A DNA stretch of 64,000 nucleotides from Corynebacterium auris (GTDB lineage Bacteria > Actinomycetota > Actinomycetes > Mycobacteriales > Mycobacteriaceae). Numbering within the stretch: the stretch's first letter is position 1; each line of letters starts with the position of its first letter. A program made the position numbers and the translations under genes. Of the stretch, positions 1 to 64,000 are shown in pieces. Below the pieces are notes generated by a model, which was not told where the DNA came from, did not search any database, and saw only the letters and a program-made list of their open reading frames with translations. The stretch lies in assembly GCF_030408575.1 (NCBI RefSeq), contig NZ_CP047047.1, positions 744,001-808,000 on the forward strand. Reading direction: 5' to 3'.

Positions 1-339
1 GGAGAATCGGATCCGAAGGGGTCTGATCCTGACACAAACCCCTACGACGAAGCAGTGTCAAACTGGAAGCGTGCGTGTATGGGTTCGCTCATCAGCGTTA
101 TCTTGCTTTGTGCGGGAATTCTAGTCACCGGATTGCAAGGCGCGTTTTGGTTAATCTATTGGGTTTTCGTTGCTGTATTTATCGTGGTTCTGTGGTGGTT
201 TATCGGCCCGTACCGGGAGAAAAGGAAAACCACAAAGAATAGTTCTGGGACAGCTAATTCAGCTCTTCCGAAAGACTCAGAGGGACCCGACTCCGGAGAG
301 ACTGCTAAGGAGCGGAGGAGTACTGGCTTGCCTAAATGA
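1..339 (+). CDS. Partial hypothetical membrane protein (5' end outside window)
   Basis: The frame is open from base 1, so the true start lies upstream; an internal GTG at 55 would give only 94 residues. The visible part has a polar lead-in, two adjacent hydrophobic segments (roughly bases 85-150 and 145-210, the second rich in Trp and Val), then a basic stretch and a Ser/Glu/Lys-rich cytoplasmic-looking tail ending in TGA. I do not recognise a family. Base composition is more AT-rich than the genes that follow, which suits an accessory region. Confidence 0.55.
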   Translation, partial: GESDPKGSDPDTNPYDEAVSNWKRACMGSLISVILLCAGILVTGLQGAFWLIYWVFVAVFIVVLWWFIGPYREKRKTTKNSSGTANSALPKDSEGPDSGETAKERRSTGLPK

Positions 340-661
340 CTCCACGATGGGGAAATTGCGAAATGGTGAGGTCAGAAACAGGGCACGGCGATGGTGCCTC
401 GATCCCGCGCTTGTTACTGTTGCCCGGCGGCATGACGCAGCCGTCGCGCCACGCTGCTTCACTTTCACTGCTTGCCAGGTCGATAATTTCGCGACGGATA
501 CTCCTCCTCTCGTTCAAGACGTGGGATGTGGTGGGGGATTTAATTTCCGAGCTGTTGGGAAGCTTGAGGTCCTGGATCGGTGTTGATCCAGACGAGGCGG
601 GTATGCATACGGCTACGCCCTTGACATCACGCAGGGTTCGATTCGTACGGGCTGGCGCTGA
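340..661. other. Unrecognised stretch without a clear gene
   Basis: No recognisable gene lies here. A minus-strand frame is open across it and ends at 332, but its product matches nothing I know and has no plausible start of its own. Together with the decayed gene just downstream, it looks like a scar of gene loss. Confidence 0.4.
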
Positions 662-841
662 AAACATTCCGCCTTCTGTGCCGCGCGTAACGACGCCCTC
701 GCCAACGTCCTCATCATCGCCGCCGGTCTGGCCACCTTCGTGGGGCCCGCAGTGTGGTTCGACATCATCGTCGGGCTCGTCATCGCGGTCGTGAACCCCA
801 GCGCCGTCAAGGAGGCCTTCGAGGGGACCGACAGCGACTAG
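662..841 (+). pseudogene. C-terminal remnant of a cation diffusion facilitator (CzcD/ZitB-like) transporter
   Basis: The frame opens after a stop at 659-661 and reads through to TAG at 839-841. It contains RNDALANVLI followed by an AAGLATF...WFDIIVGL segment and a short acidic tail. This resembles the last two membrane helices of CDF metal/proton antiporters, where an Asp in an S-x-x-x-D-A-L-x-N context binds metal. There is no start codon, and the first four helices are absent upstream. I infer a truncated relic of a Zn/Cd/Co efflux gene. Confidence 0.55.
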
Positions 842-849
842 CCGGTCCG

Positions 850-2478
850 CTAGCTCGGCGAGGCGTGCTCCTGGTCCACGAGCACGTGAAGGAGGGCCAC
901 CCGGCCGTCGGCGAGCGCGTCGAAGGCGCGTCCGACCGCGGCGTCGACCTCGTCGGCGCCTGAGAGGGTTTCGGCCCACGCCCCGAGGGAGCGCGCCCAC
1001 GCCGCGAAGTCGGGGTTGTCGAGCTGGGTGCCGGAGACGCGCCCCGGGTACAGCTTTTCCTGGTGCTGGCGGATCGTGCCGTACTCGGCGTTATCCACAA
1101 GCACCACGAGCATCGGCGCGTTGTAGCGCACTGCGGTGACGATCTCCTGGCCGTTCATGAGCAGTTCCCCGTCGCCGCTGAACGCCACGATGGTGCGCTC
1201 GGGGAGCGCGAGCTTCGCCGCAAGCGCCGCGGGCACGCTGTAGCCCATCGCCCCGAGCCGCGTGGCCAGCATCGACGGGTAGGTCCGGGTGGGGAAGAAG
1301 CGCTGCGGCCAGGCGCAGTGGTTGCCGGCCCCGAAGGTGCACAGGGCGTTATCGGGCAGTCGCTTCACGACGGCTCGCATCACGTCATTGAAATCCACAG
1401 CGCCGTCGGCGACGTCGTCGAAGGTGGTGGGGGTGGAAAACTGCTCGTGGTGGGCGCGCGCGCTGTTAAACCACTCCGCGGTGTCCGGCGCGCCCGCCAG
1501 GTCGATGCGGTCCAGGGTGGTGGCAAAGACGCTGGGGTCAGCGAGGATGTGGTGGGTGACGCAGCTCGCGTGGCCCTTCAGCTCGGCGTCGGCGCTGACG
1601 ACGATGGTGCAGGCGTCGGGGTCCTGGCGCAGGGTGAAGTTGTCGGTCGGCTTGTCGCTGAGCTTCGCGCCGAGGCAGACGACGACGTCGGCGGTATCCA
1701 AAAGCTCCGCGGCGTGGTCGCTTCTGGCGGTGCCGAGCCAGCCGGCGTTGGCGGGGGAGTCGAAGTGGATGCGGTCCGAGGCGCGGAACTCGCCGAGGAC
1801 GGGAATCTGGTGCTTTTCGGCGAAGTGGCGAACCGCCTCGCACGCGTCCTGCGTCCATCCTTGCGCGCCAGCGACGACGAGGGGACGCTCGGCGCCGCGC
1901 AGCGCCCCGGCCACCACGTCGATGTCCTTCGGCGAGACAGCGCCGTGGGCGGGGGCGATCGGGTGGGAAAGCTGGCCCTCAAAGGGCAGCTCGATGAGGT
2001 CCTCCGGCAGGCCCACCACGACGGGGCCGCGGCGGCCGGATTCGGCGAGGTGGAAGGCGTTGGCCACGATCCGGCTCGCGCGCTCCGGGTCGTCGACAAC
2101 GAACACGCCTTTCGTGATCTCGCCGAACCACCCAACGGGGTCGAACTCCTGGAAGGAGTCGCGGTAACGGTCGGAGGTGGGGATCAGGCCGATGAAAAGG
2201 ACAAGCGGCGTTTCGTCCTGCCAGGCGGTGTAGACGCCAATCTTCGCGTTGGCGGCGCCCGGCCCGCGGGTGACAAGCGCCACCCCGGCCCGGCCGGTGG
2301 CCTTGCCGTGCGCTTCGGCGGCGAACGTCGCCCCGGCCTCGTGGCGGCAGACGATGGTTTCGATGTCGGAATCGTGGAGGCCGTCGAGGACGGCGAGGAA
2401 GCTTTCTCCCGGGACGTTGTAGGCGCGGGTGACCCCGAGGTTTTCGAGGGTGCGAACGATGGCGGCTCCGGTGTGCAT
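850..2478 (-). CDS. Thiamine-diphosphate-dependent enzyme, acetolactate synthase large-subunit-like
   Basis: The 542-residue product has the three-domain layout of the ThDP/acetolactate-synthase superfamily. The N-terminal PYR domain has the catalytic Glu region (CRHEAGATFAAEAHGK), followed by a central domain and a C-terminal PP domain with the ThDP/Mg motif GDGELLMN...DNAEYGT. The ATG at 2478 follows a near-perfect AAGGAGG; the frame is open further upstream but lacks homology there. No small regulatory subunit is adjacent, so a role other than branched-chain amino acid synthesis is likely (a benzoylformate-decarboxylase or oxo-acid decarboxylase type reaction is possible). It lies 35 bases downstream of tag on the same strand. 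Confidence 0.8.
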   Translation of the reverse strand: MHTGAAIVRTLENLGVTRAYNVPGESFLAVLDGLHDSDIETIVCRHEAGATFAAEAHGKATGRAGVALVTRGPGAANAKIGVYTAWQDETPLVLFIGLIPTSDRYRDSFQEFDPVGWFGEITKGVFVVDDPERASRIVANAFHLAESGRRGPVVVGLPEDLIELPFEGQLSHPIAPAHGAVSPKDIDVVAGALRGAERPLVVAGAQGWTQDACEAVRHFAEKHQIPVLGEFRASDRIHFDSPANAGWLGTARSDHAAELLDTADVVVCLGAKLSDKPTDNFTLRQDPDACTIVVSADAELKGHASCVTHHILADPSVFATTLDRIDLAGAPDTAEWFNSARAHHEQFSTPTTFDDVADGAVDFNDVMRAVVKRLPDNALCTFGAGNHCAWPQRFFPTRTYPSMLATRLGAMGYSVPAALAAKLALPERTIVAFSGDGELLMNGQEIVTAVRYNAPMLVVLVDNAEYGTIRQHQEKLYPGRVSGTQLDNPDFAAWARSLGAWAETLSGADEVDAAVGRAFDALADGRVALLHVLVDQEHASPS

Positions 2479-2513
2479 AGGTGGGCTAACCTCCTTGGCG
2501 GTACTGGTGAGCC

Positions 2514-3116
2514 TTACCCAGCATGCCAGATTCCGGAGGCGCCTCGGCGCCACGTGCCCACGAGGTTGGTGTCGATGACGCCGACGGATTCCATCAGCGC
2601 GTACATCGTGACCGGCCCCACGAGGGTGAAGCCGCGCCGCTTGAGCTCCGCGGCGAGGGCGACCGACTCCGGGGACTGGGTCGGAACCTCCTCCATCGTC
2701 CGCGGGGCGGGAGTTTCTTTCGGCTGGAAGGACCACACCAGCTCGCCGAGGTGGGTGCCCTCCTCGCGCAAAGCGATCGTGGCCTGCGCGTTTGTCACCG
2801 GGGCGGCGAGCTTGCGGTGGTTGCGGATCAAGGTGGCGTCGTCAAGCAAATGCTCGATCCCTGTCATGTGCGCAACCCGATCGGGGTCGAAGTTGAAGAA
2901 GGCGCGGCGCAGCGCGTCGCGGCGCTGCAGCACGAGGCGCCACGACAGGCCCACCTGGAAGCCCTCGAGGCAGACCCGCTCGAACATGCCGCGCTCGTCG
3001 CGCACGGGCATGCCCCACTCCGTGTCGTAGTAGTGCATTAAAAGGGGGTCGCGGGCCGCCCACGGGGGTCGCGCCCGTCCGTCGTCGCCCACGACGGGGC
3101 CGAGTGAATCGCTCAT
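2514..3116 (-). CDS. tag: DNA-3-methyladenine glycosylase I
   Basis: The 200-residue protein matches the TagI family: WAARDPLLMHYYDTEWG near the N-terminus, then ERVCLEGFQVGLSW (the catalytic Glu and base-stacking aromatics) and a C-terminal PVTMYALMESVGVI region. It excises 3-methyladenine from alkylated DNA in base excision repair. The length is usual for the family. The divergent DoxX gene begins about 50 bases away. A second, unrelated 3-methyladenine glycosylase (AAG fold) lies at 34435. Confidence 0.9.
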   Translation of the reverse strand: MSDSLGPVVGDDGRARPPWAARDPLLMHYYDTEWGMPVRDERGMFERVCLEGFQVGLSWRLVLQRRDALRRAFFNFDPDRVAHMTGIEHLLDDATLIRNHRKLAAPVTNAQATIALREEGTHLGELVWSFQPKETPAPRTMEEVPTQSPESVALAAELKRRGFTLVGPVTMYALMESVGVIDTNLVGTWRRGASGIWHAG

Positions 3117-3169
3117 ATCTCCTTAGACCGATGTTTCCGCACTGTGGTTCCATGGGTAGTCTTACACCC

Positions 3170-3577
3170 ATGAACAGGCCCGCGGTTCGCGATTTCGCGC
3201 TTTTCCTCGTGCGCATAGTCGCCGGGGCCGTCTTTGTCGCCCGGGGATACCGCGCCTGGTTCGATGTCGGCATGGAGCAGACCGCGCGCACGCTCGGCCA
3301 GGCCGGCATGCCGCAGCCGACGTTGTCGGCTTACATCTCGGGCACCGTGGAGCTCATCGGGGGCGCGCTACTCATCATCGGCCTGTTGACCACGATCGTG
3401 GCCACCGTGCTCGCGCTGCTGGTCCTGGCCGCCGGCTACTTTGTGCACTTGAGCCAGGGGTTCTTCGTCGAAGACGGCGGGGTGGAGTACCCGATGGTGC
3501 TGGCGGCGACGCTGTTCGTCGTTGTGGTTTTCGGCTCGGGACGGGCCAGCCTGGATAGGGCGTTGACGCGTGGTTAG
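3170..3577 (+). CDS. DoxX family membrane protein
   Basis: The 135-residue protein is almost entirely hydrophobic, with about four membrane helices. The first carries LVRIVAGAVFVARGY, as DoxX/SURF4-like proteins do, and the second carries the GTVELIGGALLIIGL motif. I start at ATG 3170, because the residues upstream do not resemble the family. Actinobacterial DoxX proteins are linked to redox and thiol stress at the membrane; the exact role here is unknown. Its last codons overlap the following gene by 8 bases, which suggests translational coupling. Confidence 0.8.
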   Translation: MNRPAVRDFALFLVRIVAGAVFVARGYRAWFDVGMEQTARTLGQAGMPQPTLSAYISGTVELIGGALLIIGLLTTIVATVLALLVLAAGYFVHLSQGFFVEDGGVEYPMVLAATLFVVVVFGSGRASLDRALTRG

Positions 3578-4196
3578 CCACGAGGAGGTCCAGGCCGCGC
3601 TGTCGGCCCGGCTGGACGGGGAGAGCACGGGCGTTGACGACGCGGTTATCGACGCCCATCTGGCGCAGTGCGAGGAGTGTCGCGCCTTTTGGGAGCGGCT
3701 GGTGGCGCTGTCGAAGAACCTGCGCTTCGCCGAGGTCGGGGGTGGCATGGCCCCGCCCCCCGATCTGTCCGAGGCGATCCTTGCCGGGGTGGAAAGCGAA
3801 TGGCGGCGCTTTTCGCGGCGCCGTTTCCTGCTCTTGTCGCTGTGCCGTGTGGCGCTGGTCGTCGTCGCGCTCGTGTGGGCGGTGTGGGCGGTCACCCTCG
3901 TCGCGGCTGGTGCCTCCCCCGACGACGCGGCCGTGCGCTTCGGCGTGGCCCTCGCGCTCGGCTTCGCGGCGTGGAAGCCGACGCAGATCCCCGGCATTTT
4001 GCTCATCGTGGGCACGATGTTCACCTTCACCCTCGGCTTTGCCGTGCGCGACCTCATCCTCGATTCGCCGCGGGGAACCCTCGGCCCGCTGGCGCTGCAG
4101 CTCGTGTCTTTCGTGGTGCTCGTGCTCGCCTGGGCGACGGATCGCGGCGCGGACCTGCGGTGCGCGTGGCGCCTCTTGGGGGCGGACCCGGCCTAG
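3570..4196 (+). CDS. Zinc-finger (zf-HC2/ZAS-like) membrane protein, anti-sigma-like
   Basis: The 208-residue protein begins with a helical region carrying His30-x3-Cys34-x2-Cys37 (HLAQCEEC), the zinc motif of ZAS anti-sigma factors. A linker and about four membrane helices follow from roughly residue 90. ZAS proteins normally bind an ECF sigma factor on the cytoplasmic side, but no sigma gene is adjacent. It could be an orphan anti-sigma factor or just a membrane protein that reuses the fold. The GTG start lies inside the DoxX gene, so the two are probably co-translated. Confidence 0.7.
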   Translation: MVSHEEVQAALSARLDGESTGVDDAVIDAHLAQCEECRAFWERLVALSKNLRFAEVGGGMAPPPDLSEAILAGVESEWRRFSRRRFLLLSLCRVALVVVALVWAVWAVTLVAAGASPDDAAVRFGVALALGFAAWKPTQIPGILLIVGTMFTFTLGFAVRDLILDSPRGTLGPLALQLVSFVVLVLAWATDRGADLRCAWRLLGADPA

Positions 4197-4219
4197 TGCC
4201 CCGCCCCGGGGAGGGCGCC

Positions 4220-5785
4220 CTAGGTCCAGCTCGGCAGCCACATCAGCGACTGGTAGTAGCTTTCCGGCACGCGGATGCCGTACAGGATGGGCCCGAAGTA
4301 GAAGAACATGGCCACCACGACGGCCATGTAGACGATGACCGCGGCCTGCCCCGAGGTGATGGGGTATCCGGCGAGGCGGCGCAACCAGCGCCAGGGGACG
4401 GGGCGGCCCGCCCGGGCGATCCGGCCCAGCGCCAGGGCGATGAGGACAATGGTGAAGGGCACCAGAGCTGCGGCGTAGAAGAAGTACATTTGCCGGTCGT
4501 AGGCTGCAAGCCACGGCACGAACCCGGCCGCGAAGGCAACGAGTGGGATGATCACGCGCGTGTCGCGGCGGGTGAGCCACGTCCACCCCGCCCACAGGAG
4601 GACGGGGATGGTCAGCCACCAGATCGCGGGGGTACCGAAGAGGAAGATCATTTCCCGGCACGGAGTGAAGGGGCCGCATTCTAGGTCCGTCGCGGAGTAG
4701 TAGAGGATCGGCCGCGCCGCCACCAGCCACGCCCACGGCTTCGAGTCCCACGGGTGTGAGTGGCCCGAAGAGGTGGTGAGCGAGGAGTGAAACTCCAAAA
4801 CGGAGAAGTGGTAGTAGAGCCAGGAACCTGCAGCGTCGGGCAGGCGGGCCAGCCAGGGCCAGTCGCTGGCGGCGATGGTGCCGTCGACCGCCGCGTGGCG
4901 GTAGACGGAGGTCTCGGAGGCGAACCACGCCCGCCATGACCAGAGGTAGAGGGCGGCCGGGAGAAGGACGAGGGAGGCGAGGGCGGAGGGGACGTCGCGA
5001 AGCAGCGTGCCGCGCACCGCGGCGCGAACCCCGAAGCGGCGGCGCAGCCAGAGGTCCCCGAAGGCGCTGAGCAGGCCGAAGAACGCGATGTAGTACAGGC
5101 CGGACCACTTCACCGCAAGTGCCAGGCCGAGCAGCACGCCGGTGGCGAAGCGCCACCAGCGGAAGCCGAGGCGGGGGCCGTACGCGCTGGAGCCCATGCG
5201 CCCGGACTGTGCGGCCTCGGAGTAGCGCTGGGTGACCTGGCGCATGTCCCCGGCCAGGGTCCAGCTCGCGGCGACGATGAACAGTACCTGAAAGATATCC
5301 AGCATGCCGAACTTCGCCGAGACGAGCAGGACGCCGTCGCACACCGCGATGGCGCCCGCGAGGGTGGCGAGTGTGGTGGACTGGCTTAAGCGCCGGGTGA
5401 GCAGGAAGATGAAGGCCACTACCGCCGAGCCGAACAGGGCCGCCATGAACCGCCAGCCGAGCGGGGTGTAGCCGAACAGCGCCTCGCCGACCGCGAGGAT
5501 CTGCTTGCCCAGCGGGGGGTGGACCACCAGACCGTACCCCGGATTGGCCTCGATCCCGCCGATAACGGGGTTGACCCAGCTGCGCACCACGTCCCAGGCC
5601 TGGGGCACGTAGTGCTTCTCGTCGAAGATCGGGGTGCCGCCCGCCGTGGGAAGTGTCAGGCCCAGGAAACGCGTGAACAGGGCGGCGGCGGTGACGCCGA
5701 AAAGGCTCAGCGTGTCGCGTCGCGCCCACGGGACTGTGGTGACGCTGGGGTGGGTGACGCTGGGGCGGCGGCGAAGGGTAAGCAC
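4220..5785 (-). CDS. pmt: Polyprenyl-phosphate-mannose:protein mannosyltransferase
   Basis: The 521-residue, roughly ten-helix protein is a GT39 mannosyltransferase. The first extracytoplasmic loop has the diagnostic acidic pair in GGTPIFDEKHYVPQAWD, followed by HPPLGKQ. In corynebacteria and mycobacteria, Pmt O-mannosylates Sec-exported proteins at Ser/Thr, using lipid-linked mannose on the outer face of the membrane. A GTG start at 5785 gives the usual length. It is divergent from rsmI, as in C. glutamicum, and converges on the zinc-finger gene. Confidence 0.92.
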   Translation of the reverse strand: MLTLRRRPSVTHPSVTTVPWARRDTLSLFGVTAAALFTRFLGLTLPTAGGTPIFDEKHYVPQAWDVVRSWVNPVIGGIEANPGYGLVVHPPLGKQILAVGEALFGYTPLGWRFMAALFGSAVVAFIFLLTRRLSQSTTLATLAGAIAVCDGVLLVSAKFGMLDIFQVLFIVAASWTLAGDMRQVTQRYSEAAQSGRMGSSAYGPRLGFRWWRFATGVLLGLALAVKWSGLYYIAFFGLLSAFGDLWLRRRFGVRAAVRGTLLRDVPSALASLVLLPAALYLWSWRAWFASETSVYRHAAVDGTIAASDWPWLARLPDAAGSWLYYHFSVLEFHSSLTTSSGHSHPWDSKPWAWLVAARPILYYSATDLECGPFTPCREMIFLFGTPAIWWLTIPVLLWAGWTWLTRRDTRVIIPLVAFAAGFVPWLAAYDRQMYFFYAAALVPFTIVLIALALGRIARAGRPVPWRWLRRLAGYPITSGQAAVIVYMAVVVAMFFYFGPILYGIRVPESYYQSLMWLPSWT

Positions 5786-5844
5786 CCATCGGATCTTACT
5801 GGGCGGGCCCGGCCCTGTTGCGGACCGTGTGCAATGCTGGGTGC

Positions 5845-6705
5845 ATGAGCCCGTCCGAATTTTCGCTGCCCGCCGCGGGTGTCGTGGTCGCGGCGACGCC
5901 CCTGGGCAACATTGGTGACGCCTCGCCGCGGCTGCGGCAGGCGCTCGGCTGTGCGGATATCATCGCCGCCGAGGACACGCGGCGCACGCGCAACCTGGCC
6001 GCGGCACTCGGCGTCGAGATCCGCGGGAGGGTGGTATCCAACTTCGACCACAACGAGGACAAGCGCGTCTCCGACCTCGTCGCCGCTGCCCGCCACGGCC
6101 TCGTCGTCGTGGTCTCGGACGCGGGCATGCCGCTCGTCTCGGACCCCGGCCACGCGCTGGTCACCGCCGCGCACGACGCCGGGGTCCCGGTGACGTGCCT
6201 TCCCGGGCCATCTGCGGTGACCACGGCGTTGGCTCTCTCGGGGCTCAACGTCGGCCACTTCATCTTCGACGGCTTCGCTCCGCGGAAGGCCGGGGCGCGG
6301 CGGGCGTGGCTGGAATCCTTGGTCGGGCAGCAGCGCGCTGTGTGCTTTTTCGAATCCCCCCACCGCGTCGAAGCTACGCTCCGGGAGGCCGCTGAGGTGC
6401 TCGGCGCGGACCGCCGCGCCGCGGTGTGCCGCGAGCTGACCAAGGAGTACGAGGAGGTCCAGCGCGGCGGGCTCGGCGAACTCGCGCACTGGGCGGCCGA
6501 GGGCGTGCGCGGGGAGGTCACGGTGGTGATCGAAGGGGGCGCCGCGCCACAGGCTGATCCGGAGGACCTGGTGGGGCTGGTGCTGGCGCGGGTTGAAGCA
6601 GGTGAACGCCTGAAAGACGCCGTGAAGGAGGTGGCCCGCGCGCACGGGGTGAAAACGGGCGATCTCTACGACGAAGCTCTCCTGGCGCGCAGCGATAATT
6701 CGTAA
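5845..6705 (+). CDS. rsmI: 16S rRNA (cytidine(1402)-2'-O)-methyltransferase
   Basis: The 286-residue SAM-dependent methylase of the RsmI (YraL) family starts at ATG 5845. It has the TPLGNIGDASPR substrate loop, AEDTRRTRNL, the cofactor segment VVVVSDAGMPLVSDPG and LPGPSAVTTALALSG. It methylates the ribose of C1402 in the decoding centre. The GC-rich context and divergent pmt match the conserved corynebacterial order. betP follows after a short gap of about 90 bases. Confidence 0.93.
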   Translation: MSPSEFSLPAAGVVVAATPLGNIGDASPRLRQALGCADIIAAEDTRRTRNLAAALGVEIRGRVVSNFDHNEDKRVSDLVAAARHGLVVVVSDAGMPLVSDPGHALVTAAHDAGVPVTCLPGPSAVTTALALSGLNVGHFIFDGFAPRKAGARRAWLESLVGQQRAVCFFESPHRVEATLREAAEVLGADRRAAVCRELTKEYEEVQRGGLGELAHWAAEGVRGEVTVVIEGGAAPQADPEDLVGLVLARVEAGERLKDAVKEVARAHGVKTGDLYDEALLARSDNS

Positions 6706-6796
6706 AAGACACGCGGCTGCGTTAGCGTTATCCATGTTTCCTGGCAATCGCTGAAATAAGCTTGGCAAAACAATGTGTGTGAAGGAGAGTGAAAGC

Positions 6797-8527
6797 ATGG
6801 AACGCGAAAACCCGGATCGCCTGCCGGACGCGGAAGCGCAGACCTCCGCTGCCGGCGAGCTGGCGGAGCTGCTCAAGGCGGACAGTCGCGGCGAAACGCT
6901 TGCACAGCCGCGGAAGGGGAAGATCGAGGGGGCCGCGGAGGATGAGAACGCGCCAATCGACTGGGCGATTATCGCCCCACTTGCGGCGATTGTCGTCGGC
7001 GTGGTGCTGTGGGGCATGCTCGGCAGGGAGAGCTTCTCCGCTTTCGCCGACGCCTCCTTCGGCTGGGTGATTGACAACCTTGGCTGGGCCTTCGTGCTGT
7101 TTAGCACCGTTTTCGTCGTCTTCGTCATCGTCATCGCCGTCTCCGGCTTCGGCACCATCCGCCTCGGCGGGCCGGACGAGAAGCCGGAGTTCCGCACCAC
7201 CTCGTGGATTGCGATGATGTTCGCCGCCGGCATGGGCATCGGCCTGATGTTCTACGGCGCCTCCGAGCCGCTGGCGATGTACCGCGACGGCGTGCCTGGG
7301 CGCGAGCCCAACGAGGTGGGCACCGCGATGGCGCAGACCATGTTCCACTGGACGCTGCACCCCTGGGCCGTGTACGCCATCCTCGGTCTGGCCATCGCCT
7401 ACTCCACGTTCCGCCTCGGGCGCAAGCAGCTGCTGTCCAGCGCGTTTATCCCCCTGATCGGCGAGAAAGCCGCGGCCGGCGTACCGGGCAAGATCATTGA
7501 TGGCTTCGCCATCTTCGCCACCATCTTCGGTACCGCCTGCTCGCTCGGTTTGGGTGCGCTGCAGATCACCGCGGGGCTTGAGGCCTCCGGCCTGGTCAAC
7601 AACACGTCGACCCAGCTGACGGTGGGCATCGTCAGCGTGCTCACCCTTGCGTTTCTGCTTTCCGCGATGTCGGGTGTGGGCCGCGGCATCCAGTGGCTGT
7701 CCAACGCAAACATGGTTATCGCCGCGGTGCTGGCTGTGTTCGTCTTCGTCGTCGGGCCGACGGTGAACCTGCTCAACCTTTTGCCCACCTCGCTGGGGGC
7801 GTACCTCGACCAGTTCTTCTTCATGGCCGGGCGCACCGCGTCGAGCGCCGACGGCACCGCCGGGGACTTCCTCGCCGACTGGACCATCTTCTACTGGGCG
7901 TGGTGGATTTCCTGGTCGCCCTTCGTGGGCATGTTCCTGGCCCGGATCTCTCGCGGGCGCACGATCCGCGAGTTCTGCCTCGTTGTGCTCTTTGTGCCCT
8001 CGTTGCTGTCAACCATCTGGTTCGCCATCTTCGGCGGCAGCGCGATCCACTTCGAGCAGATCGGAGAGTCCATCTTCGGCGACGGCGGCTCCGAGGAGCA
8101 GCTGTTTAACCTGCTGCACTCGCTTCCCGGCGGCACGATTATCGGCCTGTTCGCGGTGCTCCTGCTGGGCACCTTCTTCATCACCTCCGCCGACTCGGCC
8201 TCCACGGTGATGGCCTCGATGTCGCAGAACGGCCGCACCGAGGCGAAGCCCTGGCTCGCGGCGATGTGGGGCCTGGGCACCGCCTTCGTGGGCATGACGC
8301 TCCTGCTTGCGGGCGGGGAGGACGCCCTGGATTCCCTGCAGTCGGTGACCATCGTGGCGGCGACGCCCTTCCTGCTCATCCTCATTGCGCTGATGTTCGC
8401 GATTGTGCGCGACGTCTCCACGGATAGGGTCTATCTGAACATGAAGGACCAGGAGAACTTCGCCCGCCGCCTGACCAACGAGCGTCGCGCCCTGCGCGAG
8501 GCGCACGAGGCCGAGAAGCGCAGCTAG
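6797..8527 (+). CDS. betP: Glycine betaine transporter, BCCT family (BetP ortholog)
   Basis: The 576-residue protein has an acidic, mainly cytoplasmic N-terminus (about 65 residues) and 12 membrane helices. It carries [16 protein letters not shown] (unwound TM3, Na-coupled type) and the Trp-rich binding box in [18 protein letters not shown]. It imports glycine betaine with sodium in response to hyperosmotic stress. The sequence and its place after rsmI both match C. glutamicum BetP. I chose ATG 6797, with AAGGAG 12 bases upstream. The C-terminal tail after the last helix is shorter than I recall for BetP and lacks its Arg-rich end, which matters because that tail is the osmosensor. Confidence 0.9.
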
Positions 8528-8552
8528 AGCGCCGTAACTTATGCTGGAACGC

Positions 8553-10421
8553 ATGACTTCCCCTGAGACAGCTTCTGAATCCGATCTCTCCGGGCGCAAC
8601 ATCCTCGTGTGCGTGGCCTGGCCGTATGCCAACGGCCCGCGCCACATCGGCCACGTCGCGGGGTTCGGCGTTCCCTCCGACGTTTTCGCCCGCTACCAGC
8701 GCATGAAGGGCAACAACGTGCTCATGGTCTCAGGTACCGACGAGCACGGCACCCCGCTGCTTGTCCAGGCGGACAAGGAGGGCGTGACCGTCAAGGAACT
8801 GGCGGACCGTTACAACCGTCAGATCGTGCACGACCTTGCGGGGCTGGGGCTTTCCTACGACCTGTTTACGCGCACGACCACCCGCAACCACTACGCGGTG
8901 GTACAGGAGCTGTTCAAGGGGCTCTACGCCAACGGCTACATGGTCAAGGAGACGACGAAGGGGGCAATCTCGCCCTCGACGGGCCGAACTCTGCCGGACC
9001 GCTACATCGAGGGGACGTGCCCCATCTGCGGGGCGGACGGTGCCCGCGGCGACCAGTGCGACACGTGCGGCAATCAGCTCGATTCAGCGGATCTGATCAA
9101 CCCCGTGTCCAAGATCAACGGGGAGACGCCGGAGTTCGTGGACACCGAGCACTTCCTGCTCGATTTGCCTTCGCTTCACGACGCCCTGAAGGCGTGGCTG
9201 GAAACGCGCAAGGACTGGCGCCCGAACGTGCTGAAGTTCTCCCTGAACCTGCTCGAGGACATGCGCCCGCGCGCGATGACCCGCGACATCGACTGGGGTA
9301 TCCCCGTGCCGGTGGAGGGCTGGGCCGACAACCCGGCGAAGAAGCTCTACGTGTGGTTCGACGCCGTGGTGGGCTACCTATCCGCCTCGATTGAGTGGGC
9401 GGCGCGCTCCGGAAACCCGGACGCGTGGAAGGCGTTCTGGCAGGACGCTGACGCGCCGGGCTACTACTTCATGGGCAAGGACAACATCACCTTCCACTCG
9501 CAGATCTGGCCGGGGGAGCTCCTCGGCTACGCGGGCAAGGGCTCCAAGGGGGGCGATGAGCACGCCCTGGGCGAGCTGAACCTGCCCACCGAGGTCGTCT
9601 CTTCGGAGTTCCTCACCATGTCGGGCTCGAAGTTTTCCTCCTCGAAGGGCGTGGTCATCTACGTCAAGGACTTCTTGGAGGAGTTCGGCCCGGACCCGCT
9701 GCGCTACTTCATCGCCGTAGCTGGCCCGGAGAACAACGACACGGACTTCACCTGGGACGAGTTTGTGCGCCGCGTGAACAACGAGCTGGCTAACGGCTGG
9801 GGCAACCTGGTCAACCGCACCGTGTCCATGGCACACAAGAACTTCGGCCAGGTCCCGGCCCCCGGTCAGCTGAACGAGTCGGACCAGGCCATCCTCGACC
9901 TCGCCGAGCGCACCTTCGACTCCGCGGGGCAGGCGCTGAATCGCGCCCGCTTCAAGAACGCGATTACCCAGGTGATGCACGTCGTCGGAGAGGCCAACGC
10001 CTACATCGCCGAGCAGGAGCCGTGGAAACTGGCCAAGGATCCGGCCAACCGCGAGCGGCTGGCCACGGTGCTGTGGACGGCCCTGCAGGTCGTCTCCGAC
10101 TGCAACGCCATGCTCACGCCTTTCCTGCCGCACACCGCGCAGAAGGTCCACGAGACGCTGGGCCGCAGCGGCCAGTGGGCCGCGCTACCGCGCGTGGAGG
10201 AGGTCACCGACGACGCGGAGTTCGACCTCGTCGGCGTGGGCCTGCCCGCCCGGGGCCAGACCTACCCGATCATCACTGGTGACTACGTCGGCCAGCAGGC
10301 GGTGTGGAAGCGCGTAGACGTCGTCCCCGGCACGGCGCTGTCGAAGCCGAGCCCGCTGGTGACCAAGCTCGACCCCGAGCTCGGGGTGACGGGCCCCGAG
10401 TGGGCAGCGACGCAGCAGTGA
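8553..10421 (+). CDS. metG: Methionyl-tRNA synthetase
   Basis: The 622-residue class I synthetase has HIGH at residues 31-34, an FSSSKG variant of KMSKS, and a zinc knuckle with two Cys pairs (CPIC and CDTC). An anticodon-binding helical domain follows. It charges initiator and elongator tRNA-Met. I use ATG 8553; an in-frame ATG at 8541 is possible but gives non-conserved residues. The C-terminal dimerisation domain found in some bacteria is absent. The stop codon overlaps the GTG of the next gene. Confidence 0.95.
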
Positions 10422-11593
10422 TTCGGCCGGTTCTCGCGTTCGTCGCGGTCCTCACCGCCGCGCTTAACCTGCGCGCCGGCATGGCCTCCGTCGGGGCCGT
10501 GCTCGACGAGGTCATCGCCGACTACGGCGCCCCCGCCTCGCTCGGCGGCGTGATCACCGCTCTGCCCGGCCTGATGTTCTGCATCGTCGGGTTGACGGCC
10601 GTGCCGCTTGCCCGCCGGGTGGGGCTATCGCCCACGCTGGCCGGCGCGGCCATCTTGTCCACCCTGGGCCTGGCGTTGCGGCCCTTCGCCCCGCACATCG
10701 CCCTGTTCATCCTGTCCACCGTGGCGGTGGCGGGCGGGATCGCCCTGGCGAACGTCTTGCTGCCCGCGTGGATCAAGCAGTACGGCGGAGCGCACATCGT
10801 CGCTATGACCACCGTGTACTCGGTGTCGCTATCGCTTTCGGCGGCCGCCGGCCCGCTGAGTGCTCTCGTCACCGACACGTGGCAGGGCGCCCTCGCGCTG
10901 TGGGCCGTCTCCGCGCTGGTGCAGGCCGTCGTGTGGCTTGTGGTGTGGGGCAAGGTGGGCGTCGATAAGCCTTCCGGCGACGAGGCACAGGCCGGCGGGG
11001 GAGCGGGAATCTACCGCTCGCCCACGGCGGTCGCGCTCATGTTCTTTTTCGGGCTGCAGTCGATGACCGCCTACATCCAGATGGGGTGGCTGCCCACCAT
11101 CCTCGGCACCGTGGGTGTGCCCGCCGAGACGGGAGCGCTGGGGCTGTCCCTGATCGGGCTGATCGGCGCGCTCGGCGGCCTCGTGCTGCCCACGGTGATT
11201 TCGCGGGCAAGGACCCTGACCCCGCTCGTCCTGCTGTTCGGCGTGCTCACGGCGGCGGGCTACGCGGGGATCCTCCTCGCCCCGGCGGCCGCCCCGATCG
11301 CGTGGAGCGCTCTGCTGGGTTTCGGAGGCTGGTGCTTCCCGCTGGCCATCGCGCTCATGCCCGCGAGGACGCGCACCGCGCTGGGCACGGCGCGCCTGGC
11401 TGGGTTCGTCCAGCCCATCGGCTACATCCTCGCGGCGATTGGCCCGCTGCTCGTCGGCGTCGGCTACGACGCGGCGGGCTCGTTCACACCGATCCTCATC
11501 GCGCTCATCGTCCTCGCCCTTTTGATGGGCGGTCTCGGCGTGATCGGGGCGCGGAAGGTCTACATCGAAGACGAGCTGGCGGGGCGGTCGTAG
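10418..11593 (+). CDS. MFS transporter, CynX/NimT-like
   Basis: The 391-residue protein has about 12 membrane helices. The N-terminal signature [19 protein letters not shown] and a later [14 protein letters not shown] loop resemble the CynX/NimT (cyanate/2-nitroimidazole) branch of the major facilitator superfamily. The substrate is not evident. The GTG start at 10418 overlaps the metG stop by four bases (GTGA), so the two genes are probably translationally coupled. A strong terminator follows at 11614. Confidence 0.8.
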
Positions 11594-11613
11594 GCGTCTG
11601 GCGATGATTCGGG

Positions 11614-11645
11614 CAAAGGGCCGTCGGGATACCGACGGCCCTTTG
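11614..11645 (+). terminator. Intrinsic terminator after the metG/MFS unit
   Basis: A perfect 14-base inverted repeat (arms 11614-11627 and 11632-11645, loop GATA) reads CAAAGGGCCGTCGG and its complement. On the plus strand it is followed by the T-rich GTGTTTCTT. It separates the housekeeping block from the phn-type operon. Confidence 0.85.
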
Positions 11646-11673
11646 TGTTTCTTCATGCAAAGTTTACACAGTG

Positions 11674-11719
11674 TGGACGGACCGTTCATCTAGAAAAGAT
11701 AGCGTGAACGCATCGTCCA
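11674..11719. promoter_or_regulatory. Nested inverted repeat before the phn-type operon, candidate operator
   Basis: Outer arms TGGACG (11674-11679) and CGTCCA (11714-11719) enclose inner arms CGTTCA (11683-11688) and TGAACG (11705-11710). Both sides have the same 3-base spacer, and the centre is 16 AT-rich bases. A TTTACA at 11663 could be a -35 box. The site ends about 20 bases before the HAD start. RpiR/SIS regulators such as the one at the operon's end often bind dyads as tetramers, so it is the natural candidate ligand protein. Confidence 0.5.
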
Positions 11720-11740
11720 TAATTGAGGGAGATCGTGGCA

Positions 11741-12460
11741 GTGACTCGCAGTGTGGTTTTCGACTTCGATGGAACGCTCGCTATCGGGCACGGGCCAGTT
11801 TTGGCCTACGCCAAAGCTGTGGCCCCGTCGGCCGGAGAAGCTTTCGTTTCCCGAGTCGAAGAGGCGCTGCGAGCATTCGACGCGGGGAGCCCCATGTACC
11901 GTGATGGTTACCACATCGTGGGGGAACTGGCCGCGCAGGACGGGGTCTCTTCTTGGACGATGCAGCAGGCCTACCAGACCAGCCGAGAAATCTTGGGTAC
12001 AGCGAAAGCTCCAGTGAAGGCTCCAGATGAAGTTGTGCCTTTACTTGAGGGGCTGAGCCAGCACGCTCATGTGCACCTTGCCACGAACGCGCCCCGCGTA
12101 GGAGTCGAGCGAGTTCTTGACTCCTGGGGTGTGTACCACTGCTTTGACCAGCTCCACTTCAACGTTGGTAAGCCGGACGGGCTCTACCCCATCCTGCGGC
12201 AATTGCTGAAGAACGGCCCAGTTTTGGCGGTGGGAGACATCATCGAGTTCGACCTACAGCCCGCCTTCGATCTGGGTGCGGATACTGCACTCGTTGGGGC
12301 GACAGCAACAGGGACGAACGCCGAGGTGACGATGCGCGGGGCAACGCTTACTGATCTTCGCGGCGAGCTGTGCGCGTGGGTCTCGCAATCACCCACCCTG
12401 ACACCACCTCATTCACCATCTCACCCGACACCTAGTCCGAAAGGTATTTCTCATGCGTAA
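11741..12460 (+). CDS. HAD-superfamily phosphatase, first gene of the phn-type operon
   Basis: The roughly 239-residue protein has all four HAD motifs: DFDGTLA (nucleophile Asp and general acid), LATNAP (motif II Thr), the Lys in NVGKPDGLYP, and GDIIEFD. A helical cap domain lies between motifs I and II. It probably dephosphorylates a small organophosphate. Its place at the head of a PhnDCE-type importer suggests it acts on the imported compound. I favour GTG 11741, about 9 bases after GAGGGAG; GTG 11735 is also possible. The C-terminal 20 residues are Pro/Ser/Thr-rich, and the 3' end overlaps phnD by 8 bases. Codon use is more relaxed than in the flanking core genes. Confidence 0.7.
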   Translation: MTRSVVFDFDGTLAIGHGPVLAYAKAVAPSAGEAFVSRVEEALRAFDAGSPMYRDGYHIVGELAAQDGVSSWTMQQAYQTSREILGTAKAPVKAPDEVVPLLEGLSQHAHVHLATNAPRVGVERVLDSWGVYHCFDQLHFNVGKPDGLYPILRQLLKNGPVLAVGDIIEFDLQPAFDLGADTALVGATATGTNAEVTMRGATLTDLRGELCAWVSQSPTLTPPHSPSHPTPSPKGISHA

Positions 12461-13460
12461 TTCTGCACTTGCGCTCGGTACTCTGACTGCTACCGCAGTG
12501 CTTTGCTTGACGGGTTGTTCCTCTGATCAGGACAGCGGCTCCGACGAGGCATCGAACTGGCCCGATTCCATCACGGTCTCTCTTGTTCCATCGACTGAAG
12601 GCGAGGACCTCGCGGAGGCGCTCGAGCCGCTGACGAACTACTTGTCCGAGAACCTCGGCATCGAGGTCAACGGTGTTGTGGCGAACGACTACGCTGCGAC
12701 TGTTGAGGCGATCGGGGCAAACCAAGCACAGGTCGCTATCACAGACGCGGGCTCCCTGTACAACGCCATGACGCAGCACAACGCTGAGCTCATCCTGCGT
12801 GACGTTCGCTTTGGAGCGACCTCCTACGCATCGGTGGCCTTCACCAATGACCCGGACAAGTACTGTGAGGAAGAACCGGTGATGGCTACGTACGAGGCCG
12901 AGGACACTGAGTTCGCGTATTGCAACGGTATCGAGAACGCGGGAGCCACGGCGACAGGCCAGGGGCCAGCGGCAACCGGCGCGTTTGACAACCTCGAGCC
13001 GGGCACGGCAGTTGCATTCCAAGCGGCAACGTCCCCGGCGGGCTACCAGTACCCGATCGTTGCACTTGAGGATGAGGACGTTGACGTTGATTCCCTCTCC
13101 CAGGTCCCAGTGCAAGGAAATAACAACGCCATGCTCGCAGTTCTCAGGGGCGACGCTGAGGTCGGGTTTGGTTTCTGGGATGCCCGCTCGTCCATCCTCG
13201 CCGAGGCCCCCGAGGCAGCAACCGAACTGGTTGCTTTCGCCTACACCGAGATGATCCCCAACGGTGGAGTCGTGGTCACCGAGGACCTTCCGGAGGACCT
13301 CAAGACCCAGCTCGCTGACCTCATGGATTCCTACGCCGAGTCCTCGGACGAGGCCAAGCAGGTCATGCAGGACCTCGTCGGACTGACCGACTGGACGAAG
13401 GAAACGAACGAGGAAGAGATCGAACGCTACGGCGAGATCTACACCCGTTTCAGCTCCTAG
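12453..13460 (+). CDS. Phosphonate/phosphite/phosphate-type ABC transporter substrate-binding lipoprotein
   Basis: The 335-residue protein has a lipoprotein signal peptide with lipobox LTGC (acylated Cys22). It then has the PhnD-like fold, with [16 protein letters not shown] opening (residues about 40-52), a central [14 protein letters not shown] segment and a C-terminal NEEEIERYG helix. It would capture a phosphonate, phosphite or phosphate ester outside the membrane and deliver it to the two PhnE permeases. Ligand specificity cannot be read from sequence. It overlaps the HAD gene and is followed 16 bases later by the ATPase gene. Confidence 0.8.
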
Positions 13461-13476
13461 AACACAAGGAACCGCC

Positions 13477-14283
13477 ATGCTGCAGGATGATGTTGGCCAC
13501 ACCCGCGAGCCGTGGCCTATTGTGCTCGATAGCGTCTCCGTGACGTATCCGAACGGGACGCAAGCCCTGAAAGACGTCTCGCTTCGGATAGAACCTGGTG
13601 AGATGGTTGCCGTCGTGGGGCTTTCCGGCTCCGGCAAATCGACGCTGATTAGAACCATCAATGGTCTCGCCGAGCCGACCGCAGGACGGGTCAGCGTTGG
13701 CCCGCACGTCATCAGCGAACTCAAGGGCAAGCAACTACGCGAAGCACGCGGCCAGATCGGCATGATCTTCCAGCAATTTAATTTGGCGGAGCGTACCGAT
13801 GTCTACCACAACGTGCTGGTCGGCACTTTCGCTCGTACGCCTTGGTGGCGTTCCCTCTTCGACATTCCGGCGGACGAGGACAAGGAGCTTGCGCTCCGCT
13901 GCTTAGATTCCGTCGGAATGCTCGAGAAAATATGGGCCCGCGCTGGTGCGCTATCCGGAGGGCAGAAGCAGCGTGTCGCCATCGCACGGGCTCTGACCCA
14001 GCAGCCCGCCGTCATGCTTGCCGACGAACCAGTGGCCTCCCTCGACCCGCCCACAGCTCACTCGGTGATGGCTGACCTAATGCGCATCAACCGGGAGCAA
14101 GGATTGACTGTGCTGGTTAATCTGCATGTCATTGATCTCGCCCGCCAGTACACAACGAGGGTGGTCGGTCTACGTCAGGGCGAGCTCGTCTACGATGGTC
14201 CGGCCGCCGACGCGACAGATGCTGACTTCGAGCAGATCTACGGGCGTAGCGTGCTGCCGGGTGATATGACGGGGAGGCGCTGA
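13477..14283 (+). CDS. phnC: Phosphonate-type ABC transporter ATP-binding protein
   Basis: The 268-residue ATPase has Walker [10 protein letters not shown] (residues 48-56), Q-loop FQQFNL, signature LSGGQKQR, Walker B AVMLADEP and an H-loop in [12 protein letters not shown]. The C-terminal [14 protein letters not shown] is typical of PhnC. AAGGA precedes the ATG. It energises import through the adjacent PhnE pair. It overlaps the first permease gene by one base. Confidence 0.88.
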
Positions 14284-15092
14284 TGACGCCTGCGCATATG
14301 CGGCCCACGCTGCCGGAGAAGCCTACGCAGCGTGTACGAACGGCTCTGATTGTCGTGGCCGTCGTCGGATTTACTGCTCTCACCATGACGCCGCGCATCG
14401 GCGGCATCGACGTCGACATTGCGTCGATAGCGAGGAACTGGCGCAATGGTGCCGACAAACTGCTGCAAATGCTCCAGCCGAACCTCGCCTTCGTCCCTAG
14501 GACAGTAGGACCGATGGTGGAGACATTACAAATGGCCATAGTCGGTGCGGTGCTTTCTGCTGTGATCTCGATTCCACTGACGTTGTGGGCCGCCACTCCG
14601 ACGAATCCAAACAGTGTCGGGCGAGCCATTGTCCGCACCGTAATTAACGTCGTGCGTTCTGTACCAGATCTCGTCTACGCCTCGATCCTCGTGGCGATGG
14701 TCGGCGTTGGCGCACTGCCCGGCGTGATCACCCTTTTTCTCTTCAACATTGGCATCGTGGTCAAGCTTGTCTCCGAGGCGATCGACTCCGAAAATCACGG
14801 ATACATTGAGGCTGGGCGCGCAGCGGGTGGTACCCAGTTTCAGATCAATCGCGCCATGGCCCTTCCGGAGGTCATGCCGTTGTTCATGAACCAGTGGCTG
14901 TACACGCTGGAGCTCAACGTCCGAGTCTCGGCAATCCTAGGGCTTGTCGGTGCAGGTGGAATCGGGCGCCTGCTCGAGGAGCGTCGCTCGTTCTTCGCGT
15001 ACGAGGACGTGTCCATCATCATCCTAGAGATCCTCGCGGTCGTCGTGCTGGTGGAGATGCTGTCGAACTGGTTGCGAAAGAGGCTGATCTAA
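14283..15092 (+). CDS. phnE: Phosphonate-type ABC transporter permease (first PhnE)
   Basis: The 269-residue permease has about six membrane helices. Its EAA coupling loop is GYIEAGRAAGGTQFQINR, and LGLVGAGGIG is the PhnE/methionine-type motif near the end. It pairs with the next permease to form the heterodimeric channel. ATG 14283 overlaps the phnC stop (TGATG), and its own stop directly abuts the next ATG, so the three are tightly coupled. Confidence 0.87.
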   Translation: MTPAHMRPTLPEKPTQRVRTALIVVAVVGFTALTMTPRIGGIDVDIASIARNWRNGADKLLQMLQPNLAFVPRTVGPMVETLQMAIVGAVLSAVISIPLTLWAATPTNPNSVGRAIVRTVINVVRSVPDLVYASILVAMVGVGALPGVITLFLFNIGIVVKLVSEAIDSENHGYIEAGRAAGGTQFQINRAMALPEVMPLFMNQWLYTLELNVRVSAILGLVGAGGIGRLLEERRSFFAYEDVSIIILEILAVVVLVEMLSNWLRKRLI

Positions 15093-15977
15093 ATGGACAT
15101 GACGCTTCCCCGCACACCGAGGAAGACATACGAGACTGTGGTCTCGATCGTCATCGCGGTGGTCATTGTGGTGTCTTTCTCCTCTCTGCGCATCACGTGG
15201 AGCGACCTGCCCCAGGTCCCCGCCCAGGTGTGGGAGTACCTCACGCTGATGTTCAAGGACCCCGACACGTCGCGTTTATCACGGGCGCTGACAGAGATGT
15301 GGCGTTCCATTTCTATGGCGTGGATCGGCATGATCGGTACCGTCATTTTTGCGATTCCGCTTGGCATGCTGGCGGCTAGGGGAGTTGGCCCGGCATGGCT
15401 ACGTGCAGCACTCCGAGGGCTGTTCGCTGTGATCCGCGCTTTCCCTGAAGCGGTGATTGCAATTATTTTGCTCACTGTGACCGGCCTGACTCCGTTCACT
15501 GGTGTGTTGGCGCTTGCGATCTCTGGCATCGGCCAGCAATCGAAGTGGGCATACGAGAGTATCGAGTCGCTGCCACCGGGCCCTGCTGAGGCCGTCCGCG
15601 CTGCTGGAGGTACGACGGCCGAGACGGTGCGTTGGGCGTTGTGGCCTCAAGCCGCTCCGGCGCTCATTTCCTTCGCGCTGTACCGTTTCGAGATCAACAT
15701 CCGAACCTCCGCGGTACTGGGCATGGTGGGGGCTGGCGGCATAGGCGACATGCTGTCGAACTACACCAACTATCGTCAGTGGGACGTGGTAGGTATGACG
15801 CTCATCGTCATCATCATCGCCACGATGGTTGTCGACGTGATTTCCGGCGCCATTCGCAACCGCATCATGAGAGGAGCCACCGTTCGTGCCAGTGTCCCCG
15901 AGACCGGGAGCGATTCCGAGCGTGAGGATCGCCGCCGCGATGTCCTCGTTGCAGCCGAAGGAGCGCGCGGTCGCTGA
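15093..15977 (+). CDS. phnE: Phosphonate-type ABC transporter permease (second PhnE)
   Basis: The 294-residue permease has a cytoplasmic N-terminus, about six helices, an EAA loop (AEAVRAAGGTTAETVRWA) and LGMVGAGGIGDML. The start codon is directly after the first permease's stop. The last 30 or so residues, rich in charged residues, lie beyond the last helix and are encoded in the 92 bases that overlap the regulator gene. That tail may be a by-product of the overlap rather than a functional domain. Confidence 0.87.
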   Translation: MDMTLPRTPRKTYETVVSIVIAVVIVVSFSSLRITWSDLPQVPAQVWEYLTLMFKDPDTSRLSRALTEMWRSISMAWIGMIGTVIFAIPLGMLAARGVGPAWLRAALRGLFAVIRAFPEAVIAIILLTVTGLTPFTGVLALAISGIGQQSKWAYESIESLPPGPAEAVRAAGGTTAETVRWALWPQAAPALISFALYRFEINIRTSAVLGMVGAGGIGDMLSNYTNYRQWDVVGMTLIVIIIATMVVDVISGAIRNRIMRGATVRASVPETGSDSEREDRRRDVLVAAEGARGR

Positions 15978-16749
15978 AGCGATCGCGGCTGATCCGGCAG
16001 CAGCTGTCGAAATGACAGCACAGCAGTTAGCTGACCTCGTCGGTGTTAGCCGTGCGAGCGTCGTTCGCACCGCGCAGAGCCTGGGCTACGCTGGTTTCCC
16101 GCAACTACGTGTGGCGCTGGCGCAACAGGTCGTCGGCGCTCCCCCGGGGGGAATATCAGACGGCCATGAATCGCTGATCGACACCGTGCGGAGCAACGTT
16201 GCGGCTTTTTCTCGACGGTTGGACGATTCTTTTGCTGCGCTTGATGAAGAATCACTGTCGCGTGCCGTGCACCTGCTCGATGGTGCTGATCGGGTGCTGG
16301 TCGCTGCCAACGGTCTGTCCGCGCCGCTGGGTTTTGACCTCGCACAAAGGCTGATTTCCGCTGGTCGCCCGGCAGAATTTCACGCTGATACAATGACCCA
16401 GCGCATTGCGGCGCATTCTCTGGGCGACGGCTCCGTGTGTTTTGTTTTCTCGGGCTCGGGGGCGAATCGAGCGACTCTCGAGGTCGTATCTCAAGCGCGC
16501 GATAGCGGGGCGACGGTCATTGCCGCGACGTCGTTTGCGCCTTCGCCCGTGGCTGAGCTCGCGGATGTGATCCTCCTTGTCCCACCGGTTGACCCCTCGT
16601 TCCAAGCGGAGTTGCTCTACACGTCGCGAGCAGCCTTGATGGTGCTCACTGAGCAGCTGGTTGAAGCTCTTCACGCCGAACGCGGCGAGCGCAGCGCGCA
16701 GTGGCGCGCAACGGTGATGGCTCTCGTCGGCGAGTCTCTCGAAGGGTAG
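15886..16749 (+). CDS. RpiR/MurR-family transcriptional regulator with SIS domain
   Basis: The 287-residue protein has an N-terminal helix-turn-helix (residues about 15-85, with LADLVGVSRASVVR). A C-terminal sugar-isomerase (SIS) domain follows, with CFVFSGSGANRATLEVVSQA. SIS domains bind phosphorylated sugars, so the effector is probably a sugar phosphate. GTG 15886 follows AGAGGAG at a good distance. The conserved IAAAMSSLQPKERAVAEAI starts before the internal ATG at 15940, so I keep the longer form. It overlaps the second permease by 92 bases in another frame. It probably controls this operon. Confidence 0.85.
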   Translation: MPVSPRPGAIPSVRIAAAMSSLQPKERAVAEAIAADPAAAVEMTAQQLADLVGVSRASVVRTAQSLGYAGFPQLRVALAQQVVGAPPGGISDGHESLIDTVRSNVAAFSRRLDDSFAALDEESLSRAVHLLDGADRVLVAANGLSAPLGFDLAQRLISAGRPAEFHADTMTQRIAAHSLGDGSVCFVFSGSGANRATLEVVSQARDSGATVIAATSFAPSPVAELADVILLVPPVDPSFQAELLYTSRAALMVLTEQLVEALHAERGERSAQWRATVMALVGESLEG

Positions 16750-16759
16750 CACCCAACAT

Positions 16760-17140
16760 CTACAAAAACTGCCCGACAAACGTCGTGAGCTTGCCGGTCT
16801 CCTCGTCGTCGAAGCGCGTGTGGACGACGACGAGCGGAGCGGTGTACTTGTCGCCGCGGACGACGACGAGGTCGGTGCCGTAGTCGTCGGACAGCATGGC
16901 CCACCGAAAGCCGTGCTCGCGCACGAGGGCCTCGCCGAGCGCGGTGCCGAAGACGCGGGCGGTCTCCCCGCGCGGGTAGGCGCGCTTGAGGTCGTCGTCA
17001 AGCTGCAGGTAGGAAGCGAGCTCCTCTTCGAAGGAGGCGACGATGGCGTCGACGCTGCCGTTGACGCCGCGGCCCGCGGCCTCGGCGAGGTCGGCCGCAA
17101 GCTGGCGGCGGGTAGCGGAAGTGAGATCTGTGTATGCCAT
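16760..17140 (-). CDS. DUF3806-like hypothetical protein
   Basis: The 126-residue protein starts at ATG 17140, divergent from tatD with only 12 bases between the starts. It has a helical N-terminal half and a C-terminal segment FRWAMLSDDYGTDLVVV...PLVVVHTRF of the kind in DUF3806 proteins. Its function is unknown. It ends 10 bases from the convergent RpiR gene. Confidence 0.65.
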   Translation of the reverse strand: MAYTDLTSATRRQLAADLAEAAGRGVNGSVDAIVASFEEELASYLQLDDDLKRAYPRGETARVFGTALGEALVREHGFRWAMLSDDYGTDLVVVRGDKYTAPLVVVHTRFDDEETGKLTTFVGQFL

Positions 17141-17152
17141 AGGGTTGATCCT

Positions 17153-17974
17153 ATGAGCAAGAAATCGCGCCCCACACCCGTCCCCGCGCCAAAGGTCGCG
17201 GGGCTTATCGACGCTCACACCCACCTCGCCTCCACAGGCCCCGACGCCGACGAGCTGGTGGCGCGCGCCCTGCAGGCCGGCGTGGAGCGTGTGTGTACCG
17301 TCGGCGACGGGCTGGAGGAGGCGGAGGCGGCGCTCGCCGCGGCGCAGTCGAACCCGCGTATTTTCGCTGCCTGCGCGATCCACCCGACGCGCGCCCACGA
17401 GCTCGACGAGGCGGCGCGCGCCCGGCTGCGGGAGATGGCGCACGATCCGCGCTGTGTGGCGGTGGGGGAGACGGGCATAGACACGTACTGGATCTCGCAC
17501 GACCCCGGCTCGACAGCGCCGCTCGACGTGCAGGAGGAGGCGTTGCGCTGGCATATCGAGCTCGCGGTGGACAGCGGCAGGGCGTTGATGATCCACAACC
17601 GCGAGGGCGACGAGGATCTGCTGCGTATCCTGGCTGATTCTCCGCGCCCGCGCGAGGTGATGCTGCACTGCTTTTCCTCTCCGCTGGAGGTCGCCCGGGA
17701 GGCGATCGAGCGCGGGTACGTGCTCTCCTTCGCGGGAAACGTGACGTTCAAGCGCAACGCGCAGCTGCGCGAGGCCGCGGCGCTGGCCCCTGCGGGGCAG
17801 GTGCTCATTGAGACGGACGCGCCGTACATGACCCCGGAGCCGTACCGGGGGGCGCGCAACGAGCCGGCGCTGATCGGGCACACAGCGCGGGTGGTGGCGG
17901 AGGCGCGCGGGGTGGGCGTCGAGAAGCTAGCGGGCGAGGTTGCTGCGACCTTTGACCGCGTTTTCGGCCTCTAA
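17153..17974 (+). CDS. tatD: TatD-family metal-dependent hydrolase
   Basis: The 273-residue TIM-barrel hydrolase carries the family metal ligands: DAHTHL near residue 20, GETGID, the His in MIHNREGDED, LHCFSS and TDAPYMTPEPYRG near the C-terminus. TatD proteins are 3'-5' exonucleases or DNases, also proposed to act in RNA processing and D-aminoacyl-tRNA handling. In corynebacteria tatD precedes rpf2, rsmA and ispE, as here. The start is ATG 17153. Confidence 0.9.
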   Translation: MSKKSRPTPVPAPKVAGLIDAHTHLASTGPDADELVARALQAGVERVCTVGDGLEEAEAALAAAQSNPRIFAACAIHPTRAHELDEAARARLREMAHDPRCVAVGETGIDTYWISHDPGSTAPLDVQEEALRWHIELAVDSGRALMIHNREGDEDLLRILADSPRPREVMLHCFSSPLEVAREAIERGYVLSFAGNVTFKRNAQLREAAALAPAGQVLIETDAPYMTPEPYRGARNEPALIGHTARVVAEARGVGVEKLAGEVAATFDRVFGL

Positions 17975-18006
17975 AAAGTGGCCGGTGGGGCCGATGTGAA
18001 TGGTGA

Positions 18007-19269
<1,263 letters not shown>

Positions 19270-19301
19270 AGGGCGCGGGGGCGCTGCTACCCTAGACCAC
19301 C

Positions 19302-20153
19302 ATGACGGAAGCCCACTTGCTGGGCCCGGCGGAGATCCGGGAGCTGGCGCAGGAACTGGACGTGGTGCCGACGAAAAAGCTCGGCCAGAACTTCGTCCAC
19401 GACCCCAACACAGTGCGCCGCATCGTCGCGGCAGCGGGCCTCGAACCCTCAGACGTCGTCGTCGAGGTCGGACCGGGCCTGGGCTCCCTCACGCTCGGCC
19501 TCATCGACACGGCCCGCCGTGTCGTCGCCCTCGAGATCGACCCGCGCCTGGCGGGTCGGCTCGCGCAGACGGTGCAGCAACGCGCCCCCTACCACGCCGA
19601 GCGCCTCAGCGTGATGAACACAGACGCTCTGCGCGTCACGCGCGCCGACCTCGACGTCGAGCCGACCGCCCTGGTGGCCAACCTGCCGTACAACGTCTCG
19701 GTGCCGGTGCTGCTGCACCTGCTGGCGCAGTTCCCCTCCATCCGCCGCGTCCTGGTCATGGTGCAAAAAGAGGTGGCGGACCGGCTTGCGGCCGAGCCGG
19801 GTTCCAAGATCTACGGTGTGCCCAGCGTCAAGGCCTCGTTTTACGGCACCGTCTCGCGCGCCGGGGTGATCGGTAAAAACGTCTTCTGGCCCGCGCCCAA
19901 CATCGAAAGCGGGCTCGTGCGCATCGACGTGGATAACCCCTACCCCCGCGACAAGCGCGACGCTGTCTTCGAGCTCGTCGACGCCGCCTTTGCCCAGCGC
20001 CGCAAGACGCTGCGCTCCACTTTGGCCGGCGTCTACGGCTCGCCGGCCGCCGCGGAGGCCGCGCTGCGCGAGGCGGGCATTGACCCGGGGTTGCGCGGGG
20101 AGAAGCTGTCGGTGGCGGACTTCGCCGGGCTGGGGGCTGCGCGTGAAGGATAA
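19302..20153 (+). CDS. rsmA: 16S rRNA dimethyladenosine transferase (A1518/A1519)
   Basis: The 283-residue KsgA/RsmA methyltransferase has [12 protein letters not shown], the SAM motif [15 protein letters not shown], the catalytic [15 protein letters not shown] and a [12 protein letters not shown] segment. It dimethylates two adjacent adenosines in helix 45 of 16S rRNA. The start is ATG 19302. Its 3' end overlaps ispE by 11 bases. Confidence 0.95.
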
Positions 20154-21123
20154 GCCGCGGGAGTTCTCCGCCTCCGCGCCGGGCAAAGTGAACCTGCACC
20201 TCGGCGTCGGTGAGGCGCGCCGCGACGGCTACCACGAGCTGGTGACCGTTTTCCAGGCGGTCGAGCGGAGGGAAGCGGTGCGGCTTTTGGTCAGCCCCGC
20301 GCTCGAGACTGTTTCCGCGGGCTCCGTCGTGGAGGGCATGAGCACGTTTTACGGCGTCGCGGAGCCCGGGGAGGATATCGACGGGCCCGCGAACCTCGCC
20401 TGGCGCGCCGTCGACGCGGTCGTCGAGGAGTACCGGCGCCAGTACCCGCGCGCGGCCGTCGAGCTGCCGCGGGTGAAGGTCGTGGTGGAAAAGAACGTGT
20501 TCGTCGCCGGCGGCATGGCGGGCGGCTCCGCAGACGCCGCAGCGGCGCTCGTGGCCGCCAACGACTACGTCGGCGCCTACGGGCACGCCCCGCTGGGCGA
20601 GGACGCTCTGGGCCGCCTCGCCCGCTCCCTCGGTGCGGATGTGCCCTTCTGCCTGGCGGGGGGCACGGCGCTGGGGACCGGGCGCGGCGACGAGCTCGTG
20701 GAGATGATGGCGCGCGGGCGCTACCACTGGGTCTTTGTCAACCCCCGCGTGGGCCTGCCCACGGGAGAGGCATTTTCGCTTCTCGACGACCTCCGCCACG
20801 ACAACCCCGCCCTCGTCGCGCACCTCGACACCGCCGCGCTGGCCCGGGCCCTCCTCACCGGCGAACCCGAGGCCCTGGCCCCCGCCTTGCACAACGACCT
20901 CGAGCCCGCCGCTGTGCGGATGCGCCCGCAGCTTCGCCCGCTGCTCGAGCAGGCCGCCGAACTCGGGCTGAGGGCCTTCGTCTCCGGGTCGGGCCCCACG
21001 GTCGCGGTCTTGTGCCGAGACGAGGAGCACGCGGCGCAGGTGCTCGCGGAACTAGCGCAACGCTTCCCCGGTTACGAGGCCTTTTTCACCGCCGGCCCCG
21101 CCCCGGGCGCGCACGCGTTGTAA
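20143..21123 (+). CDS. ispE: 4-diphosphocytidyl-2-C-methyl-D-erythritol kinase
   Basis: The 326-residue GHMP kinase has APGKVNLHL near the start, the ATP loop [15 protein letters not shown] and a C-terminal [10 protein letters not shown]. It phosphorylates CDP-methylerythritol in the MEP isoprenoid pathway. I use GTG 20143, which overlaps rsmA (11 bases) and gives the conserved [16 protein letters not shown] start. This rsmA-ispE coupling is common in actinobacteria. The product is of usual length. Confidence 0.94.
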
Positions 21124-21206
21124 ATGCGTGCGCGTGGCCCGTGCCACGAGACAAAACTCCGGCGGGCGGGAGGCGGCCGCGAAGCACCCCTTAAACTTGA
21201 GGGCCT

Positions 21207-23009
21207 ATGGCTAACCTGATCAATCTCGAAAACGTCTCCAAGACGTGGGGGCTGAAAACGCTGCTCGATGGCGTCTCCCTCGGCGTCCAAACCGGCGACC
21301 GCATCGGCATCGTCGGCGTCAACGGCGGCGGCAAGACGACCCTGCTCGAGGTGCTCACCGGCATCGAGCCGCCCGACGAGGGGCGCGTCTCGCACAATTC
21401 GGACCTGCGCATGGCCGTGGTGACGCAGCGCTTCGAGCTGGACGAGTCCCTGACCGTGGGTCAGGCCGTCGTCGAGCCGCTGGGCCTGGAGACCTTCGAG
21501 TGGGCGTCGAACGCGAAGGTGCGCGAGGTGCTGCAGGGCACCGGCGTCGTCGAGCTCGGCCTGGACACGGCCGTGGGCAACCTCTCCGGCGGGGAGCGCC
21601 GCCGCGTCAACCTCGCCGCGGCGCTCGTCCACGACCTCGACCTCGTCGTGCTCGACGAGCCCACTAACCACCTCGACGTCGAGGGCGTGCAGTGGCTCGC
21701 CGAGCACCTGCTCAGCCGCAAGGTCGCGGTGGTCGTGGTCACCCACGACCGCTGGTTCCTCGACACCGTGGCCACGCTAACCTGGGAGGTACACGACGGC
21801 ACGGTGGACGTCTACGAGGGCGGCTACAACGATTGGACCTTCGCCCGCGCCGAGCGCGCCCGCCAGGCCGACGCCATCGAGCAACGCCGCCGTAACCTCG
21901 CGCGCAAGGAGCTCGCGTGGCTGCGCCGCGGCGCGCCCGCCCGGACCTCCAAGCCGCGGTATCGCATCGAGGCCGCCGAGGCGCTCATCGCCGACGTCCC
22001 CGCCCCGCGCGACAGCGTCGAGCTCATGGCGTTTTCGAAGCAGCGCCAGGGCCGCGTCGTCATCGAGCTCGAGGACGCGCGTATCGACGCCCCCGACGGG
22101 CGCACCCTCGTCGACCACCTGACCTGGCGCCTCGCGCCTGGCGAGCGCATCGGCCTGGTGGGGGTCAACGGCTCCGGTAAGACCACGCTCTTGCGCACCT
22201 TGGCCGGCGAGTACCCCCTGGCGGCGGGCAGGCGCATCGAGGGTCAGACCACCCGCATCGGCTGGCTGCGCCAGGAGCTCGATGATCTCGACCCCACTCG
22301 CCGGGTGATCGAGGCGGTGGAGGACGTGGCCACCTACATCTCCCTGGGGAAAAAGGAGCTGTCGGCCTCACAGCTCGCCGAAAGGCTCGGGTTTTCCCCG
22401 AAGCGCCAGCGCACCCCCGTCGGCGACCTCTCCGGCGGGGAGCGCCGTCGCCTGCAGCTCACGAGGGTGCTCATGGGCGAGCCGAACGTGCTGCTTCTCG
22501 ACGAGCCCACCAACGACCTCGACATCGACACCCTGCAGGAGCTCGAGGACCTGCTGGACGGCTGGCCCGGCACCCTGGTGGTTATCTCCCACGACCGCTA
22601 CCTCATCGAGCGCATCGCGGACTCCACCTACGCGCTGTTCGGGGACGGCAACCTAACCAACTTGCCGGGGGGAATTGAGCAGTACCTGAGGCGTCGTCAA
22701 GCGATGGAGGGCCCCGCTGGCGTGCTGGACCTCGGCGAGGCCGGAGACAAGGCCGAGGAAACGGCGGGGGCGGTCTCCGCGCAGGAGCAGCACGAGCTGA
22801 CGAAGAAGATGCGCTCGCTGGAGCGGAAAATGGACAAGCTCGGCGAGCAGATCGCCGCGCTGGAATCCGAGGTCGCGGCGCTGTCGCAGGGGAGCGACCC
22901 CGATTTCGAGGAGATCGGGGAAAAGACAGAAAAGGCCTCTGGGCTGCGGGGGCAGCGTGAGGAGCTGGAGACGCAGTGGCTCGAGCTGGGGGAGCAGCTG
23001 GAGGGCTGA
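21207..23009 (+). CDS. ABC-F family ATPase, Uup-like
   Basis: The 600-residue soluble protein has two ABC cassettes. The first has GVNGGGKTT, LSGGERRR and VLDEPTNHLD; the second has GVNGSGKTT, LSGGERRRLQL and LLDEPTNDLD. A roughly 80-residue charged linker separates them, and a C-terminal coiled coil begins near residue 525. There are no membrane segments, as in ABC-F factors that act on the ribosome. The C-terminal coil resembles Uup. It closes the tatD-rpf2-rsmA-ispE run. Confidence 0.88.
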   Translation: MANLINLENVSKTWGLKTLLDGVSLGVQTGDRIGIVGVNGGGKTTLLEVLTGIEPPDEGRVSHNSDLRMAVVTQRFELDESLTVGQAVVEPLGLETFEWASNAKVREVLQGTGVVELGLDTAVGNLSGGERRRVNLAAALVHDLDLVVLDEPTNHLDVEGVQWLAEHLLSRKVAVVVVTHDRWFLDTVATLTWEVHDGTVDVYEGGYNDWTFARAERARQADAIEQRRRNLARKELAWLRRGAPARTSKPRYRIEAAEALIADVPAPRDSVELMAFSKQRQGRVVIELEDARIDAPDGRTLVDHLTWRLAPGERIGLVGVNGSGKTTLLRTLAGEYPLAAGRRIEGQTTRIGWLRQELDDLDPTRRVIEAVEDVATYISLGKKELSASQLAERLGFSPKRQRTPVGDLSGGERRRLQLTRVLMGEPNVLLLDEPTNDLDIDTLQELEDLLDGWPGTLVVISHDRYLIERIADSTYALFGDGNLTNLPGGIEQYLRRRQAMEGPAGVLDLGEAGDKAEETAGAVSAQEQHELTKKMRSLERKMDKLGEQIAALESEVAALSQGSDPDFEEIGEKTEKASGLRGQREELETQWLELGEQLEG

Positions 23010-23025
23010 GCGTGGGCCTTTCGGC

Positions 23026-24375
23026 CTAGTCGAAGAAGTGGGCCACGTCCGTGGTGCCGCCGGCGGCCTCGAACTCCGCCTTGACCGCGTCGCGCAGCGC
23101 CGCGTCGGTGAGGAAGTCGAGGGCGACCTGCGCCAAGCCATACGCGCCGTCGACCGCGCCCTTGTCGCCGGCGGCGGATCCCGCGGAGGCGGCGAAGGCG
23201 CGGGTGTGCAGAGCAGAGGACTCGGGCGCGACTTTGACCAACGGGTGGATGCCCGGGACTCGGTAGGAGACGTTGCCGAAGTCGGTGGACGCCGCGATGT
23301 CCTCGCTGACAACGCCCAGCGGAAGGGGCTCTCGGCCGCGGCGGCGCTGTGCCTCGACCCAGCGAGACAGCAGCTGGTCATTGGTGCGCACCGGCAGGGT
23401 GGCGGGGTGCTCGTCCCATTCGATGTCTACCCCGCAACCGGCCATGAGCGCCGCTCCCTTGACCACGTTTTCGACGCGCTCCGAGAGGTTTTTGAGAGTG
23501 CCCGGGTACTTGGAGCGGACGTAGAACTTCATCTCGGCGGTCTCGGTGATGATGGACTCGCGCGTGCCGCCCTTGGTGATGATCGCGTGGACGCGGTCGA
23601 TAGGCGGCATCTGCTGGCGCAGAAGCCCCAGGCCGGTGTAGGTCAGGTTCGCTGCGTCGAGCGCGTTGCGTCCCATGAACGGCTGTGAGGAGGCGTGGGC
23701 GGAGACGCCGTGGAAGGTCACCCGCAGAACGCGCCGGCCCAGCCACACCTGGTCGGCCAGGTCGAATCCGTAGGAGTGCAGCATGATGGCGGCGTCGATG
23801 TCCGCGGGGGAAAAGGCACCGCCGCGCGCCATGTGCTCTTTGCCGGAGCGGCCCTCCTCGGCGGGGGTACCCAGGTACCTCAGCGTGCCGTCGAACGCGT
23901 CCGGGTGGCGCCTGAGCAGCTCCGCGATGGCGATGAACGCGCCCATGCCGGTCGCGGCCATGACGTTGTGGCCGCAGGCGTGGCCGATCTCGGGCAGGGC
24001 GTCGTACTCGGAGAGCACGGCGATGGTGGGGCCGTGGCCTGAGCCGACCTGCGTTTCAAAGGCTGTCTCCACCCCGTAGGCGCCCTTGCGCAGGTCCAGG
24101 CCGTGGCGCCGCAGGATCTCCTGGATTTTTGCCACGGACCCGTGCTCCTCGAACGCGACCTCCGGGTTGGCGTGCAGGTGCTGGGAAAGCTCGATGATGT
24201 CCGCGGAGATCTCCTCGACGATCTGCTCGAGCTCGCGGCTGAGCGGCTCCGAGGCGCCCTCCTGGTCCGGGGCGCGGTAGCGCAGGACCTTCTTGCGGGC
24301 GGCGGTATCGGCCTCGACGTGCTTGATGTAGCCGTCGTACGGGGTGGTCGGCTCGTGCGGTGCGGTGTAATCCAC
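23026..24375 (-). CDS. M20-family amidohydrolase (AbgA/AbgB-like)
   Basis: The 449-residue M20 metallohydrolase has HANPEVAFEEHGS, the metal-ligand stretch LSEYDALPEIGHACGHN, TPAEEGRSGKEH and a LHTRAFAAS C-terminal motif. This branch cleaves amide bonds of N-acyl or aryl-amino acids, such as p-aminobenzoyl-glutamate. The GTG start at 24375 follows AAGGAC. It lies 36 bases downstream of a Dcu-type transporter on the same strand, so transporter and hydrolase probably handle the same compound. Confidence 0.82.
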   Translation of the reverse strand: MDYTAPHEPTTPYDGYIKHVEADTAARKKVLRYRAPDQEGASEPLSRELEQIVEEISADIIELSQHLHANPEVAFEEHGSVAKIQEILRRHGLDLRKGAYGVETAFETQVGSGHGPTIAVLSEYDALPEIGHACGHNVMAATGMGAFIAIAELLRRHPDAFDGTLRYLGTPAEEGRSGKEHMARGGAFSPADIDAAIMLHSYGFDLADQVWLGRRVLRVTFHGVSAHASSQPFMGRNALDAANLTYTGLGLLRQQMPPIDRVHAIITKGGTRESIITETAEMKFYVRSKYPGTLKNLSERVENVVKGAALMAGCGVDIEWDEHPATLPVRTNDQLLSRWVEAQRRRGREPLPLGVVSEDIAASTDFGNVSYRVPGIHPLVKVAPESSALHTRAFAASAGSAAGDKGAVDGAYGLAQVALDFLTDAALRDAVKAEFEAAGGTTDVAHFFD

Positions 24376-24411
24376 GGCGGGGTGTCCTTATCTATGCGAG
24401 AGGTGAACGGG

Positions 24412-25890
24412 TCAGAAGAAGCTGGCGAGCAGAAGGCCCGCTGCCACTGCGGCGGCCACGGCGACAAGGCCTGGGACCATGAACGAGTGGTTGAGTACCA
24501 GGTTGCCAATCTTGGTGGTGTTGGTGCGGTCGAAGTTGAGCGCGGCCACCACCGTGCCGTAGGTGGGCAGGAAGAAGGAGCCGTTGACCGCGGGCCACAT
24601 GGCCACCAGCTGCGGCGCCGCCAGTCCGAGCGTGGCACCGAGCGGCATGAGGGTGCGCGTGGTGGAGGCCTGGGAGAACAGCACGACTGAGGCGGCGAAC
24701 AGGGCAATGGCGAAGGTCCAGGGCTGGTTGGACACCATGGTGGACAGGCCGTCGACGATGATCTCCTGGTTTGCCTCGATGACGGTGAGGCCGAGCCAGG
24801 CCAAGCCGAAGATACCCACGATGGCCACCAGGCCGGTGCGCGCGATCGAGGAGGTGGCGATGTGCTTGACGTCGACACGGGTGACGGTGGCGATTAGCGC
24901 CGCGGCGCCGAGCATGACGATCTGGATGACGATCGCAATGTTGAGGGGCTCGCCGTCGGCGTTCGGCGGGCGCCACCCCGGCACGGCGCCGAGGACGACG
25001 ACGGTGAGCACGGCGACGAGGAAGATCGCCGCGGCGATCCGCGGCGAACCGGCCCGCGCGCCGTTGTCCTCGGCGAGGGCATCCTCCTCGAGCTGGCCGC
25101 CCTCCTCGGGGCGGTGCTCCGCCAGCGCCACGAGGGATTCGCGCTCCTCGGGGCTCGGCTCCGAGCCGAGGACCTCGACGAGCGCCTCGTCCACGGAGAT
25201 GTTGCGGCGCTTGGCCATGCGCTGGGCCCTGACGTAGGCCGGGATGTCCTCCACCTCGCCGCTGGCCACGCGTTCCTGGAACACCGGGTCATCTTCCAGT
25301 TCCTTGCCCCAGTTCAGCATGACCAGGGACGCGGCGAGCACGCCGAGCAGGGTGGCGGGCACGGCGATGAGCATGATCTGCGGCAGCGACATGCCCATCG
25401 GTTCGACGACCACGATCAGCGCCGCCATCGCCGCCGATACCGGGGAGGCGGTAATGCCCTGGAAGGAGGCGATCACCGCGACGGACATCGGGCGCTCCGG
25501 GCGAATGCCGTTGCGCAGCGCGGTGTCGTGGATGACCGGGAGCAGGGGGTAGAGGATGTGGCCGGTTCCTGCGGCGAAGGTGAACAGGTACGACACGAGC
25601 GGGGCGATGATGGTGATGCGGCGCGGGTAGTGCCGAATGATGCCTTCCGCCAGGCGGACCAGGAACGCGATACCACCGGCCGCCTGCATCGCCGCCGTGG
25701 CGCAGGTGACGGCGAGGATGATGAGCATCACGTCGACGGGGGGTTCGGCGGGGGCCTGGCGGAAACCAAAGGTGATGACGAGGAGGCCAACCCCTCCCCA
25801 GAAACCGAGCGCGATACCGCCTTGGCGCGACCCGATCCAGATGCACAGCAGCATGATCACCAGCTGAAGGACGAGGATGGTGACATCCAT
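24412..25890 (-). CDS. C4-dicarboxylate transporter, DcuA/DcuB-like, with a central insertion
   Basis: The 492-residue, roughly 12-helix transporter resembles the Dcu family: TFAAGTGHILYPLLPVIHD, then RPERPMSVAVIASFQGITASPVS, and a C-terminal FDRTNTTKIGNLVLNHSF. Dcu carriers move aspartate, fumarate, malate and succinate. A hydrophilic, acidic segment of about 80 residues (roughly 220-300) interrupts the two halves and is longer than I expect for DcuA/B. AGGAG precedes the ATG. Pairing with an M20 hydrolase points to import of an acyl-amino acid or dipeptide-like substrate. Confidence 0.75.
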   Translation of the reverse strand: MDVTILVLQLVIMLLCIWIGSRQGGIALGFWGGVGLLVITFGFRQAPAEPPVDVMLIILAVTCATAAMQAAGGIAFLVRLAEGIIRHYPRRITIIAPLVSYLFTFAAGTGHILYPLLPVIHDTALRNGIRPERPMSVAVIASFQGITASPVSAAMAALIVVVEPMGMSLPQIMLIAVPATLLGVLAASLVMLNWGKELEDDPVFQERVASGEVEDIPAYVRAQRMAKRRNISVDEALVEVLGSEPSPEERESLVALAEHRPEEGGQLEEDALAEDNGARAGSPRIAAAIFLVAVLTVVVLGAVPGWRPPNADGEPLNIAIVIQIVMLGAAALIATVTRVDVKHIATSSIARTGLVAIVGIFGLAWLGLTVIEANQEIIVDGLSTMVSNQPWTFAIALFAASVVLFSQASTTRTLMPLGATLGLAAPQLVAMWPAVNGSFFLPTYGTVVAALNFDRTNTTKIGNLVLNHSFMVPGLVAVAAAVAAGLLLASFF

Positions 25891-25938
25891 ACTGACTCCT
25901 AGTTCAGTTGCAATTCATGGGGAAAATTGATCGGTTTA

Positions 25939-25959
25939 ATAATTTCTATCGTAAATTAT
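25939..25959. promoter_or_regulatory. Perfect 7-7-7 inverted repeat in the promoter of the Dcu-M20 operon
   Basis: ATAATTT (25939-25945) and AAATTAT (25953-25959) flank a 7-base centre. The repeat lies in an AT-rich 100-base gap before the Dcu-type gene. On the minus strand it overlaps a GATAAT that could be the -10 box, so it is a plausible repressor operator. Confidence 0.5.
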
Positions 25960-25992
25960 CTAGCCCCAAAGAAGAAGCAACTGTGGCGAGCA

Positions 25993-26811
25993 TCAAGTCG
26001 CGGCGCGCTTCTCGACGCCCAACTCGACCCGGCTCACACCCCACCCGGCCCGGGCGAGGCGAGCGAGGATCCCCGATTCGCGGGGCAGGTGCGCCACGCC
26101 TACGAGCACCAGCGCCTCCCGCTCGCTCACGGCACGCTGCAGGGCGGCGGCCATGTCCCGGTTGCGCCGCAGCATGGCGGGGGAGGTGAAGTCCTTGTCC
26201 GCCAGCACGTCGAGGTCCTGCCGCGCGTACCGCTCGAAGATGTCGATGCTGTCCGCCGCGAAGTAGCTGTCTAAGGCCCTGGGAAGATCGGCGTCCTCGC
26301 GCAGGTGCGCCAGCTGGACGTCGACGTTTTCGAGCGCGACGACGTCCGCGCCGACGCGTCGCGCGTAGTCGGCGAAGTACAGCTCGGGCTCGAGGGTGGC
26401 GCGGCTAAACAGGGGCGAGCGCAGCTGCTCCTCCGAACCGACGAGCGGCACGAGAGAGGCGGCGGGAAGCCGCATCAGCTCGTCTTTCATGGGTGCGAGG
26501 CGCGGCGAGGAGGCAAGCACGGTGTCCAGCCGCTCGACGTCCCGCGGCGAAAGCGTCTCGCTGGCGCTTTCCTCCTCCTCGCCGCCGCGCAGGCTGTCCA
26601 GCCCCTGCTCCCGGAGCTCGTCGAGGTCGCGCGGGTCGATTTCCAGCACGAGCGTGCCTTTCTGGCGCAGCGCTTTTTCCAGATGGGCGAGGGGAAGCGC
26701 AATCTTGGTGTCGTCGATGACGTGGATCGTGCCAAAGACCAGTGATTCCGCCCCAGCCGGGGAGGTCACGGACCAGAAGAGGGAATCGGAAAAAGCGGTC
26801 GGGGAGGGCAT
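25993..26811 (-). CDS. TraB/GumN-family protein
   Basis: The 272-residue protein has the TraB-fold signatures: VFGTIHVIDD near the N-terminus, LVLEIDPRDLDELR, and the C-terminal VLVGVAHLPRESGILARLARAGWGV. These conserved Glu, Asp and His residues line a putative metal/protease-like site in the EreA/ChaN/TraB superfamily, but no activity is known for most members. It has no signal peptide or helix, so it is probably cytoplasmic. It is divergent from the NRAMP-like gene, sharing a roughly 125-base promoter region. Confidence 0.75.
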   Translation of the reverse strand: MPSPTAFSDSLFWSVTSPAGAESLVFGTIHVIDDTKIALPLAHLEKALRQKGTLVLEIDPRDLDELREQGLDSLRGGEEEESASETLSPRDVERLDTVLASSPRLAPMKDELMRLPAASLVPLVGSEEQLRSPLFSRATLEPELYFADYARRVGADVVALENVDVQLAHLREDADLPRALDSYFAADSIDIFERYARQDLDVLADKDFTSPAMLRRNRDMAAALQRAVSEREALVLVGVAHLPRESGILARLARAGWGVSRVELGVEKRAAT

Positions 26812-26937
26812 GTTCCCACGCTAGCGGGGATGGCAGGGGTAGCACGGGGTAAGGGTGCGCGGATCATTTATGTGTCCTGGCTCTCACCCCTTTAAGATGT
26901 GGTGAACTCATCATCTCCGGCACAAAAGGAGGGGTCC

Positions 26938-28182
26938 ATGACGGACTCGAATCATACTGGCGGGTCGACAAAGGCCCAGGTAGAGGGCCAGGTACAGGCC
27001 CCGAAGGGGATCGGCCCCGCCGTCGGCGCCGTCTTCTTGATGGCCACCTCGTCGATCGGCCCGGGCTTTCTCACCCAAACCTCCGTCTTCACGGTGCAGA
27101 TGGGGGCGGCCTTCGCCTTCGCCATCCTGCTGTCCATCCTCGTCGACATCGCCATCCAGCTCAACGTGTGGCGCGTCCTCGGCATCTCCGGGCTGCGGGC
27201 CAACGAGCTGGGCAACAAGGTGCTGCCGGGCCTCGGCTGGGTCATGGCCGTGCTCGTCTTCGCCGGCGGCGCGGTGTTCAACATCGGCAACATCGCGGGA
27301 ACAGGCCTGGGCACTAACGCCATGTTTGGCATCGACGCCCGGATCGGCGGCGGCGTGTCCGCGGCCATCGCCATCTTCATTTTCCTCTCCCGGCGCGCCG
27401 GGGTGGCCCTCGACCGCATCGTGGTGGCCCTCGGCGCCATCATGATCCTGCTCATGCTCTACGTCGCCATCGTCTCCCAGCCGCCGGTGGGCGAGGCGCT
27501 GCGCCAGACCGTCCTGCCCGAGGAGGTCGACTTCCTCGTCATCACCACCCTCATCGGCGGCACCGTGGGCGGCTACATCACCTTCGCCGGTGTCCACCGC
27601 CTCATCGATTCCGGCAACGCCGGGCGGGGGAACCTGAAGCAGATCACAGCCTCCTCGGTGCTGGGCGTCGTCGTCATCGGGATCATGCGCGTGCTTCTCT
27701 TCTTGGCGGTCCTCGGCGTGGTCGCCACTGGTGTGACCCTGTCGCAGGACAACACCGCGGCCTCCGCCTTCTACGAGGCGGCGGGCGAGTTCGGGCTGCG
27801 CGCCTTCGGCCTGGTCCTGTGGGCGGCGGGGCTGTCGTCGGTGATCGGGGCCTCCTACACCTCGATCTCCTTCATCACCACCCAGCAGACGAAGGAGCGC
27901 ACCCGCAACATCATGACGGTCGCCTTCGTCGCCGTGTGCGCCGTGCTCTACCTCGTGCTGGGCACCGCCCCGCAGACGCTGCTCATCTTCGCCGGCGCCT
28001 TCAACGGCCTGATTCTGCCTATCGGCTTCGCGGTGGTGATGTGGGCTGCGTGGCGCCGCAAGGACCTGCTGGAGGGGTACAAGTATCCGGTGTGGCTGCT
28101 GATCATCGGCGCGCTTGTGCTGGTGCTCACCGTGTTCATGGGCGTGCGCTCGATCGCAGGCCTGTCCGCCCTCTGGGCCTAA
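26938..28182 (+). CDS. NRAMP-family (YcsG-like) transporter lacking the metal-binding motif
   Basis: The 414-residue, 11-helix protein starts at ATG 26938, after AAAGGAGG. The overall fold and the TM1 sequence SSIGPGFLTQT match the NRAMP family. However, the metal-binding DPGN of TM1 is replaced by GPGF, and the TM6 Met-Pro-His is replaced by ITFAGVHRL. A metal substrate is therefore unlikely. YcsG-type genes occur with pxp/kip genes in Bacillus. The next gene is a D-glutamate-cyclase-family protein and the pxp genes converge on this pair, so a 5-oxoproline or related substrate is likely (inference). Confidence 0.78.
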   Translation: MTDSNHTGGSTKAQVEGQVQAPKGIGPAVGAVFLMATSSIGPGFLTQTSVFTVQMGAAFAFAILLSILVDIAIQLNVWRVLGISGLRANELGNKVLPGLGWVMAVLVFAGGAVFNIGNIAGTGLGTNAMFGIDARIGGGVSAAIAIFIFLSRRAGVALDRIVVALGAIMILLMLYVAIVSQPPVGEALRQTVLPEEVDFLVITTLIGGTVGGYITFAGVHRLIDSGNAGRGNLKQITASSVLGVVVIGIMRVLLFLAVLGVVATGVTLSQDNTAASAFYEAAGEFGLRAFGLVLWAAGLSSVIGASYTSISFITTQQTKERTRNIMTVAFVAVCAVLYLVLGTAPQTLLIFAGAFNGLILPIGFAVVMWAAWRRKDLLEGYKYPVWLLIIGALVLVLTVFMGVRSIAGLSALWA

Positions 28183-28193
28183 GATAGCGGGGT

Positions 28194-28976
28194 ATGAACC
28201 CCGCTTCCTTTACCCCGGCCGAAGCCCGCGCGTTGTCTCGCACCACCCAGGTGCCCACAACCGCGGGCTTTGCGCCTGGTTATGCCCAAGCGAACCTCAT
28301 TGCCCTCGACAAGCGCTATGCCTTCGACTTCCTCTTGTTCGCCCAGCGCAACCCGAAGCCCTGCCCCCTACTCGGCGTGCTTGAGGCGGGCCAGACCACC
28401 TCGGAGCTCTTTGCCGGCGGCGACATCCGCACCGATATCCCCTCGTATCGGATCTACCGCGACGGCCAGCTCATCGCCGAAACCCCCGACGCGGGCGAGT
28501 ACTGGACCCCCGACACCGTCGGCTTCTTGATCGGCTGCTCCTTCACGTTCGAGCAGGCGCTTCTCAGCGCGCGTATCCCTGTCGCCCACATCGAGCAGGG
28601 CCGCAACGTTCCCATGTACCTCACGAATATCGACTGCGCCCCAGCCGGCGTCTTCTCGGGGCCGATGGTGGTCTCCATGCGCCCGATCCCGGCGTCGCAG
28701 GTGGCGGACGCCGTGCGTGTGACCTCGCGCTACCCGGCGGTTCACGGCGCGCCCGTCCACGTGGGTGACCCCGCTGCAATCGGGATCCGGGATCTTTCCG
28801 CCCCGGATTTCGGCAACGCCGTGGACATCGCCCCGGGAACCATCCCGGTGTTCTGGGCCTGCGGGGTGACCCCGCAGGCCGCGGTGATGCGCTCCAAGCC
28901 CGAGCTGGCCATCTGCCACTCGCCCGGGCAGATGCTGGTCACGGACGTGCGTGACAGCTTCTACCAGGTGCCCTAG
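28194..28976 (+). CDS. DUF1445 putative hydro-lyase / D-glutamate cyclase family (YcsI-like)
   Basis: The 260-residue protein is a YcsI/DUF1445 member, with [16 protein letters not shown] near the N-terminus, [16 protein letters not shown], then [11 protein letters not shown] and a C-terminal [12 protein letters not shown] motif. Some relatives convert D-glutamate to 5-oxo-D-proline. It begins 12 bases after the transporter gene and converges on the biotin carboxylase gene with 10 bases between. The context supports a role in 5-oxoproline/glutamate interconversion. Confidence 0.8.
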
Positions 28977-28986
28977 GGGCGCTTTT

Positions 28987-30723
28987 CTAGGAGATCGTGG
29001 CGATCGTCGCGTTCGCCTTCACGCGCTCGCCCTGCTTCGCCACCAGGGCGACTTGCCCGTCGGTGGGGGCTTTGATGGTGGACTCCATCTTCATCGCCTC
29101 GATGGTTGCCAGCGCGTCGCCGGCGGAGACGCTATCGCCGTCGGAGACGAGCCATTCGACGATGGTCGCCTCGTACTTCGTGGTCACGGCGCCCGCCCCG
29201 GCCTCGGCGCCCGCGCCGGCCTCGGGGGTGGCGCCCTCCCCGCCGCGCGCGCCCCCGGCGCTGAGCAGGGAGACCGGGATGCCCACGGTGTGGAGCCTGC
29301 CGTCGATTTCGATGACCACGCTGGTGCGCTCGTCGTAAAGCTGCTCGATGTCCGAGACCTCGTGGTTGGCCGCGGGGGAGTAGTTGTGGTCCACCCAGTC
29401 GGTGTAGACGGCGATGCTCTCGCCGGTCAGCGCGGGGGCGTCGATCATGTCGCGGTGGAAGGGGAGCACGGAGCGCACGCCCTCGATCCGGAACTCGGAG
29501 AGGGCTTGGCGGGCGCGGCTGATGGCGGTGCGCCGGTCCGGGCCCCACACGACGAGCTTGCCCATGAGAGAGTCGTAGTACGGGGGGATCGTCGAACCGG
29601 TGGTCACGCCGGAATCGATGCGGACCGCGGGGCCGGTGGGGACGTCGAAGTGCGTGATGGTGCCCGGGGAGGGGGCGAAGCCGTTGGTGACGTCCTCGGC
29701 ATTGATGCGGAACTCGAAGGCGTGGCCCGTGATCTCTGGGTCGCGTCCGGCAAAAGAAAGCGGCTGGCCGTCGGCGATGCGGAACTGCTCGGCGATGATG
29801 TCCACGCCCGTGATGGCCTCGGTGATGGGGTGCTCGACCTGGACGCGCGTGTTGACCTCCAGGAAGGACACGGTGCCGTCCTCGGAGACGATGTATTCGA
29901 CGGTGCCGGCGGAGACGTACCCGGCCTTTTCGCAGATGGCGCGGGCTCCCTCCTCGATGCTGCGGCGCTGCTCCTCGGTGAGGAAGGGCGCGGGGGCCTC
30001 CTCGATGAGCTTCTGGAAGCGGCGCTGCGTCGAGCAGTCGCGGGTGCCCAGGACGGCGACGTTGCCGTGGGTGTCGGCGAGGACCTGGGCCTCGACGTGG
30101 CGGGGGTGGGTGAGGAACTTCTCCACGTAGCACTCGCCGCGGCCGAAGGCCTCGCGCGCCTCGCGCCCCGCGGAGTTGAAGCCCTCCTCGATGTCCTCTT
30201 CGTCGAAGACGACCTTCAGGCCGCGCCCGCCGCCGCCGAAGGCCGCCTTGATGGCAATCGGCATGCCGTGCTCGTCCGCGAAGTCGCGCGCCTCCTCCCA
30301 GCTCGACAGCGGCTCGGAGGTGCCTGGGGCGAGCGGAGCCCCGACCTCGACGGCGACGGCGCGGGCGGCGAGCTTGTCGCCGAGAAGCTCGATGGATTCG
30401 GGGGCGGGCCCGATCCACGTCAGGCCCGCGTCCTGCACCGCGCGGGCGAAGTCGGCGTTTTCGGAGAGGAAGCCGTAGCCGGGGTGCAGGCAGTCCGCCC
30501 CGGCGCGGTGGGCGATGTCGATGAGGGCCGGGATGTTCATGTAGGTCTCGGCCGAGGTGTTGCCTGGCAGCAAGTACGCCTCGTCGGCGACGCGGGTGTG
30601 CAGGGCGCCGGTGTCGGGCTCGGAGTAGACGGCGATGGAACGGATGCCGAGGTCGCGGGCGGTGCGGGCGATGCGCACGGCGATCTCGCCGCGGTTGGCA
30701 ATGAGTACGGCGTTGAGAGTCAT
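28987..30723 (-). CDS. Biotin carboxylase fused to biotin carboxyl carrier domain, pxp-associated
   Basis: The 578-residue protein starts with a biotin carboxylase (residues about 1-450: ANRGEIAVRIARTARDLG, the ATP-grasp loop KAAFGGGGRGLK, FLEVNTRVQVEH). A Gly/Ala-rich linker leads to a biotinyl domain with EAMKMES and biotin acceptor Lys545. No carboxyltransferase of the acyl-CoA type is nearby. The only partner is the adjacent PxpB-PxpC fusion, whose domains are homologous to the carboxyltransferase part of urea carboxylase. It could also serve acyl-CoA carboxylases elsewhere in the genome. Confidence 0.88.
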   Translation of the reverse strand: MTLNAVLIANRGEIAVRIARTARDLGIRSIAVYSEPDTGALHTRVADEAYLLPGNTSAETYMNIPALIDIAHRAGADCLHPGYGFLSENADFARAVQDAGLTWIGPAPESIELLGDKLAARAVAVEVGAPLAPGTSEPLSSWEEARDFADEHGMPIAIKAAFGGGGRGLKVVFDEEDIEEGFNSAGREAREAFGRGECYVEKFLTHPRHVEAQVLADTHGNVAVLGTRDCSTQRRFQKLIEEAPAPFLTEEQRRSIEEGARAICEKAGYVSAGTVEYIVSEDGTVSFLEVNTRVQVEHPITEAITGVDIIAEQFRIADGQPLSFAGRDPEITGHAFEFRINAEDVTNGFAPSPGTITHFDVPTGPAVRIDSGVTTGSTIPPYYDSLMGKLVVWGPDRRTAISRARQALSEFRIEGVRSVLPFHRDMIDAPALTGESIAVYTDWVDHNYSPAANHEVSDIEQLYDERTSVVIEIDGRLHTVGIPVSLLSAGGARGGEGATPEAGAGAEAGAGAVTTKYEATIVEWLVSDGDSVSAGDALATIEAMKMESTIKAPTDGQVALVAKQGERVKANATIATIS

Positions 30724-30750
30724 GGAGAAAAGTCCTTTTACCTTGACGTG

Positions 30751-30772
30751 TCTTTTACACGTCTTTTACACG
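30751..30772. repeat. 11-base tandem duplication across the pxpBC stop
   Basis: TCTTTTACACG occurs twice in immediate succession (30751-30761 and 30762-30772). The second copy contains the TAA stop of the PxpB-PxpC gene on the minus strand. It is a short local duplication with no mobile-element signs. Confidence 0.8.
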
Positions 30773-32316
30773 GAATAAAGTTCGAAGCGGATCTTTCCGC
30801 CGGGGGGAAGCTGGGCGGCGACGTCGATGTCCTCGCTGATGACCGTCGCGATGACCGGGTAGCCGCCGGTGACTGCGTGGTCGCGCAGGAAGAGCACCGG
30901 TTGGCCGGAGGGGGGAATCTGGACGGACCCGGCCACCATTCCCTCCGAGGCCAGCTCGCCCTCGCGCCCCCGCTCGAGCGGGTCGTCCGACTCGAGCCGC
31001 AGCCCCACCCGGTTCGATTCCGGAGTGACGGTGAAGGTCGTGGACAGGAAGCGCTCCACGGCCTCCTGCGTAAACCAGTCGTCGCGGGGGCCGAGGACGC
31101 AGCGCACCACGCCGACGGTGTCGGCGCCTTCGCGCGCCACGCGCAGCGGGTTGGACAGGAGAGTGCTCGTGGATTGCGGCCGGCCGAGCGAGAGGAAGAC
31201 GGTGTCGCCCTCCGCGAGGGGCGCCGGCCCGAGGCCGGAGAGCATGTCCGCGGCCGCGGAGCCCAGCTCAGCGTCGGCGACAAGCCCCCCGCGCACCGCG
31301 ACGTAGGTGCGCATGCCCGTGCGCGGGGCGGAGACCACCAGCTGGGCCCCCGCCGGCACGATGGCGGGCTGGGCGGCAAGAACCGGGCGGGCGTCGACCG
31401 TGATGTCGGCCTCCGCGCCGGTGACGCAGACGACGGCCTCGGTCAGGGCGCGAAGCGCCAGGCCGCCGACGTTTTCCAGCAGGGTCGCCCCGCGCGGGTT
31501 GCCCACAGCGGCGTTGGCGGCGTGCGCGGAGGCGCTGTCGGCGAAGCCCGAGGTGGTCACCCCGATATCCCCGTTGCCCGGTCGGCCGCGGTCCTGGTAG
31601 AGCGCCTGCAGGCCGGGGTCCTCGACGGTGAAGACGGGCCGCCGCGGCGGGCGTCGGAGGTGGAGTTCGCTGTGAGCGGCCTGCTCCGGCAGCTCATCGA
31701 CGGCCACGTAGCGCACGCGGTCGCCGGGGGAGATCAGAGCCGGCGGCGTGGCGGCGGAATCCCACATCGGAGTGCGCGTGGTGCCCACCAGCTGCCACCC
31801 GCCGGGGGAGGTGCGCGGGTAGACGGCGGAGAAGTCGCCCGCGAGCGCCACCGCGCCCGCGGGAACCTGGGTGCGCGGGGTCGCGCGGCGCGGGATGTCC
31901 AGCGCGCGTCCGGGCTGCTCCGGGACGCAGTAGGTGAAACCCGGGGCGAAGCCGCCGAAGGCGGCGACCCAGGTGGTGGAGGTGTGCCAGTCGATCAGCT
32001 CGGCGCTGCTCATGCCGAGCGAATCCGCGAGTTCGGCCAGGTCGGCGCCGTCGTAAAGCACCTCGATCTCGATGTCGCGCGCGGTTGCGCGCGCGGCGGC
32101 GTCCGGGGCGTAGGAGGCGAGCGCCTCGGTTGCAGCGGTGGCCGCGCCGGGGGAGTCGAAGGTGACAAGTACGGTGCGCGCGGCGGCGACGACGTCCGTT
32201 TGGCGGGGCAGCGGCTGCGCGGTGAGAGCCGCGTGCCAGTCCATCACCGTGGCTAGGTCAGGCAAATCGACGATGAGCGCGCGGCTGCCCACGCGCTTGA
32301 CCACGGGTGCGCTCAC
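30766..32316 (-). CDS. pxpBC: Fused 5-oxoprolinase subunits B and C (KipI-KipA / AHS1-AHS2)
   Basis: The 516-residue protein joins an AHS1/KipI domain (residues about 1-210, with FAPGFTYC and IPRRATPRTQVPAGAVALAG) to an AHS2/KipA domain (about 220-516, with VEDPGLQALYQD and RTYVAVRGG). In most bacteria these are separate PxpB and PxpC, which with PxpA hydrolyse 5-oxoproline to glutamate using ATP. The pair is also homologous to the carboxyltransferase region of urea carboxylase. GTG 32316 overlaps pxpA by four bases and follows AGGAG. Confidence 0.88.
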   Translation of the reverse strand: MSAPVVKRVGSRALIVDLPDLATVMDWHAALTAQPLPRQTDVVAAARTVLVTFDSPGAATAATEALASYAPDAAARATARDIEIEVLYDGADLAELADSLGMSSAELIDWHTSTTWVAAFGGFAPGFTYCVPEQPGRALDIPRRATPRTQVPAGAVALAGDFSAVYPRTSPGGWQLVGTTRTPMWDSAATPPALISPGDRVRYVAVDELPEQAAHSELHLRRPPRRPVFTVEDPGLQALYQDRGRPGNGDIGVTTSGFADSASAHAANAAVGNPRGATLLENVGGLALRALTEAVVCVTGAEADITVDARPVLAAQPAIVPAGAQLVVSAPRTGMRTYVAVRGGLVADAELGSAAADMLSGLGPAPLAEGDTVFLSLGRPQSTSTLLSNPLRVAREGADTVGVVRCVLGPRDDWFTQEAVERFLSTTFTVTPESNRVGLRLESDDPLERGREGELASEGMVAGSVQIPPSGQPVLFLRDHAVTGGYPVIATVISEDIDVAAQLPPGGKIRFELYSV

Positions 32317-33074
32317 AGGAAACTCCTGATCTCGATGCCCTCGTCGGCCAGGCGCGCGACGACGCTGCGGGTCAGTTCGACCGAGCCCGGGGAATCCCCG
32401 TGCACGCAGACGGACTCGGCGTCGACGTTGATCTCGGTGCCGTCGACGGCGGTGACGGAGCCGGTCGCCGCGACCTGGAGGACGCGGCGGGCCACGGCGT
32501 CGGGGTCGTGCATGACGGCGTTCGGCTCGCGGCGGGGCACGAGCGTGCCGTCCGGGGTGTAGCCGCGGTCGGCGAAGGCCTCGCGGACGACGCGCAGGCC
32601 GGCGCGTTCGGCGATGTCCACGGCCACCCCGCCCGGCAGGAGCATGACGGGCAGGTCGGGGCTGTACGCCTTGATACCGTCGACCACCGCGCGGGCGTGC
32701 GCCTCGTGGTGGACGATGGTGTTGTAGAGAGCGCCGTGCGGCTTGACGTAGCGCACCTGTGTGCCGTTCGCGCGGGCGAGCGCGTCGAGGGCGCCGATCT
32801 GGTAGAGCACTTCGTCGGCAAGCTCGGCGGGGGCGTAGTCCACGAAGCGGCGGCCGAAGGCGGCCGGGTCGTTGTAGGCGGGGTGCGCGCCGACGACGAC
32901 CCCCGCCCGCGCGGCGGCGGCGAGAGTCCCGGCGATGGAGTGGGGGTCCCCGGCGTGGAAGCCGGCTGCGACGTTCGCGCTGGAGACCATCTCGAGCATG
33001 GCGGCGTCGTCGGCAACGGGGTTGCCGGCCGTGGTTTCGCCCAGGTCGGCGTTGAGGTCGATGGTTGTGCTCAC
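32313..33074 (-). CDS. pxpA: 5-oxoprolinase subunit A (LamB/YcsF family)
   Basis: The 253-residue protein has the PxpA signatures DLNADLGE at the N-terminus, SANVAAGFHAGDP, YVKPHGALYN and a C-terminal VCVHGDSPG. It is the lactam-hydrolysing subunit of the 5-oxoprolinase complex. I start at GTG 33074, where conservation begins; a GGGAAGG lies upstream. It heads a minus-strand operon pxpA-pxpBC-biotin carboxylase. Confidence 0.9.
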   Translation of the reverse strand: MSTTIDLNADLGETTAGNPVADDAAMLEMVSSANVAAGFHAGDPHSIAGTLAAAARAGVVVGAHPAYNDPAAFGRRFVDYAPAELADEVLYQIGALDALARANGTQVRYVKPHGALYNTIVHHEAHARAVVDGIKAYSPDLPVMLLPGGVAVDIAERAGLRVVREAFADRGYTPDGTLVPRREPNAVMHDPDAVARRVLQVAATGSVTAVDGTEINVDAESVCVHGDSPGSVELTRSVVARLADEGIEIRSFL

Positions 33075-33228
33075 GTTCGTGTGCCTTCCCAAAAAAGAAA
33101 CAAAAAGAAACGGAGTGCGGCTTGGGGCGGATGCGCCCTCGCCACACGTGGTCAATGCCTTATTTATACCGCGCCCGGCGCCGAGTTTCGGCGACGGGCT
33201 GTTCCGCCGTGCTTGTACGCTGGGGCGC

Positions 33229-33552
33229 ATGATTTTGATGAACGTCAGGTTCATCCCGAAGCCCGAGTACGTGGAGAACTTCCGCGAACTCGTCGACGAC
33301 TTCACCCGCGCGACCCGGGCAGAGGAAGGTTGCCTCTTCTTCGACTGGTACCGCGATACCGATAACCCGGGCCGCTACATCCTCGTCGAGGGCTTCGCGG
33401 ACGACGCCGCGGAGGCGCACGTGAACTCCGAGCATTTCGAGCGGGCGGCCGAGCTGTTTCCGACGATCCTGGTTGAGACCCCCTCCATCATCAACACCCT
33501 CATCGAGGGCAAAACCGAGTGGGACGAGATGGCGGAGTTCAAGGTGGAGTAG
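33229..33552 (+). CDS. Antibiotic biosynthesis monooxygenase (ABM) domain protein
   Basis: The 107-residue protein is a single ABM/YgiN-type ferredoxin-like domain: FRELVDDFTRATRAEEGCLFFDWY, HVNSEHFERAAEL. Such small dimeric enzymes oxidise quinols or act in heme or redox metabolism, and the substrate here is unknown. ATG 33229 or 33238 are both possible. It is divergent from pxpA, with a 150-base gap holding an ATTTATA motif that could belong to either promoter. Confidence 0.75.
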   Translation: MILMNVRFIPKPEYVENFRELVDDFTRATRAEEGCLFFDWYRDTDNPGRYILVEGFADDAAEAHVNSEHFERAAELFPTILVETPSIINTLIEGKTEWDEMAEFKVE

Positions 33553-33604
33553 AACTCCGGAGTAGAAGTCAGGGGCGCGGCCGGTCACGGTAGCGTGGAC
33601 AGGC

Positions 33605-34438
33605 ATGAGCGAGGCGAAAAAGAAGAAGTCCGGAAAGCCGCCGAAGCTGTCGAAGAAGGCGTACGAAAAGGAGCTTTTGCGCCTGCAGGCCGAGCTGGTG
33701 GACATGCAGCAGTGGGTCGTGGAGACGGGCGCGCGGCTCGTCGTGGTCATGGAGGGCCGCGACGGCGCCGGGAAGGGCTCGGCGATCAAGCGCATCACGC
33801 AGTACCTCAACCCGCGTACCTGCCGAATCGAAGCGCTGCCTGCGCCGACGGAGCGCGAGCGGACGCAGTGGTACTTCCAGCGCTACGTCGAGCGCCTCCC
33901 GGCCGCCGGCGAGATCGTCATCTTCGATCGCTCGTGGTATAACCGGGCCGGCGTCGAGCGAGTCATGGGTTTTTGCACCTCGCAGGAATACCGCCGCTTC
34001 CTGCACCAGGCGCCGATTTTCGAGCGCCTCCTCGTCGAGGACGGCATCATGCTGCGCAAATACTGGTTCTCCGTGTCCGACGAGGAGCAGCTGCGCCGCT
34101 TTGAGGCCCGCCGGGAGGACCCGCTGCGGCGCTGGAAGCTCTCGCCAATGGACCTCGAATCCATCACTCGCTGGGAGGACTACTCGCGGGCGAAGGACGA
34201 GATGTTCGTGCACACGGACATCCCCTCGGCCCCGTGGTACACGGTCGAAAGCGAGGACAAGAAGCGCTCGCGCATCAACGTCATATCGCACCTTTTGTCC
34301 ACCATCCCCTACGAGCGGATTGCGCGGGACCTGCCGGAAATCCCCGACCGGCCGGAGGGCGAGGGCTACAAGCGCCCCCCGCGCAACGAGTTCAACTACG
34401 TGCCCGACGTGGCCAGGAAGCTCGAGAAGAAGGCTTAG
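33605..34438 (+). CDS. ppk2: Polyphosphate kinase 2
   Basis: The 277-residue, one-domain PPK2 has a Lys-rich N-terminus, Walker A EGRDGAGKGSAIKRI, Walker B IFDRSWYNRAGVE and the lid region SVSDEEQLRRF. It transfers phosphate between polyphosphate and nucleotides (GDP or ADP). It starts at ATG 33605 and its 3' end overlaps the convergent mpg gene by four bases. Confidence 0.9.
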   Translation: MSEAKKKKSGKPPKLSKKAYEKELLRLQAELVDMQQWVVETGARLVVVMEGRDGAGKGSAIKRITQYLNPRTCRIEALPAPTERERTQWYFQRYVERLPAAGEIVIFDRSWYNRAGVERVMGFCTSQEYRRFLHQAPIFERLLVEDGIMLRKYWFSVSDEEQLRRFEARREDPLRRWKLSPMDLESITRWEDYSRAKDEMFVHTDIPSAPWYTVESEDKKRSRINVISHLLSTIPYERIARDLPEIPDRPEGEGYKRPPRNEFNYVPDVARKLEKKA

Positions 34439-34995
34439 CGACGCCCCCGCGGCGTCGACACAGTCGCGTCCCCGGGCACCCAAAACCGCAGAGGCGCCTC
34501 GGTGTTTTTCGAGATGCCGACGCGTGGGCCGCGCACCCATTCGGGCTCGTCCTCGCGCGCGCTGATCTCGACGGGCGTGCCGTTGTCCGCCAGCTCGAGC
34601 CCGAGCGCCCGGCCCAGGTTGCCGGGGCCGCGCGCCAGGTTTTCGTGCTGGATCGGCGCGCGATCGGGCCGCTGGCGCCGCTGGCGGGCGAGGTCCTCCC
34701 CGGCGACGACTTCCCCGCCGCGCATGAGGCAGCCCTGGCCCTCGCCCTCCGGCGCGCAGACGATGTTGCCGTTGTGGTGGATCCCGTAGGAGAGATAGAC
34801 GTAGAGGCGCCCGGGTGGGCCGAACATCGCCGCGTTGCGCGCCGTCTTTCCCCGGTAGGTGTGCGCGGCGGGATCGGAGGAGCCGAGGTAGGCCTCCACC
34901 TCGGTCAGCCGGATTGTCACGCCGTTGTGGGTGATGAGGCAGCCGAGCAGTTGCGGGGCGACGATGTCGGCGGGGGCGGTGAAGTCGATGTCCAT
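34435..34995 (-). CDS. mpg: DNA-3-methyladenine glycosylase (AAG/MPG type)
   Basis: The 186-residue AAG-fold enzyme has TEVEAYLGSSDPAAHTYRG with the catalytic Glu, RLYVYLSYGIHHNGNIV and RGPRVGISKN. It excises alkylated and deaminated purines. This is the second such activity in the window, and unrelated in fold to tag. A 125-base leader upstream holds a hairpin and a DtxR-type promoter, so expression may respond to iron. Confidence 0.9.
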   Translation of the reverse strand: MDIDFTAPADIVAPQLLGCLITHNGVTIRLTEVEAYLGSSDPAAHTYRGKTARNAAMFGPPGRLYVYLSYGIHHNGNIVCAPEGEGQGCLMRGGEVVAGEDLARQRRQRPDRAPIQHENLARGPGNLGRALGLELADNGTPVEISAREDEPEWVRGPRVGISKNTEAPLRFWVPGDATVSTPRGRR

Positions 34996-35040
34996 CGACC
35001 CGATGCTATGCGCACCGGGTTATCGGTGCCGATACAGGGT

Positions 35041-35073
35041 GACGCCCCGGGCATGTGGCGGTCCCGGGGCGTC
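35041..35073. other. Perfect 11-base-stem hairpin in the mpg leader
   Basis: Arms GACGCCCCGGG (35041-35051) and CCCGGGGCGTC (35063-35073) enclose an 11-base loop. On the minus strand it lies between the predicted promoter and mpg, and no T-tract follows it. It could be an attenuator, a stabilising leader structure or the end of a short RNA. Confidence 0.6.
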
Positions 35074-35116
35074 CAACGAGAAATGCTGTGCGGAACTACT
35101 GGGCGATCGCCCCCTT

Positions 35117-35145
35117 TCTATAGGTAAGGCTAGCCTAATGTACAA
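35117..35145 (-). promoter_or_regulatory. Sigma70-type promoter with embedded DtxR box
   Basis: On the minus strand TTGTAC (-35, 35145-35140) and TATAGA (-10, 35122-35117) are 17 bases apart. The spacer and -10 hold a DtxR-type box (35120-35138) that matches the 19-base consensus TWAGGTWAGSCTWACCTWA except at its first position and one other. DtxR-Fe represses iron genes in corynebacteria. The nearest downstream gene is mpg; echA-like gene 35223 lies the other way. Confidence 0.6.
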
Positions 35146-35222
35146 CACGCCGTGGGTGGAGTCAACCAATCGAACGGTTGATTCCCGGGGCCTGGTCGGC
35201 AGTGTTGTGGAACACTTGGGAC

Positions 35223-36221
35223 ATGACTTCTCATGAGGAACCACAGGTAATCACGGACGTGGTGGAGCGCACCGGTATCATCACGCTCAACCGGCCCAGG
35301 GCCCTGAACTCCCTGAACAGGGGGATGGTCTCCCTGATCGCGGAGGCCCTAGACGCCTGGCGCGACGACGATGCCATAGACCAGGTGGTCATCCGCTCCT
35401 CCGGCAAGCACTTTTGCGCCGGCGGCGACGTCCGCGCGGCGCGCGAGGGCGTGCTCAACGGCAACGCCGACGAGGTGGACCGCTTCTTCGCGGAGGAGTA
35501 CGCCCTCAACCTGGAGATCTCCCGTTACCCGAAGCCCTACATTGCTCTGGTCGGCGGCGTTGATATGGGCGGTGGGCTGGGAGTCTCGGCGCACGGCTCC
35601 CATCTGGTTGTCACCGAGGAAGCCGTCGCGTCCATGCCGGAGATGAACATCGGGTTTGTCACCGACGTGGGGATGAGCTGGCTCTTGCAGCGCCTGCCCG
35701 GTCACCCCTCGCAGTCCCTCGGGGCGTTCCTCGCGCTCACCGGCTACCGCCTGGCGGCCGACGACATGCTCGCCACCGGCCTGGCCACGCACAAAGTGGA
35801 CTCGCTCGACGGGCTCGCCGAGCGCATCGCCGCGGAAGGTCTCGGCGTGCTCGACGAGGTAGCTGTCGAAGCCGGGCCCGCCACACTCGAGCCCTGGTAC
35901 GAGCAGATCGACGCCGTCTTCGACGGCACCTGGGCTGAGATCACCGAACGCCTCGGCGACTACCCGGACCTGGCAAAGTTGGTCGGCGAGCTCACCGCGC
36001 AGGCCTCGCCCTCCGCCCTTGTCGCCGCGGCCGAACTCGTCCGCGTCAACGCCGAGCGCGACCTCGAGGGGGCGTTGCGCAACGAGCGCACACTCGGCGC
36101 GGTTTTGTCCCGGGAGCCCGACTTCGCTGAGGGGGTGCGGGCGGTGCTCGTGGACAAGACGCACGATGCCCGCTTCACCCCGCAGCAGGGGCCCGAAAAA
36201 TACCGCGAGGTCCTGCGCTAA
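35223..36221 (+). CDS. 3-hydroxyisobutyryl-CoA hydrolase-like crotonase-fold enzyme
   Basis: The 332-residue crotonase-fold protein has an oxyanion-hole region GKHFCAGGDVRAAREG, a second region GGVDMGGGLGVSAHGS, and the HIBCH-type MPEMNIGFVTDVGMSWLLQRLPG. The length and C-terminal extension fit 3-hydroxyisobutyryl-CoA hydrolase (valine catabolism) better than a plain enoyl-CoA hydratase. I start at ATG 35223; the DtxR-type box lies about 85 bases upstream but its better promoter points the other way. Confidence 0.75.
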   Translation: MTSHEEPQVITDVVERTGIITLNRPRALNSLNRGMVSLIAEALDAWRDDDAIDQVVIRSSGKHFCAGGDVRAAREGVLNGNADEVDRFFAEEYALNLEISRYPKPYIALVGGVDMGGGLGVSAHGSHLVVTEEAVASMPEMNIGFVTDVGMSWLLQRLPGHPSQSLGAFLALTGYRLAADDMLATGLATHKVDSLDGLAERIAAEGLGVLDEVAVEAGPATLEPWYEQIDAVFDGTWAEITERLGDYPDLAKLVGELTAQASPSALVAAAELVRVNAERDLEGALRNERTLGAVLSREPDFAEGVRAVLVDKTHDARFTPQQGPEKYREVLR

Positions 36222-36355
36222 GCCGGGGGTAACCTCGCAGTGCCCGGTATGGCTCCCGGGGCGGGGTGATCCGATAGAATTGACCCCCAGCGCGCACCCC
36301 CGGGGGCGCACACAGTTTTGTTAGTTTGTCGAGCCCGCACCCACGAAGGACGATT

Positions 36356-37816
36356 GTGACTGAAGCTACCTCCACCCCCAACGACTGGAACCACAAGCTG
36401 ACCCTCGCGCAGGAGATGCTTCCCCTGATCAGCCAGCTGCACCGCGAGAACAACGTGGTCACCTCGATCTACGGGCGGCTGCTTGTGGGAGTGACCGACA
36501 TCGACATCATCAAGGCGCACCGCTACGCCCGGCGCATCGTCGAGCGGGAGCTGCCTTTGGATGACACGCTGCCGATCCTCAGGGAACTCGTCCAGTTCAA
36601 CCTCGGCACTGCGTCCATCGACCTCGGGCGCCTGGCCAAGAACTTCTCGCGCGCCGAGGGCCAGGACCTGCGGTCCTTCCTCGAAGCGGAGCTTGGCGAG
36701 GTGATCAACGGCGGCGACGAGCTCGAACCGCGCGACGTGGTCCTCTACGGCTTCGGCCGCATCGGCCGCCTCCTCGCGCGCATCCTCATCGCCCGCGAGG
36801 CGATGTACGGCGGCGTACGTCTGCGCGCGGTGGTTGTACGCAAGAAGGGCGCCGACGACATCGTCAAGCGCGCCTCCCTGCTGCGCCGCGACTCCGTCCA
36901 CGGCCCCTTCAACGGGACGATCTCCGTCGACGCGGACAAGGAGATCATCTGGGCCAACGGCACCCCGATCCAGATGATCTACTCGGATGATCCCGCCGGG
37001 ATCGACTACACCAGCTACGGCATCGACAACGCCATCGTGGTGGACAACACGGGCCGCTGGCGCGACCGCGAGGGCCTGTCCCAGCACCTGTCTTCCACGG
37101 GCGTCGACCGCGTCGTTCTCACCGCGCCGGGCAAGGGGGATGTGCGCAACATCGTTTACGGCGTCAACCACGCCGACATCACCGGCGAGGAGTCCGACCG
37201 CGTCATCTCCGCGGCCTCGTGCACCACCAACGGCATTACCCCGGTGCTCAAGGTGATCAACGACCGCTACGGCGTGAAACACGGGCACGTGGAAACCGTG
37301 CACGCGTACACCAACGACCAAAACTTGGCGGACAACTACCACAAGGGCCCGCGCCGCGGGCGTGCCGCCGCGCTGAACATGGTGCTCACCGAAACCGGCG
37401 CGGCCAAGGCAGTGTCCAAGGCGCTGCCCGAGTTCGAAGGCAAGCTGACCGGCAACGCCATCCGCGTGCCCACCCCTGACGTTTCTATGGCCGTGCTGAA
37501 CCTCGACCTCGAGCGCGAGGTGGAAAAGGACGAGGTCAACGACTTCCTCCGCCGCGTGTCCACCGATTCGAACCTGCGCCAGCAGATCGACTACATCAAT
37601 TCCCCGGATATCGTCTCCACCGACCTGCTCGGCTCCACCCACGCCGGCGTGGTCGACGGCCTGGCCACGATCGCCTCGGGCAACCACCTCGTCCTCTACG
37701 TCTGGTACGACAACGAGTACGGTTACTCTAACCAGGTCATCCGCATCGTCGAGGAGATCGGCGGCGTGCGCCCGAACATCTACCCGGAGCGCAAGGACCC
37801 TCAGGAGATTCGCTAA
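36356..37816 (+). CDS. gapB: Long-form glyceraldehyde-3-phosphate dehydrogenase (GapB/GapX)
   Basis: The 486-residue protein has a roughly 125-residue N-terminal extension before the Rossmann GFGRIGRL, the active-site SAASCTTNGITP (Cys near 289), HAYTNDQN and the C-terminal YVWYDNEYGYSNQ. This long form matches corynebacterial GapB/GapX, an NADP-linked, gluconeogenic-type enzyme in C. glutamicum. GTG 36356 follows AAGGA. Its 3' end overlaps the convergent glycosyltransferase by four bases. Confidence 0.92.
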   Translation: MTEATSTPNDWNHKLTLAQEMLPLISQLHRENNVVTSIYGRLLVGVTDIDIIKAHRYARRIVERELPLDDTLPILRELVQFNLGTASIDLGRLAKNFSRAEGQDLRSFLEAELGEVINGGDELEPRDVVLYGFGRIGRLLARILIAREAMYGGVRLRAVVVRKKGADDIVKRASLLRRDSVHGPFNGTISVDADKEIIWANGTPIQMIYSDDPAGIDYTSYGIDNAIVVDNTGRWRDREGLSQHLSSTGVDRVVLTAPGKGDVRNIVYGVNHADITGEESDRVISAASCTTNGITPVLKVINDRYGVKHGHVETVHAYTNDQNLADNYHKGPRRGRAAALNMVLTETGAAKAVSKALPEFEGKLTGNAIRVPTPDVSMAVLNLDLEREVEKDEVNDFLRRVSTDSNLRQQIDYINSPDIVSTDLLGSTHAGVVDGLATIASGNHLVLYVWYDNEYGYSNQVIRIVEEIGGVRPNIYPERKDPQEIR

Positions 37817-38970
37817 CTCGTGGTTGTGCGGCGCTGGGCAGCGGCCTGCACCGCCGCCTCGTAGACCTCGACGAGCTTCTCGGTGGAGGCCCGCCAGGAC
37901 CAGCGCTCGGCTTCCTGGCGGGCCGCGCGCGCCATCCGGTCGCGGGTGTCCGCATCGCGCAGTAGCTCCACCACCCGCTCGGCCCACGCGGAATCAGGAA
38001 GCTGCGGGTCGACGAGAAAACCGGTCTCACCGTCGTTGATGACGAAGGGGACCCCGCCCGCGCAGGCGCCCACCACGGGAACTCCCGAGGCGAAAGACTC
38101 GAGGGCGACAAAGCCGAGCGTCTCGGTTGTGGAAGGAAAGAGGAAGACGTCGCCGGAGGCGAATGCCGCGGCGAGGGTGTCGCCGGAGAGATAGCCGGTG
38201 AAGGTGATCCACTCCCTGTCCATCCGTTCGCGCAGCTGAGCATACTGGGGGCCTTCGCCGACGAGCGCTAGGCGGGCGTCGGGGACCGTGCGGCGCACTT
38301 CCTCCATGATTCCGAGGGTGCGTTCGACATCTTTTTCAGCAGAGATCCGGCCGACGTAAGTGACGAGGGGCGCGTCGGGGTGGCCGTCGCTAAGCAAAGT
38401 GCGGGCCTCGAGAGAACGGCGGGAAGGGGAAAATCCCTCGGTGTCCACGGCCTTCGGCCACAGCTCGAGGTTGCTCAGGCCGTAGTCGGCGGCCTTCTCA
38501 AGCATCGGGGCCGAGGTGACCAAGTTCCGCTCGGCGCGATTGTGGAACAGCTGTAGGCCGAACTTAGCCAGCGGCCTCACCCAGGAAATACCGAGCCTGC
38601 GGGTGTACTCGGGGACGTCGGTGTGGAAGGAGGCGACCACCGGGATGCCTCTGCCGCGCGCGTACAGGGCGGAAAACCCCGCCGTCCACATTGGGTTGAT
38701 GGCGTGGGCGACGTCGGGGCGGAACTCCGCGAGCGCGCGCGGCATGCGGGGGGAGGGCAGGCCGAAGTGGATCTCCGGGTAGACCGGCCAGAACGGTAGG
38801 GAGGGCACCGAGACCACCTTGAAGCCGGCGTATTCGCTCGGCGGGTTGCCGGTGGCGAAGACGAGCACCTCGTGGCCCATGTCGGCGAGCTGCTCAAGGG
38901 TGCGCGACGTACGGGTGACCACCCCGTCGATCTTCGGCAGGAAGACCTCGGTGAAGACGGCGATGCGCAT
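37813..38970 (-). CDS. GT4 glycosyltransferase, SqdX-like sulfoquinovosyltransferase
   Basis: The 385-residue GT-B enzyme has MRIAVFTEVFLPKIDGVVTR, VASFHTDVPEYTRRLG, YVGRISAEKDVERTL, the acidic catalytic FPSTTETLGFVALESFASG and VINDGETGFLV. The N-terminal and E-x7-E regions closely resemble cyanobacterial SqdX, which transfers sulfoquinovose from UDP-sulfoquinovose to diacylglycerol. Its ATG abuts the sqdB stop (TAAATG), so the two form an operon. A mannosyltransferase such as MgtA/PimB is an alternative. The neighbour is what decides. Confidence 0.72.
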   Translation of the reverse strand: MRIAVFTEVFLPKIDGVVTRTSRTLEQLADMGHEVLVFATGNPPSEYAGFKVVSVPSLPFWPVYPEIHFGLPSPRMPRALAEFRPDVAHAINPMWTAGFSALYARGRGIPVVASFHTDVPEYTRRLGISWVRPLAKFGLQLFHNRAERNLVTSAPMLEKAADYGLSNLELWPKAVDTEGFSPSRRSLEARTLLSDGHPDAPLVTYVGRISAEKDVERTLGIMEEVRRTVPDARLALVGEGPQYAQLRERMDREWITFTGYLSGDTLAAAFASGDVFLFPSTTETLGFVALESFASGVPVVGACAGGVPFVINDGETGFLVDPQLPDSAWAERVVELLRDADTRDRMARAARQEAERWSWRASTEKLVEVYEAAVQAAAQRRTTTS

Positions 38971-40167
38971 TTACTTCTCGCCGTCGGGTACGCCTTCGGC
39001 CTGGGCGGCGGTCCACAGGGACCGCGCCGGGATCTTCGAGCGGTCCGCCCGGTCCGCGTACTTCTTGGCCACGTCCTCGACCTCGCGCAAAAGCCCCTCT
39101 TCGAGGAACGTCGGCTCCAAGCCCAGGCTGAGGAAGGTGTCGTTGGAGACGTGCAGCTCGTTTTCCGCTGACTCTTTGCGCGGGTTGGGCACCATGGCCA
39201 CCTCCGCGCCGGAGATTCGAGAGATGAGCTCGGCGAGATCGCGCACGCGGTGGGTCTCGGTCATCTGGTTGAAGATCTTGACGCGCTCGCCGCGCTGCGG
39301 CGGGTTCTCCACCGCGAGCTGGATGCACTTGGCCATGTCCCGGATGTGGATGAACGCGCGGGTCTGGCCGCCCGTGCCGTGGACGGTCAGTGGGTAGCCC
39401 ACGGCCGCCTGCATAAGGAAGCGGTTGAGCACCGTGCCGTAGTCGCCGTCGTAGTCGAAGCGGTTGATAAGGCGCTCGTCGCGTTCCGTCTGCGGGGTGT
39501 GCGTACCCCAGATGATGCCCTGGTGCAGGTCGGTGATGCGCAGCTCGTCGTTCTTGGCGTAGTAGGCAAACAGGTTCTGGTCCAGCACCTTCGTCATGTG
39601 GTACACGGAGCCGGGGTTGGTGGGGTAGAGGATCTGCTTTTCAACCGTGCCGCCTTCGTCGGTGGAGACGGTGACATCGAGGTAGCCCTCCGGGATCTTC
39701 ATCCCGGCGGTGCCGTAGCCGTAGACGCCCATGGTGCCAAGGTGGACGACGTGGACGTCGAGGCCCGATTCGACGATGGCGACGAGCAGGTTGTGCGTGG
39801 CGTTGACGTTGTTGTCCACCGTGTAGCGCTTCGTGCGGTGGTTCTTCATGGAGTACGGTGCCGCCCGCTGCTCCGCGAAGTGAATGACGGTGTCGGGGCG
39901 CTCGCGTGTGATGAACTCGAGCAGCCCGTCGAAGTCGCGGGCGACGTCAAGGTTGACGAAGCCGATCTCGCGGCCCGAGACCTCTGTCCACGCGGCCAGG
40001 CGCTCCTCGATCGACGCGATCGGGGTGAGCGACTCCGCGCCGAGTTCTTCGTCGATGGCGCGCCGCGAGAGGTTGTCCACGATGGTGACGTCGTGGCCGA
40101 GGTCGGACAGGTGCAACGCCGCCGGCCAGCCGCAGAATCCGTCACCGCCAAGAACTGCAATCCGCAC
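38971..40167 (-). CDS. sqdB: UDP-sulfoquinovose synthase
   Basis: The 398-residue SDR-extended enzyme has the SqdB/SQD1 hallmarks: GGDGFCGWPAALHLSDLGHDV as the NAD fold, TMGVYGYGTAGMKIPEG, PTNPGSVYHMTK (YxxxK catalytic pair) and RFDYDGDYGTVLNRFLMQAA. It makes UDP-sulfoquinovose from UDP-glucose and sulfite. The length is as in plant and cyanobacterial enzymes. It is the first gene of the sqdB-glycosyltransferase operon, divergent from the FAD dehydrogenase. Confidence 0.9.
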   Translation of the reverse strand: MRIAVLGGDGFCGWPAALHLSDLGHDVTIVDNLSRRAIDEELGAESLTPIASIEERLAAWTEVSGREIGFVNLDVARDFDGLLEFITRERPDTVIHFAEQRAAPYSMKNHRTKRYTVDNNVNATHNLLVAIVESGLDVHVVHLGTMGVYGYGTAGMKIPEGYLDVTVSTDEGGTVEKQILYPTNPGSVYHMTKVLDQNLFAYYAKNDELRITDLHQGIIWGTHTPQTERDERLINRFDYDGDYGTVLNRFLMQAAVGYPLTVHGTGGQTRAFIHIRDMAKCIQLAVENPPQRGERVKIFNQMTETHRVRDLAELISRISGAEVAMVPNPRKESAENELHVSNDTFLSLGLEPTFLEEGLLREVEDVAKKYADRADRSKIPARSLWTAAQAEGVPDGEK

Positions 40168-40368
40168 AACAATCCCTTTCTCCGAACTCGTTCTTCGAAC
40201 TTAGCGCGTGCTCGCGCTCGACGTATTAGCCGCGACGCATTCAGCCACGGGCTTCTAGCAAGATTACAGTTTGCGCCAACAAGGCGCTCGGCGAACCGGG
40301 TGAACGCTTGGTGACGCGGAGGGTACTTTCCGGGACACGGGGGGCCCGCGTTCGGTAGTGTTTCGCCC
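40168..40368. other. Divergent promoter region of sqdB and the FAD dehydrogenase
   Basis: It holds a short GAACTCGTTC palindrome followed by TTCGAA near the sqdB side. I find no clear -10/-35 pair and no RNA gene. Confidence 0.35.
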
Positions 40369-42021
40369 ATGAAAACAACTGAGGCAGTCATCATTGTCGG
40401 TACCGGTCTCGCCGGCCTCGTCGCGGGGTATGAGGCGAGCAAAGCGGGGCGAACAGTCATCTTCGTCGACCAGGAAAGCAGCGCAAACCTCGGCGGCCAG
40501 GCCTTCTGGTCCCTTGGCGGGTTGTTCATGGCGGGCTCCCCGGAGCAGCGGCTCATGCGGGTCAAGGACACCGAAGAACTCGCCTGGATGGACTGGGAGA
40601 ACTCCGCCGACTACGACGATGCCGAGTACGACACCTGGCCGCGCAGATGGGGCAGGGAGTTCGTGCGCTTTGCGGCCAACGAGATGCACGGCTACCTCAA
40701 GGAGCTTGGCTTGCGCGTCCTACCCACGGTGGGTTGGGCCGAGCGCGGCTCGGGCGACGCGTCGGGTCACGGTAACTCGGTGCCGCGCTTCCACGTCACC
40801 TGGGGAACGGGCCCCGAGGTCGTCCGGGTGTTCAGGGAACCCGTCCTGCGCGCCGCGGAGGAGGGCAGGGTGGAGTTCCGCTTCCGCCACCGGGTCGACC
40901 AGCTCATCGTCGAGGGCGGCCGCGTCGTGGGCGTGCGGGGGGCCCGGCTGGCGGAGGATCACGGGGCGCGCGGGGAGGCGTCGAATAGCGACGAGCTCGA
41001 GCCCTTCGAGTTGCGCGGCGCGGCCGTGGTCATGGCCACCGGCGGTATCGGCGGCAACCTGGAGAAGGTCCGCCGTTCGTGGCCGGACGAGCGCTGGGGA
41101 CCGTGCCCCGAGAACCTGGTCACGGGCGTGCCCGAGTTCGTGGACGGGCGCGGTATCGACATCGCCGCCGCAGCCGGGGCCCGCCTGGTCAACACCGACC
41201 GCATGTGGCACTACCCCGAGGGCATGATCAACTGGGACCCCGTGTGGCCGGGCCACGGCATCCGCATTATCCCCGGGCCCAGCGCGCTGTGGCTCGACGC
41301 GACCGGCACGCGCCTGCCCACCCACCTGTTCCCGGGGTCGGACAACATCGAGGCGCTCGCACACATCGGGCGGACTGGGCACGGCTACTCGTGGTTCGTG
41401 CTCAACCAGGCGATTGCCGATAAGGAATTCATCTTCTCCGGCTCGGAGCAAAACCCCGACCTGACGGACAAGTCCCTGAAGAAGCTCGCGGGTAAGCTCT
41501 CCTCGGGTACGCCTGGAGCGATCAAGGCCTTCCAGGACAACGGCGTCGACTGGGTCACCGCGGATACGGTCGAAGAACTCGTCGAGGGCATGAACAAGCT
41601 TGGCGACGTCCCCATCGACGTCAACCACGTCCGCCGCCAGCTGGTCGAGCGCGACGCGCAGACGGCCAACCCGTTTTCCAAGGACATCCAGGTTAACTAC
41701 ATCCGTATGGCGCGTGGTTTCCTCGGGGACAAGATCGTGCGCGTGCACCCGCCGCACCGGCTGCTCGACGAGTCGAAGGGGCCGCTGATCGCGGTGCGCC
41801 TGCACGTTCTGACCCGCAAGACCCTCGGCGGGATCGAGACGGACCTCTCGGGGCGCGCGCTGACCGCCGAAGGCGAGGTACTCGCGGGCCTCTACGCCTG
41901 CGGCGAAGCGGCCGGCTTCGGCGGCGGCGGGATGCACGGCAAAAACGCCCTGGAGGGGACCTTCCTGGGCGGGTGTATCCACTCGGGTAAGCGTGTGGGG
42001 GAGGCGCTGGGGCGCGCCTAG
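40369..42021 (+). CDS. FAD-binding dehydrogenase (KstD/fumarate-reductase fold)
   Basis: The 550-residue flavoprotein has the N-terminal FAD motif VGTGLAGLVAGYEASKAG, GGQAFWSLGGLF, a second Rossmann segment AVVMATGGIGGN and a C-terminal LYACGEAAGFGGGGMHGKNALEGTFLGGC. It belongs to the FAD_binding_2 family of succinate/fumarate and ketosteroid dehydrogenases. The substrate is unknown; the corynebacterial homologues are usually called FAD-binding dehydrogenases. It is divergent from sqdB. Confidence 0.8.
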   Translation: MKTTEAVIIVGTGLAGLVAGYEASKAGRTVIFVDQESSANLGGQAFWSLGGLFMAGSPEQRLMRVKDTEELAWMDWENSADYDDAEYDTWPRRWGREFVRFAANEMHGYLKELGLRVLPTVGWAERGSGDASGHGNSVPRFHVTWGTGPEVVRVFREPVLRAAEEGRVEFRFRHRVDQLIVEGGRVVGVRGARLAEDHGARGEASNSDELEPFELRGAAVVMATGGIGGNLEKVRRSWPDERWGPCPENLVTGVPEFVDGRGIDIAAAAGARLVNTDRMWHYPEGMINWDPVWPGHGIRIIPGPSALWLDATGTRLPTHLFPGSDNIEALAHIGRTGHGYSWFVLNQAIADKEFIFSGSEQNPDLTDKSLKKLAGKLSSGTPGAIKAFQDNGVDWVTADTVEELVEGMNKLGDVPIDVNHVRRQLVERDAQTANPFSKDIQVNYIRMARGFLGDKIVRVHPPHRLLDESKGPLIAVRLHVLTRKTLGGIETDLSGRALTAEGEVLAGLYACGEAAGFGGGGMHGKNALEGTFLGGCIHSGKRVGEALGRA

Positions 42022-42050
42022 GCACATTCGAAAAAGAGGTCCAAAAAAGG

Positions 42051-42720
42051 ATGGTTGGTGTCCGGGTGGTGGCGTACGTTTATGGCCAATACCACGCGGA
42101 AGGGGAGGGCTGTGAGCACCGCCATGAACACCATATTGATCAGATCGAGCGCAGCCTCCCGGTCGTCGCCGAGGCGATGGCGCAGCCCGATGCACGGCAG
42201 TTCACCGCGACCCATCGGCCATTGGAGAAGCTGCGAGAAGCGCTAGCCTACCTCGGCGGCATCTACGCCTCTTTCGCCTTCATCTGCCAGTGCGCCAACG
42301 CCGGCGCGTTCGTCGTGGCGACGTACCCGGTGGAGTACTTCATCCAGCGCATGGGCGTCTCGCGCGCCACAGCATTCGAGTGGCTCTCCCGGGGCACAGC
42401 CCTCTTCGCAGACCCGGAATAGGCTCCCGTCGACGAAGGACCCGACGAGGAGGCCCGCCGACGCGCGGAGGACGAGCGCAAGGACGAAGAACGGGCGCGG
42501 AAGGCCGCCCGCGATCGTACGGCGAGCGAGGGGAAGCAGCGCATTATCATCCAGGCGCTGCACAACCTCAACGGGTACTCCGACCCGGGCCGGCCGGGAA
42601 TCTACGCGCAGGCCATGGAGGTCGCGGGGAAGATGAACCCGAAGGAGCTGCGGGCGTAAGTGAACGGCCTGGTTCGGAGGGCCAACCGCACGGGACGCCG
42701 CTTGGATAAAAAGATCGACC
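42051..42720 (+). pseudogene. Broken HNH/DUF222-type (coryneform) gene
   Basis: The frame from ATG 42051 reads YFIQRMGVSRATAFEWLSRG, typical of Corynebacterium HNH/DUF222-like proteins. It hits TAG at 42420, resumes with the charged DEEARRRAEDERKDEERARK linker and LHNLNGYSDPGRPGIYAQAM, stops again at TAA 42657, and continues as NGLVRRANR before similarity is lost. Two in-frame stops and the missing HNH domain show that it is dead. Its 3' end meets an IS fragment. Confidence 0.55.
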
Positions 42721-42750
42721 CCGGTCAAGTCCACGGTGGTGGTGTATCTG

Positions 42751-42810
42751 CCTTTCGATGATCTGATGGTCCGCCTTCTCCTTGGACTCGGCAGAATACT
42801 TCCTAGGCAT
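42751..42810 (-). pseudogene. IS3-type OrfA N-terminal fragment
   Basis: ATG 42810 on the minus strand begins MPRKYSAESKEKADHQIIE, the start of IS3-family OrfA proteins, and then loses similarity. No other part of the element or its ends remain here. Confidence 0.55.
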
Positions 42811-42855
42811 AGTGCCCAATCCTTCCGTAGCAGAGGTAGGAACCAAACCCAGGAC

Positions 42856-42921
42856 GCTTCAGCGGCCCGCCAGCTCGGGAGCGGACGGGCCACCTTGTAC
42901 ACATATCTTCCCCGCACGTAG
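42856..42921 (+). pseudogene. Resolvase/invertase C-terminal fragment 1
   Basis: The last residues before TAG read ARQLGSGRATLYTYL, which resembles the Hin-type helix-turn-helix at the end of serine recombinases. The catalytic domain is absent. It ends about 80 bases from the stop of the first SUKH gene. Confidence 0.45.
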
Positions 42922-42998
42922 AGAATTTCTCCCTGAAGATGAAGCTTTAGGAGCCTGGTCTTAGTACGCAGGCAGGGTGAGTATGTAGCAGCAATCCG

Positions 42999-43967
42999 TT
43001 AATTCTGGCGAAGGCGATCGAGAACCTGGTTGATGTAGCTTTCATCCATGATGTAGCCGTTTTCTGTCTCTGTCAGAACGCCCTCTTTAACCCGGCGATT
43101 CCACCACGTAATGATTGACCCCAATGTGTAGCCTACCCCGCCGTACTTCTGGCCAGGGACTGTGAATGAGTCGCCCATTAAATCCCCGAATGTCAGTTCC
43201 TGCCCTTCGCGCCCCCAACGGCCATATGTCCTGGGATCGTTTTGCGGTTCAACGTGCTGGACGAGCCAGTACACCACGTCGTAAAAGGTGAGGCCTTCTG
43301 GCGTATCTCCGGTAATCGCTACCCCTGTGGAATTTGTGATCGGCTCAGTCGCCTTGCGCAGCAACTGTTCCATATCTGGTGTTGGGGTGGCGGCTAGTGC
43401 TTGCTGGAGTGGCTGGGACAGTGCGCCGTATCGCACTCCTTTGATGCCGATGCCGTCCTGGCTGACTTCTTCTGCCTCACTAGCGGAGGGGTATGGTTCA
43501 AGTTGGGCCAGGAAGTCGTCGAATGAGTCTGCGACTAGTACTTTTGCACCGTCGGGGTCGGTGTCGAGATACAGTACTGATCCTGCTGGAAACTCAGCCA
43601 AGTCGTAGTTGATGACAAAGCACTGGTGCATGCCGTCTTCGCTGTCCGCGCATAGCAGGACCTCACGGGGGATTTCCCATTCCTCCATCAAGAAGGCTGC
43701 CTGCTCTAGCAAGTCGACATTCGAGTTGTTGGAGGTCGTTCCGTTGCCGTAGATGCTGTCTACGGCAACCTCGATCACGTCACCGTCGGGAAGTTCTATC
43801 TCTGGGAGGTAGCAGGTGTTCATGCTCAGGGACCCTCCCCCTGTCTGAGAGAGGAGACGTGTGTAGTCATCCGGCAGGCGACGGCCCAGGCCGTGCTCGA
43901 TTTCACGGATGCGCTGTTCATCTGCTGGCTGTGCCGGGTATTCAAAAAGAGTGCTGTAGTCGGTCAT
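42999..43967 (-). CDS. SUKH (SMI1/KNR4) family protein, copy 1
   Basis: The 322-residue protein has an N-terminal SMI1/KNR4 (SUKH) domain: IREIEHGLGRRLPDDYTRLL, FLMEEWEIPREVLL, SEDGMHQCFVINYDLAEFPAG. A C-terminal region of about 150 residues, with ATPTPDMEQLLRKA and a Trp-rich patch, is shared with copy 2. SUKH proteins often serve as immunity proteins to polymorphic toxins, but no toxin gene is adjacent. Lower GC and nearby mobile-element scars suggest transfer. Confidence 0.7.
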   Translation of the reverse strand: MTDYSTLFEYPAQPADEQRIREIEHGLGRRLPDDYTRLLSQTGGGSLSMNTCYLPEIELPDGDVIEVAVDSIYGNGTTSNNSNVDLLEQAAFLMEEWEIPREVLLCADSEDGMHQCFVINYDLAEFPAGSVLYLDTDPDGAKVLVADSFDDFLAQLEPYPSASEAEEVSQDGIGIKGVRYGALSQPLQQALAATPTPDMEQLLRKATEPITNSTGVAITGDTPEGLTFYDVVYWLVQHVEPQNDPRTYGRWGREGQELTFGDLMGDSFTVPGQKYGGVGYTLGSIITWWNRRVKEGVLTETENGYIMDESYINQVLDRLRQN

Positions 43968-44101
43968 GGTTGTCCTTTACAAAGTGAGTGGTTTGGCCCA
44001 TAGAGCGTATCCGCCAGTGTGACGCACAGCATTGTGGATTGTGGAGATCTTTCGGGATGAGCTGCACTAAAGGGCACGTGAGACACGGAGCACCAGGCAG
44101 G

Positions 44102-44290
44102 ATGCCCGTGCGAAAACCCCGCGGCGTGTACAAAGGTCGCGCGGAAGTACTTACCGGCTCCCGGGTTGCGCAGGCCAACCAGTGGGTGACCGGTGGTGTG
44201 CCCAAAGCGGAGGTGGCCCGCCGACTCGGGATCGGACGGACCACCCGGTATGCATACCTAGCGGAGGGGGCTGAACAAGATTCGAGTTAG
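44102..44290 (+). pseudogene. Resolvase/invertase C-terminal fragment 2
   Basis: Reads from ATG 44102 as RGVYKGRAEVLT and VPKAEVARRLGIGRTTRYAYL, the end of a Tn3-type serine recombinase with its helix-turn-helix. The catalytic part is lacking. It overlaps the stop of the second SUKH gene by four bases. It is better preserved than fragment 1. Confidence 0.6.
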
Positions 44291-45264
44291 ACCTCGGTTA
44301 TTGGGTCTTCTTTGCGGAGGTTTTCGATGATGGTGTTGATGTAGTCCTCGTCGATGATGTAGCCGGCGGGGGTTTCGGTCATGATGTTGTATTCGACTCG
44401 TATTTTCCACCACCACTCGACGGTGGGCTGGTTCCAAATGAAGCCGTATTTTTGACCGTCGGCGAGGAAGGATTTGCCGATCAACGTGTACATGTTAGGG
44501 GTGAGAATGGTGGTGCTTAGTCCCATGTAGGTCAGTGGATCTGGGTGCGGTTGGACGTGTTGCGCCACCCAGTAAAGAAGGTCTTGAAATCGCCTCCCCT
44601 CGTTACTGTTGTGCATCATACTGAGCCCAAATGAGTTGGCTAGGGGTGCGACTGCTTTACGCAGTAGGTATTCCATGTCGGGGGTGGGAGTTGCGGCGAT
44701 GGCGCGGGTGAGGTCATCGGAAAGTTTTCCGTGCCACACGCCTTTGATTCCCATCCCCTCTTGGCCTGCGCTTGGGGAGTCTTCTTCGTCATCTCGGTTG
44801 TAGGGTTCGAGTTTGGTGAAAAAGTCGGTGACGGAGTCGGCGACCTGGGTCATTTTCCCGCCGGGGTCGGTGTCGAGGTGCAGAATAACCCCTGCGGGGT
44901 AGTCGGGGAGGTCGTAGTTGATGACGAAGCAGTTGTGCATGCCATCTTCGGTGGTGGCGAACAGGAGAACCTCCTCGGGGATTTCCCATTCCTCCATGAG
45001 GTAGGTGGCATCGGTGGCCAGATCGAGGGGGAGGCCGGTACGTGTGCTGCCGTTGCCGAAGATGTCGTCGGTTGCCAGGCCTCCGACCCCTTCGGGGAGG
45101 CCCGGCATGACGCACTTGTCGAGTTTGAGGGTGCCGCCGCCGGTTTCTTTGATCAAGGCCCGGTAGTCGTCGGGCAGTTTTCTGCCGATGGCATGCTCGA
45201 TCTCGGCGAGGCGGGCATCGTCAGCCGGTTCAGCGGGTTCAGAAAAGAATTTGGAAAAGGTCAT
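44287..45264 (-). CDS. SUKH (SMI1/KNR4) family protein, copy 2
   Basis: The 325-residue paralog of the protein at 42999 shares LPDDYR, LMEEWEIPEEVLLFAT, EDGMHNCFVINYDLPDYPAG, GIKGV and ATPTPDMEYLLRKA over the whole length. It carries the same two-part architecture. A transposase fragment lies upstream. It is most likely an orphan immunity protein, or part of a duplicated accessory unit; function is not established. Confidence 0.7.
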   Translation of the reverse strand: MTFSKFFSEPAEPADDARLAEIEHAIGRKLPDDYRALIKETGGGTLKLDKCVMPGLPEGVGGLATDDIFGNGSTRTGLPLDLATDATYLMEEWEIPEEVLLFATTEDGMHNCFVINYDLPDYPAGVILHLDTDPGGKMTQVADSVTDFFTKLEPYNRDDEEDSPSAGQEGMGIKGVWHGKLSDDLTRAIAATPTPDMEYLLRKAVAPLANSFGLSMMHNSNEGRRFQDLLYWVAQHVQPHPDPLTYMGLSTTILTPNMYTLIGKSFLADGQKYGFIWNQPTVEWWWKIRVEYNIMTETPAGYIIDEDYINTIIENLRKEDPITEV

Positions 45265-45296
45265 TGTTGCTTTCTCCTTACGTGCAGTTGGGCCAG

Positions 45297-45464
45297 TTAA
45301 AGTGTGCTTCCCCGTGACGTTGTGAACGCGTCGTGTGAGGGGGTGAGGCCGTCGATGGCGGTGTGGGCTCGACGGTCATTGTAGCCGTGGATAAACTCCG
45401 CGTACGTCTGCTGACAGGGCCTTTCGCTGCTGTCGGGGCGCGCGTAGGCCCATTCCGAGAGCGC
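45297..45464 (-). pseudogene. IS3/IS481-type transposase C-terminal fragment
   Basis: The minus frame reads LSEWAYARPDSSE followed by FIHGYNDRRAHTAIDGLTP, which matches the end of the integrase-core domain (the family's W-A-Y and Y-N-x-x-R-x-H-x-A-L motifs). The rest of the element is missing. The fragment begins directly upstream of SUKH copy 2. Confidence 0.6.
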
Positions 45465-45755
45465 CCGTCTGGTCGGGGCGGTACTCGCCGAGCACCACGA
45501 GTGAGAAGGATCCAACAGAAATGCCACATGTCACTGACCAGTCTCGAGCAGACCACAGGCATCGTTGCTGCCGGCACGATCGACGCCGCCCCGGCAGAAG
45601 GAAACGAGATCGCCGCATGATCACACCCCCACCCCAGCCCCGAGCCGGGCCCTGACAACACGCCCCCAAACATCACCACAATTCGAAACTAGATACACCA
45701 CGACCCACGACTTGACACCCGCCACTGTTCGAAAGCTCCGCGTAGCCGGGGGCGA
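45465..45755. other. Unrecognised mobile-element-derived DNA
   Basis: The stretch is open in several frames without a recognisable product or start. It is probably residual sequence of the broken element to its left. Confidence 0.35.
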
Positions 45756-46148
45756 TCAGGCTGCCTCGACCACGAAACCCACGTGCAGCGTGGAGAGCTC
45801 GTGCGCGCCAGGCCCAGGCGGCAACGCCTCGATCTCGGCCGCCGTCTCGGGCGTGACCGGGACGATCCACCCCAGGGTGGGGTCGAGAGCCGGGTCGTTC
45901 GGCGTGCGCACGGGCACGAACGTGACCGGGCGCTCACTACCGCTGGTGAGGCGTATTGGGGCGTCGAGAAGCGACAGCGGATCGAGCGAGGCGAGGGTGA
46001 TGATAACGAGGGTCTCCTCCGTGTCCGGGGAGAGGTTCGCCGTATGCACGCGCAGAGTAGGTACCTCTACGCTGCGGTACTCCTCCGGGTAGTCGACGAG
46101 ACGCGCGCCGCCGCCGAACAGGGAGCTGAGTCTGTCCATGAAGCCCAT
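45756..46148 (-). CDS. Hypothetical protein, 130 residues
   Basis: The cytoplasmic-looking protein has a short hydrophobic start (MGFMDRLSSLFGGG) and a Pro/Thr-rich body with LGWIVPVTPETAAEIEALPPG. I know no family. It is divergent from the DASS transporter and has normal GC and codon use, so it looks real. Confidence 0.55.
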   Translation of the reverse strand: MGFMDRLSSLFGGGARLVDYPEEYRSVEVPTLRVHTANLSPDTEETLVIITLASLDPLSLLDAPIRLTSGSERPVTFVPVRTPNDPALDPTLGWIVPVTPETAAEIEALPPGPGAHELSTLHVGFVVEAA

Positions 46149-46262
46149 GGCGGCAGTGTATCCCTGCCCACGGGGCGCGCGGACGTGACCATTATCATGC
46201 CCCGGTTTAGATCAAGGTTATTAAACTTTTAGGTGTGGCCAATGATAAAGGAGGACCTTGCT

Positions 46263-47783
46263 GTGAGTTCAGTAACAGACCAGCCCGCCGCCCCCGCGCC
46301 GCCCGTAGAAAAAACTGAAAAGGGGCCGGCCCGCACACGCACCAAACCCGTCGCCTTCGCTCTCGCCTTCGTCGCACTGATCGCTGTCTTGCTGCTGCCG
46401 ATGGAGACCATCGGCTGGCAGGGGCAGATCGCCCTCGGTATGTTGGCCTTCGCCGTCATCATGTGGGTGTCCGAGGCCGTGAGCTACCCCGTCAGCTCGG
46501 TGTTGATCATCGCGCTCATCTCGTTGCTTGTCGGGCTTTCGCCCGACCCGGACAACCCCGACGAACTCTTCGGCACGAGCAGCGCTCTGGGGATCGCGCT
46601 GAACGGCTTTTCCACCTCGGCGGTCGCGCTCGTCGCCGCGGCGCTCGCGCTCGCCACGGCCATGCAGGCGACCGGTCTGCACCGGCGCATCGCCCTCTAC
46701 GTGCTGAAGATCGCGGGGGAGAAGGTCTCCCACATCGTCGTCGGCGCCATCGCCATCTCGATCATCCTCGCCTTCTTCGTTCCCTCGGCGACCGCTCGCG
46801 CGGGCGCCGTGGTGCCCATCCTGCTGGGCATGGTCGCGGCCTTCGGCCTGGCGGTCAACTCGAAGCTCTCCGCCCTGCTGGTCATCACCGCCACTCAGGC
46901 TGTGTCCATCTGGAATGTCGGTATCAAGACCGCGGCCGCGCAGAACCTAGTGGCCGTCGGCTTCATCGAGGACCAGATGGGGGTCACCGTGTCCTGGGGG
47001 CAGTGGTTCATCTGGGCGGCACCCTGGTCAGTCCTCATGTCCATCGCACTGTTTTTCATCATGCGCGCAGCCATCAAGCCCGAGGTGGAATCCATCAAGG
47101 GCGGCCGCAAGCTCGTGGAAGATCAGCTCTCTGAGATGGGCCCCATGACCGGGGCGGAAAAGCGGCTGACCACCATCGCCGTCGTGCTGCTGGTCTTCTG
47201 GGCCACCGAGGGGATCCTCCACCCGATCGATTCCTCGGTCATCACCATCGTCGCCATCGGCCTCATGCTCCTGCCGGTGGTGGGGGTCATGAACTGGAAG
47301 TACGCCCAGGAAAACATCAACTGGGGCACCCTCGTGGTCTTCGCGGTGGGCATCTCGCTCGGCTCCTTCCTGCTCAACACCGGGGCCGCGGCGTGGCTGT
47401 CGGAGCAGACCTTCGGCTTGCTCGGGCTGGATGCCATGCCGATCCTCGCCACGATCGCCATCGTGTCCCTGTTCAACATCCTCATCCACCTCGGTTTCGC
47501 TTCCGCCACGTCGCTGGCCTCCGCGCTGATCCCGGTGTTCATCGCCCTCGCCGCCACACTCGACCTGCCGAACGGCGGGCTGGGCTTCGTCATCATCCAG
47601 CAGTTTGTGATCAGCTTCGGCTTCCTGTTGCCGATCTCCGCGCCGCAGAACATGCTGGCCTACGGGACGGGCGCGTTCAGCACGAAGCAGTTCCTCAAGG
47701 CGGGTATCCCGCTGACCGTCGTTGGCTACCTGCTCATCCTGCTGCTGTCTGCGACCTACTGGAACTGGATCGGACTGGTGTAG
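46263..47783 (+). CDS. DASS (SLC13) family di/tricarboxylate transporter
   Basis: The 506-residue, roughly 12-helix transporter has the DASS signatures: VSEAVSYPVSSVLIIAL, SATARAGAVVPILLG and a C-terminal FGFLLPISAPQNMLAYGTG. It resembles sodium-coupled C4-dicarboxylate or citrate-type carriers. GTG 46263 is 8 bases after AAAGGAGG, so I prefer it to earlier in-frame codons. DUF2200 follows. Confidence 0.82.
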   Translation: MSSVTDQPAAPAPPVEKTEKGPARTRTKPVAFALAFVALIAVLLLPMETIGWQGQIALGMLAFAVIMWVSEAVSYPVSSVLIIALISLLVGLSPDPDNPDELFGTSSALGIALNGFSTSAVALVAAALALATAMQATGLHRRIALYVLKIAGEKVSHIVVGAIAISIILAFFVPSATARAGAVVPILLGMVAAFGLAVNSKLSALLVITATQAVSIWNVGIKTAAAQNLVAVGFIEDQMGVTVSWGQWFIWAAPWSVLMSIALFFIMRAAIKPEVESIKGGRKLVEDQLSEMGPMTGAEKRLTTIAVVLLVFWATEGILHPIDSSVITIVAIGLMLLPVVGVMNWKYAQENINWGTLVVFAVGISLGSFLLNTGAAAWLSEQTFGLLGLDAMPILATIAIVSLFNILIHLGFASATSLASALIPVFIALAATLDLPNGGLGFVIIQQFVISFGFLLPISAPQNMLAYGTGAFSTKQFLKAGIPLTVVGYLLILLLSATYWNWIGLV

Positions 47784-47815
47784 AAGTTCCCCGCAGGCGG
47801 CTAAGGTAACCAGGC

Positions 47816-48178
47816 ATGGACGACACACTCGCGCGGGTCGGTGGCTATCGCTTCGGCGACATCTACGCCAACTACCTCGCCAAGGTAGAGAGGAAGGGCA
47901 GGAGCCAGGGGGAGCTTGACGACGTCCTGACCTGGCTCACCGGGCACACAACGGACGGTCTGCACGCCGCGGCCGAGTCCGGGGAAACCCTGCGCGAGTT
48001 CTTCGCCTCCGCGCCACGTCTCAACCCCCACGCCACCCTCATCACCGGCGTGGTCTGCGGGGTACGCGTGGAGGAGATCACCGATCCGCTGATGCAGCGG
48101 ATCCGCTGGATGGACAAGGTGGTCGACGAGCTCGCCCGCGGGAAGAAGATCGAGAACATCCTGCGTTCGCCCCGCTGA
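47816..48178 (+). CDS. DUF2200 family protein
   Basis: The 120-residue protein has YANYLAKVERKGRSQ and the highly conserved TLITGVVCGVRVEEITDPLMQRIRWMDK block of DUF2200. It is cytoplasmic and its function is unknown. It sits between the DASS and YihY genes, with short spacings. Confidence 0.82.
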   Translation: MDDTLARVGGYRFGDIYANYLAKVERKGRSQGELDDVLTWLTGHTTDGLHAAAESGETLREFFASAPRLNPHATLITGVVCGVRVEEITDPLMQRIRWMDKVVDELARGKKIENILRSPR

Positions 48179-48199
48179 GCACACGATACGGTGGAAGGC

Positions 48200-49336
48200 A
48201 TGCAACGCCCCGACGCCGCCTCCCGCCGTGCCGACCTCGTCCAGCCCTACGGCACCCAGCACGTGGAGGCGGTCACGCCCCCCGAAGATCTGCCCGACCC
48301 GTTAGCGTGGCGGGGCAACCGACTGAGCTGGCCGGGGCTGCACCTCGTGGTGCGAAGGGCGGTGGCTGACTTCTCCGTCGACGACGTCGTCGACCGCGCG
48401 GCGAGCCTGACGTACTACACGGTGCTCGCCGTTGCGCCGATGATTTTGGCGATCTACTCGCTCGTGTTGCTGCTGCTGCCCCGCGACGGCGGCGAGGCGC
48501 CGCTCCTGCTCACTGATCTGGTCCAAAATTACGTGCCGGAGGCTTTGCAAGAAGAAGCGATGGGCCTGCTCGCAACCATCGTCGGCTCGCCCTCCGACAG
48601 CACTATCGCGCTGGTCATCTCCATTGCGGTGACGCTGCTGTCGGCCTCGGCCTACGTCCGCTCCTTTTCCCGCAACGCCAATGTGATCTACGGCCGTGAG
48701 GAGGGCAGGACGTTCGCGATGACGTGGCTGACAATGTGGCTGGTCACGCTCGTGATGGCGGTCGGAGTGCTGCTCTTGCTCGTGGGGCTCGTCGCCCGAG
48801 AGTCCGTTTTTACCGGGGTCGTGGCGCCGCTCGCACGTCCCTTCGGACTCGAAGAGGAGGTGGAGAACCTCGTGCTCGTGTTTCTTCCGGTGTGGGATTG
48901 GCTGCGTTACCCTGTCGTCGCCCTGATCGCCCTCGGGTTACTTTCCGTGCTCTACCAGGTGACCCCGAATGTACGACGGGGGAGGTTTCGGCCCGTGACC
49001 TACGGCTCCTTTCTCGCGTTCTTCGTCAGCTCCCTGATCTGGGTCGGGTTCTCGTGGTACGTGACCGTGGTCGGGGTGCAAAGCGCCTACGGGGCCTTCG
49101 GGACCGTGCTCATGGTCCTCGTTCTGGTGTGGGTGATGAATATCGTGCTGGTGGTCGGGGTCAAGATCGACGCGGAGGTGCTGCGGGCGAAAGAGCTCCA
49201 GGTGGGGTACGACTCGGAACGCGTCATTCAGGCGCCGCCGAAGTCCGCGGCTTCGGTCCGCATCCGGTTGCGGACACAGCGCCGGCTGGACCGGATCGCG
49301 GAGAAGGTGAAGAACCGTCGCCGCGAAAATCTGTAG
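48200..49336 (+). CDS. YihY/virulence factor BrkB family membrane protein
   Basis: The 378-residue protein has a cytoplasmic N-terminus, six or so membrane helices and a basic C-terminal tail (RTQRRLDRIAEKVKNRRREN). The RAASLTYYTVLAVAPMILAIYS and LVWVMNIVLVVGVKIDAE motifs are typical of YihY/BrkB. ATG 48200 follows GGAAGG closely; a GTG at 48191 is an alternative. The function is poorly defined, and early reports of RNase BN activity for this family were withdrawn in favour of RNase Z. Confidence 0.8.
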   Translation: MQRPDAASRRADLVQPYGTQHVEAVTPPEDLPDPLAWRGNRLSWPGLHLVVRRAVADFSVDDVVDRAASLTYYTVLAVAPMILAIYSLVLLLLPRDGGEAPLLLTDLVQNYVPEALQEEAMGLLATIVGSPSDSTIALVISIAVTLLSASAYVRSFSRNANVIYGREEGRTFAMTWLTMWLVTLVMAVGVLLLLVGLVARESVFTGVVAPLARPFGLEEEVENLVLVFLPVWDWLRYPVVALIALGLLSVLYQVTPNVRRGRFRPVTYGSFLAFFVSSLIWVGFSWYVTVVGVQSAYGAFGTVLMVLVLVWVMNIVLVVGVKIDAEVLRAKELQVGYDSERVIQAPPKSAASVRIRLRTQRRLDRIAEKVKNRRRENL

Positions 49337-49380
49337 CGTGGGAGAGGCAACTGATTAGCCAACGCTTATTGGAGGATGTC

Positions 49381-50268
49381 ATGACGAACCTCATTGACCC
49401 CCGCGACAAGTACCCTCGCGTCTCGCCGCCGGACCAGTCCCAGAGCCACCCCGGCCTGGAAACCAAGGCGGACCCCGTGCCTGACATTGGGCTCGACTCC
49501 TACGAGGGCAGCGGCAGGCTGGCCGGGCGCAAGGCGCTCATCACCGGCGGTGACTCCGGTATCGGCGCCGCCGTCGCCGTTGCCTACGCCCGCGAGGGGG
49601 CGGACGTGGCCATTGCCTACATGCCGGAGGAGCAGCCGGACGCAGACCGGGTCATCGCTGCCATCGAAAAGGCCGGGCGCACCGCCGTGGCCATCCCCGG
49701 CGACCTGCGGGACGCGCAAACGTGCGTGGAGACGGTCACCACTGCCGTCGACAAGCTCGGCGGGCTGGACATTTTGGTCAACAACGCCTCCCGGCAGATC
49801 TACCACGAGGACATCCTTGACATCACCGACGAGGATTTCGACGAGACAATGAAGTCCAACCTCTACTCGTCTTTCCGAGTGACGAAGGAGGCGGTCAAGC
49901 ACCTGCCGGCGGGCTCCTCGATCATCTTCACCTCTTCGATCCAGGCCTACGACCCCTCCGAGACGCTGTTGGACTACGCCATGACCAAGGCGGCGATGAA
50001 CAACTTCGCCAAGGGGCTGTCCATGGCGCTGCTTCCCACGCGAGGCATCCGCGTCAACGCCGTCGCGCCGGGCCCCATTTGGACGGTGATCCAGCCGAGC
50101 CATGGGCAGCCGCCGGAGAAGGTCCAGAAGTTCGGTCACGGATCCGAGACCGGCAGGGCGGGCCAGCCCGCGGAGCTCGCGGGCGCCTACGTCTACCTCG
50201 CCTCCGAGGACGCCTCCTACGTTTCCGGGTCGACGCTGTCGGTCACCGGAGGGGCCCTGACGCCCTAG
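49381..50268 (+). CDS. Short-chain dehydrogenase/reductase (YghA-like)
   Basis: The 295-residue SDR has a roughly 50-residue N-terminal extension, the NADP motif ITGGDSGIGAAVAVAYA, catalytic Ser in IFTSSIQ and Tyr/Lys in YAMTKAA, and an RVNAVAPGPIWT loop. The extension and sequence fit the YghA/YhdF glucose-dehydrogenase-like group. ATG 49381 follows GGAGGATGTC. The substrate is not known. Confidence 0.85.
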   Translation: MTNLIDPRDKYPRVSPPDQSQSHPGLETKADPVPDIGLDSYEGSGRLAGRKALITGGDSGIGAAVAVAYAREGADVAIAYMPEEQPDADRVIAAIEKAGRTAVAIPGDLRDAQTCVETVTTAVDKLGGLDILVNNASRQIYHEDILDITDEDFDETMKSNLYSSFRVTKEAVKHLPAGSSIIFTSSIQAYDPSETLLDYAMTKAAMNNFAKGLSMALLPTRGIRVNAVAPGPIWTVIQPSHGQPPEKVQKFGHGSETGRAGQPAELAGAYVYLASEDASYVSGSTLSVTGGALTP

Positions 50269-50269
50269 G

Positions 50270-50331
50270 GCCCATGCTTGTCGACGCCCCACCCCGCCTG
50301 CCGGACGGGCGCGGCGTGGGTAGCATGGGGC
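50270..50331. other. Long inverted repeat filling the SDR-patatin gap
   Basis: GCCCATGCT (50270-50278) pairs with AGCATGGGGC (50322-50331) with one bulge, and CCCAC (50288-50292) pairs with GTGGG (50316-50320). It begins two bases after the SDR stop and ends three bases before the patatin ATG. Confidence 0.55.
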
Positions 50332-50334
50332 GTC

Positions 50335-51207
50335 ATGATTGATGCCCGCGACACAGCACTGATTTTCGAGGGCGGCGGGATGCGCAATTCCTACACCTCG
50401 CCGTGCGTGGTCACGCTCATTGAGCACGACGTGCAGTTCGGGTGGGTCGGGGGAGTCTCTGCTGGGGCGACGCACACCGTCAACTACCTCTCGCGCGACG
50501 TGCGCCGCGCGCGGGAGAGCTTCGTCGACTTCGCCAACAACCCCAGCTTTGGGGGTGTGTCGTCGCTTCTGCGCGGTAACGGCTACTTCAACGCTGAGTT
50601 CATCTACGAGCGCTCCGCCGACGCCGATCTCCCCTTCGATTACGACGCCTTCGAGGCCAACCCGGCCCACATGAACATCGCGGCGACCAGGGCGGACACG
50701 GGAGAGTCCGTGCACTTCACGCGAGAGGACATCCACGATCGCGCCGACATGAACAGCTTTGTGCGCGCCTCCTCGACGCTGCCGCTCATTATGCCGATGC
50801 GCTACATCGGGGGCGTGCCCTACGTCGACGGGGCGCTCGGCACCTCGGGCGGTATTTCCATCGCGGAGGCGGAGGACGCGGGATACGAGAAGTTCCTGTT
50901 CGTGGGCACGAAGCCGCGCGACTACGTGCGGCCGCAGGTGGGGCGGCCGAACATGGTGCGCCGCGTCCTGCGCCGCACCCCGGCCGTCGCGCAGGCGCTC
51001 ATCGACCGCCCCGATCGCTACAACGCCTCCAAGCAGCGCCTCCTCGAGCTGGAGCAGGAGGGCCGCGCCCACCTGTTCTTCCCCGAGGACATGCAGGTCA
51101 GCTCCACGGAGCGCAACGTGGAGAAGCTGCGCGCCAACTTCGCCGCCGGCGAGCGCCAGATGGGCGCGGAATGGGCCGCGTGGGAGGACTTCCTCACCCG
51201 CGGGTAG
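50335..51207 (+). CDS. Patatin-like phospholipase
   Basis: The 290-residue protein has the glycine-rich oxyanion motif FEGGGMRNSY, the nucleophile Ser42 in GVSAGA and the catalytic Asp in VDGALGTSGG. It resembles RssA/YjjU-type lipid acyl hydrolases. No signal peptide is visible. ATG 50335 directly follows a large hairpin. Confidence 0.85.
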   Translation: MIDARDTALIFEGGGMRNSYTSPCVVTLIEHDVQFGWVGGVSAGATHTVNYLSRDVRRARESFVDFANNPSFGGVSSLLRGNGYFNAEFIYERSADADLPFDYDAFEANPAHMNIAATRADTGESVHFTREDIHDRADMNSFVRASSTLPLIMPMRYIGGVPYVDGALGTSGGISIAEAEDAGYEKFLFVGTKPRDYVRPQVGRPNMVRRVLRRTPAVAQALIDRPDRYNASKQRLLELEQEGRAHLFFPEDMQVSSTERNVEKLRANFAAGERQMGAEWAAWEDFLTRG

Positions 51208-51284
51208 CTGCGTTTCACCACCAAACGTGTCTTAGATCACACTATGGTGATTACCGCAGCGCTTGGGCTATATTGCGCCGATCA

Positions 51285-51298
51285 CTTTATCGATAAAG
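51285..51298. promoter_or_regulatory. Perfect 14-base palindrome before ino1
   Basis: CTTTATCGATAAAG (51285-51298) lies just downstream of a TATATT (51269-51274) that could be a -10 box, and 103 bases before the ino1 start. A LacI-type regulator (IpsA) controls ino1 in C. glutamicum, and such proteins favour CG-centred palindromes. Confidence 0.5.
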
Positions 51299-51400
51299 CC
51301 TGCGCGCGGGCTACCAGCCGGAGCACAGACCTGCCACAGTTGGTTCGACCAGAAGCCGCGGAGAAGCCGCCGGGAGAACCACAAGGAGAAACGCACGGAC

Positions 51401-52489
51401 ATGGGAAGCAACAAGGTCAGGGTCGCCATCGCGGGCGTGGGCAATTGCGCCACCTCCCTCATCCAGGGGGTCGAGTACTACAGGAACACCCCGCCCGAGG
51501 AGAAGGTGCCCGGGCTGATGCACGTGAAACTGGGTGACTACCACGTTGGCGACGTCGAATTCGTCGCCGCCTTCGAGGTGGACGCCGACAAGGTGGGCAA
51601 GGACTTAGCGGAGGCCACCGAGTCCGGCATGAACTGCACGATCAAAATCGCAGACGTCCCCGACCTCGGCGTTACGGTCCAGCGCGGCCCGACGTACGAC
51701 GGCCTCGGCGAGCACTATCTTTCCGCCATCGAGGAGTCCCCCGCAGACCCCGTTGACGTGGCGCAGGCGCTCCGCAGCGCCAACGCCGACGTCCTGGTGT
51801 CCTACCTGCCGGTCGGCTCCGAACAGGCCAATCGGTATTACGCGCAAGCCGCCATCGACGCGGGCTGCGCGTTCGTCAACGCGCTGCCGGTATTCATCGC
51901 CTCGGACCCCGAGTGGGCGCAAAAGTTCACCGACGCCGGCGTGCCGATCATCGGCGACGACATCAAGAGCCAGGTCGGCGCCACCATCACCCACCGCGTG
52001 CTGGCCAAGCTCTTCGAGGACCGGGGCGTGCGCCTGGAGCGCACGATGCAGCTCAACGTGGGCGGCAACATGGACTTCAAGAACATGCTGGACCGCAACC
52101 GGCTGGAGTCCAAAAAGATCTCCAAAACCCAGGCCGTGACCTCGAACCTGTCGCAGGGGCCCATCGCGGGCAAGGTGGAGGACCGCAACGTGCACATCGG
52201 CCCGTCGGACTACGTCCAGTGGCTCGACGACCGCAAGTGGGCCTACGTCCGCCTCGAGGGGACGGCCTTCGGGGACGTGCCGCTCAACCTGGAGTACAAG
52301 TTGGAGGTGTGGGACTCCCCGAACTCCGCGGGTGTCATCATCGACGCCATCCGCCTCGCCAAGATCGCGCTCGACCGCGGCCTCGCGGGCCCGGTGGAGC
52401 CGGCTTCCTCGTACCTGATGAAGTCCCCGCCGGTCCAGCTCGCCGACGACGAGGCCCGCGCACGCCTCGAGGCGTTCATCGCGGGCTAG
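51401..52489 (+). CDS. ino1: Inositol-1-phosphate synthase
   Basis: The 362-residue NAD-dependent cyclase has [39 protein letters not shown] and [16 protein letters not shown]. It converts glucose-6-phosphate to myo-inositol-3-phosphate, the precursor of phosphatidylinositol, mannosides and mycothiol. I use ATG 51401, preceded by ACAAGGAG, since conservation starts there. Its end overlaps prfC by four bases. Confidence 0.94.
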
Positions 52490-54120
52490 TCCGCGACGAG
52501 CGGCTCCATGGTCAGGCTCGGGAGCTCCTTTTCGATGAAGGCCAGCTTCCACTTGTCGCCGAACAGGGCGATCAGCTCGCCGTCGGACCGGGTGAAAATC
52601 TCCACCCCGCGCTGGCGGCCGAGCTCGGGGGCTGATTCCGCGTCGGTGCGCCGGGCCACGGAGTAGGGCACGGGCTCGGTGACGGTTTCCACGTTGTACT
52701 CGTTTTCCATGCGCGCCTGCATGACCTCGAACTGCATCGGGCCGACGGCCGCCATGACGGGGGCGGCGTCGCCGCGCAGGTCGTTGCGCAAGATCTGGAC
52801 CACGCCCTCGGCGTCGAGCTGGTCCAGCGCCTTGCGGAACTGCTTGTACTTGCCCAGGGATTTCGCCCGGAGGGTGCGGAAGTGCTCGGGGGCGAACTGA
52901 GGCATGGGCGGGAACTGCACCTTCCGGCCGGCGAAGATGGTGTCGCCCGGCGCCAGCGCACCGGCGTTGACCAGGCCGATGATGTCGCCGGGGTAGGCGG
53001 TCTCGACGGTGTCGCGGGTGCGTCCGAAGACGGTGAGGGCGTACTTCGTGGAAAAGCTGCGGCCCGACTGGGCGTGCGTGACCTGCATCCCGCGGTCGAA
53101 CTCCCCGGAGACCACGCGCATGAACGCGAGCGTGTCGCGGTGGTTTTTATCCATACCGGCCTGCACCTTGAACACGACCCCAGAAAAGTCGTCGCCGAGC
53201 TCGCGGCGGGCATCCATCGCGCTTGTCGACGCCTCCACCGCCGTCTCGTCCGAGTCCCTGCCGGCCGGGGCGGGGGCGATGGCGCACAGTGTATCCAGGA
53301 TCTGGTGCACCCCGAAGTTGAGCATCGCGGAGGCGAAGATGACCGGGGAGGTAACGCACTGCTCGAAGAGCTCCTGGTTGTGCACGGCGCCATCGGCCGC
53401 CAGCAGCTCCGCCTCCTCGACGGCTGTCTCCCATGCGCCTTCCTCGCGGGCGAGCGCCTCCGCCGGGGAGAAGTGCTCCTCCGGGGCGATCGTCGAGCCA
53501 CCCGCGGTGCGGATGAAGTGGATGTAGTTGTCCGCTTCTCCCTCGGCGTTGATGTGGGCCAGGCCCCGGAAGTCCCCGGCCTCGCCGACGGGCCAGTAGA
53601 GGGGAGTGGGCTGCAGGTCGATTTCGGTGACGATTTCGTCGACAAGCTCGAGCGGCTCGCGCCCGACCCTGTCCCACTTGTTGATCACGGTGACGATGGG
53701 CAGCCCCCGCGCCTTGCACACGCGGAAAAGCTTGAGCGTTTGGGGCTCGAGGCCCTTGGCGGCGTCGATGAGCATGACGGCGGCGTCGACGGCCGAGAGG
53801 ACGCGGTAGGTGTCCTCGGAGAAATCGGCGTGGCCCGGGGTGTCCACGAGGTTGATCACGTAGGGCTCGCCGGTGCCGGCGCCCTCGGGGAGGTACTCGA
53901 ACTGCAGCGCCGAGGAGGCGATGGAGATGCCGCGGTCTTTTTCCATCTCCATCCAGTCGGAGACGGTGGACTTGCGGTTGCCTTTGCCGTGCACGGCACC
54001 CGCCTCGGAGATCACGTGAGCGTGCAAAGCCAGCGCCTCTGTCAGCGTGGACTTACCGGCGTCGGGGTGGGCGATGACGGCGAAAGTGCGGCGGCGCGCG
54101 GCCTCGGAAACGGTGCTCAT
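52486..54120 (-). CDS. prfC: Peptide chain release factor 3
   Basis: The 544-residue GTPase has the G1 [17 protein letters not shown]3 [12 protein letters not shown] and G4 NKWDR motifs. The domain organisation and the RF3-specific [29 protein letters not shown] segment are present. It recycles RF1/RF2 from the ribosome after termination. It starts at ATG 54120 and lies downstream of a pth gene on the same strand. Confidence 0.95.
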
Positions 54121-54164
54121 AGGGTGTTAAGCCTAGCTCGCAGGCGGCCGGAACAGGAATCGCG

Positions 54165-54764
54165 CTACCGGGAGTGGATGACGTTTTGGGCCTTACTCAG
54201 CCCCTCGGCAACGACGAGGTGCGCCGCCTTCGCTGCGGTGGCGATCTGGGCCGCGGGGTCGCCTTCGATGGCGGAGAGCACCCACTCCGGCACGGCCGTC
54301 CCGGCCGGCGGGCGGCCGATGCCGATGCGCACCCGGATGTAGTCGCGGGTGCCCAAGTGCTCGCTGAGCGATTTCAGCCCGTTGTGGCCGTTTTCGCTGC
54401 CCCCGCGGCGCAGGCGCACGGTGCCCGGCGGCAGGTCGAGTTCGTCGTGCAGCACGACGATACGCTGCGCCGGCACCGAGAGGCGTTGCGCCAGCGGGCC
54501 AACTGCCTGGCCGGATTCGTTCATATAGGTGGTGGGCCGGGCGTAGGCGACGTCGCCGGACACGGCGAGGTGTGCCTTGATCCCGCGCACCGGCTGCAGG
54601 CTGCAGCCGCGCTGCTCCAGGGCTTCCTCTACGGCCATGTACCCCACGTTGTGGCGGCTGGCGGCGTACTTTTCGCCTGGGTTGCCCAGCCCCATAACCA
54701 GCCAGCGTGCTTCGGGAAGCGGGGCAGGGCGGGACCGAAAGAAGCGCGCGAGGAATCCGGGCAT
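54165..54764 (-). CDS. pth: Peptidyl-tRNA hydrolase (copy 1)
   Basis: The 199-residue Pth has a short N-terminal extension, GLGNPGEKYAASRHNVGY (catalytic His38), TYMNESGQAVG and GSENGHNGLKSLSEHLG. It cleaves peptidyl-tRNA after ribosome drop-off. A second, distinct pth lies at 56517. It is divergent from the nitronate monooxygenase gene, with 18 bases between starts. Confidence 0.93.
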   Translation of the reverse strand: MPGFLARFFRSRPAPLPEARWLVMGLGNPGEKYAASRHNVGYMAVEEALEQRGCSLQPVRGIKAHLAVSGDVAYARPTTYMNESGQAVGPLAQRLSVPAQRIVVLHDELDLPPGTVRLRRGGSENGHNGLKSLSEHLGTRDYIRVRIGIGRPPAGTAVPEWVLSAIEGDPAAQIATAAKAAHLVVAEGLSKAQNVIHSR

Positions 54765-54782
54765 GGCTATACCATAGTCCGC

Positions 54783-55685
54783 ATGCAGCTTCCTCCTGTC
54801 GTCGCAGCCCCAATGGCGGGCGGGCCCACTACGCCCGCTCTCGTCAACGCCGTCGCCTTCGGCTTCCTCGCCTTCGGCACCTGCTCCGCCGAAAGCGCGC
54901 GCGAACAGCTGGCGAAGGTGCGCGGGCTCTACGGAGTAAACCTTTTTTACCCGCAGCCGGAGCCCGCGCGCGAGACCGTTGAGCGCGTCGCCCGGGAGCT
55001 CGGAGCGTCGGTCCCTGAAGCGGATGTGACCAGCGGATTTGCGGAAAAGTTCGACATTGTCCTGGAGGCGTCGCCCGCCGTCGTGTCCAGCACCTTCGGT
55101 TGCTTCAGCGCGGCTGAGATAGAGCGGGTGCACAAGGTGGGCTCCGAGGCGTGGGTGACGGTCACCTGTGAGAGTGAGGCGCGCGAGGCCGCCACCCGCG
55201 GCGCGGACGGGCTGATTGTCCAAGGTCCGTTGGCCGGTGGCCACCGGGGGACGTGGGACCAAAACGAGCGCCCGGACGAGCGCCCCATCGACATGCTCCT
55301 CCACGCCGTCAGAGCAGAGACCGACGTGCCCCTCATCGCGGCGGGAGGGGTACGCACGCGCGAGGACGTGGGGCGGCTGATTGCAGCCGGTGCCCAAGCA
55401 GTGGCGTGCGGTAGCGCTTTCCTGCTGGCAGACGAGGCGGGCACGAGCGCCGCGAACCGCTCCCTGCTGCGCTCCGGCGGGAGATCGGTGATCTCTCGGG
55501 CCTTCTCCGGTCGGTGGGCGCGTGGTGTGGAGACGCGGTTTACGCGCGAGCACAGGGATATGCCGGCAATTTATCCGTACCTGAAGCCGATGGTGCCCGA
55601 CAACACCTACTGCTTAGTCGGTAAGGACTACGGCAGCTTGCGCGAGGCACCCGCCGCGCAGATCGAGGCGGAGCTTACCCCCTAA
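54783..55685 (+). CDS. Nitronate monooxygenase / NPD-like flavoprotein
   Basis: The 300-residue FMN enzyme has PPVVAAPMAGGPTTPALV, GLIVQGPLAGGHRG (phosphate and active-site region), and a PLIAAGGVRTREDV and QAVACGSAFLLADE C-terminal half. It is of the 2-nitropropane dioxygenase family, which oxidises alkyl nitronates. It sits between the two pth genes in the order known from C. glutamicum. Confidence 0.88.
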   Translation: MQLPPVVAAPMAGGPTTPALVNAVAFGFLAFGTCSAESAREQLAKVRGLYGVNLFYPQPEPARETVERVARELGASVPEADVTSGFAEKFDIVLEASPAVVSSTFGCFSAAEIERVHKVGSEAWVTVTCESEAREAATRGADGLIVQGPLAGGHRGTWDQNERPDERPIDMLLHAVRAETDVPLIAAGGVRTREDVGRLIAAGAQAVACGSAFLLADEAGTSAANRSLLRSGGRSVISRAFSGRWARGVETRFTREHRDMPAIYPYLKPMVPDNTYCLVGKDYGSLREAPAAQIEAELTP

Positions 55686-55688
55686 AAG

Positions 55689-56513
55689 TTACGCGCCGAC
55701 GACGCGGGTTGTGTTCTCGATGTGACCGAGACCCGATATGGACACACGCACGGTGTCTCCCTCGCCGAGGTAGCGCCGCGGCGTGCGGGCGTGGCCGACG
55801 CCGTCGGGCGTGCCGGTGGCGATCACGTCGCCGGGGTTGAGCGGGTAGAGGTGCGAGATGAACTCCACCAGGTCAGCGGGACTAAAGACCAGGTCGTCGG
55901 TGGGCGCGTGCTGCATCCTCTCCCCGTTGAGTGTGGTCTCGAGAGCGGGCCCCGGAGTCCACTCGGTATCGAGCCAGGGGCCGAAGCCCGCCGTCGCCTC
56001 GAGGGATTTGCCCTGGTGCCACTGCTGGGTGCGGTACTGGTAGTCGCGCTGGGTGTAGTCGTTGATGATGGAGTACCCGGCAATGCAGGCTTTAGCCGCC
56101 TCGGCGTCGACGTGCCGCGCGCGTGCGCCGATGACAACCGCAAGCTCCCCCTCGAAGTCGAGGCCGGAGGCGTTGAAGCTCGGCACTATCGCGTCGTCGT
56201 AGGGGCCGATCAGGGCGTCGGCGAATTTCACGAAGAGCGTGGGCACAGCGGGGCGATCGTGGCCCATTTCGTCGATGTGCTTCGCGTAGTTGAGCCCCAC
56301 GCAGACAATTTTCCCGGGGCGGGTGATTACGGGGGCAAAGTCTGCCCGGTTTACGTGCACCGTCGACCCGCCCGCGGCCGCGATCTCCGGCCAGTCGGGC
56401 TCCGCCAACAACGCCCCGACGTCGGCGTAGCCAGGTATCACCACCGCCTCGGCTTCCGCGGTGAGGCGGGTGGCGACGGTCACGTTGTTCGTTCTCAGTG
56501 TGGCAAGGCGCAT
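55689..56513 (-). CDS. Fumarylacetoacetate hydrolase (FAH) family protein
   Basis: The 274-residue protein has the FAH fold: KIVCVGLNYAKHIDEMG, DFEGELAVVIGARARHVD with the metal-binding Glu and Asp, NDYTQRDYQY and VIATGTPDGVGHARTP. Such enzymes are hydrolases, decarboxylases or isomerases of oxo-acids, and the substrate cannot be told. It is four bases from the next pth gene on the same strand. Confidence 0.86.
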   Translation of the reverse strand: MRLATLRTNNVTVATRLTAEAEAVVIPGYADVGALLAEPDWPEIAAAGGSTVHVNRADFAPVITRPGKIVCVGLNYAKHIDEMGHDRPAVPTLFVKFADALIGPYDDAIVPSFNASGLDFEGELAVVIGARARHVDAEAAKACIAGYSIINDYTQRDYQYRTQQWHQGKSLEATAGFGPWLDTEWTPGPALETTLNGERMQHAPTDDLVFSPADLVEFISHLYPLNPGDVIATGTPDGVGHARTPRRYLGEGDTVRVSISGLGHIENTTRVVGA

Positions 56514-56516
56514 GTT

Positions 56517-57083
56517 TTACACGCTACCGGCCGCGCGCAGCAGCTCGTCCGCCGCATCCGCCGCGACGATGGGAAGCTCCTCGGTCTCCTTGCGGCCGAA
56601 GGGCTTGAGCACGTAGTCGGCGGGGGCCATCCTGCCCGGGGGGCGGCCAATGCCCACGGCTAACTTGTTGTACTCGCGGGTACCCAGGGCCTTGGTCACC
56701 GAGCGCAGCCCGTTGTGGCCGTGGTCGCCTCCGCCAGCGCGCAGCTTCACCACGCCGAGGTCGAGGTCGAGCTCGTCGTAGACCACGTAGAGGTCGGCGG
56801 GTGCGACCCCGAAGTAGTCCGCGAGGACCTTGACGGGGCCCCCTGAGACGTTCATGTAGCTGCGGGCGCGCGCCACCACGGCCCGCCGCTTCGGCAGGAG
56901 GCGCCCAGCCGCGAGTTCGGCGAGCTCCGTGTTGGTCCGCTTGTGGGCGCTGAGCTGGGCCGACGCCGGGGAGGCGCGCTCGAGCAGCTCCTCGATGACG
57001 AGGATGCCGGCGTTGTGGCGCGTCGCAGCGTAGCGGGGGCCGGGGTTGCCCAGGCCGACGAAGAGCACGGGGGAGTCAGTCAC
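56517..57083 (-). CDS. pth: Peptidyl-tRNA hydrolase (copy 2)
   Basis: The 188-residue Pth has FVGLGNPGPRYAATRHNAG (catalytic His23), SYMNVSGGPVKVL, GGDHGHNGLRSVTKALG and LAVGIGRPPG. It is clearly related to, but different from, the copy at 54165. It lies downstream of rplY (about 50 bases) and upstream of the FAH gene, all on the minus strand. Two pth genes are also found in C. glutamicum. Confidence 0.93.
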   Translation of the reverse strand: MTDSPVLFVGLGNPGPRYAATRHNAGILVIEELLERASPASAQLSAHKRTNTELAELAAGRLLPKRRAVVARARSYMNVSGGPVKVLADYFGVAPADLYVVYDELDLDLGVVKLRAGGGDHGHNGLRSVTKALGTREYNKLAVGIGRPPGRMAPADYVLKPFGRKETEELPIVAADAADELLRAAGSV

Positions 57084-57121
57084 GCGCCCATCATAGGTGA
57101 CGCTCCCGCCGCGTCCGCTGA

Positions 57122-57143
57122 GCTGTTACTCGGCTGTTACTCG
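57122..57143. repeat. 11-base tandem duplication across the rplY stop
   Basis: GCTGTTACTCG occurs twice in succession (57122-57132 and 57133-57143). The second copy contains the rplY stop (TTA on this strand). It has the same size and placement as the duplication at the pxpBC stop. Confidence 0.8.
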
Positions 57144-57769
57144 GCGGTTTCCTCGGTGGACTCGGCGCCCGCTTCGGCGCCGCCCTCCTCGGCCTCAGCT
57201 GCGGCTTCCTCGAGCTCCTCATCCTTCTGCTCGAAGGTGAAGTTGACCACGAGGGTCTCCGGATCGGTGATCAGCTGCGCGCCCTCCGGCAGGGCGATGT
57301 CGGCGGCGGTGATCTGCTCGCCGACTTCCTTGCCCTCGATGGACACGGTGAGCTCATCCGGGATGTTCAGGGCGTCGACCTCGATCTCGATGACGTCGGC
57401 CTCCTGCAGCACGATGGCAGCCGGGTGGGCCTCGCCCTCGGTGACCACGGGGACCTCGACGACGACCTTCTCGCCGCGCTTGACGCCGAGCAGGTCAACG
57501 TGGTCGATATCGAGCGTCAGCACGTTCTGGTCGACGTTTTTGACCATGCACAGCAGCTTCTTGCCTTCGACCTCGAGTTCGAGGACGGCGTTGATGCCCT
57601 CGTTGCGCACGAGTGCGGTGATTTCGAGGCGGTCGACGGCGAAGTGCACGTTGTCGATGCCGGCTTCATACAGCACGCCCGGGACCTTGCCCGCGCGGCG
57701 CAGGCGGCGCGACGCGCCCTTGCCGAACTCCTCGCGCTTTTCTGCCTGGATGACCTGGGGGGTAGCCAT
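57137..57769 (-). CDS. rplY: 50S ribosomal protein L25 / general stress protein Ctc
   Basis: The 210-residue long-form L25 has an N-terminal 5S-rRNA-binding domain (EFGKGASRRLRRAGKVPGVLYEAG), the CTC-type C-terminal beta domain and a very acidic Ala/Glu-rich tail. I start at ATG 57769. The frame is open upstream, but that region is the leader with a strong hairpin. The order rplY-pth and the neighbouring prs-glmU are conserved in corynebacteria. Confidence 0.93.
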   Translation of the reverse strand: MATPQVIQAEKREEFGKGASRRLRRAGKVPGVLYEAGIDNVHFAVDRLEITALVRNEGINAVLELEVEGKKLLCMVKNVDQNVLTLDIDHVDLLGVKRGEKVVVEVPVVTEGEAHPAAIVLQEADVIEIEVDALNIPDELTVSIEGKEVGEQITAADIALPEGAQLITDPETLVVNFTFEQKDEELEEAAAEAEEGGAEAGAESTEETAE

Positions 57770-57810
57770 AAGTATTCTCCCTCGTGGTGAATGCGTACGG
57801 TCACAGGAAA

Positions 57811-57857
57811 GGCCTGCGACCACTGAACGGTGACATCTCGTCGAGTGATCGCAGGCC
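57811..57857 (-). promoter_or_regulatory. Hairpin in the rplY leader, candidate attenuator or L25-binding site
   Basis: On the minus strand GGCCTGCGATCACT pairs with AGTGGTCGCAGGCC over 14 base pairs (one U-G) with a 19-base loop. It ends 42 bases before the rplY start. TTTCC follows the stem, a weak T-tract. It could be a terminator-like attenuator or an L25 autoregulatory site. Confidence 0.55.
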
Positions 57858-57964
57858 GCAAAAGAGTCTGCATTCATATCGCGTCGATAACGGCCCCTAA
57901 CGGGCCCTCGCCGAGACGGAGGACATGCTACCACCGCAACAAGGCCGCGCAAAAACCGCTTCCG

Positions 57965-59335
57965 TTACACGTGCTCGGGCTGACGTGCGGGGCGCTCCCA
58001 GATGAAGTGCCCGGTGGTCTGCAGCTGCTCGTGGTCGTGGTCGAGCGGGATGCCCTTGCGTTCGCGCAGGCACAGGGCAACGGCCAGGCCGATGAGGGAG
58101 GCGATGACGAGGTACGCCGTGATGGCCCACGTGGTCCCGGTGTTCTGGTAGAGGGCTGCCGCGATCATGGGGGCGAATGCGCCGCCGAGGATGGAGCCCA
58201 GGGCGTAGGTGATGGAGGCACCCGAGGCGCGCACGGAGGCGGGGAAGAACTCGGCGTAGGTCGTGCCGGTCTGGCCGTAGGTCAGGCCCAGGCCGACGGT
58301 GAGGAAGATGAGCGCTGCGTAGATAGCCCCGAGTGTTTCGGTGTTCACCAGGGGAAACAGTGCCAGCGCCCCGACCGCTTGGACGATGAAGCCAATGATG
58401 TAGGTGCTGCGCCGGCCGATGATGTCCGAGATGTAGCCCGCGAAGGCCGTGGAGAAGATCCAAGTGAAACCGGAAACGGTGACGGCCAGCAGGATGTCGC
58501 CGCGGTCGAGGCCCAGCGCCCCGGTGGCGTAGTTCTGGATGTAGCCGCCGGTGGTCATGTACCCGACGGTGCCGTTGGCGGCGAAGAGGAGCGAGGCCAT
58601 GAGCACGAGCGGGGTGAAGCGGCGCAGGAGGGTGCCAATCGGGTTGCTCACTTCCACCTGCTTTATGGTGGACATCTCCTCGTAGACGGGCGACTCCTCA
58701 ACCCGGAGGCGGATGAGGATGCCGATGATGACCAGGACTGCAGAGAAGAGGAAGGGCACGCGCCAGCCCCACTCGAGGAAAGCATCGCCGGGGGCGATCG
58801 CGTCCATCGCGGCCAGGGCGCCGGAGGACAAAAGCAAGCCGAGGGGGACACCAACTTGGGGGCCGGCGCCGTAGAGCCCGCGCCGGTCGGTTGGGGCGTG
58901 CTCGACGCTGAGCAAAACCGCGGAGCCCCATTCGCCGCCGGCGGAAATCCCCTGGATGATGCGCAAGGTGATGAGCAGTACGGGAGACCAGACACCGATG
59001 GCGGCGTAGGTGGGGAGCAGGCCGATCAGCGTCGTGGCCGCGCCCATCGCGACCAGCGTGACCATGAGCACGAGGCGGCGGCCTGCCTTGTCAGCGAAGT
59101 GCCCGGCCAGAAACGCGCCGAGGGGGCGGAAGAGGAAGGACAGGCCGACGGTCAGGAAACTGACGATGGTCGACGCCTCGGGGCCGAGCCCGCTGAACAT
59201 GAGCTGGTTGAACACCAATCCGGCCGTCGCGGCGTAGAGGAAGTAGTCGTACCACTCGATGGCTGTGCCGATCGTTGTGGCTGCGACGACCTTGCGTCGC
59301 TCGACGGCTTTTCCTGGCTGGTCGGGTGAGTGCAT
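57965..59335 (-). CDS. MFS transporter, metabolite:H+ symporter (MHS) family
   Basis: The 456-residue, 12-helix transporter has AATTIGTAIEWYDYFLYAA in the first helix, the loop GHFADKAGRRLVLM and LRIIQGISAGGEWGSAVLL, all typical of ProP/ShiA-like MHS carriers. The substrate could be an organic acid or osmolyte. The start is ATG 59335. Its leader is shared with gabD on the other strand (about 250 bases). Confidence 0.85.
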   Translation of the reverse strand: MHSPDQPGKAVERRKVVAATTIGTAIEWYDYFLYAATAGLVFNQLMFSGLGPEASTIVSFLTVGLSFLFRPLGAFLAGHFADKAGRRLVLMVTLVAMGAATTLIGLLPTYAAIGVWSPVLLITLRIIQGISAGGEWGSAVLLSVEHAPTDRRGLYGAGPQVGVPLGLLLSSGALAAMDAIAPGDAFLEWGWRVPFLFSAVLVIIGILIRLRVEESPVYEEMSTIKQVEVSNPIGTLLRRFTPLVLMASLLFAANGTVGYMTTGGYIQNYATGALGLDRGDILLAVTVSGFTWIFSTAFAGYISDIIGRRSTYIIGFIVQAVGALALFPLVNTETLGAIYAALIFLTVGLGLTYGQTGTTYAEFFPASVRASGASITYALGSILGGAFAPMIAAALYQNTGTTWAITAYLVIASLIGLAVALCLRERKGIPLDHDHEQLQTTGHFIWERPARQPEHV

Positions 59336-59589
59336 ACATTCGCCTTTACAGTCGGGCGCCGGGATGTGATCCGCAGCTTGGGAGAATTTTTTTGAGGATC
59401 ATAGTATCCGCAAGCAAATGACCCAGAGAAACACGCCGGGAGTCACCCCTGCGGCCGGTTTTCGCTTTTCGGGGGCCTTAGGGGTGGGAAACTGGTACAC
59501 CAGAAAGTGTCGGCTCGGCGGGCGTGCGAGAGCTCTGGCACGCCGTGAGCGGACGCGACGCAAGAACGCATATGAGCAAGGAGTAGAAA
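59336..59589. other. Divergent MHS/gabD promoter region with two small inverted repeats
   Basis: It contains CTGGT-AC-ACCAG (59492-59503), similar to GntR/FadR-type operators, and a 7-base-pair stem (59521-59527 with 59538-59544) about 45 bases before the gabD start. A run of T residues lies near 59390. No gene is seen. Confidence 0.45.
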
Positions 59590-61062
59590 ATGGATATTCA
59601 GGAGCTTCTGGCGAAGGTGGAAACCCGCCTGTTCATTGGCGGCGAGTGGCGTGAGGGTTCCTCCGGGGAGACGTACCAGGTGCTCAACCCCGCGACCGAG
59701 GAGGTTCTGGTCACGATGTCCTCGGGGTCCCGCGAGGATTCCGTCGCGGCCCTCGATGCGGCGCACAGGGCGCGCGCGAGCTGGGAGGCGACGGCACCGC
59801 GCACCCGCGCCGAGATTCTGCGGCGCGGCTACGACCTCGTGAAGGAGCGCAAGGAGGAGTTCGCCACCCTCATGACCCTCGAGATGGGCAAGGCCCTCGG
59901 CGAGGCGCGCGGGGAGGTGGACTACGGGGCCGACTACCTCCTGTGGTTCTCCGAGGAAGCGAACCACTTCTTCGGCCACACCAACCGCTACCCGGGCAAG
60001 GACAACCGAATGCTTACCGTGCACAAGCCCGTCGGCCCGTGCCTGCTCATCACTCCGTGGAACTTCCCCCTTTCCATGGCAACCCGCAAGATCGCGCCGG
60101 CGTTGGCGGCGGGCAACACCGTGATCATTAAGCCGGCGAAGCTGACCCCGCTGACCATGCAGTACTTCGTGCAGACGATGGTCGAAGCGGGCGTGCCCGA
60201 CGGCGTGATCAACATCGTCTCTTCGCGCTCGGCCTCCGACGTCTCCGAGCCGATCATGGCGGACCCGCGCCTGCGCAAGGTCTCGTTCACCGGGTCCACC
60301 CCCGTCGGCTCGACGCTGATGGGCCTGGCGGCGGAGAACATCCTGCGCATCTCGCTGGAGCTCGGCGGCAACGCCCCGGCCATTGTCTTCCCGGACGCGG
60401 ACCTCGATCTGGCCGTGGAGGGCGTGAAGTCGGCGAAGATGCGCAACATCGGTGAGGCGTGCACCGCCGCGAACCGCATCCTGGTCCACGAGGATGTGGC
60501 GGACGAATTCACCCGAAAGTTCGTCGCCGCGATCGAGGCCATGAAGGTCGGCAACGGCCTCGACGAGGGCGTCGAGGTCGGCCCGCTCGTCGAGGAGAAG
60601 GCCGTCGCGCACATGCAGGAGCTTGTCGACGACGCCGTCGCCCACGGCGGCACCGTCCTAACCGGCGGCGAGCGCCTCGAGGGCAAGGGGTTCTTCTACG
60701 CCCCTACCGTCATCGCCGGGGCCTCCAAGGAGGCCAAGGTGTTCCGCGAGGAGATCTTCGGGCCGATCGCCCCGATCTTCACCTTCAAGGACGAGCAGGA
60801 AGCGTGGGAGATCGCCAACGACACCGAGTACGGCCTGGCCTCCTACGTTTTCTCGGAGGACCCGGACATGATCTTCCGCGCGTCGGACGCCCTCGAGTTC
60901 GGCATCGTGGGCTTCAACTCGGGCGTGGTCTCGGACGCCTCGATCCCCTTCGGCGGTGTGAAGGCCTCCGGGCTGGGGCGCGAGGGGTCCCGCGAGGGGA
61001 TGGCCGAGTACACTGAGGTGCAGTTCATCGGCACCCGCGACCCGTACCAGAAGGCTAACTAG
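59590..61062 (+). CDS. gabD: Succinate-semialdehyde dehydrogenase
   Basis: The 490-residue aldehyde dehydrogenase has ITPWNFPLSMATRK, the Rossmann FTGSTPVGSTLM, the catalytic Glu in LELGGNAPAIVF, and Cys in GEACTAANRI. The EFGIVGFNSGVVSDASIPFGG C-terminal motif fits the GabD subfamily (NAD(P)-linked). It converts succinate semialdehyde to succinate. Its stop overlaps the convergent aminotransferase by 8 bases. Confidence 0.88.
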   Translation: MDIQELLAKVETRLFIGGEWREGSSGETYQVLNPATEEVLVTMSSGSREDSVAALDAAHRARASWEATAPRTRAEILRRGYDLVKERKEEFATLMTLEMGKALGEARGEVDYGADYLLWFSEEANHFFGHTNRYPGKDNRMLTVHKPVGPCLLITPWNFPLSMATRKIAPALAAGNTVIIKPAKLTPLTMQYFVQTMVEAGVPDGVINIVSSRSASDVSEPIMADPRLRKVSFTGSTPVGSTLMGLAAENILRISLELGGNAPAIVFPDADLDLAVEGVKSAKMRNIGEACTAANRILVHEDVADEFTRKFVAAIEAMKVGNGLDEGVEVGPLVEEKAVAHMQELVDDAVAHGGTVLTGGERLEGKGFFYAPTVIAGASKEAKVFREEIFGPIAPIFTFKDEQEAWEIANDTEYGLASYVFSEDPDMIFRASDALEFGIVGFNSGVVSDASIPFGGVKASGLGREGSREGMAEYTEVQFIGTRDPYQKAN

Positions 61063-62098
61063 TCACTTGCCGCCAGGCGGCGAGGAAGGCTTCGGTCTCC
61101 TCGTCGTCGGTAACGGTGATGCGCAAGCCCTCCTCGAACGCGCGGACCAGCACGTTGCGCGCGGCGAGGCGTTCGGCGTAGTCGGCGGCGGGGGCGTCGA
61201 GAGCGTCGGCGGGGACCCACACAAAGTTCGCCTGGCTGGAGGGGCTGCTGTAGGCGGCGAGGGCCTCGCCGACGCGCTCGCGCTGGCGGACGGTGCCCGC
61301 CACCCGCCGCCGCAGCTCTTCCTGCTGCTCCAGCGAGGCCAGAGCACCGACTTGCGCCGCGGAGCTAACGCTGAAGGGCACGGCGACCTTGTTCAAGGCG
61401 GTGATGATCTCGGGGGCACCGAACGCGTAGCCCACGCGCGCGCCGGCCAAGCCGTAGGCCTTGGAAAAAGTACGCAGGCCCACGACGTTCGGGTGGGAGG
61501 CGATTTCCTCGGTCGCAACGGGGGAGTCCGTGGCCAGGTTGTACTCGGCGTAGGCCTCGTCAAGCGCGACGATGACGTCGCGCGGTACGGCCTCGATGAA
61601 GGTGCGCCACTCGTCGGCCGTGATGGTGGTGCCGGTCGGGTTGTTCGGGTTGCACACGAAGACTACGCGTGTCCGCGGCGTGATGGCGCCGGCAAGCGCG
61701 GGCATGTCGAGGCGGTAGTCCGCGGTGAGCGGCACCGCGACCGGTGTGGCGCCGGCGATCCTGGTGAAGATGGGGTAGGCCTCGAAGGAGCGCCACGGGA
61801 AGACGACGTTGTCGCCGGGCTGCGCGGCGAGGGTAACCAGCTGCTGGCACAGCGCCGAGGAACCGGTACCCACCGCAACGCGGTCAGGGCTCAGCCCAAG
61901 GTGCCGCGCCAGGGCGGCGCGGAGGGTGGAGGCGCCCATATCCGGGTAGCGGTTGACCTCGTCGAGGGCTCCCCCCATCGCCTCCCGGACGGAGGGCAGG
62001 GGCGCGTGCGCGCTCTCGTTGGAGGACAGCTTCACCGCCGTCTCATTGCGCGTCCCGGGTACGTAGGCGGGCAGGTCACTAAGGTCCGGGCGGATCAT
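61055..62098 (-). CDS. pat: Aromatic amino acid aminotransferase (HisC-like)
   Basis: The 347-residue fold-I PLP enzyme has NESAHAPLPSVREA, FVCNPNNPTGTTI, and the Schiff-base Lys213 in FSKAYGLAGARVGY. It resembles corynebacterial Pat, related to HisC but specific for aromatic amino acids; a second HisC would lie elsewhere with the his genes. It is adjacent to prs on the same strand. Confidence 0.85.
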   Translation of the reverse strand: MIRPDLSDLPAYVPGTRNETAVKLSSNESAHAPLPSVREAMGGALDEVNRYPDMGASTLRAALARHLGLSPDRVAVGTGSSALCQQLVTLAAQPGDNVVFPWRSFEAYPIFTRIAGATPVAVPLTADYRLDMPALAGAITPRTRVVFVCNPNNPTGTTITADEWRTFIEAVPRDVIVALDEAYAEYNLATDSPVATEEIASHPNVVGLRTFSKAYGLAGARVGYAFGAPEIITALNKVAVPFSVSSAAQVGALASLEQQEELRRRVAGTVRQRERVGEALAAYSSPSSQANFVWVPADALDAPAADYAERLAARNVLVRAFEEGLRITVTDDEETEAFLAAWRQVTS

Positions 62099-62110
62099 TG
62101 CGGGCTACCC

Positions 62111-63088
62111 CTAGGCCTGGCCCTCGAACAGCGTCGTCACCGAGCCGTTCTCGAAGATCTCGTGGATCGTCTTGGCCAGGAGCGGGGCGATGGAAAGGAC
62201 GGTGAGGTTGTCCCAGCCCTCGGTGTCCTGCGGCAGCGTGTCGGTGGTGATGACCTCCGAGGCGCCGCACTGGCTGAGGCGCTGGCGGGCGGGGCCGGAG
62301 AAGACGCCGTGGGTGGTGGCGATAAGCACGGACTTGGCGCCGGCGTCCTTGAGCACGCCGACGGCGCCGGCGATGGTCCCGCCGGTGTCGATCATGTCGT
62401 CCATGAGGATGCAGTCCTTGCCCAAAACGTCGCCGACAACGCGGTTGGACACGACCTTGTTGGCGGCGTCGATGTCGCGAGTCTTGTGGACGAAGGCCAT
62501 GGGGGCGTCGCCAAGCGTATTGGCCCACTTCTCGGCGGTCTTGACGCGGCCGGCGTCGGGGGAGACCACACAGAGGTTGTCCAGCGGGTACTTCGACTTG
62601 ATGTAGTCGGTGAGGATGGGCATGGCGTGCATGTGGTCGACCGGGCCGTCGAAGAAGCCCTGGATCTGGTCCGTGTGCAGGTCGACGGAGACGATGCGGT
62701 CCGCGCCCGCGGCGGAGAGAAGATCGGCGATGAGGCGAGCGGAGATGGGCTCGCGGCCGCGGTGCTTCTTGTCCTGGCGGGCGTAGGGGTAGAAGGGCAG
62801 GATCGCGGTGATGCGCTTCGCCGAGCCGCGTTTGAGCGCGTCGATCATGATGAGCTGCTCCATGATCCACTTGTTCAGCGGCTGGGAGTGGGACTGCATG
62901 ACAAAGCAGTCGGAACCGCGGACGGACTCCTCGAAGCGGATGAAGATCTCGCCGTTGGCGAAGTCGCGAGCGGTCGTCGGGACGAGCTCGATACCGAGTT
63001 CCTTGGCTACCTCCCTGGCAAGCGCGGGGTGGGCGCGGCCGGTGAAAAGCTTGAGGTCTTTGTGGCTCTCGGTGGAATATCCGGTCAT
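62111..63088 (-). CDS. prs: Ribose-phosphate pyrophosphokinase
   Basis: The 325-residue PRPP synthetase has LKLFTGRAHPALAREVAK, FANGEIFIRFEESVRGSDC, the PYARQDKKHRGREPISA flexible loop and the PRPP motif DDMIDTGGTI. It makes PRPP from ribose-5-phosphate and ATP. It is 8 bases downstream of glmU, the classic prs-glmU pair, and ATG 63088 is clear. Confidence 0.95.
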   Translation of the reverse strand: MTGYSTESHKDLKLFTGRAHPALAREVAKELGIELVPTTARDFANGEIFIRFEESVRGSDCFVMQSHSQPLNKWIMEQLIMIDALKRGSAKRITAILPFYPYARQDKKHRGREPISARLIADLLSAAGADRIVSVDLHTDQIQGFFDGPVDHMHAMPILTDYIKSKYPLDNLCVVSPDAGRVKTAEKWANTLGDAPMAFVHKTRDIDAANKVVSNRVVGDVLGKDCILMDDMIDTGGTIAGAVGVLKDAGAKSVLIATTHGVFSGPARQRLSQCGASEVITTDTLPQDTEGWDNLTVLSIAPLLAKTIHEIFENGSVTTLFEGQA

Positions 63089-63096
63089 GGTGTTCC

Positions 63097-64000
63097 TTAC
63101 TTCTCGCGTGCTTTCTTCGCGGCCTCGGCCGCATCCGTGCCAGGCCGGTTTTTCTCCACCCAGCCCTCGATGTTTCGTTGGCGGCCCTCCTTGATGGCGA
63201 GGGCTCCCGCTGGCACGTCCTGGGTCACTACTGTACCCGCGCCCGTGTACGCGCCATCACCGACCGTGACCGGGGCGACGAACATGGTGTCGGAGCCGGT
63301 GCGGCAGTAGTCGCCGATGGTGGTGTGGTGCTTGGACACGCCGTCGTAGTTGGCAAAGACGCTGGAGGCGCCGATGTTGGACTCACGGCCCACGGTCGCG
63401 TCGCCGATGTAGGTCAGGTGCGGCACCTTCGAGCCAGGCCCGATCTTGGCGTTCTTCGACTCAACGAAGCCGCCGAGCTTGCCGTCCTCGCCGAGCTCCG
63501 TGCCCGGGCGAATGTAGGTGAAGGGGCCGACGGTGGCGCGGGCGCCGATCACGCCGAGCTCGCCCTGGGTGCGCACCACAGTGGCCTCCTCACCGACCTC
63601 CATGTCGGTCAAGGTGGTGTCGGGGCCGATCTCGGCGCGGTCGCCGATGCTCGTGGACCCCCACAGCTGGGTGTTCGGGTGGATGATGACGTCGCGGCCG
63701 ATCTCCACATCCACCCCGATCCAGGTCGTGGCGGGATCGATGACGGTGGCCCCGGCGCGCATGGCGGCCTCGACGGTGCGGCGGTTGAGCTCCCTGCCCG
63801 CCGCGGCGAGCTGGACGCGGTCGTTGACGCCGGCAAGTTCGCGGGCGTCGGGGGCCGTAAAGGCGGCAACCGTCTTGCCGTCGGCGCGCGCGATGCCGAT
63901 AACGTCGGTGATGTAGAGCTCTCCCTGGGCGTTGTCGGTGGTAATGCGGGTCAGTGCCTCGCGCAGCACGCCCCCGTCGAAGGCGAACACGCCGGAGTTG
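63097..64000 (-). CDS. glmU: Bifunctional N-acetylglucosamine-1-phosphate uridyltransferase / acetyltransferase (partial)
   Basis: Only the C-terminal 300 or so residues are visible and the frame runs off the right end (NSG precedes VFAFD). The region includes the end of the uridyltransferase domain (EVNSG-type junction, [19 protein letters not shown]) and the left-handed beta-helix with repeated hexapeptides ([37 protein letters not shown]). GlmU makes UDP-GlcNAc for peptidoglycan. An internal GTG at 63990 is not the start. It overlaps nothing and is followed by prs. Confidence 0.92.

Follow-up and report, generated by a model that had tools for sequence, protein, structure and literature searches.

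The main known producers of sulfoquinovosyl diacylglycerol (SQDG) are phototrophs and some rhizobia, and Corynebacterium, which counts skin and mucosal commensals among its members, is a genus with well-studied envelope lipids. An initial annotation of a 64,000-nucleotide stretch of the Corynebacterium auris genome (hereafter the window, to which all coordinates refer) placed sqdB and a SqdX-like glycosyltransferase gene side by side and read them as a sulfolipid pathway. Searches of an open-access literature library listed no report of SQDG in this genus. The locus raises the question of whether these two genes are what they seem and what lipid, if any, they would make. Four features are relevant:

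38971..40167, minus strand: sqdB, predicted UDP-sulfoquinovose synthase of the SDR family, proteobacterial-type clade, 398 aa, GTG start (ORF, profile, structure match, tree)
38968..38973, minus strand: TAA-ATG junction of the sqdB stop and the GT4 start (sequence; order kept in 85/85 genomes)
37813..38970, minus strand: sqdX-like GT4 gene, predicted sulfoquinovosyltransferase acting on diacylglycerol, 385 aa, ATG start (ORF, Pfam, profiles, columns, trees)
40261..40266, minus strand: TAATCT, a weakly supported -10-like element located roughly 95 nt upstream of sqdB (by eye, alignment of 8 upstream regions)

The sqdB gene and its protein

The motifs by which sqdB had been recognised, TMGVYGYG, YHMTK and RFDYDGDYGT, were all located in a full-length ORF. 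In the protein, LGTMG (residues 143–147) is followed by VYGYG, with YHMTK at 189–193 and RFDYDGDYGT at 236–245; GGDGF lies at residue 7, and Thr145, Tyr189 and Lys193 are present. In SqdB/SQD1, GGDGxxGW is the NAD-binding motif and the Thr and Tyr-x3-Lys residues are catalytic. These catalytic Thr, Tyr and Lys columns were invariant in the 11 aligned SqdB proteins, and LGTMG and YHx[ST]K were kept in all 30 Corynebacterium loci examined, that of C. auris included (86 genomes carry an sqdB match). Furthermore, residues 2–385 aligned with the plant SQD1 structures 1qrr and 1i24 at an E-value of about 1e-100.

Against the NCBIfam model for UDP-sulfoquinovose synthase, NF041015, SqdB scored 341 bits (6.7e-102), below the curated cut-off of 575. 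This cut-off is uninformative as a criterion of SqdB membership, since the SqdB proteins of S. meliloti (332 bits), of one cyanobacterium (487) and of Alicyclobacillus (486) also fall below it. Among the matches listed, no other NCBIfam model exceeded 60.5 bits. Identity amounted to 66.8% with S. meliloti SqdB and to 42–45% with cyanobacterial SqdB. In the SqdB tree, the Corynebacterium proteins formed a clade with those of S. meliloti, Marinovum and Pelagovum (support 100/99), with cyanobacterial SqdB across the deepest split. The SDR was hence found inside the SqdB family and not in a different sugar epimerase family and, judged by identity and tree, it is of the rhizobial/roseobacter and not the cyanobacterial type.

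The glycosyltransferase gene behind sqdB

As the initial annotation had described, the glycosyltransferase ORF follows sqdB directly (TAAATG) and contains an E-x7-E region, ETLGFVALE, at residues 283–291. Its domains (Pfam PF13439, PF00534 and PF13692) belong to GT4/GT group 1, and no GT8 domain was detected. The two genes are likely to form one transcription unit. Inspection by eye of eight aligned upstream regions of sqdB revealed only the conserved -10-like element, with GTAACGT/GTAATNT at a similar spot in several relatives, and no regulator site was identified.

Reference sequences for SqdX were drawn from 80 loci, 17 of which had a GT4 match at E ≤ 1e-15; four archaeal GT4s of 74–108 bits were dropped and 13 were used. 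The 63 loci with no such match include four of the 11 cyanobacterial ones (L187, L208, L220 and L221, the last ending just behind sqdB). In twelve of the 13 references, no more than 517 nt separate the GT4 from the preceding sqdB, and in L214 and L223 the GT4 starts where the sqdB match ends; that of L204 is 1.2 kb away on the opposite strand. The cyanobacterial GT4s are named SqdX from their position beside sqdB, and the labels MgtA, PimA, PimB, MshA and Cys are putative, in part assigned from Pfam domains.

The C. auris GT4 shared 41–45% identity (298–326 bits) with the GT4 close behind sqdB in seven of the 11 cyanobacterial loci, compared with 35% (189 bits) for the MgtA-type paralogue of its own genome. 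In line with this, each of the 19 Corynebacterium GTs that were scored, out of 86, gave more bits with the SqdX profile (372–421) than with the MgtA profile (228–274). Of 33 alignment columns that distinguish SqdX from MgtA, the Corynebacterium GTs agreed with SqdX in 19, with MgtA in two and with neither in 12; ten of the 19 SqdX-like states were absent from five outgroup GT4s, as against none of the two MgtA-like ones. MgtA, presumably a lipid-acting mycobacterial/corynebacterial enzyme, belongs to the same GT4 superclade but is a separate paralogue in the genome, and its donor-site motif is ETFCQ, in contrast to ETLGF/L in the sqdB-linked GT4.

Of the 86 Corynebacterium GTs, 14 entered a first tree and 19 a second (L130 and L133 had no alignment). 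In the first, the Corynebacterium GT4s grouped with SqdX (support 73/68), L087 being placed inside SqdX. In the second, from which L131, L126, L258 and L259 were left out, the outgroups attached to the branch of the Corynebacterium GTs, so that SqdX and MgtA stood together (86/86). In both, the starred MgtA group was free of the Corynebacterium sqdB-linked GT4s. The enzyme thus did not cluster clearly with PimB/MgtA, the initial annotation's own counter-case, and a deep joining of the Corynebacterium GT4s with MgtA-like rows was not rejected by the AU test (p 0.195). Taken together, profiles and columns support a GT4 of SqdX-like rather than MgtA/PimB-like character.

Distribution of the gene pair

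The genus-wide search proposed in the initial annotation found both genes in 85 of 242 Corynebacterium genomes, about one third. An sqdB match was present in 86 genomes and the GT4 in 85 of these; in all 85 the genes are adjacent and in the same order, with the GT4 downstream of sqdB within 107 nt. Carriers include C. timonense, C. capitovis and C. mayonis. Two apparent deviations were discarded: G219 holds an sqdB remnant of about 100 residues and does not count as a full carrier, and the match in G194, a candidate for a GT4-only genome, is an MgtA-type gene (36% identity), which we take to be MgtA from its N-terminal sequence and its neighbourhood near ribosomal protein genes. The control genome of C. 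glutamicum gave no NF041015 match. Across the genus, identity ranged from 49 to 87% for the GT4 and from 79 to 93% for complete copies of SqdB; by this measure, the GT4 evolves faster than SqdB. Rather than being peculiar to one strain, the pair is inherited within part of the genus.

In an order-level sample of 298 genomes, the GT4 was found at E ≤ 1e-65 in four, each with an adjoining sqdB, one of them truncated. One genome from a different genus of the family carries a gene for an MMPL-type transporter ahead of the sqdB–GT4 pair. Genes for type-b SqdB have other neighbours: a 639-aa protein and a GT2 in Rhodococcus-type loci, a glycan-like cluster in Pelagovum and, in L134–L142, nearby ORFs among which no relative of the C. 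auris GT4 was found. Given these neighbourhoods, SqdB alone is no proof of SQDG.

Predicted product and its alternatives

The pair resembles two known systems, each in part. With sqdBDC of S. meliloti it shares an SqdB of the same clade, about 67% identical, and a glycosyltransferase gene directly behind sqdB; however, the second gene there encodes SqdD, a GT8 protein (PF01501) in S. meliloti, whereas in C. auris it encodes a GT4. No homologue of S. meliloti SqdD was detected at E ≤ 1e-5 in the C. auris genome or in 12 other actinobacterial genomes tested. According to PMC11346425, R. sphaeroides loses SQDG when sqdB is deleted from its sqdBDC operon (the R. sphaeroides protein is known here from the literature), and PMC5638391 describes R. 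sphaeroides SqdD as unrelated in structure to the enzyme that oxygenic phototrophs use; the reference list of the latter names, by title, a study of an S. meliloti gene essential for SQDG (Weissenmayer 2000). With cyanobacterial sqdB-sqdX (SQD1/SQD2 in plants), the likeness is an SqdX-type GT4 downstream of sqdB, within 94–517 nt in seven of 11 cyanobacterial loci; the difference is that SqdB is only 42–45% identical and lies beyond the deepest split, and that C. auris is a non-photosynthetic actinobacterium. The S. meliloti gene of the Weissenmayer study is presumably the sqdB compared here.

Because the identities and relatives of the two genes differ and no SqdD homologue was detected, the pair appears to be a mosaic of proteobacterial-type SqdB and cyanobacterial-type SqdX, and may represent a known pathway in a new combination, with a rhizobium-type first and a cyanobacterium-type second enzyme. 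Gene identity, intactness, adjacency and co-inheritance support the initial proposal that the two genes together make up a coherent pathway to a sulfoquinovosyl lipid, and sqdB and the GT4 probably constitute a minimal sulfolipid operon with SQDG as the most likely product. The activities, donor, acceptor, product and envelope role assigned to the pair are inferred from sequence. NAD-bound SqdB, with an active site of Thr145 and Tyr189/Lys193, would convert UDP-glucose and sulfite to UDP-sulfoquinovose, and the GT4, as an SqdX/SQD2-type enzyme, would move sulfoquinovose onto diacylglycerol. The resulting SQDG would be an anionic, phosphorus-free membrane lipid in the envelope. CysI-, CysH-, CysD- and CysN-type genes lie in one cluster of the genome; these would be the source of sulfite, supplied through the CysH/CysD/CysN-type sulfate-assimilation genes.

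A TIGR03026 nucleotide-sugar dehydrogenase was found in 231 of the 242 Corynebacterium genomes and in 85 of the 86 with sqdB, the sole exception being G236, which is 77% complete. Replacement of GlcA-diacylglycerol by SQDG, which predicts carriers devoid of the UDP-glucose dehydrogenase family, was discarded on this count. The same figures mean that UDP-glucuronate chemistry is probably available alongside SqdB, which lends some weight to the best-placed, though unlikely, alternative: that UDP-sulfoquinovose is made but that the GT4 uses a different lipid acceptor, such as phosphatidylinositol, a mannosyl- or glucuronosyl-diacylglycerol or some other lipid of the envelope, so that the product would be a sulfonated glycolipid distinct from SQDG itself. 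The GT trees do not pin the GT4 inside SqdX, the MgtA-type relative in the same genome presumably acts on other lipids, and the MMPL-type transporter gene points the same way, but profile scores and outgroup-polarised columns favour SqdX. Similarly improbable is an extended route in which, in part of the genus, the mosaic operon makes a sulfoquinovosyl glycolipid that resident MgtA would mannosylate to mannosyl-sulfoquinovosyl-diacylglycerol. This lipid would be a regular envelope component and the sulfonated equivalent of a mannosyl-glucuronosyl lipid known from C. glutamicum.

Considerably less probable is a GT4 recruited from MgtA/PimB-type mannosyl- or glucuronosyltransferases and unrelated in function to SqdB, with UDP-sulfoquinovose used elsewhere, for instance in a glycan. 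The shared superclade, the AU result and the name GDP-mannose-dependent alpha-mannosyltransferase given to the C. capitovis orthologue by one source agree with it; the separate MgtA-type gene, the MgtA clade starred without Corynebacterium GTs, the complete absence of polarised MgtA-specific columns, the adjacency in 85/85 genomes and the near-perfect co-occurrence with sqdB do not. That the SDR is another nucleotide-sugar epimerase or dehydratase is highly improbable, given that S. meliloti and cyanobacterial SqdB share its sub-cut-off NF041015 score, that it is 67% identical to the former within a well-supported clade, and that other models reached at most 60.5 bits among the matches listed.

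If the preferred reading, synthesis of SQDG, is true, an anionic, phosphorus-free, sulfur-containing lipid would be added to the Corynebacterium envelope in about one third of sampled genomes, SqdB and SqdX would be suggested as interchangeable modules between proteobacterial and cyanobacterial routes, and Corynebacterium carriers would be possible local sources of sulfoquinovose. The link to phosphate limitation that had been seen in an operon near 11.7 kb was abandoned, as this operon (12.5–16 kb) encodes a PhnD-PhnC-PhnE-PhnE phosphonate/phosphite-type ABC transporter, not pst. The same operon contains, by eye and with no NCBIfam match, a HAD-like gene.

The sqdB-GT4 pair and its spread within Corynebacterium

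The sequence motifs that the initial annotation had named in both genes of a proposed sulfolipid pathway were found in the window, and the pair and its immediate neighbors were arranged as follows:

37813-38970, minus strand: GT4 glycosyltransferase gene, 385 aa, ATG directly after the sqdB stop codon
38971-40167, minus strand: sqdB (UDP-sulfoquinovose synthase), 398 aa, GTG start
Downstream of the pair, convergent, with a 4-base overlap at the stops: glyceraldehyde-3-phosphate dehydrogenase (GAPDH), 496 aa (NF006139, above cut-off)
Upstream of the pair, divergent: FAD-binding dehydrogenase (NF009472, above cut-off)

A domain search also revealed an SMI1/KNR4 (SUKH) domain protein at 42999-43967 (minus strand), which the N-terminus of an adjoining ORF at about 44290-45264 (minus strand) resembles by eye; both may be immunity proteins belonging to a contact-dependent toxin system.

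The identity of SqdB was supported by alignment with proteins of solved structure, active-site conservation and phylogeny. Residues 2-385 aligned with Arabidopsis SQD1 (1qrr, 1i24) with an E-value of about 1e-100, and Thr145, Tyr189 and Lys193 correspond to the active-site residues of SQD1; these three columns showed no variation across all 11 aligned SqdBs. The SqdB motifs were retained in each of the 30 Corynebacterium loci examined, that of the window included. The cut-off of NF041015 was not reached by the window protein, nor was it by the SqdBs of S. meliloti (332 bits), Marinovum (338), a cyanobacterium (487) and an Alicyclobacillus (486), and this miss therefore says nothing against SqdB identity. 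The same model gave no match in the C. glutamicum control, the control matches being only Synechococcus elongatus and Sulfolobus acidocaldarius.

With regard to the spread of both genes, sqdB was matched in 86 of the 242 genus genomes (E<=1e-40) and the GT4 likewise in 86 (E<=1e-60), with 85 carrying both; in all 85, the GT4 gene lay downstream of sqdB on the same strand, at 107 nt or less. G219 held an sqdB remnant only, and G194 was rejected as a GT4 carrier, its match being an MgtA-type gene. Incomplete matches were observed within the 85 for sqdB (G047, G204) and for GT4 (G129, G173 and G236, the last in two pieces). Support for the genus assignment comes from the species names attached to orthologues: C. 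timonense (87%), C. capitovis, C. riegelii, C. afermentans, C. ureicelerivorans and C. cystitidis, among others. The 20 carriers with more flanking sequence were checked for three neighbors: an enoyl-CoA-hydratase-like gene was near the pair in 15 of them, the GAPDH gene in 14 and the FAD dehydrogenase gene in 7, and two carriers had no such neighbor. Synteny at the locus is thus partial, and its presence in the clade is probably of long standing. In one Corynebacterium genome, a second, partial sqdB was seen at G023:C1:1975682-1976197 (minus strand), covering residues 2-173 with 85% identity to the window SqdB.

Affiliation of the two proteins

In tblastn searches against plasmids, the window SqdB shared 66.8% identity with that of S. 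meliloti pSymB; the figure was 67.6% for two records of Sinorhizobium sp. and 69.4% for Marinovum. A GT8-type gene comes after sqdB in both S. meliloti and Marinovum. A tree of 43 SqdB rows placed Corynebacterium, S. meliloti, Marinovum, Pelagovum and scattered Mycobacteriales (type-b SqdB) on one side of a branch supported at 100/99, and the SqdBs of cyanobacteria, Bacillota, an acidobacterium, archaea and other actinobacteria on the other. One long-branch row on the Corynebacterium side (L124, 42%) is of unsure placement.

No NCBIfam model named the window GT4: its top match, GlcN_PG_synth, scored 149.5 bits against a cut-off of 480, and the same model gave 155-165 bits for SqdX references (two cyanobacteria, one Alicyclobacillus) and 137 for the genome's own MgtA-type protein. 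In 7 of 11 cyanobacterial loci, a GT4 41-45% identical to that of the window (298-326 bits) lay 94-517 nt downstream of sqdB, compared with 35% identity and 189 bits for the MgtA-type paralogue. The 19 Corynebacterium glycosyltransferases tried scored 372-421 bits with a profile built from 13 SqdX references and 228-274 with an MgtA profile. At 33 diagnostic columns, where the SqdX and MgtA groups were each at least 80% agreed on different residues, they carried the SqdX residue in 19, the MgtA residue in 2 and neither in 12; residues not found in five outgroup GT4s were SqdX-like in 10 columns and MgtA-like in none. MgtA formed a starred clade excluding them in both trees computed. Otherwise the trees gave a less clear picture: in the 40-row tree, the branch with Corynebacterium and SqdX on one side had support of 73/68, and grouping Corynebacterium with MgtA-like rows cost just 1.5 log units (AU p 0.195); in the 49-row tree, the far outgroups attached to the branch leading to Corynebacterium, and SqdX grouped with MgtA at 86/86. 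Judged from sequence, we take the window GT4 as SqdX-like, leaving its deep position aside.

Related loci outside the genus

In the phylum at large, an SqdB-like gene by itself is no rarity: 100 of 396 sampled genomes matched the SqdB model at E<=1e-50. In the order sample, this threshold was reached in 33 of 298 genomes, and the GT4 (E<=1e-65) in only four: two Corynebacterium genomes and a further two from a different genus of the same family. One of the latter (G518, L145/L269) carries both genes (64% for SqdB, 45% for GT4) behind an MMPL-type gene. In the other (G448, L273), the sqdB ahead of the GT4 is missing roughly the first 159 residues, so that the pair is in decay in this genome; the upstream stretch seen in G518 is absent as well. 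A more distant GT4 (37%; G263, L087) fell inside SqdX, its neighboring SqdB coming from the opposite side of the SqdB tree.

At other type-b loci (L134-L142), no relative of the window GT4 was found among nearby ORFs. In Rhodococcus-type loci (L119, L143, L144), type-b SqdB stands beside two other proteins, one of about 640 aa (639 aa) and one of about 624 aa belonging to GT2, and a different sulfoquinovosyl product is possibly made; close to the L119 copy, on a plasmid, are also genes for a SulP transporter and an alkyl-sulfatase-like protein, and its ~640-aa protein gave no Pfam match. On a Pelagovum plasmid (L122), a PAPS reductase gene adjoins type-b sqdB, with a DUF4422 protein and a GT2 further on, and this locus looks like a glycan cluster with its own sulfite supply.

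Product, phosphate and precursors

Taken together, the pair is real and conserved, and probably works as a two-gene pathway of mosaic composition to a sulfoquinovosyl lipid. According to PMC5638391, the SqdD of R. sphaeroides has no structural relationship to the enzyme that makes SQDG in oxygenic phototrophs, and this is why the Corynebacterium combination counts as a mosaic; a search for SqdD in 13 actinobacterial genomes, the window genome among them, found none. We regard sulfoquinovosyl diacylglycerol (SQDG) as the likeliest product, with good confidence, and a different sulfoquinovosyl lipid, the main rival, as rather unlikely. Among the papers listed in searches of an open-access library, none, judged by title and abstract start, dealt with SQDG or sqdB in Corynebacterium.

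The suggested link to a phosphate-type operon near 11.7 kb was not supported, this being a phosphonate/phosphite-type transporter and not a pst operon:

11723-12460, plus strand: HAD-like gene ahead of the transporter (by eye)
12453-15977, plus strand: PhnD-PhnC-PhnE-PhnE ABC transporter, phosphonate/phosphite-type (PhnD-like TIGR01098, above cut-off; PhnC and two PhnE, above cut-off)

In the region upstream of sqdB no Pho element was identified, just a conserved -10-like sequence. In other organisms, according to PMC5638391, SQDG replaces phosphatidylglycerol when phosphate limits, and such a swap is conceivable in the window organism. As for precursors, sulfite would come from one cluster of CysI-, CysH-, CysD- and CysN-type genes in the genome, typed from Pfam domains and order, and the UDP-glucose dehydrogenase family occurs in nearly all genomes of the genus (231 of 242), so sqdB does not replace UDP-glucuronate.
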